Under the pieces are notes generated by a model. That model made no database searches, was not told where the DNA came from, and saw nothing but the letters and a program-made list of their open reading frames with translations. The position numbers and the translations under genes are program-made. A DNA stretch of 49,704 nt from Chloroflexota bacterium. Its GTDB lineage: Bacteria > Chloroflexota > Limnocylindria > P2-11E. Every line of letters starts with the position of its first letter. Within the stretch, counting starts at the first letter, position 1. Location: positions 1 through 49,704 of the forward strand of contig VBJD01000084.1 in NCBI GenBank assembly GCA_005887995.1, read 5' to 3'. This document shows, in pieces, positions 1-49,704 of this stretch.

Positions 1-2
1 AG

Positions 3-230
3 CTCGGCTTCACCTACCCGCAGGCAGACCTCATCCTCTATCACCTCGTCGACCGCAGGCTGCGACCGGCGGACCTCATCGCGGCGGGGTTCGACGCGAG
101 CCTCGTGCACGGTATCCGCGAACGCGTGCGGCGCAGCCACTACAAGCGGGTCATGCCGCTGATCGCAAAGGTTTCGCTGCGCACCGTCGGGCACGACTTC
201 CTGTATCCGCGTGACTGGGAAGCCGACTGA
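3..230 (+). CDS. nadE: NAD+ synthase, C-terminal fragment (truncated by window edge)
   Basis: The window opens inside a reading frame that ends at TGA 228-230 and leaves 75 residues. The tail reads LGFTYPQADL..., then IAKVSLRTVGHDF and YPRDW. This matches, from memory of the family, the extreme C-terminus of glutamine- or ammonia-dependent NAD+ synthetases, which amidate nicotinic acid adenine dinucleotide in the last step of NAD biosynthesis. The catalytic PP-loop lies upstream of the window. The stop overlaps the CTGA of the next gene. The family call rests on the tail only. Confidence 0.75.
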   Translation, partial: LGFTYPQADLILYHLVDRRLRPADLIAAGFDASLVHGIRERVRRSHYKRVMPLIAKVSLRTVGHDFLYPRDWEAD

Positions 231-1132
231 GCGACAGGCACCCCTCGGGCTACGCGGCCGGGTATGCGGTCGCGCTCGGCTCCGCCGCGTTCTTCGCCCT
301 GGGTGGCAGCATCGCGAAATCGGCATTCGACCTTGGTGTCCCGCCGCGGGTGCTTGCGGAGTGGCGCGTCCTCTTCGCATTCGCGATCTTCGTCGCGATC
401 GTCGCGGCGTGGCACCCGCGCGAGCTGCGCATCCGCCGCGAGGACATCGTCTGGTTCGCCGCGTTCGGCATTTTCGGCATGGGCGGCGTGCAGTGGCTGT
501 ATTACGAGGCGATCCAGCGCATCCCCATCGCGGTCGCGCTCGTCGTCGAGTACACCGCGGTCATCCTCGTCCTCCTGTGGGCACGACTTCGCGGACGGCG
601 TGTCGGACCCGCACTCTGGTACGCCGGCATCCTCGCGCTCGCAGGCTGTTTCTTCGCGTCGGGCGCGTACGACGCGGCGCTGCGCGCGGTGAACACCGAG
701 GGCATGCTCATCGCGGCCCTGGACGCGGTCCTCTTCACGTCGTACTTCGTCCTCGGCGAGCGTCTTGCGTCGCGGTACTCCGCGTGGACGCTCGCCGTCT
801 ACGGCTTTGGCTTCGCGCTCGTCGCCTGGCAGCTCCTCCAGCCGGTGTGGACGCTGCCGTGGGTGACAACGAGCGCAGAGGTGTGGTCGCGTGTCGCGGG
901 CGTGGTCGTGCTCGCGGCGATCATCCCGTTCACTCTCGGCTTCATCGCACTGCGACTGCTCCCCGCTGCGCGCGTCTCGATCGTCGCGACATCCGAGCCG
1001 TTCATCGCCGCGGTCATCGCCTGGGCGCTGCTCGGCCAGTCGCTGCAGGTGCCGCAGATGCTGGGCGGCGGCCTCGTCCTCGCGGGCATCGTCATCGCAC
1101 AGACGCACCGGCCCACGGCGGATAGCGTGTGA
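227..1132 (+). CDS. EamA/DMT-superfamily permease
   Basis: This is a hydrophobic protein of about 301 residues made of two repeated halves of five membrane helices each, the layout of drug/metabolite transporters (EamA domains). The ORF track starts it at GTG 350, but the reading frame stays open upstream and encodes a perfect first helix (YAVALGSAAFFALGGS), so the track start cuts off TM1. The only start-like codon in front of that helix is CTG 227, which overlaps the nadE stop as CTGA. The second EamA repeat ends with an ATSEPFIAAVIAWALLG motif typical of the family. The substrate cannot be told from sequence. The stop overlaps the next start by GTGA. Confidence 0.82.
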   Translation: MSDRHPSGYAAGYAVALGSAAFFALGGSIAKSAFDLGVPPRVLAEWRVLFAFAIFVAIVAAWHPRELRIRREDIVWFAAFGIFGMGGVQWLYYEAIQRIPIAVALVVEYTAVILVLLWARLRGRRVGPALWYAGILALAGCFFASGAYDAALRAVNTEGMLIAALDAVLFTSYFVLGERLASRYSAWTLAVYGFGFALVAWQLLQPVWTLPWVTTSAEVWSRVAGVVVLAAIIPFTLGFIALRLLPAARVSIVATSEPFIAAVIAWALLGQSLQVPQMLGGGLVLAGIVIAQTHRPTADSV

Positions 1133-1437
1133 TCCAGCAGTTGCGCATCTACGAGATCTTCGAGCACAACAAGGCGGCGTTCCACGCGCGCTTCCGCGAT
1201 CACGCGATGAGGATCATGAAGCGGTACGGCTTCAACATCGTGTCGATGTGGGAGTCGCGAACAGGAGAGCGGACCGAATTCGTCTACCTCTTGACGTGGC
1301 CGGACCTCGCAACGAAGGAAGAGGCGTGGCGGCGCTACCTCGCTGATCCGGAGTGGGTCGAGATCAAACGCGTCACGAAGGCGAAGTACGGCGACCTCGT
1401 CGGCGAGATCGAGGATCGCGTCCTCGAATCCGTCTAG
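1129..1437 (+). CDS. NIPSNAP-family protein
   Basis: This 102-residue protein begins MIQQLRIYEIFEHNK and contains HAMRIMKRYGF and a tryptophan-rich middle (LLTWPDL, EEAWRRYLADPEW). That is the pattern of NIPSNAP single-domain proteins, which fold as dimeric alpha-beta barrels. Their biochemical role in bacteria is not settled; many sit in catabolic or housekeeping operons. The GTG start overlaps the stop of the permease by four bases, and the stop at 1437 abuts the rsmI start directly, so the genes are probably co-transcribed and translationally coupled. Confidence 0.8.
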   Translation: MIQQLRIYEIFEHNKAAFHARFRDHAMRIMKRYGFNIVSMWESRTGERTEFVYLLTWPDLATKEEAWRRYLADPEWVEIKRVTKAKYGDLVGEIEDRVLESV

Positions 1438-2109
1438 TTGGGCAAGCTCTATCTCGTCGCGACGCCGATCGGCAACCTCGAGGACGTCTCGCCGCGCGCG
1501 CTGCGCGTGCTGCAGGAGGTGCACATGGTCGCCTGCGAGGACACGCGCCACACGCAGATCCTCCTGCGCCGCTACGACATCCGCGCGAAGCACCTCACCT
1601 CATACAACGAGTTCAATCACAAGCGGAAGGTCGCGGAGCTCGTCGGGCAGCTGGGGCGGGGCTGGGACGTCGCGCTCGTCACAGATGCGGGCACGCCCGG
1701 GCTCTCCGACCCCGGGGAGCAGCTGGTGCGGGCCGCGATCGGAGCCGGACACGATGTCGTGCCCGTGCCCGGGCCGGCCGCAGCCATCGCCGCGCTCGTC
1801 GCGTCGGGCCTGCCGACCCGCGAGTTCACGTTCGTCGGTTTCGTCGAGAAGAAGAGCGGCCCGCGCCGCCGTCGGCTCGAGCGGCTCATCGCTGAAGGAC
1901 GCACCGCGGTCCTCTACGAGAGCCCGTATCGCGTCGGCGATCTTCTGATGGATCTCGCCGCGGTCGCCCCGCACGCGCGCGTCGTCGTCGCGCGCGAGCT
2001 TACGAAGGTCCACGAGGAATTCCGACGTGGCACTGCAACGGAGCTCGCGGCCTACTACGCCGACCATCCGCCGAAGGGCGAGGTCACGATCGTCGTTTCT
2101 GCCGCGTAA
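1438..2109 (+). CDS. rsmI: 16S rRNA (cytidine(1402)-2'-O)-methyltransferase RsmI
   Basis: RsmI 2'-O-methylates C1402 in the decoding centre of 16S rRNA using S-adenosylmethionine. All family blocks are present in order: LYLVATPIGNLEDVS at the N-terminus, ACEDTRHT, the SAM loop VTDAGTPGLSDPG, VPVPGPAA and a GFVEKK/YESPYR block. At 223 residues it is shorter than the roughly 270-290 residues common in the family, lacking the small C-terminal extension; the tetrapyrrole-methylase-type core is complete. The start is TTG 1438, the first codon after the NIPSNAP stop. Confidence 0.95.
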   Translation: MGKLYLVATPIGNLEDVSPRALRVLQEVHMVACEDTRHTQILLRRYDIRAKHLTSYNEFNHKRKVAELVGQLGRGWDVALVTDAGTPGLSDPGEQLVRAAIGAGHDVVPVPGPAAAIAALVASGLPTREFTFVGFVEKKSGPRRRRLERLIAEGRTAVLYESPYRVGDLLMDLAAVAPHARVVVARELTKVHEEFRRGTATELAAYYADHPPKGEVTIVVSAA

Positions 2110-2149
2110 GACGAGAGTCGCGCGACGAGCGGTTGAGTAGATCAACGTC

Positions 2150-2155
2150 TATCCT
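2150..2155 (+). promoter_or_regulatory. Possible -10 box for ppa, preceded by a small inverted repeat
   Basis: TATCCT sits 22 nt before the ppa ATG. Just upstream, 2132-2146 reads GTTGA-gtaga-TCAAC, a 5-bp inverted repeat that could bind a regulator. I see no convincing -35 at 16-18 bp spacing, so this is a tentative call. Confidence 0.35.
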
Positions 2156-2177
2156 CGCTTCCTGCGAAGGGGGAGCG

Positions 2178-2702
2178 ATGCCGGGCAGGAATTCGCAAGA
2201 GAGCGTCGACATCTTCGTCGAGATCCCGAGAGGCTCTCGCGCCAAATACGAACTCGACAAGAAGACGGGACGCATCCGTCTCGACCGCGTCCTGTTCTCC
2301 TCCGTCCACTACCCGGCCGACTACGGTTTCATCGTCGACACGCAGGCCGGTGACGGCGATCCGCTCGACGCCCTCGTCGTGGTCGAGGAGCCGACGTTCC
2401 CCGGATGCATCGTGCCAGCGCGGCCGATCGGAACGCTCCTCATGACCGACAGCAAGGGCAAGGACGAGAAGATCCTCGCGGTGCCGATCGGCGACCCGCG
2501 GTTCGACGAGATCCACAAGCTCGGCGATCTCCCGAGGCACTGGCTGCGGGAGATCGAGAACTTCTTCGGGTCGTACAAGACGCTCGAGAGCGACCCTGAG
2601 GTCACGCTCGGCGGCTGGCGGGACGTGGAGACCGCCTGGTCGCTCATCGAGAAGAGCCGCTCGGCCGGCTCGCCCGGTCGCCCGCGGGATTCGCGGGATT
2701 GA
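2178..2702 (+). CDS. ppa: Inorganic pyrophosphatase, family I
   Basis: This enzyme hydrolyses pyrophosphate to phosphate and pulls biosynthetic reactions forward in the cytoplasm. The 174-residue protein carries IPRGSRAKYELDKKTG, HYPADYGFI and the metal-binding signature DGDPLDALV, all hallmarks of the soluble family I hexameric enzyme. The track extends the frame to 2133, but ATG 2178 has a strong purine-rich site (AAGGGGGAG) about 3 nt upstream and gives the usual family N-terminus, so I chose it. The C-terminus is a short low-complexity SPGRPRDSRD tail. The stop overlaps the TTG start of the next gene. Confidence 0.95.
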   Translation: MPGRNSQESVDIFVEIPRGSRAKYELDKKTGRIRLDRVLFSSVHYPADYGFIVDTQAGDGDPLDALVVVEEPTFPGCIVPARPIGTLLMTDSKGKDEKILAVPIGDPRFDEIHKLGDLPRHWLREIENFFGSYKTLESDPEVTLGGWRDVETAWSLIEKSRSAGSPGRPRDSRD

Positions 2703-3406
2703 ACCGCGACTACCGCAAGTGGTGGAGTCCCGCGCTGAGTCGCGACATGGAGCTCCTCGTGTTCGGGTCGGGCGGCACGCCGGTGCTCGTGTTTCCGACC
2801 TCGATGGGCCGCTTCTACCAGTGGGAAGACTTCGGGATGGTCGCGCACATGGCGGATCGCATCGACGAGGGCTGGCTGCAGCTTTGGTGCGTCGACTCCG
2901 TCGACTCGGAGTCCTTCTACGACAAGAAGCGACCGGCGCAGGAGCGCGCCGCACGTCATATCGCGTACGAGGGTTACCTCGTCGATGAGGTCCTGCCCTC
3001 GATTCGCTCCTCGAATGGCGTCGATTACCTCGTCACTATCGGCGCGTCATTTGGCGCGTTCCACGCGCTCGCGTTCGCGACGCGGCGACCCGGCATCGCG
3101 CGCAAAGCGATCGGGCTCTCCGGCGCATACGACAGCGCGCGCTGGCTCGACGGCAAACGTGAAGGTGCCGCGTACTTCGTGAATCCGCTCGCGTTCCTCC
3201 CGTACCTGAATGACGAGCGCTATCTCGCGCCGCTCCGCCAGACGGAGATCGTCATCGCGACCGGGCACGACGATCCGCACGTCGACGAGTCGCGGCGCGT
3301 CGCGTCGGTCCTGCAGGAGAAGGGCGTTCCCGCAAGCCTGCATGTCTGGGATGGCTGGGCCCACGACTGGCCCTACTGGAAAGAGATGGTGGACGTCTTT
3401 CTGTGA
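2699..3406 (+). CDS. Alpha/beta-hydrolase esterase (PF00756-like)
   Basis: This 235-residue protein has the fold and order of the putative-esterase family: a strand block VLVFPTSMGRFYQWED, the nucleophile elbow GASFG (Ser117), a likely acid at GHDDPH (Asp191/192) and a catalytic His in GWAHDWPYW (His222). There is no signal peptide, so it should be cytoplasmic. The TTG start overlaps the ppa stop (TTGA) and its own stop overlaps the following GTG by four bases. It heads the ATP-grasp/GCS2 cluster, which suggests it acts on the ester or amide made by those ligases, but the substrate is unknown. Confidence 0.8.
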   Translation: MNRDYRKWWSPALSRDMELLVFGSGGTPVLVFPTSMGRFYQWEDFGMVAHMADRIDEGWLQLWCVDSVDSESFYDKKRPAQERAARHIAYEGYLVDEVLPSIRSSNGVDYLVTIGASFGAFHALAFATRRPGIARKAIGLSGAYDSARWLDGKREGAAYFVNPLAFLPYLNDERYLAPLRQTEIVIATGHDDPHVDESRRVASVLQEKGVPASLHVWDGWAHDWPYWKEMVDVFL

Positions 3407-4075
3407 AAACCGTGGGGATGCTGGTCGGACGCGAGAACACCTTCCCGCCGGCGTTCATCGACACCGTCAACCGAAAGGGCGCATCGCAGGGCGTGCGTGC
3501 GGAGATGGCCACGTTCGGTGGCGCGCACGAGATCGAGGAACCGCGTTACGCGGTCATCGTCGATCGCATCAGCCACGAGGTGCCGTACTACCGCGCACAT
3601 CTCAAGAGCGCGGCGCTCCTCGGCACCGTCGTCGTGAACGACCCGTTCTGGTGGGAGGCCGACGAGAAGTTCTTCGAATGCACGCTCGCGAGGAAGCTTG
3701 GCGTCGCGGTGCCGAAGACCGTCGTGCTGCCGAACAAGTCGTACATCTCCGACATCAGCGAGGGTTCACTGCGCAACCTCCAGTACCCGCTCGACTGGGA
3801 CGGGATCCTCAAGTACGTCGGCCTGCCCGCGATCCTCAAGCCGAACACTGGTGGTGGCTGGAAGGACGTGTACAAGGTCGATTCGAAAGAGGAACTGCTG
3901 TGGGCGTTCGATCAGTCCGGCGCACTCGCGCCGGGTCATCGGCCGAAGACGATGATCCTGCAGGAGTTCATCAGGTGGCAGGACTACGTGCGTTGCATCT
4001 GCATCGGTCGCAAGGACATCCTGCCCATCCGCTACGACCCGACCGCGCCATTTTCTGAGCGGTACGTCGTCGCGC
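3403..4075 (+). pseudogene. RimK-like ATP-grasp protein, C-terminally truncated
   Basis: The frame begins at GTG 3403 (MKTVGMLVGRENTFPPAF) and encodes about 220 recognisable residues of a RimK-like ATP-grasp ligase: an N-terminal pre-ATP-grasp part, LKPNTGGGWKDVYKV (ATP-binding loop) and MILQEFIRWQDYVRCICIG. Homologues known to me continue after the ...SERYVV block with roughly 90-100 more residues that contain the metal-binding Glu/Asn pair. Here the sequence switches at about 4070 into the middle of a different ATP-grasp gene in another frame, so the ORF-track product to 4743 has an out-of-frame tail. As written the catalytic end is missing. A natural deletion or an assembly join would both explain it. 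Confidence 0.7.
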
Positions 4076-4078
4076 GTC

Positions 4079-5071
4079 CGCGGCTTCGTCTCGGATGGCG
4101 TCATCCGCTACGTCGAGTACAACGCCGAGTCGCCCGCGGGGATGGCGTACAACGACGTGCTCGTCGCGATCTTCGATCGTCTCCCAGTGCTGCAGGCGTT
4201 CCGCAAGCGCTACCGCGCCAGGCCGCTCCGCGCCGCGCGACGGCAGCTCACAGTGCTGCGGCGCGCGCACGGGAAACGATTCCGCACCATCGCGATCGTC
4301 GACTGGCGCGGGCTGCCGACGCTCGCGGAGTTCGAGATGTTCCAGCGTCTCTTCGAGGCGCAGGGGCTGCGCGCGATCATCTGCGCGCCCGAGGACCTCA
4401 CCTATCGGCGCGGACGTCTGCGCCGTGGCGACGTCGCGATCGATGTCGTGTACCGTCGCGTGCTGCTTTCGGAGCTGCTCGGCAAGCGCGACATCGCGCG
4501 GCCGCTGCTCGACGCGTACGTCGCCGGCGATGTGACCGTCGTGAACTCGCTGCGCGCCAAGCTGCTGCACAAGAAGATGAGCCTCGCGTTGCTGTCCGAC
4601 GATCGCTACGCATCGCTCTACTCGCCGGTGCAGCGTCGCGCGATCGGGAAGCACATCCCGTGGACTCGCAAAGTGCGCGAAGGACACACGACGTACGAAG
4701 GGAAGACGGTCGACCTCGCCGAGTTCGTCATCAAGGAGCGTGAGCGCCTCGTGCTCAAGCCCAACGACGAGTACGGCGGGAAGGGTGTCATCCTCGGCTG
4801 GACGGTGGACCAGCACGAGTGGGAGCAGACGCTGCTCACCGCGCTCACGAGCTCGTACGTCGTGCAGGAGAAGGTCCCCGTCCCGAAGGAGCCATTCCCG
4901 GTGTTGCTCGATCGCATGCACTTCCTCGATCTTTCGATCGACTGTGACCCCTACCTCTTCTGGGGCATCGTGGGCGGCCAACTCACGCGCCTCTCTTCGA
5001 GCGCGCTCCTCAACGTCACTGCCGGCGCGGGCAGCGTCGTGCCGACATACGTCATCGACGGCACCGCATGA
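4079..5071 (+). pseudogene. Circularly permuted ATP-grasp protein, N-terminally truncated
   Basis: From about 4082 the second frame reads GFVSDGVIRYVEYNAESPAG, a signature of circularly permuted ATP-grasp proteins, and continues to a clear end at 5071. Later blocks include TIAIVDWRGLPTLAEFEMFQ, APEDLTYRRGRLRRGDVAIDVVYRR, LVLKPNDEYGGKGV (nucleotide-binding lysine and glycine loop) and VVQEKVPVP. The roughly 100 residues that normally precede the RYVEYNAES block are absent, and the first ATG in frame is 4142, inside the conserved domain. If translated it would be a 309-residue remnant. The ATGA junction with the next gene is intact. Confidence 0.7.
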
Positions 5072-6192
5072 GGATCCGCGAGGTGCCGCGTCTCACGATC
5101 GGCATCGAAGAGGAGTTCCAGATCGTCGACGGCGAGGGGCAGCTGAAGAGCCACATCGACACACTCCTCACCGCGGCGCGGCCGCACCTCGGCGACCGCG
5201 TGAAGCCCGAGATGATGCAGTCGGTCGTCGAGGTGGGTACGAAGATCTGCGCCGACATCAGCGAAGCGCGGGAAGAGGTGCTGCAGCTGCGCGGCACGCT
5301 CGCGACGCTGCTGCGCCCTGCCGGCTTGCGCATCGCCTCGGCGGGCACGCATCCGTTCTCCCACTGGCAGGACCAGCAGATCACCGAGCACGAGCGCTAC
5401 AAGGTGCTCGAGGAGGAGCTGCAGGACGTCATCCGCGAGCTCCTCATCTTCGGCCTGCACGTCCACGTGGGCATCGCCGACCGCGAGCGCCGCATCGAGA
5501 TCATGAACGAGGCGCGCTACTTCCTGCCGCACCTGCTCGCGATCTCCACGTCGAGTCCCTTCTGGCTCGCGCGCCAGACCGGTCTCAAGTCGTACCGGCA
5601 GATCATCTGGGCGCGCTTCCCGCGGACCGGCATCCCACCGGACTTCACCTCGTACGACGAGTTCGAGAACTACGTCGAGCTCCTGGTGAAGACGAAGTGC
5701 ATCGACGATGGGAAGAAGATCTGGTGGGACCTGCGGCCGCACGCGTTCTACCCGACCATCGAGTTCCGTGTCTGCGACGCATCGACCCGCGTCGAGGAGA
5801 CGCTCTGCATCGCTGCGCTCATCCAGGCGATCTGCGCGAAGCTTCTCATCCTCCGCGATCAGAACATCGGTTTTCGACGGTACACGCCGAGTCTCATCCA
5901 GGAGAACAAGTGGCGCGCGATGCGGGGCGGGATGGACGCGAGCCTCATCGACTTTGGCAAGCAGCAAGAGGTCTCGATGCGTGATCTCGCGGTCGAGCTG
6001 CTCGAATTCGTCGACGACGTCGTCGACGTGCTCGGGTCGCGCCGAGAGGTCACATACCTCGAGACGATCGTCCGCGAGGGAACGAGCGCCGATCGGCAGC
6101 TCGCGGTCTACAAACAGACCGGGCATCTCCACGCGGTCGTCGATTCGGTCGCCGCGGAGACCGTGACCGGCGTGCCGGAGCTCGCACTGTGA
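5068..6192 (+). CDS. Carboxylate-amine ligase, GCS2/YbdK family
   Basis: This 374-residue protein belongs to the glutamate-cysteine-ligase-type (GCS2) carboxylate-amine ligases. Visible family marks are TIGIEEEFQIVD at the N-terminus (substrate/metal acidic residues), SAGTHPFSHW, HVHVGI (metal-binding histidines), WWDLRPHAFYPTIEFRVCD and a C-terminal ENKWRAMRGG block. Such enzymes activate a carboxylate with ATP and couple it to an amine; E. coli YbdK is the named relative, but physiological substrates are poorly known. Start ATG 5068 overlaps the previous stop (ATGA), and the stop overlaps the next GTG. Its company with two ATP-grasp ligases points to a shared peptide or amide product. Confidence 0.88.
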   Translation: MRIREVPRLTIGIEEEFQIVDGEGQLKSHIDTLLTAARPHLGDRVKPEMMQSVVEVGTKICADISEAREEVLQLRGTLATLLRPAGLRIASAGTHPFSHWQDQQITEHERYKVLEEELQDVIRELLIFGLHVHVGIADRERRIEIMNEARYFLPHLLAISTSSPFWLARQTGLKSYRQIIWARFPRTGIPPDFTSYDEFENYVELLVKTKCIDDGKKIWWDLRPHAFYPTIEFRVCDASTRVEETLCIAALIQAICAKLLILRDQNIGFRRYTPSLIQENKWRAMRGGMDASLIDFGKQQEVSMRDLAVELLEFVDDVVDVLGSRREVTYLETIVREGTSADRQLAVYKQTGHLHAVVDSVAAETVTGVPELAL

Positions 6193-7034
6193 GCGTCGCG
6201 AAGGCACCAGTCGCGACGGTCACGCAGGCCGTCGAGGCGCTCGTCCGCAAGACCATCGCGCTCTCGGACGACGACATGGGCCGCGAGTGGAAATGGGGCG
6301 TCTACGACGAGGAGGGTCTGCGCTTCGCGCTCCTCATGGCACACCACGAGCTGCGCGATCTCGCGGTCCGCCTCGCCGCCGCGCGCGAGCGGGAGCCCGC
6401 GCAGGCGGCGCGCATCCTCGCGCAGTACCACCAGGCGTATCGCGACCTCAGCGGCGTCCTCGCGTCGGTGCGGACCGACGACCTCGATCGCGTCTCAGCA
6501 GAGGGCGAATGGCCGGTGCGAGAAGTGTGCAAGCACATGCTCGGCGCGGAGTACGGCTTCCTCGCGGTCACGCGCCTGGGTCTCGAGCGCGCTCTCGCGA
6601 GGAACGCGAGCGAGCCGAGCGACGAGGAGTGGAACGCATTCCGCGCGCCGATCGCCTCCGACCGGGACAAGGCGACGGCGTCGATCGCGACCGCGGACAT
6701 CGAGGGCATCCGCAACGCCTTCGCGGAGATCCACATCCGCGTCCTGCGAGAGCTGCGCGACATCACCGACGACCAGATCGAGGCGCCGGCGTGGTTCTGG
6801 GACGGCGCGATGCCGCTGCGCTTCCGTCTGCATCGCTTCGAGGAGCATCTTCGGCAGCACACCATCCAGCTCGATAAGACGCTCCTCGGCATCGGCCGTC
6901 CGCCCACCGAAGCGCACCGCCTGGTGCGAAACATCTACAACGCGCTCGCCGACGTCGAGATGGAGCGCGGCGCGGCGGATGACCTGCGCGCGACCCTCGC
7001 GAGGACCATCGCGGAGCGCGCCGCCGCGGTCTAA
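6189..7034 (+). CDS. DinB-like protein closing the ligase cluster
   Basis: The 281-residue protein is largely helical, with GEWPVREVCKHMLGAEYGF and, further on, LHRFEEHLRQHTIQLDKTL. The spaced His residues resemble the metal-binding positions of DinB/YfiT four-helix-bundle proteins, a superfamily that includes thiol-S-transferases (bacillithiol, mycothiol). The N-terminal 90 residues form a separate helical segment. GTG 6189 overlaps the ligase stop. A link to a low-molecular-weight thiol or peptide made by the neighbouring ligases is an inference from context only. Confidence 0.65.
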   Translation: MSVAKAPVATVTQAVEALVRKTIALSDDDMGREWKWGVYDEEGLRFALLMAHHELRDLAVRLAAAREREPAQAARILAQYHQAYRDLSGVLASVRTDDLDRVSAEGEWPVREVCKHMLGAEYGFLAVTRLGLERALARNASEPSDEEWNAFRAPIASDRDKATASIATADIEGIRNAFAEIHIRVLRELRDITDDQIEAPAWFWDGAMPLRFRLHRFEEHLRQHTIQLDKTLLGIGRPPTEAHRLVRNIYNALADVEMERGAADDLRATLARTIAERAAAV

Positions 7035-7052
7035 CGGTCGCGCGGCGCGAGG

Positions 7053-7841
7053 CTAGGCGCGCTCCGGCGCGAGCGCGTGCCGCACGTCGTTCTTCCCGGC
7101 GCGCTTGGCGTCGAGCAGCGCGTCGTCAGCGCGCGCTATGAGCTCGTCGAGGTTCGGGCCGAACGACGGATACGTCGCGACACCCGCCGAGACGGACAGC
7201 GGCTCGCCGATCCCCATGGACAGCGCCGCGACGGTGCGGCGGATGCGTTGCACGATCCGCTCGGCCGCGGCGTCGTCGCATTCGTTCAGCAGGAGGATGA
7301 ACTCGTCGCCGCCGTAGCGGGCCGCGATGTCCGACGCCCGGAGGCTCGCGCGCACCGCGGTCGCCACGAGCCCGAGGGCGCGGTCGCCGGCCGGGTGCCC
7401 GTGCGTGTCGTTCACGCGCTTGAACCCATCGAGGTCGAGCACCGCGATCGCGAGCAGCGCGCGCTCACCGGCGGTGACGATGCGCGCTTCCGCGAGCGCG
7501 CGGAAGGTCCGGACGTTGTAGAGCTGCGTCATTGGATCGCGCTCGGCGGCGGCCTGGAGGCGCCGCAGTTCATCTCGGTCGGCGCCGTACAGGTAGACGA
7601 AGCCGGTGCCGAGCAGCGCGGCGGTCGCCACTTGGAAGACGTCGGCGATGTCGCCCCGGCCGATCTCGAGCGCGTCGAGGACCGCGTGTACGACGAGCGT
7701 GACCGAGGCGCCGGCGAAGAAGAGCCATGACCTTCCGCGCGACGGTCGACCGCCGCTGCGCAGGCTCGAGACCGTGAGGGCGAGGATCGAGAGCGCGAGC
7801 GCGACGTTCGCCGCTTCGGTCAGTGTGTGGAGTCCCACCAC
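7053..7841 (-). CDS. Membrane-anchored diguanylate cyclase (GGDEF)
   Basis: This enzyme should make cyclic di-GMP from two GTP. The 262-residue model starts at GTG 7841, which has a GGGGAGG site 10 nt upstream; the ORF track runs much farther into non-coding sequence. Three hydrophobic segments fill residues 1-86, followed by DPMTQLYN (the DxLTxLxN-type entry of the domain), LDLDGFKRVNDTHGH, the active-site loop YGGDEF (177-181) and an allosteric I-site RASD exactly five residues before it. The I-site implies product inhibition. It is transcribed divergently from the protease at 8046 and lies near an HD-GYP phosphodiesterase. Confidence 0.9.
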   Translation of the reverse strand: MVGLHTLTEAANVALALSILALTVSSLRSGGRPSRGRSWLFFAGASVTLVVHAVLDALEIGRGDIADVFQVATAALLGTGFVYLYGADRDELRRLQAAAERDPMTQLYNVRTFRALAEARIVTAGERALLAIAVLDLDGFKRVNDTHGHPAGDRALGLVATAVRASLRASDIAARYGGDEFILLLNECDDAAAERIVQRIRRTVAALSMGIGEPLSVSAGVATYPSFGPNLDELIARADDALLDAKRAGKNDVRHALAPERA

Positions 7842-7980
7842 GTACGCGACGCCTCCCCGCGAGTTCCGTACACCCTCGTACGCAGTGCGCACCAGGTCGT
7901 CACAGCGACGTATCAGACACGGACGACGCTCACAAAACGGGCATCTCCGATCTGCCGCTGATACACGTGGAGCAGCGAAT

Positions 7981-8031
7981 GGGTCATTACTAACGCTCGC
8001 CAGAGGGGCATTCCTTTTCAGGGTGATTACT
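7981..8031. repeat. Direct repeat GGGTSATTACT between ggdef and S8 protease genes
   Basis: GGGTCATTACT (7981-7991) and GGGTGATTACT (8021-8031) differ at one base and are 40 bp apart in the divergent intergenic region. The second copy ends just before the ribosome-binding site of the protease. They could be paired operator half-sites or repeated promoter elements. The rest of the 7842-8045 gap shows no other feature I can support. Confidence 0.4.
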
Positions 8032-8045
8032 GGGGGAGCGTGGTC

Positions 8046-9770
8046 GTGGATCGGTGGCTTCGTCCGAGCCGTAGGGTCATGCACTGGGCGTGCGCGGTGG
8101 TGGTGGCCGTCGCGCTCGCGGAGACAACGTGGACGCCGGTCGCCGACGCGTCGTCCGCGAAGGCGCTCCAGCGAATCGATCCCGCGCTCTTCGCTCAGGC
8201 GAAGTCGCACCCGACGACCCTCTTCGACGTCATCGTGCAGGGTGCCCCGGATCGCAAGCGCGTCGACGCCCGTGAGAAGGCGAGATCCGTCGATCGTGCG
8301 GGCAAGGCCGTCCAAGAGGCCGGCGGGAGTCCGCGGCGCGCGCTGGGCATCATCGGCGGCGCGTCGGCGAAGGTCCGTGGCTCCGGGCTGATCACCCTCG
8401 CGAACGACGACGACGTCGCCTACATCTTCGCCGACGCGGCGCTCAACGCGAAGTTCGACCCGCAGACCGGCGCTTCGCTCGTCACCGGCGCGGGGACGCT
8501 CACCGTCAAGGCGCCGGCCACGTGGTCGCAGTACGGCGTCACCGGCCGCGGCATCGCGGTCGCGGTGATCGACAGCGGCATCTATGCGCATCGCGATCTC
8601 GCCGGACGCATCGTCGCGGCGATCGACTTCACCTCGGCGTCGCCGACCGTGTCGGCGACGCCGCTCGGCGATCCCGGCGGTCACGGCACGCACGTCGCAG
8701 GCCTCATCGCCGGCGACGGCACTGCCTCAGATGGCGCCTACACCGGCGTCGCTCCGGGCGCGAACCTCGTCGACGTGCGAGTGATCAACGCGAGCGGCGC
8801 GTCGAACGTCTCGACCGTCCTCGCGGGTCTGCAGTGGGTCCTCTCCAATCGCGCTCGCTACAACATCCGCGTCGCGAACCTCTCACTGGGCACGCCGGAG
8901 CAGACGAGCTACACGCTCAGCCCGCTCAGCGCGGCGGTCGAAGTGCTCCAGTACGCGGGCGTCAGCGTCGTCGTGTCCGCGGGCAACAGCGGTCCGGGCG
9001 CGGGCACGATCACGGCCCCCGGTGATGACCCGTTCGTCATCACGGTCGGCGCCGCCGACGACAACCGCACGAGCACGCTCGCCGACGACTCAGTTGCGGC
9101 CTTTTCGTCGGCCGGACCGACGCGCTACGACTCGCTCGCGAAGCCGGACGTCGTCGCACCTGGCCGCAGGATGGTGAGCCTGCGCTCGCCGGGTAGTGCG
9201 CTCGACGCGCTCCTGCCGGATCGCCAGGTCACCGCGTCGGGTTCGCCGACCGCTGAGTACTTCACGCTTTCAGGTACGTCGATGGCTGCCCCGATGGTCG
9301 CGGGGGCCGTCGCGCTCCTTCTCGAGCGCGATCCGACGCTCACGCCGCGTGAGGTGAAGCAGCGCCTCCTGTCGACCGCGGCGCCGCTGTCCTTCGGGTC
9401 GCGGTACACGCGCGGCGCCGGCCTGCTCGACACACTCGCCGCGGTCGCGTCCACTGATCACGGCGGCTGGAAGGATCGTTCGCGCGTGTCCGACGGCTTC
9501 GCGCAGATGGTGCTGCCGCTCATCTACGGCACCACGCTCACCTGGGAGGACGCGACGTTCAACGGTGGTGTCGACTCGAAGGGACGCCCCTGGACGCAGC
9601 TCACCTGGAGCGACATCACTTGGGACAACCTCACCTGGGATGCGATCTCGTGGAACGACATCACCTGGGAAGGCATCACCTGGGACTCCGTCACGCAGCA
9701 GGACATCACGTGGGAGACGACCTTCGATCCATTGAGCAGCAGCGGTCCGGGCTGGGGACCCCTGGACTGA
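8046..9770 (+). CDS. Secreted subtilisin-like serine protease (S8) with Trp-pentad tail
   Basis: The protein of about 574 residues has a signal peptide, a propeptide-like region and a complete S8 domain: catalytic Asp in AVIDSGI (about 176), His in GGHGTHVAG (about 213), the oxyanion Asn in SAGNSG and Ser in GTSMAAPM (about 412). I place the start at GTG 8046 because the GGGGGAG site lies 7 nt before it; GTG 8040 is too close. The last 70 residues are unusual: Trp occurs every five residues (ITWDN-LTWDA-ISWND-ITWEG-type units) before a short Gly/Pro end. It probably acts outside the membrane. The next gene is 11 bp downstream. Confidence 0.92.
   Translation: MDRWLRPSRRVMHWACAVVVAVALAETTWTPVADASSAKALQRIDPALFAQAKSHPTTLFDVIVQGAPDRKRVDAREKARSVDRAGKAVQEAGGSPRRALGIIGGASAKVRGSGLITLANDDDVAYIFADAALNAKFDPQTGASLVTGAGTLTVKAPATWSQYGVTGRGIAVAVIDSGIYAHRDLAGRIVAAIDFTSASPTVSATPLGDPGGHGTHVAGLIAGDGTASDGAYTGVAPGANLVDVRVINASGASNVSTVLAGLQWVLSNRARYNIRVANLSLGTPEQTSYTLSPLSAAVEVLQYAGVSVVVSAGNSGPGAGTITAPGDDPFVITVGAADDNRTSTLADDSVAAFSSAGPTRYDSLAKPDVVAPGRRMVSLRSPGSALDALLPDRQVTASGSPTAEYFTLSGTSMAAPMVAGAVALLLERDPTLTPREVKQRLLSTAAPLSFGSRYTRGAGLLDTLAAVASTDHGGWKDRSRVSDGFAQMVLPLIYGTTLTWEDATFNGGVDSKGRPWTQLTWSDITWDNLTWDAISWNDITWEGITWDSVTQQDITWETTFDPLSSSGPGWGPLD
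9591..9713 (+). repeat. 15-bp period coding repeat: W every fifth residue
   Basis: The 3' end of the S8 gene carries imperfect tandem 15-bp units encoding [I/L]-[T/S]-W-[D/E/S/N]-x. Tryptophans fall at ORF-track residues 518, 523, 528, 533, 538, 543, 548 and 558, with Gln taking the place of Trp at 553. The strict period suggests a regular extended or beta-solenoid surface rather than a random linker. Confidence 0.85.
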
Positions 9771-9781
9771 GGAGGAGAACG

Positions 9782-11161
9782 ATGACGAAGACACGTTTCG
9801 CGGCTCTCTACATCTGGACGGTGGTGCTGGGAGGCACGATCTGTTTCGTTCTCAACTCTCTCTCCGTCAAGCCAGCCTCGTCACTCGACCCGGTGATGTT
9901 CGTCTTCCTCCTGACGCTCGCCGGCATCGCGCAGCGCAATCCGGTCCGCCTCTTCCGTTCGAGCGCGATCTCGGTGGCGTTCGCGGTGAAGATCGCGGCG
10001 TACGTGCTCTTCGGCGTGAGCGTCGCCCTGTGGGCGAACCTCGTGGTCGTCGGCGTGAACGCGGTCACCCCATCGCCGAAGCCCGTGCGCAAGGTCCTCT
10101 TCAACTTCGGCCAGCTGAGCCTCTCGACGTTCGCCGCGGCGACGGCGTACCAGATCGTCGGCGGGGAGGTGCCGCCGGGCGCGGTCGTGCCGACCATCCT
10201 GGCCGTGGCGGTCTCGGGCGCGGTCTACTTCCTGTCGAGCTCGTTCATGACCTCGCTCGTCATCGCGCTCACGAGCAACGCGCGCTTCATCGAGACCTGG
10301 AACCGGAACTTCAGCTGGATGCCGGTGAACTACATCGCGACGGCGATCAACGGCGCCGCGCTCGCGCTCGCGTACCAGTCGATGGGCCTGTTCGGTGCCC
10401 TCGTCTTCGTGCTCCCGCTCGGCATCGCGTGGTACTCGTTCAAGCTGTACATGAGCAAGTCGACCGAAGTGCGCGCTCGAGTGAGCGAGCTTCAGGTCAC
10501 GAACGAGGTGCTCGCGCGAACGAACCAGCGTCTTGAGGAGTCGCACCTCTCCGTCATCGGCGCGCTCCTCGGCTCGCTCGAGGCGAAGGACCGCTACACC
10601 GAGGGCCACTCAGCGGCGACGATGTTCCACGCGGTCGCCGTCGCGAGGCGGCTGGGCCTCGGGCCCGACGAGATCGCGGCGGTCCAGCTCGGCGCGCTGT
10701 TCCACGACATCGGCAAGATCGGCGTGCCCGACGGCATCCTGCGCAAGCCGGACCGCCTGACCGACGACGAGTGGACCGAGATGCGGCTGCACCCGCTCAT
10801 CGGCGCGAACCTCCTCGCGCACGTGCCGAACCTCGAGAAGGTGCGTCCGATCGTTCTCGCGCACCACGAGCGCTACGACGGCACGGGCTACCCGAACCGC
10901 CTCTCAGGGAGCGAGATCCCGCTCGCGGCGCAGATCATCGCCGCCGCCGACGCGTTCGAGGCGATGACCTCGACGCGGCCGTACCGGCCGGCGATGTCAC
11001 GCGAGCTCGCGCTCGCGGAGCTGTGCGCGGTCGCCGGCAAGCAGCTGAGCCCGCTCGTCGTGGACGTCTTTGTCGACGTCCTGCGCGAGGATGTGGGTAC
11101 GACGCAGGAACACGAGAGCGTGTACCAGCAGGCCGTTCAGGCGGTGCGAGCGACCGGCTAG
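9782..11161 (+). CDS. Membrane HD-GYP cyclic di-GMP phosphodiesterase
   Basis: The start is ATG 9782, directly after an AGGAGGAG site; the track start at 9620 lies in the S8 gene. The 459-residue protein has several membrane helices in residues 1-222 (MASE-like sensor region), a coiled-coil linker at 225-255 and an HD-GYP domain. Its metal and catalytic marks are intact: EGHS, HDIGKIG (308-314), HHERYDGTGYP (361-371) and DAFEAMTSTRPYR. It should hydrolyse cyclic di-GMP to GMP. Coupling to the S8 protease and proximity to a GGDEF gene suggest a local cyclic di-GMP output. It converges on the M28 gene with only a few bases between. Confidence 0.93.
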   Translation: MTKTRFAALYIWTVVLGGTICFVLNSLSVKPASSLDPVMFVFLLTLAGIAQRNPVRLFRSSAISVAFAVKIAAYVLFGVSVALWANLVVVGVNAVTPSPKPVRKVLFNFGQLSLSTFAAATAYQIVGGEVPPGAVVPTILAVAVSGAVYFLSSSFMTSLVIALTSNARFIETWNRNFSWMPVNYIATAINGAALALAYQSMGLFGALVFVLPLGIAWYSFKLYMSKSTEVRARVSELQVTNEVLARTNQRLEESHLSVIGALLGSLEAKDRYTEGHSAATMFHAVAVARRLGLGPDEIAAVQLGALFHDIGKIGVPDGILRKPDRLTDDEWTEMRLHPLIGANLLAHVPNLEKVRPIVLAHHERYDGTGYPNRLSGSEIPLAAQIIAAADAFEAMTSTRPYRPAMSRELALAELCAVAGKQLSPLVVDVFVDVLREDVGTTQEHESVYQQAVQAVRATG

Positions 11162-11166
11162 GGCGG

Positions 11167-12612
11167 CTAGGGTCCCTCGCCTCGCGCGAGGTCAAGCGCG
11201 ACCGCGCTGACGACGTCGCCCGCGCGCTGCAGGTGACGGAGGTCGACCTTTTCGACGGTGTCCTTCGTCGTGTGCAGGATGTAGTCGCTCCAGAGCACGA
11301 GGATCGCAGGCACGCCGCGACGCGAGAACGGCTGCTGGTCGCTCCCGCCACCGCCGACGCCGTTGAACGGCACGCCGGCGCGCGACGCGGCCGCGCGGAA
11401 GCGGTCCTGGAGCGCGCGCGATTCGTTCGTCGCCTCGAGGATCTCCCCGCAGCAGCCAATGACATCAAGGTTGATCATCGCGACGAGGCTCTCGACGCGG
11501 CCGGGGCTCGAGGACATCCGCGCGATGTACGACTCGGACCCGAGGAAACCCTCCTCCTCGCCCGCGAACGCGACGAAGATCACCGAGCGCTTGAGCTCCG
11601 ATCTGTGCGCGGCGAGCACACGCGCGACCTCGATCGTGATCGAGGGCCCAGAGGCGTTGTCGTTCGCCGCCGCGAAGACCGTCCCGTTCGGATCGGTCCC
11701 GACTCCGTCGAGGTGTCCGCCGATGAGGACAGCGCGAGCCGCGTCGGTCCCGCTCGCGCGAAGGAGCCCGACGACGTTCGACGCCATCACCTGATGGACC
11801 GGCGTCACCGGCACGCTCATCTGAATGTTCGTGTCGACGGCGAAGCCGACATCGAGCGTGCTCGTGTTGCTACGCCGCGCGCGCACGGCGTCGCGGACCT
11901 GCGTGACGGTCTTTCCCGACGGCGCGAGGAGTTCGTTCGCGGTCGTCTCGCTCACGACGAGCATCGGGATCGTCTGCGCGAACTGCTGCGCGATGTATGA
12001 GTACTTGATCGTCGGCTCGCCGACGACGAGGATCCCTAGGCCACCGCGCTGCACGATGTTCTCCTGGTACCCGGTCACCGTCGGGCCGGTCACGAGGGCG
12101 ATGCGTCCCTTCACGTCGACGCCGGCGAAGTCATCCTGGCCGCCCGTCGCTGCGCCGCCGCCGACGACCGCGAGCTTCGCATCCGCGCTCCCATTCCCTG
12201 CGCGGCCGCCGATGCTCTCGGTGAAGTCGACGCGATGCGTCCACGTCTTCGCGTCGGCGCCGGTGCGGCTGAGCGTTGGAGTGCCCGCGAGGTCGACGAT
12301 CTGCACCGGAAAGCGCTGGAAGTACGTGCCGTTATCGCCAAGCGGCTCGAGGCCGATCTCCTTGAAGCGCTCCGCGACGTACTGCGCGGCCTCTTCGAAT
12401 CCAGGCGATCCGGTGAACCGGCCGCCGCGGGCCGGATCGGCGAGGTAGGCGAGGTGCTGGTGCGCCCTCTCGCCGTCGAAGCCGAGCGCCGCCGCGCTCT
12501 CCGGGCTCGCGCTCGCGGCCACCGTCGCGGACGCCACCGGCGTGCTCGGCGCGGGCATCGCGGGCAGCGATGCGCACGAGACGAGAGCGAGCGCGAATGC
12601 GAGATACCTCAC
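11167..12612 (-). CDS. M28-family aminopeptidase lipoprotein with PA domain
   Basis: This 481-residue exopeptidase starts at GTG 12612, overlapping the stop of the upstream fusion gene by four bases. A lipoprotein signal ends at LVSC, so it is anchored outside the membrane. A PA-type insert (GRIALVTGPTVTGYQ...) precedes the two-zinc M28 core: GGHLDGVG (His), ANDNASG (Asp), AFAGEEEGFLGS (catalytic Glu and zinc Glu), INLDVIGCC (Asp) and LHTTKDT (final His). All ligands are present. It should trim N-terminal residues from peptides. It closely parallels the peptidase half of the neighbouring fusion gene, implying duplication. Confidence 0.9.
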   Translation of the reverse strand: MRYLAFALALVSCASLPAMPAPSTPVASATVAASASPESAAALGFDGERAHQHLAYLADPARGGRFTGSPGFEEAAQYVAERFKEIGLEPLGDNGTYFQRFPVQIVDLAGTPTLSRTGADAKTWTHRVDFTESIGGRAGNGSADAKLAVVGGGAATGGQDDFAGVDVKGRIALVTGPTVTGYQENIVQRGGLGILVVGEPTIKYSYIAQQFAQTIPMLVVSETTANELLAPSGKTVTQVRDAVRARRSNTSTLDVGFAVDTNIQMSVPVTPVHQVMASNVVGLLRASGTDAARAVLIGGHLDGVGTDPNGTVFAAANDNASGPSITIEVARVLAAHRSELKRSVIFVAFAGEEEGFLGSESYIARMSSSPGRVESLVAMINLDVIGCCGEILEATNESRALQDRFRAAASRAGVPFNGVGGGGSDQQPFSRRGVPAILVLWSDYILHTTKDTVEKVDLRHLQRAGDVVSAVALDLARGEGP

Positions 12613-14987
12613 TCGGCCGCACCCATTTCGAGGAGCGCCTGCACGACGACCTCGCCGGATTCCCGCAGGCGCTTTGGATCGATCGAGGCCGGCGTGTCGC
12701 CGGTGGTGTGGAAGGGGCCGAGGTCGGTCGGGCCGACGCTGATCGCCGGCACCCGCCGGCGCAGCCACGACGCGTGATCGCTGGCGCCGATGAGCGGTGT
12801 GTATTCCAGGTCGTAGCCGAGCCGCTCCGCGGCTGAGCGCAGACGGTCGTGCAGCGAGAAGTTCTCATCCGACGCGGCGAGGCCACCGCAGCAGCCCTCC
12901 ATGTCGAGGTTGATATAGGCGACGACGTTCTCCGGCCGGTACGGCTTGGTGATGGAGTTCTGGACGAAGACTTCCGAGCCCACGAGCCCCTCCTCCTCAC
13001 CGGAGAACGCAGCGAAGACGAAAGAGTTCTTCAGCATCGCGCGGTGCTGCGCCAGCACGCGCGCCACCTCGATGATGACGGCCGGCCCCGAGCCGTTGTC
13101 GTTCGCGCCGGGGAACACCGTGCCGTTCGGATCCTTGCCCACGCCGTCGAGGTGCCCTCCCACGATGAGGTACTTCTTCGCGCGCTCCGGATCCGTTCCC
13201 GGCAGGAGGCCAACGACGTTCATCGTGTCGACCTCCTCGACGGGCCCGAGCGGAACGGAGACACGCACACGCGTGTCCGTGTCGAAGGACAGCGGCTCGG
13301 GTACGACGCGTTGCAGGCTCGGGCGCTCGCGAGCGCGGCGCTGACGTTCCTCAAGGGTCTTGCGCAGATCGCCGATCTGCTTGCCCGATGCGGCGATGAG
13401 CTCGTTCGCCACGGCCTCGCTGATCACGATCGAGGGCAGCGTGTCTTTTTCGAACGCGGGGATGGGGGAGAACTTGATGATGCCAACGGGCGCGTCGCTC
13501 GCCTGCACGAAGATGACCCCCTTCGCGCCTTCGCGGATCGCGATGTCGATCGGGTCGCCCTGCGTGGGCCCAGCGATCATCACGATGTTCCCCTCGGGAT
13601 GCACGCCGGCGTAGTCGCTGTACTCCGGCGTCTTCACACCGCCGCCGACGTACACGACGTTGCCCTCCGCGGTGCCGCCGGCGGCACGTCCGCCGACCCG
13701 CTCGGTGAAGTCGACGCGGTGCGTGAACGACTTCGCCTCCGCGCCGGTGGTCTCGAACGTCGGCGTCGCGGTGATGCGCACGACCGACTGCTTGAAGCTC
13801 TGGAAATACGAGCCAGTCTCGAGCGGCTGAAGGCCGATCTCCTTGAAGTGGTCGGCGACGTACTGCGCGGCGGCGACGTAGCCCGGCGAGCCGCTGAATC
13901 GTCCCTCGCGCGCCGGATCGCCGATGTACGCGAGGTGCTGCGCGGCACGCGGCGCATCGAACGAGCGGGCGATCGGCACATAGGAGCCCGCGGGCCCGAG
14001 CATCGGCGTGACGACGCGCATCGCGACGAGGACGGCCGCGAGGGCGGCAAGGGTGCGCCACGACAGGACACGGCCGAGCGCGATCGGCGTCCGCTCGAAC
14101 ATCGTGCGCAGGCCGTGGCCGAGCACGTTGAAGCCGAAGACGGCGCTCGCGAACGCCGCGGCGGGAACGAGCGCGATCCACGCGGAGCTGTACACGGCGA
14201 AACGCCCGCCGGCCAGGATCGCGCCCCATTCGGCGCTCGAAAAGATGAACTGCGACCCACCGCCGAGGCCGCGGTCGTCGATCGGGATGCTGAAGCCGCC
14301 GCCCACGACGATGCCGAGGAACCCGAGCTCGCCGAGCGCGAGCAGGATCGCGCTCGCCTCGAGCGCGCCCGACACCGCGAGGATGGGCATGAGGTTCGGC
14401 AGGACGTGCCGCGTGAAGAGCGCGAACTCGGAGAGGCCGAGCGCGCGTCCGGCCTCGAGGAAGGGCCGGCCTTGCAGCGCGACGACCGCCGAGCGCGTCG
14501 CGCGGCCGAAGCCCCACCACCCCGTGATCGCGAGCGCGAGGACGAACGCGGAGAGGCCCGAGCGGATGTCGAAGGCGAAGATCCATAGGAGTGCGAACAA
14601 GATGGTGGGGAACGCAGCGAACGCGTCGATGAGCGCGGAGACGAGGCGATCGGCAGCACGCCCCGAGAACCATCCTGCGACGGCGCCCAGGGTCGTCCCG
14701 GTGACGAGACGCGCGAGGAGCACGGCGAACGCGATCGTCAGAGTGGCGCGCGCGCCGAACATGACCTCGACCCAGATGTCTCGGCCCGCGTTGTCCGACC
14801 CGAGGGGATAACCGAACTGGCCGGGCTCGAACGGTGGCGGGATCGTGCGGGTGCCGATGACGACGAACGACCGTGTCTTCAGCGGATCGACCGATGTCAA
14901 CAGCGGCGCGGCGAGACCCAGTACGAGCCAACCCATGACGATGAGCAGACCGACGACGAGCTGCCAGGTGATCGCCCGTCGGATCAT
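12609..14987 (-). CDS. Fusion: DppC-type ABC permease + M28 peptidase
   Basis: One uninterrupted frame of 792 residues joins two normally separate proteins. Residues 1 to about 310 are a peptide-type ABC permease (TM1 at VVGLLIVMGWLVLGLAAPLL, DNAGRDIWVEVMFGARATL, and the EAA loop EAGRALGLSEFALFTRHVLPN). A further hydrophobic segment (LAALAAVLVAMRVVTPMLG) then leads into a complete M28 domain with PA insert: GGHLDGVG, ANDNGSG, SGEEEGLVGS, INLDMEGCC, FHTTGDT. The start is ATG 14987, overlapping the DppB stop as ATGA; the track start at 15761 runs through the upstream gene in the wrong frame. The extra helix would place the peptidase outside the cell. Confidence 0.88.
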   Translation of the reverse strand: MIRRAITWQLVVGLLIVMGWLVLGLAAPLLTSVDPLKTRSFVVIGTRTIPPPFEPGQFGYPLGSDNAGRDIWVEVMFGARATLTIAFAVLLARLVTGTTLGAVAGWFSGRAADRLVSALIDAFAAFPTILFALLWIFAFDIRSGLSAFVLALAITGWWGFGRATRSAVVALQGRPFLEAGRALGLSEFALFTRHVLPNLMPILAVSGALEASAILLALGELGFLGIVVGGGFSIPIDDRGLGGGSQFIFSSAEWGAILAGGRFAVYSSAWIALVPAAAFASAVFGFNVLGHGLRTMFERTPIALGRVLSWRTLAALAAVLVAMRVVTPMLGPAGSYVPIARSFDAPRAAQHLAYIGDPAREGRFSGSPGYVAAAQYVADHFKEIGLQPLETGSYFQSFKQSVVRITATPTFETTGAEAKSFTHRVDFTERVGGRAAGGTAEGNVVYVGGGVKTPEYSDYAGVHPEGNIVMIAGPTQGDPIDIAIREGAKGVIFVQASDAPVGIIKFSPIPAFEKDTLPSIVISEAVANELIAASGKQIGDLRKTLEERQRRARERPSLQRVVPEPLSFDTDTRVRVSVPLGPVEEVDTMNVVGLLPGTDPERAKKYLIVGGHLDGVGKDPNGTVFPGANDNGSGPAVIIEVARVLAQHRAMLKNSFVFAAFSGEEEGLVGSEVFVQNSITKPYRPENVVAYINLDMEGCCGGLAASDENFSLHDRLRSAAERLGYDLEYTPLIGASDHASWLRRRVPAISVGPTDLGPFHTTGDTPASIDPKRLRESGEVVVQALLEMGAAE

Positions 14988-15907
14988 GCCGCGGCTCCCG
15001 TTGCGGCGTGCACGAAGCGCGCGGCGAGCGCGTCGAGCGAGAAGCGCACGATGGCGATCGTGACCGCAAGCGCGCCGAGCAGTGTGCCCGCGGTCGCCGC
15101 GTCGAAGCGGCGGATCGCCTGCAACAGCGAGAAGCCCAGTCCGGGCCACGAGAAGAAGACCTCGACGACGGGCAGCGTCGAGAGCGCGATCGAGAGTGCG
15201 GCCGCGACCGCGCCGAGGATCGGCACCGCGGCGTTGCGCAGCGCGTGACGGAAGAGGACGAGCCTCTCCATCAGCCCTTTCGATCGTGCGGTGCGCACGT
15301 AGTCGCTCATCAGCGTTTCGTCGACGGCGACGTACGTGAAGTTCGCGATCTGCGCGAACGGTCGCGCCGCGAGAACGACGACCGGGAGGATGAGGTGGTC
15401 GTCCCACCCGAAACCGAACGAGGGCCAGAGGCGGATGCCCCAGCGGCTGACCATGTTCGCCGAGAGCAGGATGAGGAGGATCGCGAGGAGGAACGAGGGC
15501 GTCGAGACGGCGAGCACCGTGACGCTGAGCAGGGCGCCCCGCAGACGCCGGCTCTTCGTCGCGGCGGCGGCGATGCCGACGAGCATGCCGAGCGCGGTCG
15601 CGATGAGCACGGCGAGGCCGACGAGCACCATGCTCTTCGGGTACGCGTCGAGAAGGACTTCGCCCATCGATCGGCGCCGCCCGCCGAGGATCGAGGTCGA
15701 CGTCGCCTCGCCGAGGCTGCCTTGCAGGAGGCTGCCGAAGTAGTCCTGCGTGCCTTCCCACGCACGGCGCACGATCTCGTCGAGGCCGAGGTGCTGGGCG
15801 CGTGTGCTCGCGGCAACGAGCGCGAACTGCGCGAGGACAACGATGAGGATGAAGGTGAAGAGGACGAGGACGATACGGGTGAGGATGCCGAGCAGAGCGC
15901 GGTTCAC
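14984..15907 (-). CDS. DppB-type ABC transporter permease
   Basis: The 307-residue protein is an oligopeptide/nickel-type permease: N-terminal helix ILTRIVLVLFTFILIVVLAQF, a long extracellular loop, then five helices with the EAA-like motif YVRTARSKGLMERLVLFRHALRN. I start it at GTG 15907 (MNRALLGILTRI), since the track's longer N-terminus is non-coding and antisense to metG. It pairs with the permease half of the downstream fusion through an ATGA overlap. No ATPase or binding protein is encoded next to it, so these must come from elsewhere in the genome. Confidence 0.88.
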   Translation of the reverse strand: MNRALLGILTRIVLVLFTFILIVVLAQFALVAASTRAQHLGLDEIVRRAWEGTQDYFGSLLQGSLGEATSTSILGGRRRSMGEVLLDAYPKSMVLVGLAVLIATALGMLVGIAAAATKSRRLRGALLSVTVLAVSTPSFLLAILLILLSANMVSRWGIRLWPSFGFGWDDHLILPVVVLAARPFAQIANFTYVAVDETLMSDYVRTARSKGLMERLVLFRHALRNAAVPILGAVAAALSIALSTLPVVEVFFSWPGLGFSLLQAIRRFDAATAGTLLGALAVTIAIVRFSLDALAARFVHAATGAAA

Positions 15908-15934
15908 GGCGGTGGGATGACCGGCATCTCGACC

Positions 15935-15940
15935 TAGAAT
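15935..15940 (+). promoter_or_regulatory. -10 box of metG (TAGAAT), near-leaderless
   Basis: TAGAAT lies only four bases before ATG 15945, so transcription would start at or just inside the start codon. No ribosome-binding site is visible. The opposite strand carries the DppB start at 15907, so this 39-bp gap must serve both directions. Confidence 0.45.
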
Positions 15941-15944
15941 ACTT

Positions 15945-17494
15945 ATGCGGACCGCCAAAAGTTCTACCTCACGACCGCCATTGACTACGTCAACGGCGCG
16001 CCCCACCTGGGTCACGCGTACGAGAAGACGGGTACGGATGCGCTTGCCCGCTTTCATCGTCAGCGGGGCGATGAGGTCTTCTTCCTCACGGGCACCGACG
16101 AGAACGCGACGAAGAACGAGCAAGCGGCGCGCGAGCAGGGAGTGCCGACGCAGCCGTTCGTCGACGAGCTCGCCGCCGAATTCAAGCGGCTATGCGATAC
16201 GTACCAGATCTCGTATGACCGTTTCATCCGAACGTCGGTCGACGAGGATCACAAGCAGGGCGTGCAGGAGTTCGTTCGCCGCTGGATCGCGAACGGCGAT
16301 GTCTATAGAGGGACGTACGAGGGCTACTACTGCGTCGGCTGCGAGGCCTTCTACGACGAGTCCGATCTCGTCAACGGCCAGTGCCCGCTTCACCCGACGC
16401 GTCAGATCCAGCACATCAAAGAGGAGAACTACTTCTTCCGGCTGTCGAAGTACGAGAAGGCGCTCAAGGATCTCTACGCGAAGGATCCAGACTTCACGCT
16501 CCCGGACACCCGCCGCAACGAGGTGCTTGGCTGGCTCGAGCGCGGCCTGAAAGACGTCAGCGTGTCGCGCGGACGGAATCTCGAGTGGGGGATTCCGTGG
16601 CCGGGAGAGCCGGGGCACACCGTGTATGTCTGGTTCGATGCCCTCATCAACTACGTGACGGGAGTCGGCTTCGGAACGGACGAGGCGAAGTTCAAGAAGT
16701 GGTGGCCGGCCGATCTCCACGTGATCGGTCTCGATATCAGTCGCTTCCACTGCCTCTACTGGCCGGCGATGCTGCTAGCGGCCGGCGTACCGATCCCGAA
16801 GCGCGTGTTCGTCCATGGCTTCCTCGAGAACAGGGGCGGGAAGCTGGCGAAGTCGAGCGGCAACGTGTTCGACGCGTTCGCGTTCGCCGACGAGTTCGGC
16901 GTGGACGGCGCGCGCTACCTCCTGTTGCGCGAGGCGCCGTTCGAGAAGAGCTCGCCGATCTCAGCGGAGTCGTTCGCAAAGCGATTCAACGCCGACCTCG
17001 CCAACGATCTCGGCAACCTCGTGTCGCGCACGACGACGCTGCTGGAGAAGTTCTCGGGCGGGCGCGTGCCGGAGCCGCACGAAGGCGAGAGTGAGCGCGC
17101 GCTGCGAGCGCGCGCCGAGAAGACGCTCACGGAGCACGACCCGGCGGCGACGAGCCTTCACTTCGCCGACGCGCTCGCTGCGATCTTCGCTCTCGTCAGC
17201 GAAGGGAATCAACACTTCCAGCGCACGCAGCCCTGGCAGCTGGTGAAGGACGAGAGCAAGGGCCCCGAGCTCGAGGGCTCGCTCTACGCCGGCATCGAGG
17301 CGGTCCGCCTCGTCGCGTACCTGCTGTACCCCTACACACCGAACATCAGCGCGAAGATCTGCGAGCTCCTCGGCGTGATCCATCCCGAGAAGGCCCGATG
17401 GCAGGATGTCGCGAAGTGGGGCGTGCTGAAGCCGGGCGATCCCGTGAAGACCGGCCCCGCGCTGTTCCCGCGTCTCGAGCGCGTCGCCACCTAG
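15945..17494 (+). CDS. metG: Methionyl-tRNA synthetase, with an apparent 1-base frameshift at the start
   Basis: MetG charges tRNA-Met. The frame that begins KFYLTTAIDYVNGAPHLGHAY contains the class I HIGH motif as HLGH, the zinc knuckle CVGCEAFYDE...CPLHP, VWFDALINYV, and GGKLAKSSGN as the KMSKS loop. The C-terminal anticodon-binding helices end at 17494, with no extra tRNA-binding domain. ATG 15945 is one base out of frame: ATGCGGACCGCC would need one more G (ATGGCGGACCGC) to give the expected M-A-D-R-Q-K-F-Y. The first in-frame start, GTG 16142, would remove the HIGH motif, so it cannot be real. A sequencing deletion is the simplest explanation. Confidence 0.92.
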
Positions 17495-17504
17495 CCGCGC
17501 GCGT

Positions 17505-18284
17505 GTGATCGACGCACACGCGCATCTCGACGACACGCGCTTCGGCTCCGACATCGACGCCGTCATCGCGCGAGCCGTCGCCGCGGGCGTGACGCGCGTT
17601 ATCTCCTGCGGCGGCGATCTGGCGTCGAGCGAGCTCAACGTGGGGCTCGCGCATCGCTCGGCCAACGTCCTCGCGACGGTGGGCATCCATCCGCATCGCG
17701 CGCGCGACTGGTCCGCGGACGCCGAGAAGATCCTCGCCGCGCTCGCGCGCCACCCGCGGGTGATCGCGATCGGCGAGATCGGCATGGACCTCTCGGGCCG
17801 CAGTGCGCCGCGCGACGCGCAGGAAACAGCGTTCCTCGCGCAGCTCGCGCTTGCGCGCAGGCTCGATCTGCCGGTCGTCGTGCACGTGCGCGATGCCGGG
17901 GCGGAGACGCGTGCGCTCGTGGATCGCACCGGCCCGACGCGCGGCATGATCCACTGCTACAGCGAAGGCCCCGCTGAAGTGAGTACGTGGCTCGAGCGCG
18001 GCCTGTTCATCTCGTTCGCCGGCATCGCGACCTATCCCGGGAACGGCCGGCTGCGCGAGGCGGCGCGCCTTGTGCCGCGCGACCGCCTGCTTGTCGAGAC
18101 CGACGCGCCGTATCTTCAGCCCCAGTCGCGTCGTGGGGAGCGGCGAAACGAGCCCGCCTACGTCATCGACACGCTCGCTGTGATCGCCCAGGCGCGCGGC
18201 GAGGATCCGGGCGCGCTCGGCGAGCAGATCGCGGCCAACGCCGCTGCGCTTTTCGGCCCGCGCTGGCCCGCGGGAACCGCTTGA
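17505..18284 (+). CDS. tatD: TatD-family metal-dependent hydrolase
   Basis: This 259-residue protein has the TatD series: DAHAHLDD (metal His pair), GIHPH, GEIGMD, VVHVRDA, IHCYSEG and VETDAPYLQP. Such TIM-barrel enzymes act as 3'-5' DNases or as D-aminoacyl/deoxyribonuclease-like hydrolases. The segment after GEIGMD is a few residues shorter than usual (the common DYY/DFS stretch is missing), but metal ligands are kept. GTG 17505 follows the metG stop by ten bases, the common metG-tatD order. Confidence 0.9.
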   Translation: MIDAHAHLDDTRFGSDIDAVIARAVAAGVTRVISCGGDLASSELNVGLAHRSANVLATVGIHPHRARDWSADAEKILAALARHPRVIAIGEIGMDLSGRSAPRDAQETAFLAQLALARRLDLPVVVHVRDAGAETRALVDRTGPTRGMIHCYSEGPAEVSTWLERGLFISFAGIATYPGNGRLREAARLVPRDRLLVETDAPYLQPQSRRGERRNEPAYVIDTLAVIAQARGEDPGALGEQIAANAAALFGPRWPAGTA

Positions 18285-18335
18285 ACCTGGCGCACGTCTA
18301 CCTGCTAGACGCCTCTGAGAAAGCAGGTGAGAGAC

Positions 18336-19211
18336 ATGCGCGCGACGTTGCTGATACCACTCCTCGCGCTGGCCTTGATCGGCGCCGCGTGCTCCGCGGC
18401 GCAATCCACCCCGACCGGTGTCGCGGCCCCCGCTCCGATGGCCGGTGGCGGCTTGGCCGACTCCGCCTCCAAGGGGAGTGTGCCGAACGGTGTCTCTGCC
18501 GCCGAAGGCATCCCGAGCCTCCTCGCGCAGACGCGAGATCTCATCATGACCGCGAACGTCTCGATGCGGAGCGACGATCCGTGGAAGACCGCCGACGCCG
18601 CGAAGGCCGTCGCGCAAGGTCTCGGCGGAACGCTCCTCGCGCTCAGCGAATCCGGCACTGGCACGCAGCGCAGCGCGACCATGGTCATGAGCGTTCCCTC
18701 AACGCGCTTCGACGACGCGATCAACGCGCTCAAGAAACTGGACGCCGAGGTCGTCTCCTCGAGCGTCGACGCGAAGGACGTGACCGACCAGCTCGTCGAC
18801 CTCGATGCGCGGATCACGACCCTCAAGGCTGAGGAGCAGCGCTACCTCGCACTCTTCAACCGCGCGAACACCGTCGACGAGATGCTGAAGGTCCAGAGCG
18901 CGCTCTCGCAGCTCCGGACGCAGATCGAGCAGCTCTCGGCGCAGCAGAAGAACATGAAGGACCGCGTTGCCTTCTCGACGATCTCGCTGTCGGTCGCGCC
19001 GATCACGACTCCGGTGCCGAACGAGCCGCTCACGAAGTGGGACCCAGCGCGCACCTTCTCCGCCGCGGCCACCGCACTCGTCGCGATGCTGCGCGCCTTC
19101 GCGGACGTGGCGATCTGGCTCCTGGTGTTCGGTTGGATCCCGCTCGTCGCGCTTGCCATCGCGCTCGTTGCGACGCGGACGCGCCGCCCAACGAAGGCCC
19201 CCGCCGCCTAG
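18336..19211 (+). CDS. DUF4349 lipoprotein
   Basis: The 291-residue protein begins with a lipoprotein signal ending IGAAC, followed by a Ala/Pro/Gly-rich stretch and the DUF4349 region: LIMTANVSMRSDDPW, TMVMSVPSTRFDDAINAL, VTDQLVDLDARI, a coiled coil (LKVQSALSQLRTQIEQLSAQ) and a C-terminal membrane helix followed by basic residues. It is thus tethered at both ends in the envelope. The function of DUF4349 is unknown. I prefer ATG 18336 over the track's GTG 18327 because AGGTGA sits five bases before it. Confidence 0.85.
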   Translation: MRATLLIPLLALALIGAACSAAQSTPTGVAAPAPMAGGGLADSASKGSVPNGVSAAEGIPSLLAQTRDLIMTANVSMRSDDPWKTADAAKAVAQGLGGTLLALSESGTGTQRSATMVMSVPSTRFDDAINALKKLDAEVVSSSVDAKDVTDQLVDLDARITTLKAEEQRYLALFNRANTVDEMLKVQSALSQLRTQIEQLSAQQKNMKDRVAFSTISLSVAPITTPVPNEPLTKWDPARTFSAAATALVAMLRAFADVAIWLLVFGWIPLVALAIALVATRTRRPTKAPAA

Positions 19212-19232
19212 AGAAAAACCGCCACACGCACT

Positions 19233-19269
19233 GCCGCCGCGCCAGTCCACGCTCGATTGGCGCGGCGGT
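19233..19269 (+). terminator. GC-rich hairpin after the DUF4349 gene
   Basis: CCGCCGCGCCA (19234-19244) pairs perfectly with TGGCGCGGCGG (19258-19268), an 11-bp stem plus a terminal G-T pair around a 13-nt loop. It lies 22 bp after the DUF4349 stop and ends 17 bp before the next ATG. There is no T-tract, so it could be a terminator or an mRNA-end or leader structure for the small gene that follows. Confidence 0.5.
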
Positions 19270-19285
19270 TGCACGTCCGGCGGGC

Positions 19286-19549
19286 ATGATCGAACGACAG
19301 CAGATCGAAGCGACCAAAGGCGAGAAAGTCCAGGCGAAGTTCGACGAGCTCGCGGACGCCGAAGCGGCCGTGGAGCGGCTGAAGGCGGCGGGGTTCAACG
19401 AGGACACGATCACGCTGACAACGCACGGCGGGCACACCGAGCCCGACGGCACGTTCGTGCGCGGCGGTATCGAGGTCGTCGTGCTCGCAGACGCGCGCGC
19501 GGACGACGCCGAGCGCATCCTCGCGCAGAAGCGCGACAAAGCCGACTAG
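19286..19549 (+). CDS. Small YflT/general-stress-type protein
   Basis: The track ORF starts far upstream at 19037 in a non-coding frame. ATG 19286 gives an 87-residue protein with the pattern VQAKFDELADAEAAVERLKAAGFNEDTITL, then a short Gly-rich turn and a GGIEVVVLADARADDAERIL strand-helix. This resembles one ferredoxin-like unit of the YflT/GSP17M stress family or related flavin-free homologues, which pair a small alpha/beta repeat with an AGF motif. No function is known. Confidence 0.65.
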   Translation: MIERQQIEATKGEKVQAKFDELADAEAAVERLKAAGFNEDTITLTTHGGHTEPDGTFVRGGIEVVVLADARADDAERILAQKRDKAD

Positions 19550-19572
19550 CAGAGCGAGCTGACGGGGCGGCG

Positions 19573-19585
19573 TACCGTTCCGCTC
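19573..19585 (+). promoter_or_regulatory. Leaderless-type promoter for GNAT gene (TACCGT + 7 nt)
   Basis: TACCGT at 19573-19578 is followed by exactly seven bases and then GTG 19586. There is no ribosome-binding site. This spacing places the transcription start on the start codon. Confidence 0.45.
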
Positions 19586-20425
19586 GTGGCGGAAGGGTTT
19601 TCGATACGCGCCGCCCGGCCGCGTGACAGACGCGGCGTGAAAGCGCTGTGCGCGCGCATATGGCCCGACGACTATGTCCCCGAAGTCTTCGACGACTGGG
19701 TCCGTGATCGTCGCGGCCGGCTCTGGGTCGCGGTGGCGGCCGAGTGCGTGATCGGCGTCGCCAAATTGACGGTGATGGGCGAACGCGAGGCGTGGCTCCA
19801 TGCTCTGCGCGTCGATCCCGACCATCGCAAGCGCGGAGTCGCGACCGCGCTCCTCGCGCATCGACTTGCGCGCGCGCGCCGCCTCGGCGCACGCGTCGCG
19901 CGGCTTGACACCGCCGAGGACAACGTGGCGATCCATCGGCTCATGCGCCGCAACGGTTTCCGGCGCGTCGAGCGGATCAAGTACTACCACGCACGACCGA
20001 CGTCGGACGATCCACCGCGTCTTGTGCGCGCGAGGGAGCTCGCTGAGGCGTGGCGTCTGTCGCGGGGACGCCTCTTTCACGAGGACTACGTCGCGCGCGC
20101 GTTGGCTCGCTCCGACATCGCGCGCGCCATCAGGCGACGCGAGTGTTTTGCGGTGGGTCCGCCTGGTCGCCCGAGCGCGGTCGCGATCGCCGAGGCGCAA
20201 CGCCGGAGTCGGTGGATGGGCCGATCGCGCCTGCGCATCCGCCTCGTAGCCGGCGCGCGCTCCGACGTGCGTGAGCTGCTCGTCGCGCTGCGCGGGCAGG
20301 CGCGCGTCGCGCGCGTCGATCGAGCCGGCATCGCGCCACCTTCGGAGCTGTGGTCCGTCGTGAGCGCCGCGGGCTACCGCCGGCGGTGGCACGAGGCGAT
20401 GGACGTGTTCGAGCGTCGGCTCTAA
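19586..20425 (+). CDS. GNAT-family N-acetyltransferase
   Basis: This 279-residue protein has an N-terminal GNAT fold: SIRAARPRDRRGVKAL, then WLHALRVDPDHRKRGVATALLAHRL, which holds the acetyl-CoA pyrophosphate loop (RKRGVA), and LDTAEDNVAIHRLMRRNGFRR. The C-terminal half (about 140-279) is Arg-rich and lacks the acetyl-CoA loop, so it may be a degenerate second GNAT domain. The substrate is unknown. It converges with the gene at 20422, overlapping by four bases at the stops. Confidence 0.8.
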   Translation: MAEGFSIRAARPRDRRGVKALCARIWPDDYVPEVFDDWVRDRRGRLWVAVAAECVIGVAKLTVMGEREAWLHALRVDPDHRKRGVATALLAHRLARARRLGARVARLDTAEDNVAIHRLMRRNGFRRVERIKYYHARPTSDDPPRLVRARELAEAWRLSRGRLFHEDYVARALARSDIARAIRRRECFAVGPPGRPSAVAIAEAQRRSRWMGRSRLRIRLVAGARSDVRELLVALRGQARVARVDRAGIAPPSELWSVVSAAGYRRRWHEAMDVFERRL

Positions 20426-21300
20426 AGCGTCCTGCGGTACTCGCGGACCGTGCGCCGCGGGGTCATGCCAGCGGAGGTGTAGAGCTTCCGCGCCGCGACG
20501 TTGTCGTGGCTGCCCCAGACCATCACCGACCGAGCGCCGCATTCATATGCCAGTCGATGGACGTCTCGCACGGTGGCACGACCGAGCCCGCGCTCGCGAT
20601 AGTCGGGATGCGTGCCGAGCGGTTCGATCTCGACTTGGAGGGACGCCGCGTCGAGCCACGCGATGCAGTACGCCGCGGGCATGCCGCCGGGTGCGAGGAC
20701 GACGGGCACCATGTCGCGCCGAAAGTCCGGCGATGACGTGACGAGATCGTGAAGCTGACGGTCGTACTCGGAGGGCTTCACCGTTGACCACGCCGCGCGA
20801 TGGAGCGCGATGTAGTCGTCGTCGCCGAGATCGGCGAGTGTGACGAGCCGAAACCCTTCAGGTAATTCAGGCTCAGGTGGCCTCCCGTCGATGTCGTAGA
20901 CGAGAAGGTCGCCCGCTGTCTCTCCGCGGGCGTACCCGCGGCCGAGGAGGGCCTCGATGAGCGCGGGCTCGTCATCGCCGGCCGAGACCTCGATCGACGA
21001 CGCTCCGCGCGCTCGGAGATCGCGCTCGGCCCACGCGACGAGCGCGAGGCGGGAGGCGAGATTGTCGCGCGCAGCGCGGACGACGACATAGCCAGCGTCG
21101 TCCATGAGCCAGGCCGAGATGTCTTCGCCGTTGTCCCACACGAGCAGCCTGAACGTGTCCTTCGCAGTGCGCCGGAACCACCACTGCATGCCGCCGGGAT
21201 GCAGATAGTCGCCGCGCAACGCGTGCGCGTCCGACATCAGACGCACGATCCGCTCTAGGTCGCGGCCGCGATCGAAGGGCCGGGGCTCGCCGATGCTCAC
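20422..21300 (-). CDS. GNAT-family acetyltransferase, two-domain
   Basis: The 292-residue protein starts at GTG 21300 (MSIGEPRPFDRGRDLERI); the track start at 21651 runs antisense to another gene. The C-terminal domain has PLGTHPDYRERGLGRATVRDVH (acetyl-CoA loop) and SHDNVAARKLYTSAGM, typical of GNAT. The N-terminal domain (about 1-145) looks like a decayed GNAT repeat, the arrangement seen in mycothiol-synthase-like proteins. Substrate unknown. It is divergent from the next gene with only 18 bp between the start codons. Confidence 0.8.
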   Translation of the reverse strand: MSIGEPRPFDRGRDLERIVRLMSDAHALRGDYLHPGGMQWWFRRTAKDTFRLLVWDNGEDISAWLMDDAGYVVVRAARDNLASRLALVAWAERDLRARGASSIEVSAGDDEPALIEALLGRGYARGETAGDLLVYDIDGRPPEPELPEGFRLVTLADLGDDDYIALHRAAWSTVKPSEYDRQLHDLVTSSPDFRRDMVPVVLAPGGMPAAYCIAWLDAASLQVEIEPLGTHPDYRERGLGRATVRDVHRLAYECGARSVMVWGSHDNVAARKLYTSAGMTPRRTVREYRRTL

Positions 21301-21318
21301 TCCGGCATACTCGCGGCG

Positions 21319-21756
21319 ATGGCTGACGTCCGTATCCGTCCGGTCACCGAGCTCGACATCGAGGCGATCTGCAGGATCGATGAGCGCATCACCGGAAAGT
21401 ACCGACCCGACGCCTGGGAGGACCGCGTCATCTACTACATCCGCCGTGATCCCGATTCGTCTCAGGTCGCTGAGATCGGCGGCCGAGTCGTCGGGTTCAT
21501 GCTCGGCGAGGTGCGCGGCGGTGAGTTCGGGCTCGAGGAGCCCACGGGTTGGGTCGAGTTCTTCGGCGTCCTGCCCGATGCGCGCGACAAGGGCGTCGGA
21601 CGTTCGCTCATCGAGGCGCTGCTCGCGCGGTTCAAGTCCCAAGGCGCGCACGTCGCGCGGACGATGGTGCGTAGCGAAGACAAGGACATCGACGCATTCA
21701 TCCGGCGCAACGGCTTCGCCCCGGCGCCAGTGACAGCGCTCGAGAAGCGCCTCTAG
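21319..21756 (+). CDS. GNAT-family N-acetyltransferase (RimI-like)
   Basis: A compact single-domain GNAT of 145 residues: IRPVTELDIEAICRIDERITGK, then FFGVLPDARDKGVGRSLIEALL with the acetyl-CoA loop, and a C-terminal AFIRRNGFAP strand. The size and the DIEAI N-terminus resemble RimI/ArdA-type protein acetyltransferases, but the target cannot be assigned. ATG 21319 is preceded at seven bases by CATACT, a fair -10, so this may be a leaderless message. Confidence 0.8.
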   Translation: MADVRIRPVTELDIEAICRIDERITGKYRPDAWEDRVIYYIRRDPDSSQVAEIGGRVVGFMLGEVRGGEFGLEEPTGWVEFFGVLPDARDKGVGRSLIEALLARFKSQGAHVARTMVRSEDKDIDAFIRRNGFAPAPVTALEKRL

Positions 21757-21764
21757 GCGGCGCG

Positions 21765-22301
21765 ATGGCCGGGCCCGCGGTGCGAGAGGCTCTCTATCTC
21801 CTCGACGAGGCGTTCAACGGACGAGGCATCGAGGAGTCGAACGAGAGCCAGGCGCTCATGACGAATCTCGCTACCGTCGGCGAGCGTGAGTGGCGCGCGC
21901 TCCCCGCGGGCGCCGCGCGGAGCATCGAGTCGATCGTCGTGCACATCGGTGCCTGCAAAGTCATGTACGACGACTACGCGTTCGGACGCGGCACGTTGCA
22001 GTGGGGAACGCGCGACGTCGAGCCGTGGTCCGAGGGAACAGCGCCGATGGCCGACGCGCTGCGCTGGCTTCGCGAGTCGCACCAGCGGCTCATCGATCAT
22101 GTGACCGCGCTCGATGACGCTGAGCTCGGTGCGCCGCGCATGACGAACTGGGGCGAGCGGCGACCGACGCGCTGGATCCTCGCGGCGATGATCGGACACG
22201 ACTTCTACCACGCCGGCGAGATCAATCACCTCCGCAGCCTGCTCGGTATCGACGATCGCTGGCGCTGGCAGCAGCGGGGCGGCGCGCCCGCGACGTCCTG
22301 A
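21765..22301 (+). CDS. DinB-family protein
   Basis: The 178-residue protein is a four-helix-bundle DinB protein with a first His in SIESIVVHIGACK and a C-terminal pair in MIGHDFYHAGEINHLRSLL, the three-His metal site of the family. Such proteins are often thiol transferases or damage-induced metalloproteins of unknown role. ATG 21765 lies nine bases after the GNAT stop, so the two are probably one operon. Confidence 0.8.
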   Translation: MAGPAVREALYLLDEAFNGRGIEESNESQALMTNLATVGEREWRALPAGAARSIESIVVHIGACKVMYDDYAFGRGTLQWGTRDVEPWSEGTAPMADALRWLRESHQRLIDHVTALDDAELGAPRMTNWGERRPTRWILAAMIGHDFYHAGEINHLRSLLGIDDRWRWQQRGGAPATS

Positions 22302-22303
22302 AG

Positions 22304-22321
22304 CGTTCGCTTGAGCGAACG
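22304..22321. promoter_or_regulatory. 18-bp palindrome upstream of the boxB-like gene
   Basis: CGTTCGCT-TG-AGCGAACG has perfect 8-bp arms and a 2-base centre. It begins two bases after the DinB stop and lies about 41 bp before the start of the BoxB-like gene, just upstream of the proposed promoter. The short centre argues for a protein-binding operator rather than a hairpin terminator, although either is possible. Confidence 0.5.
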
Positions 22322-22349
22322 GGACACAACAATGAGACGTGCTGGCCGG

Positions 22350-22362
22350 TACGCTTAAAGCG
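22350..22362 (+). promoter_or_regulatory. Leaderless-type promoter of boxB-like gene (TACGCT + 7 nt)
   Basis: TACGCT at 22350-22355 is followed by TAAAGCG and ATG 22363. No Shine-Dalgarno sequence is present, so the message is probably leaderless. Confidence 0.45.
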
Positions 22363-23703
22363 ATGACCGACGAGATCCGCATGCTTCCGAAGGCCTACCA
22401 CGACGCCGTCGAGCACTGGCAGCGGCACAACTTCCCCGAGTACCCGCAGCTCACGGAGCGCTGGCAGCAGTACTTCCCGAAGGACGCGGAGTTCTGTCTC
22501 TGCGCGCGCCTCGAGAAGGACATGCCGACGGAGATCCAGGTCGGCGACCGCAAAGGACAGCCGAAGGCGCTCGCGCCGAAGGAGCTCGACAAGGAGGCCG
22601 CGGAGCAGCTGCTCATGATCGTGCGCGCGCAGGCATCGACAGAGTTCGGCTCGATCCAGCAGCACCACGGCACCTTCGAGCGCGCGAACGATCCACAGGA
22701 CCAGACCTGGGTGCTGCGCGTCATGGCGGAGGAGCTCCGCCACGGGTACCAGATGATCCACCTCCTCACGTCCGCGGACTGGTCGAAGTGGACCGACACG
22801 AAGCCGCAGGACATGGTCGAGGAGATCCTCTCGATGCAGACCGGCTCGCACGTGCTCGCGGCATTCAATCTTGAGTACGACTCGTTCGGCGACAGCATCG
22901 CGTTCGCCGCGTTCATCGACCGCGTGGGGAAGTACCAGCTCACGATGCAGAAGGTGAACACGTACGCACCGATGGCCGCCTCGATGCCGCCGATGCTGCG
23001 CGAGGAGGCGTTCCATCTCGCGGCGGGCGTCATCCCGATGCGCCGCTGGATGGAAGCGGCGGCGAGGGATCGCAACGCGACGATGGACGTGCCGACGATC
23101 CAGAAGATGTGCGCGAAGTGGTACGGTCGCGGCCTCGAAATGTTCGGCGACGAGCGTGGCGGCGCGACGAACGTGAAGCTCGGCCTGAAGGACCTCACGA
23201 ACCGCGAGGCGCAGGACCTGTACATCGCGGAATGCGGGAAGATGCTCGACGACATCAACACGCGCTTCGTGCGCGCGCGCCTCGCGCACCTGTCGCGCGA
23301 TGACGCGGACAAGGCGTACGCACGGATCAAGGACGGCAAGACGGTCGAGGGGATCCGGCGCGACGATCTGCTGCGTCTACCGGATCGCCGCTTCTTCCGA
23401 CGCCGCGGCGAGCCGGCGTTCCAGATGATCGGTCACGACGGCGAGCAGTTCACCGACGTCGAGGAGTACATCGCGCACGTGCTCGCGCACCTGCCTGAGG
23501 CGTACCGCGCCTCGATCGACGTCAAACACTGGATCGAGATGCAGCGCAAGGTCAGTAGGGGCGAGATCGAACTGAAGAAGGCGATCAACTCAATGCCGCG
23601 GCTCGCGCGCGTCGGCGGTGCGTGCCCGTGCTCGAAGTCGGTGCGGTGGGTGATGGACGTTCCCGAAGGAACGTCAGGCGGAGGCGAGCGCCTCAACCCT
23701 TAG
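22363..23703 (+). CDS. BoxB-like diiron aryl-CoA epoxidase
   Basis: This 446-residue protein follows the layout of benzoyl-CoA 2,3-epoxidase BoxB, a ferritin-fold diiron enzyme. I see STEFGSIQQHHG (first Glu), VMAEELRHGYQMIHLL (ExxH), DSIAFAAFIDRVGKYQL and MLREEAFHLAAG (second ExxH), then MDVPTIQKMCAKWYGRGLEMFG. The C-terminus differs from BoxB as I recall it and ends near ACPCSKSVRW. The reductase BoxA and lyase BoxC are not in the window, so the electron donor is unknown. ATG 22363 is preferred to the track's GTG 22339 because the promoter motif sits between them. The substrate is inferred, not shown. Confidence 0.78.
   Translation: MTDEIRMLPKAYHDAVEHWQRHNFPEYPQLTERWQQYFPKDAEFCLCARLEKDMPTEIQVGDRKGQPKALAPKELDKEAAEQLLMIVRAQASTEFGSIQQHHGTFERANDPQDQTWVLRVMAEELRHGYQMIHLLTSADWSKWTDTKPQDMVEEILSMQTGSHVLAAFNLEYDSFGDSIAFAAFIDRVGKYQLTMQKVNTYAPMAASMPPMLREEAFHLAAGVIPMRRWMEAAARDRNATMDVPTIQKMCAKWYGRGLEMFGDERGGATNVKLGLKDLTNREAQDLYIAECGKMLDDINTRFVRARLAHLSRDDADKAYARIKDGKTVEGIRRDDLLRLPDRRFFRRRGEPAFQMIGHDGEQFTDVEEYIAHVLAHLPEAYRASIDVKHWIEMQRKVSRGEIELKKAINSMPRLARVGGACPCSKSVRWVMDVPEGTSGGGERLNP
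23656..23675 (+). other. 8-bp hairpin with CGAA tetraloop in the 3' end of the boxB-like gene
   Basis: GACGTTCC-CGAA-GGAACGTC is a perfect stem with a GNRA-like closed loop, ending 28 bases before the stop codon. A smaller GAGGC/GCCTC stem follows. It may act as an mRNA 3' stabiliser or terminator. Confidence 0.4.
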
Positions 23704-23740
23704 CGGGAACCACCCCCACGTACGCGCGCGACCTTGCGGC

Positions 23741-23914
23741 CTAGCGCTTCTTGCGGCTGCTGGGCTTGGCCGGGACCTTTGCGCCCTTGCGTCGCGCCTT
23801 CGAGAGACCGATCGCGATCGCCTGCTTGCGCGACTTGATCTTGTGCTTACCTGTCATCTTGTGCCGCATCTCCGTCTCGACGGAGCGGCTCGCAGCCTTG
23901 CCGTATCTCGCCAT
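23741..23914 (-). CDS. Small basic DUF6496-type protein
   Basis: This 57-residue gene is below the ORF-track cut-off. ATG 23914 has GGAGG seven bases upstream. The peptide begins MARYGKAASRSVETEMRHKM and ends in a lysine/arginine-rich tail, with the core SRKQAIAIGLSKARRKGAK that I recall from DUF6496 proteins. It is strongly basic and may bind nucleic acid, but the role is unknown. It lies on the opposite strand between two plus-strand catabolic genes. Confidence 0.78.
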   Translation of the reverse strand: MARYGKAASRSVETEMRHKMTGKHKIKSRKQAIAIGLSKARRKGAKVPAKPSSRKKR

Positions 23915-23982
23915 GCGATGCCTCCTTTGATCCTCGATCCGAGCAGACGGCGTGCCTACTTTCGCGTCGCGACAATACGCGC

Positions 23983-24849
23983 GTGGAGATCGGGCTCGGC
24001 GTCGATCAGCGCCTCGGGCTGAGCGTCGCGCAGCTGCGCGACCTTGCGGGCGAGGCGCGGTCGCTCGGCTACCAGAGCCTGTGGACGAACTCCAGCCTCG
24101 ACTACGACCCGATCGCGCTGTGCATCGCCTGGCACGCCGAAGCCGGGCTGCGCACCGGCATCTCGGTCATCCCGATCGGCCGCGGTCCGGCGGAGGTCGT
24201 GGGCCTCGCGGCGCGCACCGCGCACGAGCTCACCTCGGGCACGTTCACGCTCGGCATCGGCGCCGGCAGCGTGACCGAGAGGCCGATCGCCGCGGTGCGC
24301 GGCTACATCGCTGGCATCCGCAAGGTCGCGCGCGACGTCCCACTGATCGTCGGTGCGCTCGGTCCGCAGATGCTCCACCTCGCGGCCAAACACGCGCAGG
24401 GGGCGGCGCTCAACTGGTGCACGCCGGCCCAGGTCGAATGGAGTCGATCGGAAGCGAAGACGAAGATGGTCGACTACATCCGTGTCTGCGTCGACGAAGA
24501 CCTCGCCGCGGCGCGGCGCGCGCTCGCGCAGCAGATCCTCGCGTACGCGCTTCTTGTGCGTCCGTCCGGCGCGGGCGGCTACCGGAAGCACTTCGAGCGC
24601 ATGGGCTTCGGCGACGACGTCGCGAAGCTGGAGGCGCTCAAGGCGGTCGGGAAATCGGAGGACGAGCTCATCCGCGCGATGCCCGAGCGGATGCTCACGA
24701 CGTTCGGCTATGCGGGCCGCGGCGACGGCGCGCGCGAGTGGTTCCGCGAGATGGCGCGCGGCCTCGATGTCGCGGTCGTCCGCCTGCTCACACCCCGGCC
24801 CGGCGACATGCGCCCGGTGGCCGCGGGAATGGAGGCGTTCGCTCCCTAG
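23983..24849 (+). CDS. F420-dependent LLM-class oxidoreductase (luciferase-like)
   Basis: The 288-residue protein has the TIM-barrel pattern of luciferase-like monooxygenases of the F420 type: LGVDQRLGLSVAQLRDLAGEARSLGYQSLWTNSS, TGISVIPIGRGPAEVVGLAARTAHELTSG and FTLGIGAGS. It would use F420 or FMN to reduce or oxidise an organic substrate. The GTG 23983 start follows GACAAT by six bases, another possible leaderless promoter. Its place between the two diiron-enzyme genes suggests a role in the same catabolic route. Confidence 0.8.
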   Translation: MEIGLGVDQRLGLSVAQLRDLAGEARSLGYQSLWTNSSLDYDPIALCIAWHAEAGLRTGISVIPIGRGPAEVVGLAARTAHELTSGTFTLGIGAGSVTERPIAAVRGYIAGIRKVARDVPLIVGALGPQMLHLAAKHAQGAALNWCTPAQVEWSRSEAKTKMVDYIRVCVDEDLAAARRALAQQILAYALLVRPSGAGGYRKHFERMGFGDDVAKLEALKAVGKSEDELIRAMPERMLTTFGYAGRGDGAREWFREMARGLDVAVVRLLTPRPGDMRPVAAGMEAFAP

Positions 24850-24949
24850 TCATTGCGCTCGCTTCGGCCTGCCTTCGGCGGCCCGCAGCTCGCCGCCTCG
24901 ACACCGCTCGTCGACTCGCTCGTCGCGGGTGAACCGCTCCTCGCTCCTG

Positions 24950-24961
24950 TACTTTTACGAC
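24950..24961 (+). promoter_or_regulatory. Leaderless-type promoter of PaaA-like gene (TACTTT + 6 nt)
   Basis: TACTTT at 24950-24955 is followed by TACGAC and GTG 24962. No ribosome-binding site is present. The rest of the 112-bp gap after the oxidoreductase shows nothing I can assign. Confidence 0.45.
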
Positions 24962-25684
24962 GTGGCGCAGTTCAACGACAAGGTCGACCCCAAGGACTTC
25001 CTCAAGATGCCCGACGAGTACCGCGATCTCCTCGTCCGTCTCCTCACGATCCAGGCCGATTGCGAGATCGGCGGTCCGCACATCTACGTCGACCACTGGA
25101 CGCTGCGCGCGCCAACGGTCGATGACCAGTGGCGCGTCGCGCGCATCGCCGCCGAGGAGATCGATCACTGCCGCAAGATGCTGCGGCTCCTCAAGCTCAT
25201 CGACGTCGACCGCTCGGACATCCTCGAGCGACCGCGCAGCAAGCGCGAGGTCGATGCGTTCAAGGAGGACATGCCGACGTGGGCGGACTTCGCGGCGTTC
25301 GGCTTCCTCATCGACAAGGTCGGCGAGTACCAGCTCGACGAGATGATCGGTTCGACATACGCGCCGATCGACGACGCGCTGCCGGTCATCCTGCGCGAGG
25401 AGAAGGGCCACGTGGCATACGGCGAGCAGCAACTGGAGAAGCTCGTCAAGAGCGGCGACGCGGGCCGCGCGCAGGCGCAGGCGGCCATCGACAAGTGGTA
25501 TGTCACCGGGCTCGACATGTTCGGCAAGTCGGGCTCGTCGCGCACGGAGCGCTACATCGAATGGGGACTCAAGCGGCGGACGAACGAAGAGGCACGTCAG
25601 CAGTACATCGCGGAGATGGAGCCGAAGATCGCGGCGATCGGCCTGCGCGTGCCGGACCGTCTCCAAGGCAGGAAGTACCTCTAG
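24962..25684 (+). CDS. PaaA-like diiron protein (phenylacetyl-CoA epoxidase family)
   Basis: This 240-residue protein belongs to the PaaA/PaaC ferritin-like family. Ligand motifs are IQADCEIGGPHIY (Glu), AAEEIDHCRKML (ExxH), KVGEYQLDEMIG (Glu) and LREEKGHVAYG (ExxH), so a diiron site should form. DHWTLRAPT matches the opening helix region of PaaA. It is shorter than PaaA and the partners PaaB, PaaC, PaaD and PaaE are not nearby. GTG 24962 gives the conserved N-terminus; the track ORF's longer start is in another gene. Its C-terminus leads into the CoA ligase 14 bp downstream, so it likely oxidises an aryl-CoA. Confidence 0.75.
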   Translation: MAQFNDKVDPKDFLKMPDEYRDLLVRLLTIQADCEIGGPHIYVDHWTLRAPTVDDQWRVARIAAEEIDHCRKMLRLLKLIDVDRSDILERPRSKREVDAFKEDMPTWADFAAFGFLIDKVGEYQLDEMIGSTYAPIDDALPVILREEKGHVAYGEQQLEKLVKSGDAGRAQAQAAIDKWYVTGLDMFGKSGSSRTERYIEWGLKRRTNEEARQQYIAEMEPKIAAIGLRVPDRLQGRKYL

Positions 25685-25698
25685 CCGTACAGGTCGCC

Positions 25699-27162
25699 GT
25701 GTTCAATCTCGCGTCCGCGCTACTCGATCCGCATCTCGAAGCCGGGCGCGGGTCCCGACCCGCCTTCCGCGTGCGCGGCAAGACGCTCACGTACGAAGAC
25801 ATCGCGCTCCTCGCGAACCGGGCCGCGAACGGACTCCGCGCGCGCGGGGTGCGCGCGGGGGACCGCGTCGCGCTCGTCCTGCCCGACTCGCCTGCGTTCG
25901 TCGCCACGTTCCTCGGCGCGCTACGCATCGGCGCGATCCCGGTCACCCTCTCGACGTATCTCCCTGCCGACGAGTACGCGTACTTGCTGGACGACTCGGG
26001 CGCTGCGGTCACCGTCAGCGATCCCGCGATGCCGACGGCGGTCGCGTCGCCGACGATCCCGTTTGATGAGCTCGTCTCGGGCGAGGTCGAGGACGTCGAC
26101 ACCCATCCGACCAAGCCCGAGGACCCCGCGTTCATCCAGTACTCGAGCGGAACGACGGGAAAGCCGAAGGGCGTCGTGCACATGCATAAGAACGGCGTGC
26201 AGCCGGCGAAGCTGCACGGGCGTCACGTATCCGAGGTCACCGACCGCGACGTCGTGTTCTCCGTGCCTCGCCAGTTCTTCTCGTTCGGCCTGAATAACTC
26301 GCTGCTCGTGCCGCTGTACTACGGCGCGTGCGCGATCCTCGAGCCCGAGCGCCCGACACCGCAGCGCGCGCTGGAGATCATCGCGATCGAGCGCCCGACG
26401 CTCTTCTACAACGTGCCGACCGGCTACGCGCTCATGCTCGCCGCGGCCGAGTCCGGCGCGAATGCTGACCTGTCCTCGGTGCGCCGCTGCGTCTCGGCGG
26501 GGGAGGCGCTCCCCGCGCCGATCCTCGAGCGGTGGAAGGCGCGCTTCGGACAGGAGATCCTCGACGGCATCGGATCGACCGAGATCGGACACATCTGCAT
26601 CTCGAACTTTCAGGGCCGCGTGCGTCCGGGCACATCGGGACAGCTCATCCCCGGCTACGAGGCTCGTGTGCAGCGCGCGGACGGCACCGATGCCGCCCCA
26701 GGCGAGATCGGAGACCTGCTCGTCCGCGGGCCGTCGACGGCGAAGGAGTACTGGCGCAAGCCGGAGGCGACGGCGCACACGTTCCGCGACGGCTGGGTCT
26801 TCACGGGAGATCGGTACACCCGCGACGCCGACGGCTACCTGACGTACCAGGGGCGCTCAGACGACATGCTGCGGATCAGCGGCATGTGGGTCTCGCCGCT
26901 CGAGGTCGAGAGCGTCATGCTGCGCAATCCCGCGGTACGTGAGTGTGCGGTCGTCGCGCGCGCGCGTGACGACGGCATCGCCCGACCCGTCGCGTTCGTC
27001 GTCGCACGCGACGACGCGCCGGATACCCTGGCTGCCGATCTGCTTGCGCTCGCGGAGGAGGCGCTTCCGTCATACAAACGACCGAAGTGGATCGAGCGAG
27101 TGCATGAGCTGCCGAAGACGTCGACCGGCAAGATCCAACGATTCAAGCTGCGCGGCCGATGA
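25699..27162 (+). CDS. Benzoate-CoA-ligase-like adenylate-forming enzyme
   Basis: The 487-residue protein is an acyl/aryl-CoA synthetase of the ANL superfamily. Visible motifs are A3 YSSGTTGKPKGVVHMH, A5 DGIGSTEIGH, A8 RSDDMLRISGMWVSPLEVE and A10 PKTSTGKIQRFKLR with the catalytic lysine. The QRFKLR tail and VPTGYALM region recall benzoate- and 4-hydroxybenzoate-CoA ligases, so an aromatic acid is the likely substrate, which would then feed the diiron epoxidases upstream. The track ORF begins at 25129 in a wrong frame; GTG 25699 gives MFNLASALLDPHLE. The stop overlaps the next ATG by four bases. Confidence 0.85.
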   Translation: MFNLASALLDPHLEAGRGSRPAFRVRGKTLTYEDIALLANRAANGLRARGVRAGDRVALVLPDSPAFVATFLGALRIGAIPVTLSTYLPADEYAYLLDDSGAAVTVSDPAMPTAVASPTIPFDELVSGEVEDVDTHPTKPEDPAFIQYSSGTTGKPKGVVHMHKNGVQPAKLHGRHVSEVTDRDVVFSVPRQFFSFGLNNSLLVPLYYGACAILEPERPTPQRALEIIAIERPTLFYNVPTGYALMLAAAESGANADLSSVRRCVSAGEALPAPILERWKARFGQEILDGIGSTEIGHICISNFQGRVRPGTSGQLIPGYEARVQRADGTDAAPGEIGDLLVRGPSTAKEYWRKPEATAHTFRDGWVFTGDRYTRDADGYLTYQGRSDDMLRISGMWVSPLEVESVMLRNPAVRECAVVARARDDGIARPVAFVVARDDAPDTLAADLLALAEEALPSYKRPKWIERVHELPKTSTGKIQRFKLRGR

Positions 27163-27623
27163 GCGAACACATCATCCGCTTCACGGTGAACGGCGTGCGG
27201 CGCGAGCAACACGTCGCGGCGCAGCGCCGTCTCATCGACGTCCTGCGTGACGACTGCGGCCTCACCGGCACGAAGGAAGGCTGCTCGGTCGGCATCTGCG
27301 GCGCGTGCAGCGTGCTCGTCGACGGCGAGGTCATCTCGTCCTGCCTCTTACCCGCGACGTATGCGGACGGTACGACGATCACGACCATCGAAGGGCTCGC
27401 GCGGGGCGGCGAACTGACGCCGCTGCAGGATGCGTTCATCACCGAGGGCGGCTTCCAGTGCGGGATCTGCACGCCCGGCCAGCTCATCACCGCGACGGCG
27501 CTGCTCGCCGCGCATCCGCGCCCGACCGACACGCAGATCGACGAGTGGATGACCAGCAATCTCTGCCGCTGTACGGGCTATCACGGCATCAGGCGGGCGA
27601 TCCACAAGGCGGCGGTCACGTGA
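27159..27623 (+). CDS. Molybdenum hydroxylase small subunit, 2x[2Fe-2S] (CoxS-like)
   Basis: This 154-residue electron-transfer subunit binds two [2Fe-2S] clusters. The plant-type cluster ligands are C42, C47, C50 and C62 (GCSVGICGAC...C) and the second set is C101, C104, C136 and C138 (CGICTPGQ, CRCTGY). It passes electrons from the molybdenum site to the FAD subunit. ATG 27159 overlaps the ligase stop (ATGA), so the Mo hydroxylase operon continues the ligase operon. Confidence 0.93.
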   Translation: MSEHIIRFTVNGVRREQHVAAQRRLIDVLRDDCGLTGTKEGCSVGICGACSVLVDGEVISSCLLPATYADGTTITTIEGLARGGELTPLQDAFITEGGFQCGICTPGQLITATALLAAHPRPTDTQIDEWMTSNLCRCTGYHGIRRAIHKAAVT

Positions 27624-28468
27624 ACGGTTTCACCTACCACGAGCCGACGACATGGCCGGCAGCGCAGGATCTCATCGCTCGAGAACCGGATGCGACGATG
27701 CTGGCCGGCGGGACCGCGTTCACGTTGCTCCTGCGTCAAGGGCTGATCAGGCCGACGACCGTCGTGTCGCTCCGCCGCATCTCCGGCGCGAACAGGATCC
27801 TTGCTGACTCACACGGCGGTCTATGGATCGGGGCGATGGCCACGCATTCGACTGTCGTTCGATCGCCCGAGGTACGGCGGAACTGGCCCGAATTCGCCGA
27901 CGCTGCCGCGACGGTCGCGACGCTGCGCATCCGCAACCAGGCGACGATCGGCGGTAGCGTCGCGCACGCCGATCCCGCGTCGGACGTGCCGGTCATGCTC
28001 GCCGCGCTCGACGCGCAGGTGATCGTCCGCAAGCCGAACGCCGCCCCGCGGGTTCCGATCGACCAGCTCTTCATCGACACGTTCACGACCTCACTCGCGC
28101 CGGGCGAATTCATCGAGTCGATACAGATCGCCGGCAGGGGGCCGAACACACGGGCCGTCTATCTGAAGTACACGCCGCGGAGCGTGGACGACTACGCGAC
28201 CGTATCGGTCGCGGCTCGCGCCGAGGTCGAGGAAGGCAGGCTGCGCGCGCCGCGCATCTTCCTTGGCGCCGTCGGCGGCCGTCCAATGCGCGCGATGTCC
28301 GTCGAGGCCGCACTCGGCGACGGCACGGAAGCGCGCGCTTTCGCGGACGCGGCCGCGCTCGTCCGCTCCGACATCGACCCCATCGATGACGTGCGCGGCT
28401 CGGCAGAGTACAAACGTGAGATGGCCCGCGTCTTCGTGGAGCGCGCGTTGCGGACGCTCGTCGCATGA
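27620..28468 (+). CDS. Molybdenum hydroxylase FAD-binding subunit (CoxM-like)
   Basis: The 282-residue protein has the FAD motifs of the family: MLAGGTAFTLLLRQG and TIGGSVAHADPASD, followed by a C-terminal CO-dehydrogenase-flavoprotein domain (YLKYTPRSVDDYATVSVAARA). GTG 27620 overlaps the small subunit's stop; the track ORF's earlier start is out of frame. It lacks the Cys-rich insert of 4-hydroxybenzoyl-CoA reductase's FAD subunit, so that enzyme is unlikely. Confidence 0.92.
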   Translation: MNGFTYHEPTTWPAAQDLIAREPDATMLAGGTAFTLLLRQGLIRPTTVVSLRRISGANRILADSHGGLWIGAMATHSTVVRSPEVRRNWPEFADAAATVATLRIRNQATIGGSVAHADPASDVPVMLAALDAQVIVRKPNAAPRVPIDQLFIDTFTTSLAPGEFIESIQIAGRGPNTRAVYLKYTPRSVDDYATVSVAARAEVEEGRLRAPRIFLGAVGGRPMRAMSVEAALGDGTEARAFADAAALVRSDIDPIDDVRGSAEYKREMARVFVERALRTLVA

Positions 28469-28911
28469 AGCTGTCGCACAGCTCGACCGTGTCCGCGCCG
28501 GCCGAGCGCGTGTGGTCGGTCGTCATGAACGTCCCGACCGCGGCGCGATGCGTGCCCGGCGTCGCGGCGGTCGACCCGCTCGGGCCCGACAAGTACAAGG
28601 GCAGCCTGCTCGTGCAGATCGGCCCGGTCCGGCTGGTCCTCGACGGTGAGATCGTGATCGTGTCGCGCGACGACGGGACGCACAAGGCGGCGTTCCGCGC
28701 CGACGCAAAGGACACGCGGCTCGGCGGCACGGTGCGCGCGACGATAGACGTCGCGCTGAAGGACGTCGCCAGCGGCTGCGAGATGCGCATCGACGGCGAT
28801 GTGCAGATCGCCGGCCGCATCGGCGAGTTCGGACAGCCCGTGATCCAGCGCAAATCCGATCAGCTGCTCGCGCAGTTCGCGCAGTGCCTCGGACGGACGG
28901 CCACGGGGTGA
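28465..28911 (+). CDS. CoxG-like SRPBCC protein
   Basis: This 148-residue protein has the CoxG/SRPBCC pattern: LSHSSTVSAPAERVWSVVMNVP near the N-terminus, CVPGV, then the CoxG region GSLLVQIGPVRLVLDG and a C-terminal IGEFGQPVIQRKSDQLLAQFAQCL helix. CoxG proteins help membrane attachment or maturation of molybdenum hydroxylases. It overlaps the FAD-subunit stop (ATGA) and sits before the large subunit in the operon. Confidence 0.88.
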   Translation: MKLSHSSTVSAPAERVWSVVMNVPTAARCVPGVAAVDPLGPDKYKGSLLVQIGPVRLVLDGEIVIVSRDDGTHKAAFRADAKDTRLGGTVRATIDVALKDVASGCEMRIDGDVQIAGRIGEFGQPVIQRKSDQLLAQFAQCLGRTATG

Positions 28912-31109
28912 TCGAGGGCGACGCCGCGACGAGCGCGCCGGCGGGCGCGCGCACGTCGACCGACGTCTTCGCGACGCCGGAGCGGCGCGTCGAGGGGCAC
29001 GGCAAGGTCACCGGTGCCGCGGACTTCGCGGCGGATATCAAGCGCGACGGGATGCTGCACGTCGCCTTCGTTGGAAGCCCGTATCCGCACGCGCTCGTGC
29101 GCCGTGTCGACGTGTCCGGGGCGCGCACCGCGCCGGGTGTCCGCGCGGTGCTCGCCGGCGCGGACGTGCGGCCCGCGCGGTTCGGCCGGCGTCTTCAGGA
29201 CTGGCCGGTGCTCGCCTGGGATCGCGTGCGATTCATCGGCGACCGCGTCGCTGCGGTCGCGGCCGACACGCTGGAGCACGCTGAGGCCGCGGCCGCGCTC
29301 GTCGACGTCGAGTACGAAGAGCAGCCGGCGATCTTCGACGCCGAGGCGGCGCTTGCCGACGGTGCGCCGGTGCTGCATCCCGATGCCGCCGACTACGCGG
29401 TCGTCGCACGTCGCGGGGAGCAGGTGAAGCGATCGCCGGTGCCGCATCCGAACCTGCAGGGCCACGAGGTCCACGAACACGGCGATGTTGCCGGCGGATT
29501 CGCGAAGGCTGCGCGGATCTTCGAACACACTTTCCGCGTGCCGCCAGTCCATCAGGCGTACATCGAGCCGCGTGCGGCCTTGGTGTGGATCGAGGGCGAC
29601 GTCACGCACGTCGTAAGCACGAACAAGGCGCCGTTCTCGCTGCGCGAGCAGATGGCGCAGACGCTCGACCTGCCGGCGGAGTCGATCGTCGTGCATACGC
29701 CGCACGTCGGCGGCGACTTCGGCGGGAAAGGCCTCTCGCTCGACGAGCACGCGCTCGTCTTCCTCGCGCGCGCCACGAAGCAGCCGGTGCGCTCGCTGCT
29801 CCGGTACGCCGACGAGCTGCAGATCTCGAATACGCGGCACGGCGCGGTGATCCATCTCCGCACGGGGATCGATCGCGACGGCCGCATCACCGCCCACGAG
29901 TCGCGAGTCATCTTCGATGGCGGCGCGTATGCGGCGGGCAAGCCGGTGAACTCGCTCATGCCCGGCGACGCGATGCTCACCCTCGCCGGCTATCACGTCC
30001 CGGCTGCGCGCGTGGAGGCGTCGGCCGTGTACACGAACCATCTACCGGCCGGGCACGATCGCGCGCCGGGCCAGCCGCAGAACTCGTTCGCCGCCGAGTC
30101 GCACATCGACCTCATCGCGCGGGAGCTCGGCATCGATCCGCTCGACTTCCGCGAACGAAACGCCATCCGCGCCGGACAGATCGACATCCACGGGGACCAG
30201 TGGCACGCATCGGAGGTCCCGCGCGTGCTCGCGACGCTGCGGCGCGAGGCGAAATGGGATGCGCCGCTCGCGAGTTCGCACCCTAGTTCTGCTCAGGGAC
30301 GCGGGCGCGGCGTCGCGCTCGGCGTTCGCCACGTCGGTCGCGGGAAGACGAGCATGGAGCTGACGCTGGGGCCCGACGGCTCGGTGGAGGTGAAGACCGG
30401 TGCGCCCGACCAGGGCGGCGGCGCGCACACGATGATCCAGCGCGTCGTCGCGCGCGAACTCGATCTCGGTCCGGAGCGAGTTCGCATCGAGCAGCTCGAT
30501 ACGGCGACGTCGCCCGTCGATCCCGGCGTCGGCGGCAGCCGGGTCACGCCGGTGCACGGCAACGCCGCACTCGACGGGGCGCGGAAGATCAAGGCGGCGC
30601 TCGCCGAGGGCCGCGCCGCGCCGATCACCGTGACCGGTACCGCGGAGCAGCAACAGCACATGTACGGCGCGTACGCGTACGCCATCGAGGTCGAGCTCGA
30701 TCGCGAGACCGGCGCGTTCAAGATCACCGACGCCACGCTCGTCGCCGACGTCGGCACGGTCATCAACCCTGTCGCCGTTCGTGGTCAGCTCGAGGGGGGC
30801 TTCGCCTTCGGCCTCGGTCAGGCGGCGATGGAGGAGCTCGTCATCGACGACGGCCGCGTGGTGACGGCGAACCTCGGCGATTACAAGATCCCGACGATCG
30901 GCGATGTGCCGAAGCTGCGCCTCGTGCTCATCACCGACGCGCCGGGCCCGGGACCGTTCGGCGCGAAGTCCGTGGGAGAGCTCGCGAACGCTGCGATCAC
31001 CGGTGCGGTCGCCAACGCCGTCGCGAATGCGGGCGCGCGGGTCTATTCCTTGCCGATCACCGCGGAAAAGGTGTTCGCCGAGCTACATCAGGGGCACTCA
31101 CCCGCATAG
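28908..31109 (+). CDS. Molybdenum hydroxylase large (Mo-cofactor) subunit
   Basis: The 733-residue protein is a xanthine-oxidase-family large subunit. It has RRVEGHGKVTGAADFAADI, HVGGDFGGKG, RAPGQPQNSFAAESHIDLIA, GAPDQGGGAHTMIQRVV and the C-terminal GAKSVGELANAAITGA with the catalytic Glu. The AYRCSFR loop of form I CO dehydrogenase is not present, so this is an organic-substrate hydroxylase of unknown substrate. I chose GTG 28908, giving the usual four-base overlap with CoxG, over the track's GTG 28884. The C-terminus overlaps the convergent lipoprotein gene by 22 bp. Confidence 0.9.
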   Translation: MIEGDAATSAPAGARTSTDVFATPERRVEGHGKVTGAADFAADIKRDGMLHVAFVGSPYPHALVRRVDVSGARTAPGVRAVLAGADVRPARFGRRLQDWPVLAWDRVRFIGDRVAAVAADTLEHAEAAAALVDVEYEEQPAIFDAEAALADGAPVLHPDAADYAVVARRGEQVKRSPVPHPNLQGHEVHEHGDVAGGFAKAARIFEHTFRVPPVHQAYIEPRAALVWIEGDVTHVVSTNKAPFSLREQMAQTLDLPAESIVVHTPHVGGDFGGKGLSLDEHALVFLARATKQPVRSLLRYADELQISNTRHGAVIHLRTGIDRDGRITAHESRVIFDGGAYAAGKPVNSLMPGDAMLTLAGYHVPAARVEASAVYTNHLPAGHDRAPGQPQNSFAAESHIDLIARELGIDPLDFRERNAIRAGQIDIHGDQWHASEVPRVLATLRREAKWDAPLASSHPSSAQGRGRGVALGVRHVGRGKTSMELTLGPDGSVEVKTGAPDQGGGAHTMIQRVVARELDLGPERVRIEQLDTATSPVDPGVGGSRVTPVHGNAALDGARKIKAALAEGRAAPITVTGTAEQQQHMYGAYAYAIEVELDRETGAFKITDATLVADVGTVINPVAVRGQLEGGFAFGLGQAAMEELVIDDGRVVTANLGDYKIPTIGDVPKLRLVLITDAPGPGPFGAKSVGELANAAITGAVANAVANAGARVYSLPITAEKVFAELHQGHSPA

Positions 31110-32173
31110 GTCGTGTTCCCGAATTCCTGGAACGTGATCGGCTGCTTTACGAGCTGATAGGTCACGGCGATGTTCATCTCGACGTCAAAACCCGACTTCG
31201 ACAGGCAGCCCGACCCGTATCCGGGCTTGATGCGCTCGATGAGCTTCACCACGAGCGCCTTGTCGAGCCCCGCGAACTGCTCCGCCGTCTTGCTGTTGCC
31301 GAGGATCACGTCCGCCAGCGCCGATGCCGCGCTCGTCTTGATGAGGTCGAGCGCCTTCTTGTGCGCGTTCACCATGCGCTTCACGAGGTCGGGCTTCGCC
31401 GCGATCACGTCCTCGCGCGTCATGAGACCGAGCGCGAGCGCGTGGTCGGATCCGGTCCACTCCTGATGTGACTTCGGGTCCCAGATCGGGACGAGCGCGT
31501 AGCCGGCGTTCGTCTCGAGCACGCGACTGGTGATCGGCTCCCAACCCGCGATCGCGTCGACCTTGCCGCTCTGCAGCGCGGTGTAGATCGCTGCGGGGTC
31601 GCCGCCGAGGTTTACCAGGCTCACGTCCTTGTCCGGCGTGAGCCCGGCTTTCTTCAGGTACACGTTCGCCATGGCCCATGAGCCGGACCCAGCGCCGGTG
31701 ACGCCGACGTTCTTCCCCTTGAGGTCCGCGACCGCCTTCACGGAATCCTTCAGCTGCGTGCGCACGAGCAGGCTGAAGATCTCGCGGTCGTAGGTCGCGA
31801 CCACCATCTTCCATGGTGACCCCGCGATGCGCGCGATCGGATCGTGCACGAATGCGAAGAGTCCGAAGTCGTACTCCTTCGCGATCATCGCCGCCCGCAG
31901 TGTGCTGCTCGATCCGAGCACGAAGTCCGTCACCTCGATGTTCTCCTCACCGAAGTAGTCCTTCGCGTACGCGATGAGGCTGGCGAGATTCAGCTCCGTG
32001 GAGACGACACTCGGCAGCTTGACCTGATCCTTCGGCGGCCTTGGTGTCGCCGATGCCGCGGCGGCGCTCGTGCCGGCCGACCCAGTGGCCGAGGGCGTGC
32101 CCGTGCCGCCGCACGACGCGACGAGCAGGGCGGCGATGACGAGCAATGACGCGATGCGAGCGGAATGATGCAT
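31088..32173 (-). CDS. NitT/TauT-type substrate-binding lipoprotein (NMT1/SsuA-like)
   Basis: This 361-residue protein starts at ATG 32173, six bases after AAGGAGG. A lipoprotein signal ends LVASC, followed by an Ala/Thr linker, and the mature domain has the NMT1 pattern: DFVLGSSSTLRAAMIAKEYDFG, ADLKGKNVGVTGAGSGSW, GKVDAIAGWEPI. It should bind a small organic anion for the permease and ATPase encoded just upstream (32189-33738). The ligand is unknown; phthalate-, taurine- and nitrate-type ligands are all precedents. Confidence 0.9.
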   Translation of the reverse strand: MHHSARIASLLVIAALLVASCGGTGTPSATGSAGTSAAAASATPRPPKDQVKLPSVVSTELNLASLIAYAKDYFGEENIEVTDFVLGSSSTLRAAMIAKEYDFGLFAFVHDPIARIAGSPWKMVVATYDREIFSLLVRTQLKDSVKAVADLKGKNVGVTGAGSGSWAMANVYLKKAGLTPDKDVSLVNLGGDPAAIYTALQSGKVDAIAGWEPITSRVLETNAGYALVPIWDPKSHQEWTGSDHALALGLMTREDVIAAKPDLVKRMVNAHKKALDLIKTSAASALADVILGNSKTAEQFAGLDKALVVKLIERIKPGYGSGCLSKSGFDVEMNIAVTYQLVKQPITFQEFGNTTYAGECP

Positions 32174-32188
32174 GACCAGCCTCCTTTT

Positions 32189-32971
32189 TCATGATGCGAG
32201 GATCGCGGTGGGGCGCCAGCGTAGGAGGCGGTCCTCCACACGCTTGGCGATCTCGACGAGGACGACGGCGATGGCCATGAGGAGCAACAGGATTGCGTAC
32301 GTGCGGTTCGTATCGAGCAGGCCGGCGCTGATCACCATGCGGTAACCGAGCCCGGACGTCGATCCGACGAACTCGCCGACGACGGCGCCGGACAGGGCGA
32401 AGCTGACGCTCGTGCGAAGGGCCGCGAAGATCCATGCGAAGACCGAGGGCAGCACGACGTAGCGGGCGAGGTCCCATCGATCGCCACCCATGACGCGGAG
32501 GGCCTTCACGAGCTCCGGGTCGACCGAGCGGATGCCGAGGTACGTGTTGAAGAAGATGACGAAGAACACCGTGAACAAGGAGAGGAAGATCTTCGAAGCG
32601 ATCCCCAGGCCGAACGCGATGATCAGCACTGGCGCGAGCGCGATCCGTGGCAACGAGTTGAACGCCACGAGCACCGGTTCGACGGTCTCCGCGAGCGGTC
32701 GCAGGTAGCCGAGGAGCAGCCCGAAGACCACACCGCCGCCGATCCCGAGTAGGAGGCCGATCGTCGCCTCCTGCAGCGTGACCGTGACGTCTTTCACGAG
32801 CAGGCCCGACGCCGAATAGCGAGCGATCTCCTGGAGCGCCGCGGAGGGCCGCGCGACGATGATCGGATCGAGGATCGCTGGCAGCCCGAGCCCACCGGTG
32901 AGCGCTTCCCAAAGGAGCAACAACGCTCCGACGAAAGCCAGGCGCCGCGAGACGAGACTGAGCGTCCTCAC
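32189..32971 (-). CDS. NitT/TauT-type ABC transporter permease
   Basis: The 260-residue inner-membrane protein has six likely helices and the SsuC/TauC signature around ALRVMGGDRWDLARYVVLPS (EAA loop), with IALAPVLIIAFGLGIASKI and GLGYRMVISAG. It forms the channel of the importer whose ATPase overlaps it by four bases (GTGA) and whose binding protein follows 15 bp downstream. Confidence 0.93.
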   Translation of the reverse strand: MRTLSLVSRRLAFVGALLLLWEALTGGLGLPAILDPIIVARPSAALQEIARYSASGLLVKDVTVTLQEATIGLLLGIGGGVVFGLLLGYLRPLAETVEPVLVAFNSLPRIALAPVLIIAFGLGIASKIFLSLFTVFFVIFFNTYLGIRSVDPELVKALRVMGGDRWDLARYVVLPSVFAWIFAALRTSVSFALSGAVVGEFVGSTSGLGYRMVISAGLLDTNRTYAILLLLMAIAVVLVEIAKRVEDRLLRWRPTAILAS

Positions 32972-33738
32972 GCCGGCACCGCGCGAAACTCGTCGCGCAG
33001 ATCCTTCCAGATACGTGTCTCCAGCTCCGCGAACGCCGGTGACGCGCGCATCTCGAACGGATCACGAGGCGAGGGCAGCGGGATGTCGTAAATGCGCTTC
33101 ACACGGCCTGGTCGCTTCGAGAGCACAACGACTCGCTGAGCGAGCGTGATCGCTTCGGCGAGATCGTGCGTGACGAAGAGGATCGTCGTCCGCCGTCGTT
33201 CCCAGATCCGTAGCAGCTCGGCCTGGAGAAGCATGCGGTTCTGCGCGTCGAGTGCGCCGAACGGCTCATCCATGAGGATCGCCTCGGGTTCGTACGCGAG
33301 CGTGCGTACCAGCTGCACACGCTGGCGCATGCCGCCGGACACTTGGTGCGGGTAGTAGTGCTCGAAGCCATCGAGTCCGACGAGTGCGATCAGCTCCCGC
33401 GTGCGCTGTTCCCGGTGAGCGACCGGTACCGCGTGTATCTCCATGCCCACGTGGATGTTCTCGGCAAGCGTCCGCCATGGAAGCAGCGTGTCGCGTTGGA
33501 ACACGTAACCGAGGCGCGTCCCGTTCCGCGCGCCTCCGTCGAGCGCGATACGGCCGAGCATCGCGCACTCGGCCGGGTCGAGCAGACCCGCGACCGCATT
33601 CAGGAGCGTCGATTTCCCGCAGCCCGAGGGACCGAGGAGGGCCACGAAGTCGCCGGTCGCGACCTCGAGCGAGACGTCGTCGAGGACCTTCACGCCTTTT
33701 CGAAACTGGATTCCCACGCCCTCGATCGAGATGCGCAT
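32968..33738 (-). CDS. NitT/TauT-type ABC transporter ATPase
   Basis: The 256-residue ATPase carries Walker A GPSGCGKST, Q-loop FQRDTLLPW, signature VSGGMRQRV, Walker B ILMDEPFGALD and the H-loop FVTHDL. It powers the importer with the permease at 32189. The start is ATG 33738, two bases after the ThDP-enzyme stop, so enzyme and transporter form one operon. Confidence 0.95.
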   Translation of the reverse strand: MRISIEGVGIQFRKGVKVLDDVSLEVATGDFVALLGPSGCGKSTLLNAVAGLLDPAECAMLGRIALDGGARNGTRLGYVFQRDTLLPWRTLAENIHVGMEIHAVPVAHREQRTRELIALVGLDGFEHYYPHQVSGGMRQRVQLVRTLAYEPEAILMDEPFGALDAQNRMLLQAELLRIWERRRTTILFVTHDLAEAITLAQRVVVLSKRPGRVKRIYDIPLPSPRDPFEMRASPAFAELETRIWKDLRDEFRAVPA

Positions 33739-33740
33739 CG

Positions 33741-35537
33741 CTAGCGGAAGCGCTTCTGGACGCGCCTCCGGACGATCGTGTCGACGAGCGCGGGCATCCG
33801 CTTCTCACGCACGTACGCCGCGGCACGTGCGATCGCGGGACCGGCCTGATCAGGATCGTTGATCGGCCCTTCCGCGTACCAGCCCATGCTGCGTGCCATC
33901 GCGGCGAAATCCGGCGCGGGATCGTCGATCTCCTGACCAACGCGCGCGTTCTCCACGGGCGTGCCGCGATGCCGCGCGACGCGGATCTGGTGCTCGAAGT
34001 CGTTGTAGTAGGCGCGGTTGTTGTACATGACCGCAAGGATCGGGATGCGGCTGTTCGCCGCGGTCCAGAGCGCGCCCGGGTCGTACATGAGGTCGCCGTC
34101 CGGTTGGATGTCCACGACGAGCTTGTCCGTGCCGCGATACGCGAGTCCGACGCCAAGCGAGACGGCGATCTGCGTCGCCGTGCCGAAGGACCGGCCGGGA
34201 TGACGCGCTGGCGTGTCCATGTCCCACAGGCGCAGCGCCCAGTCCTCGAGCGTGTTCGCAGTGAGCACCCAGTCGTCGTTCTTGATGACCGACCAGATCT
34301 CCGAGGCAAGTCGCGGCGCGGTCATCGGCGATGCGCCCCAGTCGACCTTCGCATCGCGCTCCCACTCATCGACCATCGCTTCGTGACGCGCCGCGATCGC
34401 GCGGCGCCGCGCGGACACATCGCGTCCGCGCATCCGGTCGCGTAGCAAGCGGCGCAGCTCGGGCAGTGCGAGGCGCGTGTCCGCGACGACCGAGAGCGTC
34501 ACGGGCTGGAAGTCGCCGAGGTCCTCTGCCCACTTCGAGAGGCGCAGCTCGGACAGACCGATGTCGACGACCGGCGTGCCTGGGGGGACGCGCGAGCGCT
34601 TCGCGCGCTCACGGCTGTCCCGGTCGAGCTCGTTGAGGGCACGATGCAGATCGCCGACGTCGACGGAGATGACGAGGTCCGCTTCCGCGAGCGTCTCGTC
34701 GGCCGCGAACGACACGTTCAGGGGATGGCGGTTCGGGAAGTTGACGCGACCGTGCATGTCGACGACGGCGGCGCCGATCTCCTCGGCCAGCGCGACGAGC
34801 TCGTCGAACGCATCGGGATGACGCCCGGTGAACTCGGTGACGATCACCGGCCGCTGCGCGCCGGCGATCATGTCGGCGGCGCGCGCCAGCGACGCGGGCT
34901 CGGCCTGCACCGGCGCGGGCCGGCCAGCGTTCACGACGCTCTCTACCGAGAGCGGATGGCCGATCTCGTCCTCCTGCAGACCGGCGTCGTAGCAGAGGTA
35001 CACCGGGCCCGCGGGCTCGGTCGTCGCGATGCGGAACGCGCGCGCGAACGAGGCGGGGAAGTCGTCGATCGACGCGGGCTGGTCATCCCACTTCGTGAAG
35101 TTCCGCACCGCCTCGCCCTGCACCTGCGCGGTGTGGATCCAGTCGATCGCCGGTCGGCGCCGCCGCCGATCCATCGGCCCGGTGCCGCCCATCACGATCA
35201 CCGGCACGCGGTCGAGCTGTGCGTAGTAGACGCCCATTGTCGAATGCAAGAGGCCGACGACATCGTGGACGATCGCGCCCATCGGCTTACCCGTGGTCTT
35301 CGCGTAGCCGTGCGCGAGCGAGACGGCGACCTTCTCGTGCGTACAGAGGATGATCTCGGGCTTGCCCTCGCCGTAGTTCACGAGCGAGTCGTGAAGCCCG
35401 CGGTACGTCGCGCCGGGGTTGAGCGCGACGTATTCGATGCCGAAGCCCTGGAGCAGATCGACGATGACGTCGCTGCCGAAACGGGGCGAGCGCTTCTGCG
35501 CCCGCCCCGTCCTCGATCCGGGTGCGACCTGGGTTAT
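33741..35537 (-). CDS. Thiamine-diphosphate-dependent enzyme (decarboxylase/ligase-like), start unresolved
   Basis: The frame encodes a three-domain ThDP enzyme: CTHEKVAVSLAHGYA (catalytic Glu), a central domain around GRHPDAFDELVALAEE, and the ThDP site PDGDLMY with NN 25 residues later. Benzoylformate decarboxylase, acetolactate synthase and sulfopyruvate decarboxylase share this layout, so the product is not assigned. GTG 35381 is the first canonical start but cuts off conserved GSDVIVDLLQGFGIEYVALNPG, which is in frame upstream to about 35477. No ATG, GTG or TTG exists farther up; the only overlap-type candidate is ATA 35537, which overlaps the preceding TAA as ATAA. It feeds the transporter operon. 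Confidence 0.82.
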   Translation of the reverse strand: MTQVAPGSRTGRAQKRSPRFGSDVIVDLLQGFGIEYVALNPGATYRGLHDSLVNYGEGKPEIILCTHEKVAVSLAHGYAKTTGKPMGAIVHDVVGLLHSTMGVYYAQLDRVPVIVMGGTGPMDRRRRRPAIDWIHTAQVQGEAVRNFTKWDDQPASIDDFPASFARAFRIATTEPAGPVYLCYDAGLQEDEIGHPLSVESVVNAGRPAPVQAEPASLARAADMIAGAQRPVIVTEFTGRHPDAFDELVALAEEIGAAVVDMHGRVNFPNRHPLNVSFAADETLAEADLVISVDVGDLHRALNELDRDSRERAKRSRVPPGTPVVDIGLSELRLSKWAEDLGDFQPVTLSVVADTRLALPELRRLLRDRMRGRDVSARRRAIAARHEAMVDEWERDAKVDWGASPMTAPRLASEIWSVIKNDDWVLTANTLEDWALRLWDMDTPARHPGRSFGTATQIAVSLGVGLAYRGTDKLVVDIQPDGDLMYDPGALWTAANSRIPILAVMYNNRAYYNDFEHQIRVARHRGTPVENARVGQEIDDPAPDFAAMARSMGWYAEGPINDPDQAGPAIARAAAYVREKRMPALVDTIVRRRVQKRFR

Positions 35538-36592
35538 TTGCCGACCCCTCGCTTCTCAGCGTCCGACACGTACTTGTCGTCGAACACCTTCGTCACGTCC
35601 ATGTCCTTCACGTTCGGGTTCTGCGCGACGAGCGCATCACGCGACGCGTTGAACGACGCGACCGTCGGGTGCGGATAGAGCGGGAAGATCGACTGGACGT
35701 AGAAGTCGTAGGTCTGCGAGACCGCCGCCGCGTCGTCCGCCTTGTTGATGTCGAGTTTGAGCAGCTTCCCGAGGATCGGCAGCGTCTTCGCCTTGTCCTT
35801 CTTCGCGATGCCGAGCGCCTCGATCTCCGCATCGATGTACGCCTGCACCGCCTGCGGATTCTTCTCGGCCCACGACTTCAGCACGACGGTGCAGTTGTCC
35901 GTCGCGAGGACCTTCTCGGCCGCGAGGTCGTAGACGACCTTGAAGCCGGAGGCGAGGAGCTTCACGGTGTCCGGCGGGTGGCCCGGGCCCGCGTACGCGG
36001 CGCCACCGAGCATCGCTGCGGCGAGGTTCGCGGTGTTGCCGAACGCCTGGATGTTGACGTCCTTCTGCGGGTCGAGCCCCATCTTCTGCAGCGCCGTCAC
36101 GGCGGCGATGTACGCGGAGCCGCCGATGCTCGCGACCCCGACCGTCTTGCCCTTGAGATCGGCGGGACTCTTGAAGTCCGACTTCGCAAGAAGCTGCCAC
36201 GGCGTCACGGGCACGAAGAGCGCGATGACCTGCATGTCGCTGCCGCCGGCGACGGCGCTCATCGCCTCCGTGCCGCCGAAGTTGCCGACCTGCGTGTTGC
36301 CCGACACGAGCGCGGCTGACGATGCAACGCCGCCGTCGATGAGGTCGAGCGTCACGTCGAGGTTGTACTTCTCGAAGATGCCGAGTTCCTTGGCCAGGAA
36401 CGGCGCGAGATTCGACGGCGTCACGTTGCCGTACGACGACTTGATCTTGATCGGCGAGGGCTTCGGTGTCTGCGTCGCGGCCGCCGCCGACGCCCCCGGT
36501 GTGCCCGTTGCCGCCGGCGCTGTCCCACCGCACGCCGTGACAACGAGGGTGAGCATCATCAAGGGAACGAGTAAGACCCGAGCGGATCGCAT
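35534..36592 (-). CDS. NitT/TauT-type substrate-binding lipoprotein
   Basis: The 352-residue protein starts at ATG 36592 with GGGAGG six bases upstream, and its lipoprotein signal ends LVVTAC. The mature part has NLAPFLAKELGIFEKYNLDVTLDLIDGG, NTQVGNFGGTEAMSAVAGG and ADLKGKTVGVASIGGSAY, an NMT1/THI5-like fold. It heads the operon of ThDP enzyme, ATPase, permease and a second binding lipoprotein, so it is a likely partner of that permease. A palindromic site overlaps its promoter. Confidence 0.9.
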   Translation of the reverse strand: MRSARVLLVPLMMLTLVVTACGGTAPAATGTPGASAAAATQTPKPSPIKIKSSYGNVTPSNLAPFLAKELGIFEKYNLDVTLDLIDGGVASSAALVSGNTQVGNFGGTEAMSAVAGGSDMQVIALFVPVTPWQLLAKSDFKSPADLKGKTVGVASIGGSAYIAAVTALQKMGLDPQKDVNIQAFGNTANLAAAMLGGAAYAGPGHPPDTVKLLASGFKVVYDLAAEKVLATDNCTVVLKSWAEKNPQAVQAYIDAEIEALGIAKKDKAKTLPILGKLLKLDINKADDAAAVSQTYDFYVQSIFPLYPHPTVASFNASRDALVAQNPNVKDMDVTKVFDDKYVSDAEKRGVGK

Positions 36593-36628
36593 CGAGTACC
36601 TCCCACAGTCCCGACTGGTCGAGCCGCG

Positions 36629-36643
36629 AATGGTTATACCATT
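36629..36643. promoter_or_regulatory. FadR-type palindromic operator AATGGTTATACCATT
   Basis: The arms AATGGT/ACCATT flank a 3-base centre, matching the TGGT-N3-ACCA pattern reported for FadR-subfamily GntR regulators. On the minus strand the site contains TATAAC, a good -10 for the lipoprotein gene at 36592; on the plus strand it lies nine bases before ATG 36653. Related copies occur at 40246 and 45364. Confidence 0.6.
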
Positions 36644-36652
36644 CGCCCGCCC

Positions 36653-37243
36653 ATGAGCGCCTATCCGCTCACGCTCCGGTTCCGCATTCTCGCGCTCGGG
36701 CAGACGATCGAAGGCACCGACGCGTCGGGCGCGCCGGTCTGTTTCGTAAAGCAGAAAGCCTTCCGGCTCCGCGAAGACGTGGCTGTCTTCCGTGATCCGA
36801 GCCAGTCCGAGCAGATCTATCGGATGCGCGCCGACCGCATCATCGACATCGGCGCGCGATACGACATCACCGATCCCAGCGGCATGCCGGTCGGCGCGGT
36901 CAAGCAGCGCGGCATGCGGACGCTGTGGCGAGCGACGTACGACATCCTGGACACCACGGGCACCGCGATCGGTCTGATCCACGAGGAGAACCCGTGGGTC
37001 AAGGTCCTCGATGCGGTCATCGGCGAGATCCCGTTCGTGGGGATCGTGCTGCAGATGTTCGTGAACCCCGCGTACGTCGTTGAGGTTCCGGTCGGAACGC
37101 GCGCGCTGTACATCCGCAAGCGGCGCTCGCTCGTCGAGCGCCGATTCATCGTCGAGCAGCTCGGGCCGATCCCGCCCGCGCTCGAGCGCGTCGCCGTGCC
37201 GGCGCTGCTAATGATGGTGTTGCTGGAGCGCGGCCGGGGCTAG
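36653..37243 (+). CDS. LURP-one-related (LOR/YxjI-type) protein
   Basis: This 196-residue protein has the repeated beta-strand pattern of the LURP-one-related/tubby-like fold: RMRADRIIDIGARYDITDPSGMPVG, GAVKQRGMRTLWRATYDILD, then ENPWVKVLDAVIGEIPFVG and a C-terminal ILxRKRRSLVERRFIVEQLG block. Plant LURP1 and bacterial YxjI are the named relatives; the function is unknown. ATG 36653 has no Shine-Dalgarno sequence and the operator at 36629 lies just upstream. Confidence 0.8.
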   Translation: MSAYPLTLRFRILALGQTIEGTDASGAPVCFVKQKAFRLREDVAVFRDPSQSEQIYRMRADRIIDIGARYDITDPSGMPVGAVKQRGMRTLWRATYDILDTTGTAIGLIHEENPWVKVLDAVIGEIPFVGIVLQMFVNPAYVVEVPVGTRALYIRKRRSLVERRFIVEQLGPIPPALERVAVPALLMMVLLERGRG

Positions 37244-38286
37244 GTGCCCGATCGCAGATCGGTGATCGCGCGCCGGAGACGGTCGGCACTCTGGGCGAGG
37301 ACGTCGTCGGCGACCGGGGTCTCCGGCTTCGTGATGACGGGTGGGTACGGCACGCCGAACCTGCGCGGGTAGACGTGCAGATGGAAGTGTGGGACCTCCT
37401 GATTCGCCCCGGGCTCGTTCGAGGACCACGTCGTGATCCCCTCGGGACCGAATGCGCGCTTCACGGCGCGCGCGACGAGTGCGTGCGCCGCGAAGAGCTC
37501 GGCGCCGAGCGCGTCGTCGACCGCGTAGATGTTCTCGACGTGGGCCTTTGGAATGACGAGCACGTGCGCGGGATCGTGCGGCTGACGCAGCTGATCGAGG
37601 AAGGCGACGGTGGCGGGCGTCTCGTATATCACGTGCGCCGGACGTGTCTGCTCGACGACCTCGCAGAAGATGCACGCTCTCGCGAACTCGGCAGCCGTCT
37701 GCTCGGCGCGCATGCGGCCGAAGGCGGCGGGCGTGCTAGACAGCGCGGCGCTGAAGATCGCGACCGCATCTTCCAGGGGCGTGACCGAGGAGTCCACCTC
37801 CGCGTCGTAGGGGCCGTGCGAGTGGACGAGGTCGAATTCGGGAACGTCGAGCTCGATAGGCACGCCCTTGTGTCGATCCGCGCGCTGACGTTCGCGCTCC
37901 TGCGCGATGGGCAACGGGCACCGCACGCCGAAAAGAAAGACCCTGACCCCGGGAAGCGAGTCGAGGTAGAGGTCTCGGGTCGCCGGCAGGATGACCGCCT
38001 CGCTGATGACGCGATGGCCGACCTGGATCATGGCGCGTAGCGAGAGCAGGTAACCCTGCAGGACGCTCCTGAAGAGCTCGCGCGCATGCGCCTCTGACCA
38101 CGGGCCACGCGCGGCATCCCAGTGCTTGGGCAGATAGCCATTCCGGAAGTTGTCGAGCGAGTGGTACCAGTGCGGCGGCTCGAGGACCTCATGTAGGGCG
38201 CGCGCGATCGTGGACTTCCCCGAGCTCGGAGTGCCGTTCAGCAGTACGACGTATCCGGCGATTGGCTCAGGGTAGGCCGCGCGAGA
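37240..38286 (-). CDS. P-loop kinase/phosphotransferase + HIT-domain fusion, start frameshifted
   Basis: One frame joins an N-terminal P-loop kinase (GYVVLLNGTPSSGKST, then WYHSLDNFRNGYLP) related to chloramphenicol-phosphotransferase-like proteins with a C-terminal HIT domain (CIFCEVVEQ, HVLVIPKAHVENI and the catalytic HFHLHVYPRR). ATG 38031 from the track would discard the kinase half. The frame is open to 38286 but holds no canonical start; GTG 38290, overlapping the previous stop as GTGA, is one base out of frame and would join it if a CCC run (near 38273) were CC. A sequencing indel is therefore likely. HIT domains hydrolyse nucleotide conjugates; the coupled kinase substrate is unknown. 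Confidence 0.72.
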   Translation of the reverse strand, partial: SRAAYPEPIAGYVVLLNGTPSSGKSTIARALHEVLEPPHWYHSLDNFRNGYLPKHWDAARGPWSEAHARELFRSVLQGYLLSLRAMIQVGHRVISEAVILPATRDLYLDSLPGVRVFLFGVRCPLPIAQERERQRADRHKGVPIELDVPEFDLVHSHGPYDAEVDSSVTPLEDAVAIFSAALSSTPAAFGRMRAEQTAAEFARACIFCEVVEQTRPAHVIYETPATVAFLDQLRQPHDPAHVLVIPKAHVENIYAVDDALGAELFAAHALVARAVKRAFGPEGITTWSSNEPGANQEVPHFHLHVYPRRFGVPYPPVITKPETPVADDVLAQSADRLRRAITDLRSGT

Positions 38287-38577
38287 TCACGCCTCCGTTG
38301 GCTGCGACTCCTCCAACGACGAGATGTGTGAGCGGACGAGCGCGCCGTCGAGGTAGACCTCGTCGAGCCCGAGCGCCCAGTAGCGCAGCGCGAGTCGGTT
38401 CGGCTGCGTCGTCTCGCGCGGCGTCTCGCGGACGAGTCCACCCTCGCCGCGTGGCATGAACTCGAGCCAGCCGATCCAGGTGCCGTCGCGGCGCTCGCGG
38501 CCATAGCAACGCGCGCGGTAGACGTGTCCGTCGCCGTCGCGGGCGAGCATGGTGAATTCGTGGATGAGGGAATTCAT
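38287..38577 (-). CDS. Small conserved protein with GW-LEF and ETTQPN motifs
   Basis: The 96-residue protein starts at ATG 38577 (MNSLIHEFTMLARDGDGHVY). It carries GTWIGWLEFMPRGEG, RETPRETTQPNRLALRYWALGL and DEVYLDGALVRS, a pattern I recall from widespread short hypothetical proteins. No known domain name or function comes to mind. Its stop lies just before the kinase-HIT gene and is in the same reading frame as that gene. Confidence 0.6.
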   Translation of the reverse strand: MNSLIHEFTMLARDGDGHVYRARCYGRERRDGTWIGWLEFMPRGEGGLVRETPRETTQPNRLALRYWALGLDEVYLDGALVRSHISSLEESQPTEA

Positions 38578-38709
38578 GCCAGGAAATGGCCGCACAGGCT
38601 ACGCCAGGACACGCGCTGTTACGACATCGTTGCGTACGTGACTGCTTGCGTCGCGAGCGAAGGACACGTGATCAGCATCACGACAGCCGGTGCAAACGGC
38701 TGCAGCGCG

Positions 38710-40185
38710 CTATTGGCCCTTCGGCTTCTCTCCCTTGCCGACGAGCCAGCCCCACTTCTCGAGCGCCTTGCGCTTCGTCTCAGGCGTCGGCAGCTGCGAA
38801 CGCGGGAACTTGTCGCGCCACTCGAACGGCCGCGTCGCGTCGATGATCGCGCGCGACGAAAGACCCTTCTTCTCAGGGTGAATGCGCGGATCCAGCGGGC
38901 CTGACCACATCCTCGGCACGATGTCGATCGACTCCGACGGGTCCGAGCGCGTGCACATCGCCCAGAGGACCTCCTCGAGGTCCATGACGTCGATGTCGTC
39001 GTCGACCACGATCGTGTAGCGGCCGAGGTATGCGCCCGAGTGCACGCTCGCCGCGGCGTGACCGACCTGACGCGCGTGCCCGGCGTACTTCTGCGTGATC
39101 GAGATCGCGTTGAAGAGTCGCGAGCCGCCGACCTCGTGGCACCACACGCCGGTGACGCCGGGGATCGACGCCGCCTCGATGTCGCCGCGCAGGCGCGCCG
39201 AGCGCATGAACGCGCGGTAGAACGACTGCTCGTCCGGCGGGACGTTCGGTGGCGACGCGAGGATGATCGGATCGTTGCGGTGGTAGACCGCCTGCACGCG
39301 CATGACCGGCTCCTCTCGCTCACCTGACGCGTAGTAGCCGGTCCATTCGCCGAAGGGACCCTCGGACATCTTGTCGGTGCCGTCGGCGTAGCCCTCGATG
39401 ACGATCTCCGCGTCGACCGGGATCGGCAGACCGGTGACCGGTCCGGGCATGACGCGATACGGCGTGCCGCGCACGCCGCCGGCCCAGTCGTACTCGGTGA
39501 CGCCGTACGGGATCTCGGTGCAGGCAGCGAGGAAGAGGAGCGGGTCACCGCCGGGGACGAACGCGACCGGCATCTTCTCGCCGCGCGCGAACCACTTGTC
39601 GCGATGCTGGCGACCGTGCTTCCCGGGCGAGATGTAGAAGCCCAGCGTGTTCTTGTTCTGGACCATGACCCGGTAGCAGCCCAGATTCACCCAGCCATCA
39701 TCCGGATCCTTCGTGATATCGAACGATCCGGTGCCGAGGTAGCGCCCGCCGTCGAACTCATGCCACTTCGGGGCGGGGAACTTGAGCACGTCAACTTCCG
39801 AGCCGCGCATCACGTTCTCGAAGACGGGCCCGTCCTTTACGACCTCCGCCGGCACGAGCGAGATGCCCTTGCGCACGCGCTCCTGCCACAGCCGCACGAG
39901 CTCGTGCGGGGTCTCGTCAACGGGAAGCCCGAGCGTGACCGCGACGCGGCGGAACGAGCCGAGGCCGTTCGAGAGGACGCGGAATCCCTTCTTGAAGCCG
40001 ACGATCTCGTCGAAGAGCGTCGCCTTCGAGGGACGCGTGCGGCCGAGGAGCTCGGTCGCCATGCCGATGTCCTCTTCGGTGTTGGCGCCGGTCACGACCT
40101 GCAATTCGCCGATCTCGTCGATCTTCTTCAGCCACTCGCGAAGATCGGTCGGTGTCTTGACGTGAGCGCGGATCGTCGTGGCCAT
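38710..40185 (-). CDS. UbiD-family prenyl-FMN-dependent decarboxylase
   Basis: This 491-residue protein belongs to the UbiD (de)carboxylases. It has GTGSFDITKDPDDGWVNLGCYR and ISPGKHGRQHRD (prFMN/metal region) and the catalytic strand VIEGYADGTDKMSEGPFGEWTGYY, which carries the E-R-E type acids. UbiD enzymes reversibly decarboxylate aromatic or unsaturated acids and need prenylated FMN from UbiX, encoded 5 kb away. The start is ATG 40185 with GGGAG eight bases before it; the track start at 40320 runs across the divergent promoter. Substrate not assigned; a (hydroxy)benzoate or phthalate-type acid is possible. Confidence 0.93.
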   Translation of the reverse strand: MATTIRAHVKTPTDLREWLKKIDEIGELQVVTGANTEEDIGMATELLGRTRPSKATLFDEIVGFKKGFRVLSNGLGSFRRVAVTLGLPVDETPHELVRLWQERVRKGISLVPAEVVKDGPVFENVMRGSEVDVLKFPAPKWHEFDGGRYLGTGSFDITKDPDDGWVNLGCYRVMVQNKNTLGFYISPGKHGRQHRDKWFARGEKMPVAFVPGGDPLLFLAACTEIPYGVTEYDWAGGVRGTPYRVMPGPVTGLPIPVDAEIVIEGYADGTDKMSEGPFGEWTGYYASGEREEPVMRVQAVYHRNDPIILASPPNVPPDEQSFYRAFMRSARLRGDIEAASIPGVTGVWCHEVGGSRLFNAISITQKYAGHARQVGHAAASVHSGAYLGRYTIVVDDDIDVMDLEEVLWAMCTRSDPSESIDIVPRMWSGPLDPRIHPEKKGLSSRAIIDATRPFEWRDKFPRSQLPTPETKRKALEKWGWLVGKGEKPKGQ

Positions 40186-40245
40186 GACTCGTCTCCCTGC
40201 AGCGCATGTTGCTCGAACGAAGGCCGTTCCGGGGCGAACGGGACC

Positions 40246-40265
40246 GATGTTAATACCATTGGACC
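40246..40265. promoter_or_regulatory. Putative FadR-type operator in the ubiD/flavin-reductase divergent promoter
   Basis: GATGTTAATACCATT (40246-40260) matches the 36629 palindrome at 12 of 15 positions and continues with GGACC, so ATACCATTGGACC (40253-40265) is shared exactly with 45371. It ends three bases before GTG 40269. TACCAT could also serve as a -10 for the plus strand and TATTAA for ubiD. Confidence 0.55.
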
Positions 40266-40268
40266 GCA

Positions 40269-40811
40269 GTGGCGACGGAGACGGCGGACCGTTACGCGGT
40301 CGCGAAGCGCGTGCTCTCACGGATCGCGCACGCCGTCGCGATCGTCGGCGCAGCGAAGGGTGACGAGCGTGGCTGTGGCACGGGCACGACGATGTATGTG
40401 TCGCTCGCGCCGGCGATGATCGCGATCGCCGAGCACAGCGGATCGCGCACGACGCGGCTCATCAAGGAGACCGGCGAGTTCAGCGTCTCACTGCTCCACG
40501 ACTCGCAGCAGGACGTCGCGGTCTCGGCGGGCAAGCCGGCGGAGGGCGCGGACAAGTTCGCCGCGCTCAAGATCCGTACCGTGCCCGCGCCCGCGGGCTT
40601 CAGCGCGCCGGGCGTCGAAGGAAGCATCGCGATCCTGTGGTGCCGCGTCGTGAACACGATCGAGACGGGTGACCATCTGCTCTTCGTGGGCGAGATCGGC
40701 GCGCACCAGGTCGACGAGCGCCGCTGGGATCCGCTGCTCCGATACGGACGCCGCTACTTCCGCCTCGGGCACTGGACGAGCGACGAGTCACCCGAGGGCT
40801 ATCCGACGTGA
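40269..40811 (+). CDS. Flavin reductase-domain protein
   Basis: The 180-residue protein has a flavin-reductase-like domain: AVAKRVLSRIAHAVAIVGAAKGDERG at the N-terminus, MIAIAEHSGSRTTRLIKETGEFSVSLL and a C-terminal WDPLLRYGRRYFRLG strand. Such proteins bind FMN and often reduce flavins with NAD(P)H. Divergent from ubiD and near ubiX, it could supply reduced FMN, which UbiX needs. GTG 40269 is followed by the typical MATETADRYAVAKR. Confidence 0.82.
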   Translation: MATETADRYAVAKRVLSRIAHAVAIVGAAKGDERGCGTGTTMYVSLAPAMIAIAEHSGSRTTRLIKETGEFSVSLLHDSQQDVAVSAGKPAEGADKFAALKIRTVPAPAGFSAPGVEGSIAILWCRVVNTIETGDHLLFVGEIGAHQVDERRWDPLLRYGRRYFRLGHWTSDESPEGYPT

Positions 40812-41509
40812 CCACGCTGCGCGACATGCGTCTCGAGTGCGCGACTGCGACGCGCGTCCTCGCGGTGGCCGGTCTCTTCGACATGCACGGCCACATCTCC
40901 ATCCGTCAGGGCGACATGATGTTCATCTGCGATCGCGGCGCGAGCCGGCTCACCGTGCGCCCCGACCTCATCTCGAGCGTGCGCATCTCCGACGGCAAGC
41001 AGCTGTCGGAGGCGCTCCCGCCGTCGGAGACCGCGCTGCACCTTGCGGCCTATCGAGCGAAGCCTGAGGTCGGGAGCGTCGCGCACTTCCATCCGATGTA
41101 CGCGACGGCGTTCGCGGTCGCGGGGAAGCCGCTCGAGGTCGCATCGAATGCCGGCGCGTTCTTCGGCGGCACGATCCCGGTGCACGACAACCCCGAGCTC
41201 ATCCGCACTGACGAGCTCGGCGCACCGGTGACACGCGACATGGGCGCGGCGAGCGCGGTGCTGCTGCGCGGCCACGGCGCGCTCGTCGTCGGCGGCGACG
41301 TACACGAGTGCGTGACCGCGGCGCTATACCTCGAAGAGAGCGCGCAGCGGAACTACCTCGCGGCGAACCTCGGGAAGGTCAAGGCGTACAACGCCGATGA
41401 GATCCGCCGCGTCCGCGAGATGCTCGCGAGCCGTTTCGTCATCGAGAAGACCTGGCTCTACGCGCTCGAGAAGGCGCGCGTCGCGGGAGCGCTCGCCGAC
41501 CTCGACTGA
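40808..41509 (+). CDS. Class II aldolase/adducin-family decarboxylase-like enzyme
   Basis: The 233-residue protein has the zinc motifs of class II aldolases: VAHFHPMYATAF (HxH), a DMGAASAVLLRGHGALVVGGD His and a SETALHLAAY acid. The family includes fuculose-phosphate aldolase and also 3,4-dihydroxyphthalate decarboxylase of actinobacterial phthalate pathways. Its GTG start overlaps the flavin-reductase stop by four bases, so the two are one operon with a UbiD neighbour. A decarboxylase role in aromatic breakdown is plausible but inferred. Confidence 0.8.
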   Translation: MTTLRDMRLECATATRVLAVAGLFDMHGHISIRQGDMMFICDRGASRLTVRPDLISSVRISDGKQLSEALPPSETALHLAAYRAKPEVGSVAHFHPMYATAFAVAGKPLEVASNAGAFFGGTIPVHDNPELIRTDELGAPVTRDMGAASAVLLRGHGALVVGGDVHECVTAALYLEESAQRNYLAANLGKVKAYNADEIRRVREMLASRFVIEKTWLYALEKARVAGALADLD

Positions 41510-41510
41510 C

Positions 41511-42803
41511 CTAGCCGCTGCCGGGCTGCTCCGAGCCCGCCGTCACCGCTGCGACCGGATCGGGGAGGCCGCGGAACGAGCGCACCTCCGCGGTGCGCGC
41601 GTTCACCGCGACGAGCACGAGCGCGATGGCGGCCGCGCCCGAGGCGAGCGCGAAGTGCGGCCCGCCGGCTGCGACTGCGATCCCCGATTCGAACTGCGCC
41701 GCCTGCGTGAAGCCGCGTCCGGCGAGCAGCACCGTCGAGAGCGTGCGACCGCGGTAGGCCTCGTCCGTCTGGAGTTGGAACATCGTGTTGCGCATCGCCG
41801 TCCAGTACGCATCGGTGATCGACGCCGCCACGATGACGGCCGCGGCGATCTCGAAGCTGCTCGTCGCGGCGAGGAGCGCGAGGGCGACGCAGTACGCGCC
41901 GCCCGCCACGATCATCGCGCGGCCCTTGTGCTCGACGTCGCCGGTCACGACGAGTCCGGCGGTCCCGACCAGCGCGCCGAACGCCTGCGCGCTGAGGAGC
42001 AGGCCGAGACCTTCAGGGCCCGCACGCAGCACGTCGTGCGCGAGGATCGTGATGATCGCGGTGTTCAGGCCGAAGAGGCTGTGCATCGACTCGAGGATGA
42101 GCACCGACCGGAGCAGGGGACGGCGGAACGTGTACCGCAAGCCGTCGAGAATGTCGGTCGTCAGTCGCGAGGTCGCGCGCGTCGCGGCGCGCGGCACCTT
42201 CATGAGCGCGAGCGCTACGAGGATCGCCGCGTAGCTCGCGACGTTCACGAAGTACGAGACCGCCGGGCCGAAGGCGGCGATGACGACGCCCGCGATCGCA
42301 GGGCCGACGAGGCGTCCGAGCCGGAACACCGCGCCGTTGAGCACGACCGCGCTCTGCATCTCCGCGCGCGGCACGAGCCCGGGGAACAGCGCGCGTCGTG
42401 CCGGTGCGTCAAAAGACCCGAGCGCGCCGTTCACCCCGCTGAAAACGTAGATGTGCCAGGGCAGCACCCATCCGCCGAGCACGAGCGTGCCGAGCACGAG
42501 CGACGACAGCGCGAAGCCGCTCTGCGTGACGAAGAGCAGCCGCCGGCGGTCGGTGCGGTCTGCGATGGCTCCGCCGAAGAGACCGAAGATGATGATCGAC
42601 GCGGCGCGGATGGCGCCCGCAAGGCCGAGGAGGATCGGATCGGCGGTGATCTGATACAGGAGCCACGACGTCGTCGTGGTCTCCATCCAGTCGCCGATCT
42701 GCGAGACGGTGAGCCCGCTGAAGTAGAGCGCGAAGTCGCGGTGACGGAGCGGGCGGAGCCCGGGGAAGAGCTGACTCAGGATTAGGATTCTCGCGGTGTT
42801 CAC
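41511..42803 (-). CDS. MFS transporter (MFS_3/exporter type)
   Basis: This 430-residue protein has 12 predicted helices, the first after GLRPLRHRDFALYFSGLTVSQIGDWMETT, a signature of EntS-like MFS_3 exporters, and the motif ADRTDRRRLL between TM2 and TM3. Its likely role is export of a metabolite, maybe a toxic intermediate. GTG 42803 begins the frame; the track start at 42860 lies inside the regulator gene. Its start codon region overlaps that of the divergent regulator. Confidence 0.85.
   Translation of the reverse strand: MNTARILILSQLFPGLRPLRHRDFALYFSGLTVSQIGDWMETTTTSWLLYQITADPILLGLAGAIRAASIIIFGLFGGAIADRTDRRRLLFVTQSGFALSSLVLGTLVLGGWVLPWHIYVFSGVNGALGSFDAPARRALFPGLVPRAEMQSAVVLNGAVFRLGRLVGPAIAGVVIAAFGPAVSYFVNVASYAAILVALALMKVPRAATRATSRLTTDILDGLRYTFRRPLLRSVLILESMHSLFGLNTAIITILAHDVLRAGPEGLGLLLSAQAFGALVGTAGLVVTGDVEHKGRAMIVAGGAYCVALALLAATSSFEIAAAVIVAASITDAYWTAMRNTMFQLQTDEAYRGRTLSTVLLAGRGFTQAAQFESGIAVAAGGPHFALASGAAAIALVLVAVNARTAEVRSFRGLPDPVAAVTAGSEQPGSG
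42783..42795 (+). promoter_or_regulatory. Leaderless-type promoter of GntR gene (TAGGAT + 7 nt)
   Basis: TAGGAT at 42783-42788 is followed by seven bases and GTG 42796, with no ribosome-binding site. It lies inside the opposite-strand MFS gene, so regulator transcription crosses the exporter start. Confidence 0.45.
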
Positions 42804-43560
42804 GCCGGTGCGGCAATCGCGAGCGAGTGGCGAGATCGTCTCGCAGATCGAGCGCGCCATCTTCGCCGGCGAGCTTTCGGCCGGTGACCGGCTTCAGTCG
42901 GAGCGAGAGCTCGCCGAGCAGTTCGGCGTCTCGCGCATCACGGTGCGAGACGCGCTGCGAGTGCTCGAGGCGCGCGGCCTCATCCGCGTGAAGGTCGGTG
43001 CCATGGGCGGCGCGTTCGTCGCGGACGCCAACACCGACCGCGTCGCCGAGTCGATCTCGACGATGATCCGGCTCAAGCGGATGACGCTCTCCGAGCTCGC
43101 CGAGGCGCGGACGGTCGTCGAGGCCGCGACCGCGTCACTTGCGGCACAGCGCGCCGATGCCGGTGCGGTGAGCCGCCTCCAGCAGAACGTGGAGCGTGCG
43201 CGGCCGCTTCTACGCGAGCCGATCACGCATGCCGACGCGAGCATGGACTTCCACGTCGAGCTCGCGCACGCGGCGCGAAACGAGGTCCTCGAGGCCACGG
43301 TCGAGGCGTACCGCGAGCTACTCGTGCCGTCGATCCGCGACCTGCGCGACGAGAAGTCGGGCCGCGCGACCCAGAAGGCGCACGAGGAGATCGTCGAGGC
43401 GGTACGCCGTCATGACCCCGAGGGCGCTCGCGAGATCATGCTCACGCACCTCAACGACTTCGAGAAGCGCCTGCGGCGCAGCCTCTCGACGCGCGCCGAT
43501 GGCGCGGCGGTCCGATCCCTGTCCAGCGCTCGTCTTATTCGGCAGCGGTCCGCCAAATGA
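42796..43560 (+). CDS. FadR-subfamily GntR transcriptional regulator
   Basis: The 254-residue protein has an N-terminal winged helix (VRQSRASGEIVSQIERAIFAGELSAGDRLQSERELAEQFGVSRITVRDALRVLEARGLI) of the GntR type and a C-terminal all-helical FCD domain with DASMDFHVELAHAARNE and a KAHEEIVEAVRRHD metal/ligand face. FadR-type regulators usually sense acids or CoA esters and repress neighbouring catabolic genes. It sits among ubiD, ubiX and transporters and is the natural candidate to read the palindromic sites at 36629, 40246 and 45364. Confidence 0.93.
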   Translation: MFTPVRQSRASGEIVSQIERAIFAGELSAGDRLQSERELAEQFGVSRITVRDALRVLEARGLIRVKVGAMGGAFVADANTDRVAESISTMIRLKRMTLSELAEARTVVEAATASLAAQRADAGAVSRLQQNVERARPLLREPITHADASMDFHVELAHAARNEVLEATVEAYRELLVPSIRDLRDEKSGRATQKAHEEIVEAVRRHDPEGAREIMLTHLNDFEKRLRRSLSTRADGAAVRSLSSARLIRQRSAK

Positions 43561-43573
43561 CCGCGAAGCGGAC

Positions 43574-44170
43574 GTGAGCCTGCCGCGACGGATCGTCGTC
43601 GCGATCTCGGGCGCGTCCGGTGCGATCTACGGGGTCCGCGCGGTCGAGACGATCCGCGAGGACCGGTCCGTCGAGCTCCACCTCATCATCTCCGCGGGCG
43701 CGAAGGCGACGATCGAGTACGAGACGGATCGCTCCGTAGCCGATGTCGCGAAGCTCGCCGACGTGGTGCACGAGGAGAAGGACCTCGCCGCGACGATCGC
43801 GAGCGGATCGTTCCAGACGCACGGGATGCTCGTCGCGCCATGCAGCATCCGCACGCTCTCAGCGATCGCCATCGCGCTCAACGACAACCTCATCGTCCGC
43901 GCGGCGGACGTGCACCTGAAGGAGCGTCGGAAGCTCGTGCTCATGGTCCGCGAGACGCCGCTCAACGCGACGCACCTGCGACTCATGCACGAGGCCACGC
44001 TCGCGGGCGCGGTGATCCTTCCACCAGTGCCTGGCTTCTATCAGCGGCCGAAGACGCTGATGGACCTCGTCGATCACAGCGTGGGCAAGGCGCTCGACCA
44101 GCTCGGCATCGAGCACTCGCTCTTCGAACGCTGGAGCGGCATCCGCCCATCGTCAACGCGCGCTGAGTGA
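43574..44170 (+). CDS. ubiX: Flavin prenyltransferase UbiX
   Basis: UbiX transfers a dimethylallyl group to FMNH2, making prenyl-FMN for UbiD. The 198-residue protein has VVAISGASGAIYGVRAV, HGMLVAPCSIRTLSAIA, KLVLMVRETPLNATHLRLM and PPVPGFYQRPKTLMDLVDH, all family blocks. The track start at 43196 lies in the GntR gene in another frame; GTG 43574 gives MSLPRRIVVAISGASG. It is 13 bp after the regulator stop and overlaps the MFS gene by four bases. Confidence 0.95.
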   Translation: MSLPRRIVVAISGASGAIYGVRAVETIREDRSVELHLIISAGAKATIEYETDRSVADVAKLADVVHEEKDLAATIASGSFQTHGMLVAPCSIRTLSAIAIALNDNLIVRAADVHLKERRKLVLMVRETPLNATHLRLMHEATLAGAVILPPVPGFYQRPKTLMDLVDHSVGKALDQLGIEHSLFERWSGIRPSSTRAE

Positions 44171-45417
44171 CGCGCGCCTTCCACGGCGAGCGCGGCTCGT
44201 TCGCGCTCATGCTCGCGATCGCGACGTCGCTCACGACGGCGAAGGGCACCGTCGAGATCGTCTATCCGCCGTACCTCGCCGGCTACGGGTACTCGCTCTC
44301 GCTGATCGGCTTCCTGACGTCCGTCATCGCGTTCCTCCAGCTCTTCTCGCGCGTACCCGCTGGCGTCGCGTATCGCGCTCATCGCGCCCAGCGTCAGTAC
44401 GCGATCGCGCTCGTCCTGTTCGCCGCGACCATCGGCGGCTTCGCCTTTGCGCAGGGCCACGGCGTGGCCATCGCGGCGCTCTCGGCGCTGCACGGGCTCG
44501 CGTTCGGGGCGCTCGGCACCCTTGGGCTCGCGCTCGCCATCGATCTCTCGGGAGGCCGGAGGGCAGGTCCGGCGATGGCGTGGTACACGGCCGCGATCTC
44601 GACGGGCTACGCCCTCGGTTCGCTCATCGGCGGCTCGCTCGCGGAGACGATCGGCATGGCGCAGACGCTGGCGATCATCGCGGTGCTCCCGCTGCTCGCC
44701 GCGGGCGCGGTCTTCGCGCTCCCGTCGCTCGCAGGCGCGCCGCAAGTCTTCGACCGCGGCACCGGAGTCCGCGGGCTTCTCGCCGCGGGCGCTCGTCTCG
44801 ACAGCCGCGTCTGGCTCGCGGTCGTCATCGTCCTCTACTTGAACGTGCAACGGGACGCGCTGGACACGTTCTTCCCGATCTTCGGACCGACGGTGGGGAT
44901 CTCTTTCGCGGTCGTTGGCGTGCTGCGCGCGATCAAGAGCGGCGCTGGGGTCTTCATGCGCCTCACCATCGCCGTCCTCCTCCACGCGGTCGACTACCGG
45001 CGCGTCACCCTCATCGCCGTCGTCGCGCTCGCGGCGGGGACGTTCGTCGTGCCCATGACCTCGTCCGTCGTCGTGCTTGGAGCGATCTTCATCGTGCTTG
45101 GGCTGTGCGGAGGCGTTCTGCGCGCCACGAGCGCCGCGAACATCGCCGAACTACGCAGCGAAGGCCGCGACGTCGGACTCGCCTCCGGTGTGTACAACAT
45201 GGGTCTCGACATCGGCGGCATCATCGGCCCGGCGCTCGGTGGCGCGATCGCGAGTGTCGTCGGCATCGGCTCGATGTTCCAGATCGTCGCGATCGGATCG
45301 TTCGCGGCATGGCTGGTCGTCGCGCTCTCGAGCGCGACGACGCGCGAGGCTGCCGGGCTCGCGAAACGTCATACCATTGGACCAGCAGCGACGACCGGAG
45401 GAGAGCACCGTGGGTGA
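44167..45417 (+). CDS. MFS transporter
   Basis: The 416-residue protein has 12 predicted helices and a C-terminal half with an AELRSEGRDVGLASGVYNMGLDIGGIIGPALGG block typical of MFS permeases. It overlaps the ubiX stop (GTGA) and runs 8 bp into the next gene. Its context in the aromatic cluster suggests uptake or efflux of an aromatic acid, but no substrate signature is visible. Confidence 0.85.
   Translation: MTRAFHGERGSFALMLAIATSLTTAKGTVEIVYPPYLAGYGYSLSLIGFLTSVIAFLQLFSRVPAGVAYRAHRAQRQYAIALVLFAATIGGFAFAQGHGVAIAALSALHGLAFGALGTLGLALAIDLSGGRRAGPAMAWYTAAISTGYALGSLIGGSLAETIGMAQTLAIIAVLPLLAAGAVFALPSLAGAPQVFDRGTGVRGLLAAGARLDSRVWLAVVIVLYLNVQRDALDTFFPIFGPTVGISFAVVGVLRAIKSGAGVFMRLTIAVLLHAVDYRRVTLIAVVALAAGTFVVPMTSSVVVLGAIFIVLGLCGGVLRATSAANIAELRSEGRDVGLASGVYNMGLDIGGIIGPALGGAIASVVGIGSMFQIVAIGSFAAWLVVALSSATTREAAGLAKRHTIGPAATTGGEHRG
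45364..45383. promoter_or_regulatory. Putative FadR-type operator before bicupin gene
   Basis: AAACGTCATACCATT (45364-45378) matches the 36629 palindrome at 12 of 15 positions and continues GGACC, so the 13-mer ATACCATTGGACC is identical to that at 40253. It lies inside the 3' end of the MFS gene, 27 bases before the bicupin start. Confidence 0.5.
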
Positions 45418-46447
45418 AGACCAGCGCACGTTCCTGCGCGGCTTCGGCTCGGAGACATATGGGCTCGGGAAATTCCGAGAGCAGCAGCGCGGACTCGATC
45501 GCGTGCGCAAGGCCGGCACGGTCACCGACGACGCGAGCGTGGGCCACTCCGGCGACTCGGACGAGGGAAAGTCGCGGACCTGGTGGATGGTCGGGCCGGG
45601 TGACGATGACTTCCTGAGCCAGACACTGCAGGTGCACTTCGTCGAGCTTCTCCCCGGTGGCGAGAACCACGGGCACGGGCATCAGAACGAGGCGCATTTC
45701 TACATCCTCGAAGGCGCGGGCTACGAGATCCACGACGGGAAGCGATACGAATGGAACAAGGACGACCTCGTCATCGTCCACACCGACAGCAAGCACAAGC
45801 ATCACAACCGCTCGCAGACCGAGCGCGCGCTCGCGCTCGTGCTGAAGGCGAAGACCACGTGGATGCTCCTCGGCATGTGGCAGCAGGGTCGCTCCGCACC
45901 GTTCAACGCCGACGGCAAGTACGGCCCGCGCGTGGAGTGGTCGAAGCTTTGGACTCCGGGGTGGGAGAACAAGAAGAAGGTCATCAGCCCCGCGGACACT
46001 CGCTGGGAGACCACCCGCGACGGCAAGGTCCGCGTGATCCTCTCACCCGACCGTACCGACGCCCGAACCCACAGCCTCGATCTCTACCAACAGGAGATCC
46101 CCGTCGGGAGCCGCACCGGGAAGCACTGGCACATGTCGGACGAGATCGTGTACGTCATCTCCGGCAGCGGCCAGAGCCTGCAGTGGGACGTCGAGCACGA
46201 GATCGACGACAAGTACTACGCGCGCATTCCGAACGAGCCGTCGAAGTGGAACTTCAGCGCGGGTGACGTCGTCTACGTCCCGACGAACACCGTGCACCAG
46301 ATCGTGAACACCGGCCGCCAGCCGCTCGTCGTCCTCGTCGCGCAGAACCGGCTCTTCAAGCTCATCGGGTACGACAACGTCCACTACTTCGAGGACGCGC
46401 CGGAGTTCTCGGGCAAGCGCGAGAAGCAGGCAGTCGCAGCGGACTGA
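45410..46447 (+). CDS. Bicupin dioxygenase-like protein (gentisate-dioxygenase-type layout)
   Basis: The 345-residue protein has two cupin barrels. The first keeps a metal set at GGENHGHGHQNEAHFYILEG (H87, H89, H91, E94), and the second keeps GKHWHMSDEIVYVISG (H239, H241, E245). Gentisate 1,2-dioxygenase and related aromatic ring-cleaving enzymes share this two-cupin layout, so ring cleavage is plausible but not proven. The start is GTG 45410, six bases after a GGAGGAG site; the track start at 45077 is in the MFS gene. It overlaps that gene by 8 bp. Confidence 0.78.
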   Translation: MGEDQRTFLRGFGSETYGLGKFREQQRGLDRVRKAGTVTDDASVGHSGDSDEGKSRTWWMVGPGDDDFLSQTLQVHFVELLPGGENHGHGHQNEAHFYILEGAGYEIHDGKRYEWNKDDLVIVHTDSKHKHHNRSQTERALALVLKAKTTWMLLGMWQQGRSAPFNADGKYGPRVEWSKLWTPGWENKKKVISPADTRWETTRDGKVRVILSPDRTDARTHSLDLYQQEIPVGSRTGKHWHMSDEIVYVISGSGQSLQWDVEHEIDDKYYARIPNEPSKWNFSAGDVVYVPTNTVHQIVNTGRQPLVVLVAQNRLFKLIGYDNVHYFEDAPEFSGKREKQAVAAD

Positions 46448-46497
46448 CCTCACACGCGCCCAGCGACCTTCGATCGTGCGAAAGCCTGCCTGTGCCC

Positions 46498-46525
46498 TTG
46501 CGGCGCGCCGCGGCGTGACTATGCT
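46498..46525 (+). promoter_or_regulatory. Sigma70-type promoter of secreted-protein gene
   Basis: TTGCGG (46498-46503) and TATGCT (46520-46525) are separated by 16 bp. A GGAGGGAGG ribosome-binding site then precedes ATG 46556 by about nine bases, so this message has a normal leader. The remaining 46448-46555 gap shows nothing else I can support. Confidence 0.6.
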
Positions 46526-46555
46526 TCCGCGCCATCTCGGAGGGAGGCTCACACG

Positions 46556-47056
46556 ATGCTGCGTATCGCTGTTGCGTTCGCCTTCGCGGTCGGGCTCACG
46601 TTCTCGTTCGGCGCGTCGGCCGCGCTCGCCACGGCGTGTCCGTCCACGACTCAGACATTCCCGGTCGCCATCGCGCTCCCGAACGGCACTACGACGATCG
46701 CCACGGTCGTCCTCGGTCCTGAGACGGGGTCGCTCGAAACGACCTGCAGCGGCGCGTTCACGGTCCGGCTTACGCGCTACGGCTTCAGTTACACGATCGG
46801 CGCTGGAACCTTCACCGCGACGCACAACAACGGCGTGCAGGCGACGTTCACCGGCGCGCTCTTCGGCGTCGTACCGTTCAGCGGAACGCTGAACTACGAC
46901 GCGACGACGATGGCCGGCGTGGCCGTGGTGACGTTCCCGACACTGCGGGTGACGGTGACGACGACGTTCGCGAACGCTGGTGGCTCGTTCGTCGTGACAG
47001 GTGTTCAGCTCACGCGGATCGCGGCGCCCGTCCTGGCTGGCGGAGGCGACGACTAG
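46556..47056 (+). CDS. Secreted beta-rich protein of unknown function
   Basis: The 166-residue protein has a signal peptide (MLRIAVAFAFAVGLTFSFGASAALA) followed by a Thr/Ala/Val-rich beta-strand region and two cysteines (TACPSTT, TTCSGAF) that could form a disulfide. A repeat-like TTTxA pattern runs to the C-terminus. I do not recognise a family. It has its own promoter and a strong ribosome-binding site, so it is probably expressed and exported. Confidence 0.7.
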   Translation: MLRIAVAFAFAVGLTFSFGASAALATACPSTTQTFPVAIALPNGTTTIATVVLGPETGSLETTCSGAFTVRLTRYGFSYTIGAGTFTATHNNGVQATFTGALFGVVPFSGTLNYDATTMAGVAVVTFPTLRVTVTTTFANAGGSFVVTGVQLTRIAAPVLAGGGDD

Positions 47057-47475
47057 TCCCGCAGCCTCCGCGCGATCATTTCGAGATCCGCGGTGTCGAT
47101 GGGTCGGACGTCCCACGCATGACGGATCGCGTCGCCGCTCCGCCGAGGCAGGACGTGCACGTGGAAATGGAAAACGGTCTGAAAGCCCGCTGGCTCGTTG
47201 GCTTGATAGAGGGTGACGCCTTCGCAACCGAGGCGGGCACGCTGGCGCTCCGCGACCGCCTTGACAGTGATGATCACGTGACGCAGATCGTCCGGCGCGA
47301 TATCAAAGATGTTCCTGCTGTGCCGCTTCGGTATGACGAGCGTGTGACCTTCGACCGCTGACGGACGCGCGATGAACGCCAGCGTGTACTCATCCTCAGC
47401 GACTTTCGCGCTCGGCAAGGCACCACAGACGATCTGGCAGAAGATGCACTCAGGCGTGGCGTCGTGCGCGCTCAA
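47053..47475 (-). CDS. HIT-family hydrolase
   Basis: The 140-residue protein is a histidine-triad nucleotide-binding protein: CIFCQIVCGALP, AVEGHTLVIPKRHSRNIFDI and the catalytic HFHVHVLPRR. HIT enzymes hydrolyse AMP- or NMP-conjugates. TTG 47475 overlaps the upstream bicupin stop by four bases, so the genes are coupled. It converges with the secreted-protein gene, overlapping by four bases. Confidence 0.9.
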   Translation of the reverse strand: MSAHDATPECIFCQIVCGALPSAKVAEDEYTLAFIARPSAVEGHTLVIPKRHSRNIFDIAPDDLRHVIITVKAVAERQRARLGCEGVTLYQANEPAGFQTVFHFHVHVLPRRSGDAIRHAWDVRPIDTADLEMIARRLRD

Positions 47476-48494
47476 GCGCGCGCGGTCGTGGCGACGACCT
47501 CAGCCATACCTGAGCGCACACCGCGGCGCCGCAACTCATTCTCAAAGATCTGTCGGATCCGTGGATCTTCGTCTTCGTAGTCGATCTGACGTCCGCCTGC
47601 TTTGACGGACTTGTCCATGCCCTCGAACGTCTTGCGCTTGTCCGCGATCGTCGGGTAGCGCATTCCGCCGAACGCGATCGCGAGGTAGCGCGCAGGCTCG
47701 CCGCCGGTGTTGAAGTGCTGGTGGAAGAGCATGTCCGTCGGAGTGAAGACGCTGCCGAACTTCCAGTCGAACCGCTTGAAGTCGGGATCGCCTTCATGCC
47801 AGTAGAGGCTGTACCCGTGGCCTGAGACCGTGAAGACGTGGAAGTCCGCGCCGTGGCGGTGGGCCTTCTTGTACGTGCCGACCGGCATCTCGCTGATGTG
47901 CGCGTGCATCGTCCCGTCGGCGAGCGCGAAGACGATGTTGCTCGAGCCGCCGCCACGCTCGTCCCACCGCTTGAGCTCGAGGGTACGCAGGTCGGGCACA
48001 AAGTTCGTCTCCCAGATGTGGCGGCCCGGCGCCCGCGGGATAAGCCTGCCGTCGCCCTCGTTGTAGCGCGCATCGCCGAATCGCTCAGGGAACGTCGCGT
48101 CGTTCTCGAAGATGAACGACTCACTGCGGAAGACGTTGAACACCAGGGGCAGGTCGGTGACCGCCGCGAAGCGTGCCGGCTTCTGACCGCTGCCGTTGAA
48201 GTGCTGGTAACGCGCGTTGAGCGGCAGCGCGAAGAGGCTGCCCTCGCGCCACTCGAAGGAACGCTTTCCCTCGGGTGCATCCAGCGTCGTGCTCCCGCGG
48301 CCGCTCAGCACGTACACGACCGCTTCGTACAGATGCCGCTGCGGAGAAGTCCGCGAGCCGGGCGGGATCTCGCAGACGTACATGTCGGCGAAGTCACCGC
48401 GACCGCGGCAGAGCGCATAGGCGCCGAGCGCGTCCATGCGCGGCCAGCGCGCGACCTCGACGGAGAGTAGGTCGAAGCCGAAGTCTTCGCGCAC
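47472..48494 (-). CDS. Bicupin-type protein
   Basis: This 340-residue protein has two cupin-like regions: TSPQRHLYEAVVYVLSGRGSTTL with its GSLFALPLNARYQHFN partner, and YKKAHRHGADFHVFTVSGHGYSLYWHEG with LFHQHFNTGG. The second keeps HxH and Glu/Asp-type metal candidates. GTG 48494 is the first usable start, but the frame is open upstream and encodes FLADPYADFIRAEGVP, which resembles the real N-terminus in related cupins; no ATG, GTG or TTG exists there. Function unknown; a ring-cleavage or lyase role is possible from context. Confidence 0.72.
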   Translation of the reverse strand: MREDFGFDLLSVEVARWPRMDALGAYALCRGRGDFADMYVCEIPPGSRTSPQRHLYEAVVYVLSGRGSTTLDAPEGKRSFEWREGSLFALPLNARYQHFNGSGQKPARFAAVTDLPLVFNVFRSESFIFENDATFPERFGDARYNEGDGRLIPRAPGRHIWETNFVPDLRTLELKRWDERGGGSSNIVFALADGTMHAHISEMPVGTYKKAHRHGADFHVFTVSGHGYSLYWHEGDPDFKRFDWKFGSVFTPTDMLFHQHFNTGGEPARYLAIAFGGMRYPTIADKRKTFEGMDKSVKAGGRQIDYEDEDPRIRQIFENELRRRGVRSGMAEVVATTARA

Positions 48495-48541
48495 CGGGAC
48501 TCCCTCGGCACGAATGAAGTCGGCGTATGGATCCGCGAGGA

Positions 48542-48569
48542 ACGGAGGAGGGCTCGTGCCCTCCTCCGT
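48542..48569 (-). terminator. Strong 12-bp hairpin after the lipoprotein gene
   Basis: ACGGAGGAGGGC and GCCCTCCTCCGT form a perfect 12-bp stem around a 4-base loop. It lies 14 bp downstream (minus strand) of the stop at 48583 and upstream of the bicupin gene. There is no T-tract, but the stem strength and position fit a transcription terminator. Confidence 0.65.
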
Positions 48570-48582
48570 GCGACGAGACGTG

Positions 48583-49647
48583 TTAGCCGCCGAGCTTGCG
48601 GTCTTGCGCGCTCTTCACGAACGACGTGTCGAGCATCTTGCTGATGTCCACGCTCTTGATCTTGTCGTTGTCCGGTCCGAGGATGGCGACCGCGTCCTTG
48701 AACTGCTCCACCGCCGGGAATGGATACACCGGCGTTACCGGCGAGCTGCCGCCGATGAAGAAGTTGTACGCGTGCGTCGGGGACTCGTCCTCGGTGATCT
48801 TGAAGTACTTCTTGAGGACCGCGACCGAGCCGTCCTTGTCCTTGGCCATGCGCGAGCGCGCGATGACCGTCGCGTCGACATACGCCTGGACAACGTCCTT
48901 GTTCTCAGTCCAGAACTTGCGCTGCACGATGATCCCGGTGTTCGCGGCCGGCAGCTTCTGCGAGGCGAGGTCGAGGATCACGTTGAGACCGGCCTTGACG
49001 AGCTCCTGGTCCTCCGGTGGGTCGTCGACGCCCGCGTCGACCGAGCCGTTAAGGAGGCCCTGGGTGCGGAGCGTGTGCGAGCCAAGTGCGACGATCTGGA
49101 CGTCCTTGTCGGGATCGATGCCGTTCGCCTTGAGGGCAGCGCGCGTCGCGATGTCCGACGAGCCGCCCTTGTTGGAAACGCCGACCTTCTTGCCCTTGAG
49201 GTCGTTCAGCGTCTTGATCGCCTTCTGCGCGTAGAGCAGGTACGGATAGACCGGCGCCATGTTGCCGACCATCACGAGGTCGGCGCCCCCGGCGACGCCC
49301 GAGAGAGCCTCGGAGCCGCCGAACTGGCCGATCTGGATCTGGTTCGCGAGAAGCGCCGCGCTCGTCTGCGCGCCACCACTGATCGATTGCATGTCGACGT
49401 CGAGTCCGCGCTCCTTGAAGATGCCCTTCTCGAACGCGTACCACATGACCCAGTCATCCGCGCTGATGTTGCTGTACGCCGCGACGACCTTCTTGCAGCA
49501 GGCCATCGGCTTGTCCGCCGGCCCGCTCGCCGTTGCCTGTGCTTGCGTCGCGGCGGTCGTTGGGGTTGCCGTCGACGCCGGTTGTCCACCGCACGCCGCG
49601 ACGAGCATCGCGATGACAGCCGCGAAGACCACCAGTCTCAGCCTCAT
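48583..49647 (-). CDS. NitT/TauT-type substrate-binding lipoprotein
   Basis: The 354-residue protein starts at ATG 49647 with GGGAGG five bases upstream; its lipoprotein signal ends LVAAC. The mature part has VMWYAFEKGIFKERGLDVDMQSISGG, IQIGQFGGSEALSGVAGGADLVMVGN and LKGKKVGVSNKGGSSDIATRAAL, an NMT1-like fold. It resembles the lipoprotein at 35534 more than the one at 31088. No permease or ATPase is encoded next to it in the window, so it may share the transporter at 32189-33738. Bases 49648-49704 are its upstream region; I see no clear promoter there. Confidence 0.9.
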   Translation of the reverse strand: MRLRLVVFAAVIAMLVAACGGQPASTATPTTAATQAQATASGPADKPMACCKKVVAAYSNISADDWVMWYAFEKGIFKERGLDVDMQSISGGAQTSAALLANQIQIGQFGGSEALSGVAGGADLVMVGNMAPVYPYLLYAQKAIKTLNDLKGKKVGVSNKGGSSDIATRAALKANGIDPDKDVQIVALGSHTLRTQGLLNGSVDAGVDDPPEDQELVKAGLNVILDLASQKLPAANTGIIVQRKFWTENKDVVQAYVDATVIARSRMAKDKDGSVAVLKKYFKITEDESPTHAYNFFIGGSSPVTPVYPFPAVEQFKDAVAILGPDNDKIKSVDISKMLDTSFVKSAQDRKLGG

Positions 49648-49704
49648 CTCTACCTCCCGCGTTAGCTCTTTATCTGTGGTCGCCAGCTCTGGAACCTGTT
49701 CTCT

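Follow-up and report, generated by a model that had tools for sequence, protein, structure and literature searches.

A tryptophan-pentad tail on a predicted secreted subtilase and its gene pairing with MASE9-like receptors in Chloroflexota and Actinomycetota

Introduction

What purpose is served by a tail with Trp at every fifth residue on a secreted protease? The question is raised by a gene in the window analyzed here, a stretch of 49,704 nucleotides on contig VBJD01000084.1 of a Chloroflexota bacterium. A sequence-only reading of the window had suggested that the tail is a solenoid binding carbohydrate or the cell envelope, or else an autoinhibitory or anchoring stack. We have examined the composition of the tail, its occurrence in other S8 proteases, its likeness to known repeats, and the genes that surround it. 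The protease and a membrane receptor encoded immediately downstream probably work as one signalling unit; that the tail docks the protease to this receptor is our guess.

Results

The protease and its tryptophan array

The assignment of the host protein to the S8 protease family in the sequence-only reading was borne out by the match to PF00082, which scored 181.6 bits against a cut-off of 21.8, and by an intact Asp-His-Ser triad, which was invariant across 32 homologues (Table 1). Searches of the window protein against Pfam and NCBIfam gave S8 matches only. The best NCBIfam match, the Type VII secretion mycosin (TIGR03921), was rejected, its score of 152.3 bits lying below the cut-off of 278.75; what mycosins and the window protease have in common is the S8 catalytic domain. 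The N-terminus resembled a signal peptide when read by eye, and a codon later than the GTG at 8040 may be the true start. A Foldseek search with a model of the whole protein returned subtilisins, the best of which was 3afg, and these matches do not inform the tail. The window assembly consists of 3.0 Mb in 231 contigs, its close relatives are Chloroflexi metagenome assemblies, and 3 of the 5 S8 genes in this genome carry the tail.

Table 1. Features of the protease locus (positions in the window)
Feature	Position	Strand	Evidence and remarks
GGDEF (diguanylate cyclase) gene, divergent, adjoining the protease gene	7056..7967	-	PF00990, 7.4e-38; start not fixed
Predicted secreted S8 protease (subtilase)	8040..9770	+	ORF; 576 amino acids from GTG 8040; PF00082, 2.7e-53
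Catalytic Asp, residue 178	8571..8573	+	invariant D139 in alignment A3
Catalytic His, residue 215	8682..8684	+	invariant H176 in alignment A3
Catalytic Ser, residue 414	9279..9281	+	invariant S375 in alignment A3
Conserved lead-in GTTLTWEDATFNGGVDSKG before the array	9528..9584	+	holds W502; W463 and G476 of alignment A3 nearly invariant
Trp pentad array	9585..9719	+	residues 516-560; nine pentads, eight Trp, one Gln
C-terminal cap	9720..9767	+	ends ...GWGPLD; Asp a frequent last residue among relatives
Gap between protease and partner gene, 11 bp	9771..9781	+	Shine-Dalgarno-like GGAGGAG
Partner gene, MASE9 and HD-GYP	9782..11161	+	PF13487, 7.8e-34; PF20972, 6.8e-12

The Trp codons of the array lie in a 15-nt register, at nucleotides 9591, 9606, 9621, 9636, 9651, 9666, 9681, and 9711, and encode residues 518, 523 and onward to 548, and 558, in exact steps of five, with Gln (unit VTQQD) filling the Trp slot at residue 553. 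Codon register and residue positions thus agree with the eight units, the exact five-residue spacing and the single replacement of Trp by Gln that had been read from the sequence. Seven of the units follow the pattern [I/L][T/S]W[D/E/N/S]x, to which the Gln unit and an opening RPWTQ unit are added, and an extra Trp, W502 in LTWED, precedes the array. The array was also said to end the protease; it does lie near the C-terminus, but 16 further residues, TFDPLSSSGPGWGPLD, follow the last pentad.

In the window protease, Trp recurs at step five without a break for 7 units at most. The best run was 5 among 20,000 shuffled versions of the last 90 residues, in which the composition of the segment was kept, and 4 when the whole protein was shuffled 20,000 times. 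In the DNA, the array forms a degenerate repeat of 15 nt, with 5.5 copies and 67% matches. Chance and a DNA-repeat artefact were ruled out as sources of the array by the shuffles together with the conservation described below.

Conservation of the tail in two phyla

Relatives of the protease were encoded at 69 loci, and tail arrays of 3 to 18 units were carried by most of the Chloroflexota and several of the Actinomycetota proteases; over all tails seen, the length ranged from 3 to over 20 pentads. In the alignment of the 32 homologues, which were 32% to 56% identical to the window protein, many of the Trp columns were invariant or nearly so. The consensus of the Chloroflexota tails was [I/V/L]-[A/T/S]-W-[D/E]-[S/N/G], and a tail profile matched 21 of 301 Chloroflexota genomes, where the loci that were read proved to be the C-termini of S8 proteases. 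The Actinomycetota S8 arrays contained units such as WSGAT, WTGAR, WRGVN, and WDGQR, with filler residues that differ from those in Chloroflexota; the G two residues after the W was imposed by the search pattern, part of whose matches fell outside S8 proteases, by chance or in other frames. A DNA pattern of five TGG codons spaced 15 nt apart, with no further constraint, was too noisy across Chloroflexota, the backward-read control also scoring in many genomes, and was discarded.

A profile search for the pentad in other S8 proteases had been proposed in the sequence-only reading, and tailed S8 proteases were indeed found in Chloroflexota and Actinomycetota. The same reading would have been given up had the tail not been conserved; the Trp columns are common to the homologues and the Actinomycetota subtilases have the same ladder, so that it does not fall on this ground. 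The strict Trp period, which had been taken for a rarity, is instead a lineage-wide trait and not peculiar to the window protease.

It was also noted that Asp was the last residue in 41 of 61 distinct tailed proteases (loci before L134), a count that includes near relatives and is not one of independent cases. At another locus (L095, region 1379-1673, minus strand), a tailed S8 protease with WGSVN units was followed by a frame for a short peptide with Trp at every fourth residue, MGSHTHAAITPVDTSVNWSVNW... A gammaproteobacterial S8 protease (L048, 1969-4650, plus strand) contained ten units of period six (GYLWTD), and genes for a response regulator-GGDEF-EAL protein and a Reg_prop protein came after it.

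Likeness of the tail to pentapeptide repeats

By its sequence, the tail fits a pentapeptide repeat in which Trp takes the core place of Leu or Phe, a fit that does not extend to every tail. Like the tail, the pentapeptide-repeat proteins (PF00805, PF13576, and PF13599; the SV2 luminal domain; PDB 2w7z) have a five-residue period and a constant core residue, but this residue is Leu or Phe rather than Trp. The window's own tail matched no repeat family and gave no pentapeptide-repeat hit in Pfam. The tail of one homologue (L021) matched Pentapeptide_4 at 7.9e-5, below the curated cut-off, with the Trp residues of the tail aligned on the Phe of the pentapeptide repeat; it also matched the SV2 luminal domain, for which the depositor annotation is SV2C. 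Two natural Actinomycetota tails, L201 and L193, scored over the Pfam pentapeptide cut-offs.

Idealized repeats gave matches that depended on register and on the order of the letters. An idealized VTWDN repeat matched Pentapeptide_4, whereas the same letters reordered as TVWDN, NDWTV, or DNWVT did not; VTLDN scored over the cut-off and VTADN gave no match; GATWSG and GVNWRG scored over the cut-off, and DSIAW and GSWTA gave no match. It is from these order-specific matches, of the tails and of the idealized controls, that we infer the likeness to a Trp-core pentapeptide repeat. A profile search of the PDB with the tails gave weak pentapeptide-repeat matches only (best E value 0.0024).

Structure prediction of the tail, which the sequence-only reading had called for, did not yield a confident fold; with regard to the quadrilateral beta-helix of pentapeptide-repeat proteins, the confidence of AlphaFold2 was low to moderate. 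In the AlphaFold2 model of the whole protein, pLDDT over the array was 70, 59, and 64 by tens of residues and fell below 50 in the last 24 residues, and one helical turn began at several of the array Trp residues. When the tail of the most regular homologue was modeled alone, pLDDT was 52 to 67 over the array and no regular structure was seen. The proposed solenoid has thus gained sequence support, in that the pentads match the pentapeptide profile in register and letter order, but not a confident AlphaFold2 solenoid.

Pairing with a gene for a MASE9-type receptor

A receptor gene 11 bp downstream of the protease gene is the strongest clue at the locus, and was absent from the sequence-only reading. 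The partner protein has 459 residues, its MASE9 (PF20972) and HD_5 domains both scored over the curated cut-off, and the motifs GHS, HDIGK, HHE, and GYP are intact. The divergent GGDEF gene on the other side of the protease gene may be a third element of the unit, adding the c-di-GMP synthesis side.

The partners downstream of tailed proteases elsewhere were MASE9-HD-GYP, MASE9-GAF-HD-GYP, and MASE-like GGDEF proteins; those of Actinomycetota joined a MASE-like region to histidine kinase, PAS, or SpoIIE domains. The N-terminal regions of the partner proteins aligned as one six-helix family, with identities down to 15%. The median distance from protease to receptor gene was 14.5 bp (quartiles 3 and 59). 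The second tailed protease gene of the window's genome, on contig C193, is flanked by two MASE9-HD-GYP genes, and MASE-like genes also lie on both sides of the tailed protease gene at two related loci (L015 and L016). At loci L119 to L123, two tandem MASE-like genes follow the tailed protease, the first of about 240 residues and with no recognized output domain. Further along the minus strand of the window, a 1050-codon open frame (12612-15761) joins an ABC permease domain (PF00528) to an M28 aminopeptidase domain (PF04389), possibly as a peptide-cutting and import fusion, or through a missed frame or start; it adjoins a second M28 peptidase gene (11170-12768, minus strand).

To compare tailed and untailed proteases, the S8 genes of 20 genomes were collected whether or not they encode a tail, and non-duplicate loci with enough downstream DNA were retained. 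A MASE-like domain was encoded within 400 bp downstream of 22 of 25 tailed and none of 22 untailed S8 genes, counts that are not genome-wide frequencies, the genomes having been picked for carrying tails or MASE genes. Fisher's p value was 1.6e-10, which is no test of correlated evolution because the tail and the pairing are mostly of one origin, with 1 to 2 independent pairs. This control replaced a first 2x2 table that was set aside as biased, as it had taken in loci fetched through MASE9. The MASE-like profile had itself been derived from the genes that follow tailed proteases; without the six loci that were also among its seeds, 16 of 19 tailed S8 genes still had the domain, and the first-round profile already found 21 of the 22 loci. 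Seen from the receptor side, a tailed S8 gene was located directly upstream in 15 of the 30 MASE9 loci of the class; these were the 15 closest to the MASE domain of the window, and the other 15 had no S8 gene.

On the S8 tree, the tail called for 2 changes and the MASE link for 8, and the 1 to 2 independent pairs left a pairs test with no power. A single ancient event, long maintained and with several losses, seems to lie behind both the tail and the pairing. Exceptions included a paralogue clade with WDSIAWDS tails, which had no adjacent MASE gene and in which OmpR-type response regulator genes followed two members, one of them the third tailed protease of the window's genome. The exceptions also took in loci L190, L198, L199, and L201, where no MASE gene was adjacent, and several loci of Actinomycetota were among them. 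Furthermore, the window's genome contained additional MASE-like genes with no tailed S8 gene seen alongside, and on account of these an action in trans may be possible.

Discussion

We give an even chance to the explanation that the predicted secreted, triad-intact subtilase with its Trp ladder and the downstream MASE9-type receptor form a two-gene signalling unit in which the tail would dock the protease. The argument for function rests on a gene order retained in two phyla while the outputs change, and not on the p value. Since the outputs vary and the protease and MASE domain stay, the input role most likely falls to the MASE domain, which would read the protease or its tail. A docking role is suggested by the constancy with which the tail marks the paired proteases. 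The tail, as a putative Trp-centred pentapeptide repeat, would hold the protease against the cytoplasmic membrane on its outer side, at the MASE domain or next to it, and protease activity, cleavage state, or tail occupancy would be passed through this domain to the output, which would be c-di-GMP turnover here and kinase or phosphatase activity elsewhere.

Other roles for the tail are conceivable. Were the tail a solenoid whose stacked Trp residues grip polysaccharide of the cell wall or matrix and so retain the protease at the envelope, the receptor gene would be a regulatory neighbour without contact to the tail. A conserved aromatic ladder among variable filler residues agrees with this idea, as does the pentapeptide-repeat fit, but the tails tested matched no known carbohydrate-binding family and polysaccharide binding alone leaves the conserved adjacency of a membrane receptor unexplained, so we hold it unlikely. 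Somewhat less probable again is a flexible, Trp-rich tether at the lipid interface with no fold of its own. Such a tether would be in keeping with the low-confidence, irregular tail-only AlphaFold2 model and with the Wimley-White interfacial sums, which were favourable for 84% of the 80 tails and averaged -0.54 kcal/mol per pentad; yet the sum is unfavourable for some tails (+0.54 per pentad in L200), the net charge of the tails spans -17 to +4, and nothing in a loose tether calls for a strict five-residue period maintained in two phyla or for an order-specific pentapeptide fit.

A C-terminal propeptide or inhibitor, removed in maturation or after secretion, appears very improbable. The position of the tail would suit it, and the Asp that ends many relatives after the array could be a processing signal. 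However, an I9-like N-terminal propeptide seems already to be present, as judged from the sequence and from a model that aligns with pro-subtilisin structures, and a length of anything between 3 and over 20 pentads also speaks against this role.

Returning to the two-gene unit, we advance a wider proposal with more doubt than confidence: in a surface-protease signalling system that Chloroflexota and Actinomycetota would share, the ligand of a MASE9-like receptor may be a Trp-centred pentapeptide solenoid borne by a secreted subtilase, and a single protease-tail module would then drive c-di-GMP enzymes, histidine kinases, or SpoIIE phosphatases. If true, the tail as ligand would give MASE9-like domains their first known input. 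Membrane input domains of the MASE type occur widely among c-di-GMP and kinase receptors, and MASE1-type domains were listed among those without known purpose in a 2022 review (PMC8846402). A protease with a conserved tail beside a MASE9-like receptor, with outputs that change, provides a concrete candidate input for these domains, and the tails offer a natural set of pentapeptide-like repeats with a Trp core. We found no description of the tailed subtilase-MASE9 pairing in the literature searched, which was open-access and left most subscription journals outside, and no paper on a ligand or partners of MASE9 in that open-access literature. The parts are of known kinds, and their combination appears to be undescribed.

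The nearest comparisons are LapG-LapD of Pseudomonas fluorescens and DvhG-DvhD of Desulfovibrio vulgaris, in which a protease is under the control of a c-di-GMP receptor in the membrane (PMC13090378). As in the window pair, LapG-LapD couples an extracytoplasmic protease genetically to a membrane protein with c-di-GMP domains (PMC13090378). However, LapG belongs to another protease family than S8, the system has no Trp tail, and LapD combines a LapD/MoxY periplasmic domain with HAMP-GGDEF-EAL whereas the receptor of the window is MASE9-HD-GYP; membership was rejected on the protease family and the receptor architecture. DvhG-DvhD is also made up of a protease and a membrane HD-GYP receptor (PMC13090378), but DvhG is a calcium-dependent protease of the BTLCP type with its own transmembrane segment, and DvhD senses through dCache and PAS domains rather than MASE9; with HD-GYP in common but protease family and input domain different, membership was rejected here too. 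The window pair is thus analogous to both systems and a member of neither, and perhaps works alike. By the same analogy, a reverse flow in which the receptor restrains the protease, as LapD does LapG, is possible. A signalling unit of this kind would add two further phyla to those with protease-receptor pairs like LapG-LapD, built there from unrelated parts.

Follow-up and report, generated by a model that had tools for sequence, protein, structure and literature searches.

Substrate delivery in type I importers is generally held to depend on a binding protein. The closest described systems to the one reported here are DppABCDF and OppABCDF (Escherichia coli, 8z1v and 8z21; Mycobacterium tuberculosis, 8wd9), which are built around a DppB and DppC pair with the BPD_transp_1 domain, an EAA loop and a six-helix core. 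The E. coli DppC structure has six core helices, a site of the EAA-loop type is the contact of DppC-type subunits with the ATPase, and Dpp importers need a substrate-binding protein (SBP) (PMC12136057). In the ABC importers GlnPQ and OpuA, substrate-binding domains are fused to the membrane subunit (PMC8025302, PMC11065425). On the peptidase side, the PA-M28 aminopeptidases BSAP/YwaD (6hc6), AM-1 aminopeptidase (2ek8) and PaAP (8ac9) are not found in transporters. The M28 fold also occurs in ectodomains without peptidase activity, namely those of the transferrin receptor (TfR) and nicastrin, which are eukaryotic and stand outside transporters as well. Finally, fusions of an ABC-2-type permease with an M1 aminopeptidase exist as annotation.

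Here, we analyzed a 49,704-nucleotide stretch of DNA from a Chloroflexota bacterium (contig VBJD01000084.1; hereafter, the window), in which one gene encodes a DppC-type permease and an M28 peptidase. The locus shares with the Dpp and Opp systems the permease pair and its characteristic domain, loop and core, but its DppC is extended by a further helix and a peptidase ectodomain, and its operon lacks an SBP and an ATPase. The M28 part resembles the three aminopeptidases in its fold, its M28 domain and its full set of metal and catalytic residues but, unlike them, is covalently joined to a permease. As in GlnPQ and OpuA, the permease would carry an extracytoplasmic accessory domain, which however has a peptidase fold and not an SBP fold. 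The putative PA-M28 ectodomain on a membrane protein recalls the arrangement of TfR and nicastrin, to which the inactive relatives of the window fusion are comparable, whereas the window copy has an intact site. The ABC-2/M1 fusions likewise combine an ABC membrane domain with a metallopeptidase but differ in permease class and peptidase family. The permease and peptidase families are thus well known, as are fusions of SBPs to permeases, but the papers searched yielded no description of a Dpp-type permease joined to an M28 domain, whether active or dead. Automatically annotated entries for such fusions must nevertheless exist among public genomes.

One open reading frame encodes a permease, an added helix and a peptidase

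The sequence-only reading of the window had proposed that a single frame at 12609-14987 carries a DppC-type permease, an additional membrane helix and a two-zinc peptidase, and all of these parts were recovered in our analysis. The dppC::M28 fusion gene (12609..14987, minus strand) starts with an ATG at 14987, ends with a TGA at 12609 and encodes 792 amino acids; the only stop in its 792 codons is the terminal one. Third-position GC was 0.82 to 0.95 in all 66-codon blocks of the gene, junction included, and this steadiness did not point to any change of frame at 14000-14100. The protein is composed of a DppC-type permease (residues 1-299), an extra transmembrane (TM) helix (about 313-331) and a PA-like plus M28 region (about 331-792).

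In the permease part, the Pfam domain BPD_transp_1 matched residues 97-299 (E 7.9e-17), and the nearest solved sequences were OppC and DppC. The best NCBIfam match, Opp2C, reached 143.8 bits against a cut-off of 300. Judged by these matches, the permease half is a member of the DppC/OppC family, for which the curated models did not reach a named Dpp, Opp or Nik subtype. The EAA coupling loop (EAGRALGLSEFALFTRHVLPN, residues 178-198; 14394..14456, minus strand) was intact in the window fusion and in all other DppC proteins with an M28 tail that were checked, and thus speaks for a functional permease. Hydropathy revealed five of the six usual DppC helices and the one added at residues 313-331 (13995..14051, minus strand); the usual fourth helix was under the threshold in the window protein and was detected in the G026 paralogue. 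If the core has six helices like that of the E. coli structure, the added one is the seventh and the tail would lie outside the cell; from this TM count, the M28 domain is predicted to be extracytoplasmic.

In the peptidase part, Peptidase_M28 matched residues 590-783 (E 2.1e-34; 119.4 bits, cut-off 21.3), and the six two-zinc ligand and general-base residues (H612, D630, E664, E665, D695 and H760) were all present. The nearest solved sequences were M28 aminopeptidases of Aeromonas and Bacillus. The fusion protein gave no Pfam match to a PA domain. An AlphaFold2 model of the whole fusion had a pLDDT of 52.9 and its membrane part was unusable; with this low-confidence model, Foldseek returned a fold match to the PA-containing M28 enzymes 2ek8, PaAP and BSAP.

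The joined form is genuine and widespread in Chloroflexota

The window comes from a draft metagenome assembly, in which a chimera or a frameshift could have joined two genes, and the neighboring stand-alone M28 gene could cause such a misjoin. However, full-length relatives in one frame were found in G002 (69% identity), G003 (66%) and G012 (63%), the last of which belongs to another genus. The same junction was present in all three, and the fused tail was 59 to 66% identical to their tails. A case that the sequence-only reading had named as refuting the fusion, homologues that are always split, is contradicted by these three and by many others. In G004, from the same genus, the fusion copy is spread over several frames with a locally repeated stretch (L045, G004:C161), which would fit an artefact; these broken frames most likely reflect draft quality.

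Among 400 sampled genomes from the phylum, distant fusions were detected in three other families (G110, G270 and G179), and fusions in other families were about 37% identical to the window fusion. G110 carries five copies, and at one of its loci (L115, 939-10112, G110:C121), three DppC-M28 fusion genes in a row come after a single dppB, and none of the three encodes the general-base Glu. A match running from permease into peptidase was found in 40 of the 199 genomes sampled from the class of G270, a class other than the window's (counted from the individual matches), and many fusions of this class are a single DppB-DppC-M28 chain with open frames of about 1,130 to 1,330 codons. A contig scan of public records found the fusion in VBFY01000007 and JANXXG010000036, both labelled Chloroflexi, and returned only Chloroflexi fusions. 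Given this number of one-frame homologues, together with the steady third-position GC, an assembly or frameshift artefact is highly improbable and we rejected it. The joined form is genuine and widespread in Chloroflexota.

The fusion gene lies in a three-gene operon

On the minus strand, the gene order is dppB, dppC::M28 and a lipoprotein M28 gene, three overlapping genes beside metG (16142..17494, plus strand), the divergent neighbor of dppB. The dppB-type gene (14984..15907, minus strand; BPD_transp_1, E 1e-24) encodes the partner subunit of 307 amino acids and overlaps the fusion gene by ATGA. On the other side, a GTGA overlap connects the fusion gene to that of the stand-alone M28 peptidase (11167..12612, minus strand; 481 amino acids), which has the lipobox LVSC and all six active-site residues. 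This is the tandem stand-alone copy that had been read from the sequence, and it is 46% identical to the fused tail. Because of the lipoprotein signal at its N terminus, it should be membrane tethered too. Next to metG, dppB and the fusion recur in each of the five genomes of the family that have them (the window's, G002, G003, G004 and G012). The stand-alone M28 gene follows the fusion in G002, G003 and G004; the G012 contig stops shortly past the fusion.

No SBP_bac_5 or Dpp-type ATPase gene was found in the window's operon, a lack that the sequence-only reading had not brought up. Within the window, an ATPase was matched only near 33 kb; this match was weak (86 bits) and lies about 17 kb away in a different gene set. 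The window's genome has 31 SBP_bac_5 matches and about four DppD/F-type ATPase pairs, numbers which suggest that ATPases are plausibly shared between systems.

Several other genes of the window were noted on inspection. By eye, 31088-36559 looks like a set of an NMT1-type binding protein, a permease, an ATPase and a thiamine-diphosphate enzyme, and a binding protein resembling this NMT1-type one is encoded at 48583-49632. At 8079-9770 on the plus strand, we recognized, also by eye, a subtilisin-like peptidase with C-terminal Trp-rich repeats (ITWD, LTWD and similar).

Peptide trimming may be coupled to import

Our best reading of the locus, to which we give about even chances, is that a tethered M28 aminopeptidase works in concert with a DppBC importer, which shared ATPases would drive, and that the system belongs to a wider group in which ectodomains may take the place of the SBP. 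The C subunit of a DppB/DppC pair would have gained the added helix and an extracytoplasmic M28 aminopeptidase, which would be positioned above the external opening of the translocation path. There, it would remove N-terminal residues from peptides and release the small products at the pore, and the lipid-anchored second M28 of the operon would add to this local trimming. Energy for transport would be supplied, via the conserved EAA loop, by DppD/DppF-type ATPases whose genes lie elsewhere. The outside location, drawn from the TM count, as well as catalysis, ATPase sharing, peptide import and channelling are all steps that we infer.

Several observations support such a trimming importer: the one-frame fusions in the window, its relatives and other families; the M28 match (Pfam E 2.1e-34) with six of six residues, the nearest relatives among OppC/DppC and M28 aminopeptidases, and the PA-M28 fold match; and the retained EAA loop, the overlapping operon genes and the metG adjacency in five of five family genomes. 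Related systems also pair with further peptidases, such as the 1588-residue M28/MA/M28 protein of G270. Against it stand the operon without SBP or ATPase, whereas Dpp importers need an SBP (PMC12136057), the missing active-site residues in most other fused peptidases and the poor membrane part of the model. The coupling of trimming to import, which had been proposed from the sequence, is thus plausible for the window gene in view of its intact active site, the second tethered M28 of the operon and the conserved EAA loop. Since most distant fused M28 domains lack key residues, catalysis would not be the general purpose of the fusion.

Most fused M28 domains have lost active-site residues

All six residues are present in the window fusion, in three family relatives and in the stand-alone M28 copies, and they are also kept in the first copy of G110. 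Among the fused M28 domains read, a full active site was found only in the window's lineage and in this one other copy. At least one key residue is missing in 25 distant fused M28 domains, namely the four other G110 copies, that of G179 and 20 fusions of the G270 class, including G270 itself. The general-base position, E664 in the window fusion, is not Glu in 19 of these 20, and the 20th (L164) lost the other residues.

Furthermore, the window's family contains two sets of tailed DppC paralogues, types 2a and 2b, with M28-like tails devoid of catalytic motifs. Much of the type 2b tail was covered by the M28 profile match (probability 98.8), and a search with this tail against PDB sequences gave nothing relevant. 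The type 2a tail gave only a weak M28 profile match, and its own profile found the Bacillus M28 enzyme BSAP (E 1.2e-5). In the window's own genome, a DppC has an M28-derived tail that lost all catalytic motifs (L121, G000:C180, 6597-9053, minus strand), and further paralogues with a motif-less M28-derived tail, mostly paired with dppB, were found at L048, L050, L052, L053, L057 and L059. The dppB/tailed dppC pair of G000:C180 adjoins a class I tRNA synthetase gene (ileS-like).

The loss of the active site in most relatives hints that the M28 part may be a docking domain for the importer. The strongest rival to the tethered aminopeptidase is in line with this: the ectodomain would first of all be a tethered ligand-binding (receptor) domain that replaces the SBP, with peptidase activity as an extra kept in few lineages, the window's among them. 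We consider this possible, with a probability clearly below even. The 25 distant domains and the type 2a/2b tails, one of them in the window's own genome, speak for it, and inactive M28-fold receptors have a precedent in TfR, to which Foldseek gave a fold match, and in nicastrin. Related orphan pairs with a PQQ-like (G105) or a kelch propeller (fused in G269, neighboring in G116 and G318) also fit this view.

The receptor reading draws further support from a scan for partner genes in 29 stretches that carry a fusion, the majority of which included flanks of up to about 8 kb. With one SBP query, by which divergent members could be missed, a match was obtained in only 1 of the 29 stretches (L192), where it comes with a separate canonical B-C pair, versus an SBP beside the pair in three of three canonical control loci. 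With one ATPase query, of the same limited reach, an ABC ATPase outside the fusion genes was matched in four of the 29 (L174, L176, L192 and L193). On the other hand, the window copy keeps every catalytic residue, its tandem copy looks active, and SBPs encoded elsewhere could serve the pair.

Tailed permeases belong to a wider group of orphan DppBC pairs

The tails of the collected DppC proteins were either 1-26 or 356-539 residues long. A long, fully supported branch of the permease tree separates 37 canonical DppC proteins from the tailed and other orphan permeases. This split, like the absence of an SBP and an ATPase in cis, would also be expected if the permease did not transport and were a mere membrane anchor for an ecto-aminopeptidase. 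However, none of the M28-tailed DppC proteins checked has lost the EAA loop motif, the DppB partner, which an anchor would not need, is kept adjacent or fused, and a single helix would suffice as an anchor. A pure anchor role is therefore improbable, and less likely than either a trimming importer or a docking domain.

In an enlarged permease tree, all M28-tailed DppC proteins, including that of the window, formed one clade (99/88), which suggests a single origin of the architecture on the permease side. The M28 tree, which fast-evolving degenerate domains and long branches could distort, placed the tail of the window's lineage together with active stand-alone M28s from the same family, and the AU test rejected a common clade for all fused M28 domains (p ~1e-79). 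On the peptidase side, the pattern thus points to exchange or duplication involving both fused and stand-alone M28 copies: the window's lineage may have acquired its tail by exchange, or this tail may be the source of the stand-alone copies. A recent origin of the fused tail by copying of the tandem M28 was rejected too, given their 46% identity and a split that predates the genus in the M28 tree.

Other members of the group carry different domains. A DppC with a C-terminal domain of about 350 residues (type 3), unrelated to M28 and paired with dppB, is encoded at L054, L055, L056 and L058. In G105 (L118, 5798-8044), DppC has a PQQ/BamB-like beta-propeller tail, and its gene is followed by that of a hydantoinase-like amidohydrolase. 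In G269 (L119, 3937-5916), a kelch propeller is fused to the N terminus of DppB, and a kelch gene adjoins dppB-dppC in G116 and G318 (L120, 7314-8651; L129, 5816-7078 and 12861-14222), these separate copies carrying a C-terminal hydrophobic segment. No tail or clear partner was seen for the orphan DppBC of G191, G163 and G317.

As a broader and speculative proposal, to which we would give about one chance in four, the SBP of the Chloroflexota orphan DppBC pairs may have been replaced by attached ectodomains of unrelated folds (active or dead M28, PQQ-like, kelch and the type 3 domain). These pairs would then represent an SBP-free subclass of type I importers, and the window protein would be a rare member with a working peptidase as its docking domain, trimming and importing in one complex. 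Peptidase or dead-peptidase ectodomains on Dpp/Opp-type permeases without an operon SBP make it testable whether another fold can replace the SBP, and whether extracellular digestion can be coupled to uptake within one complex. In addition, active sites graded from intact to degenerate on one permease family offer a natural experiment in the passage from enzyme to receptor.

In G270 (L116, 1979-6745), the gene of the 1588-residue M28/MA/M28 protein adjoins that of a DppC-M28 fusion with a degenerate site, and the first M28 domain of this protein has six of six active-site residues. Giants of this kind, their frames about 1,600 codons long, also occur elsewhere in the class of G270.
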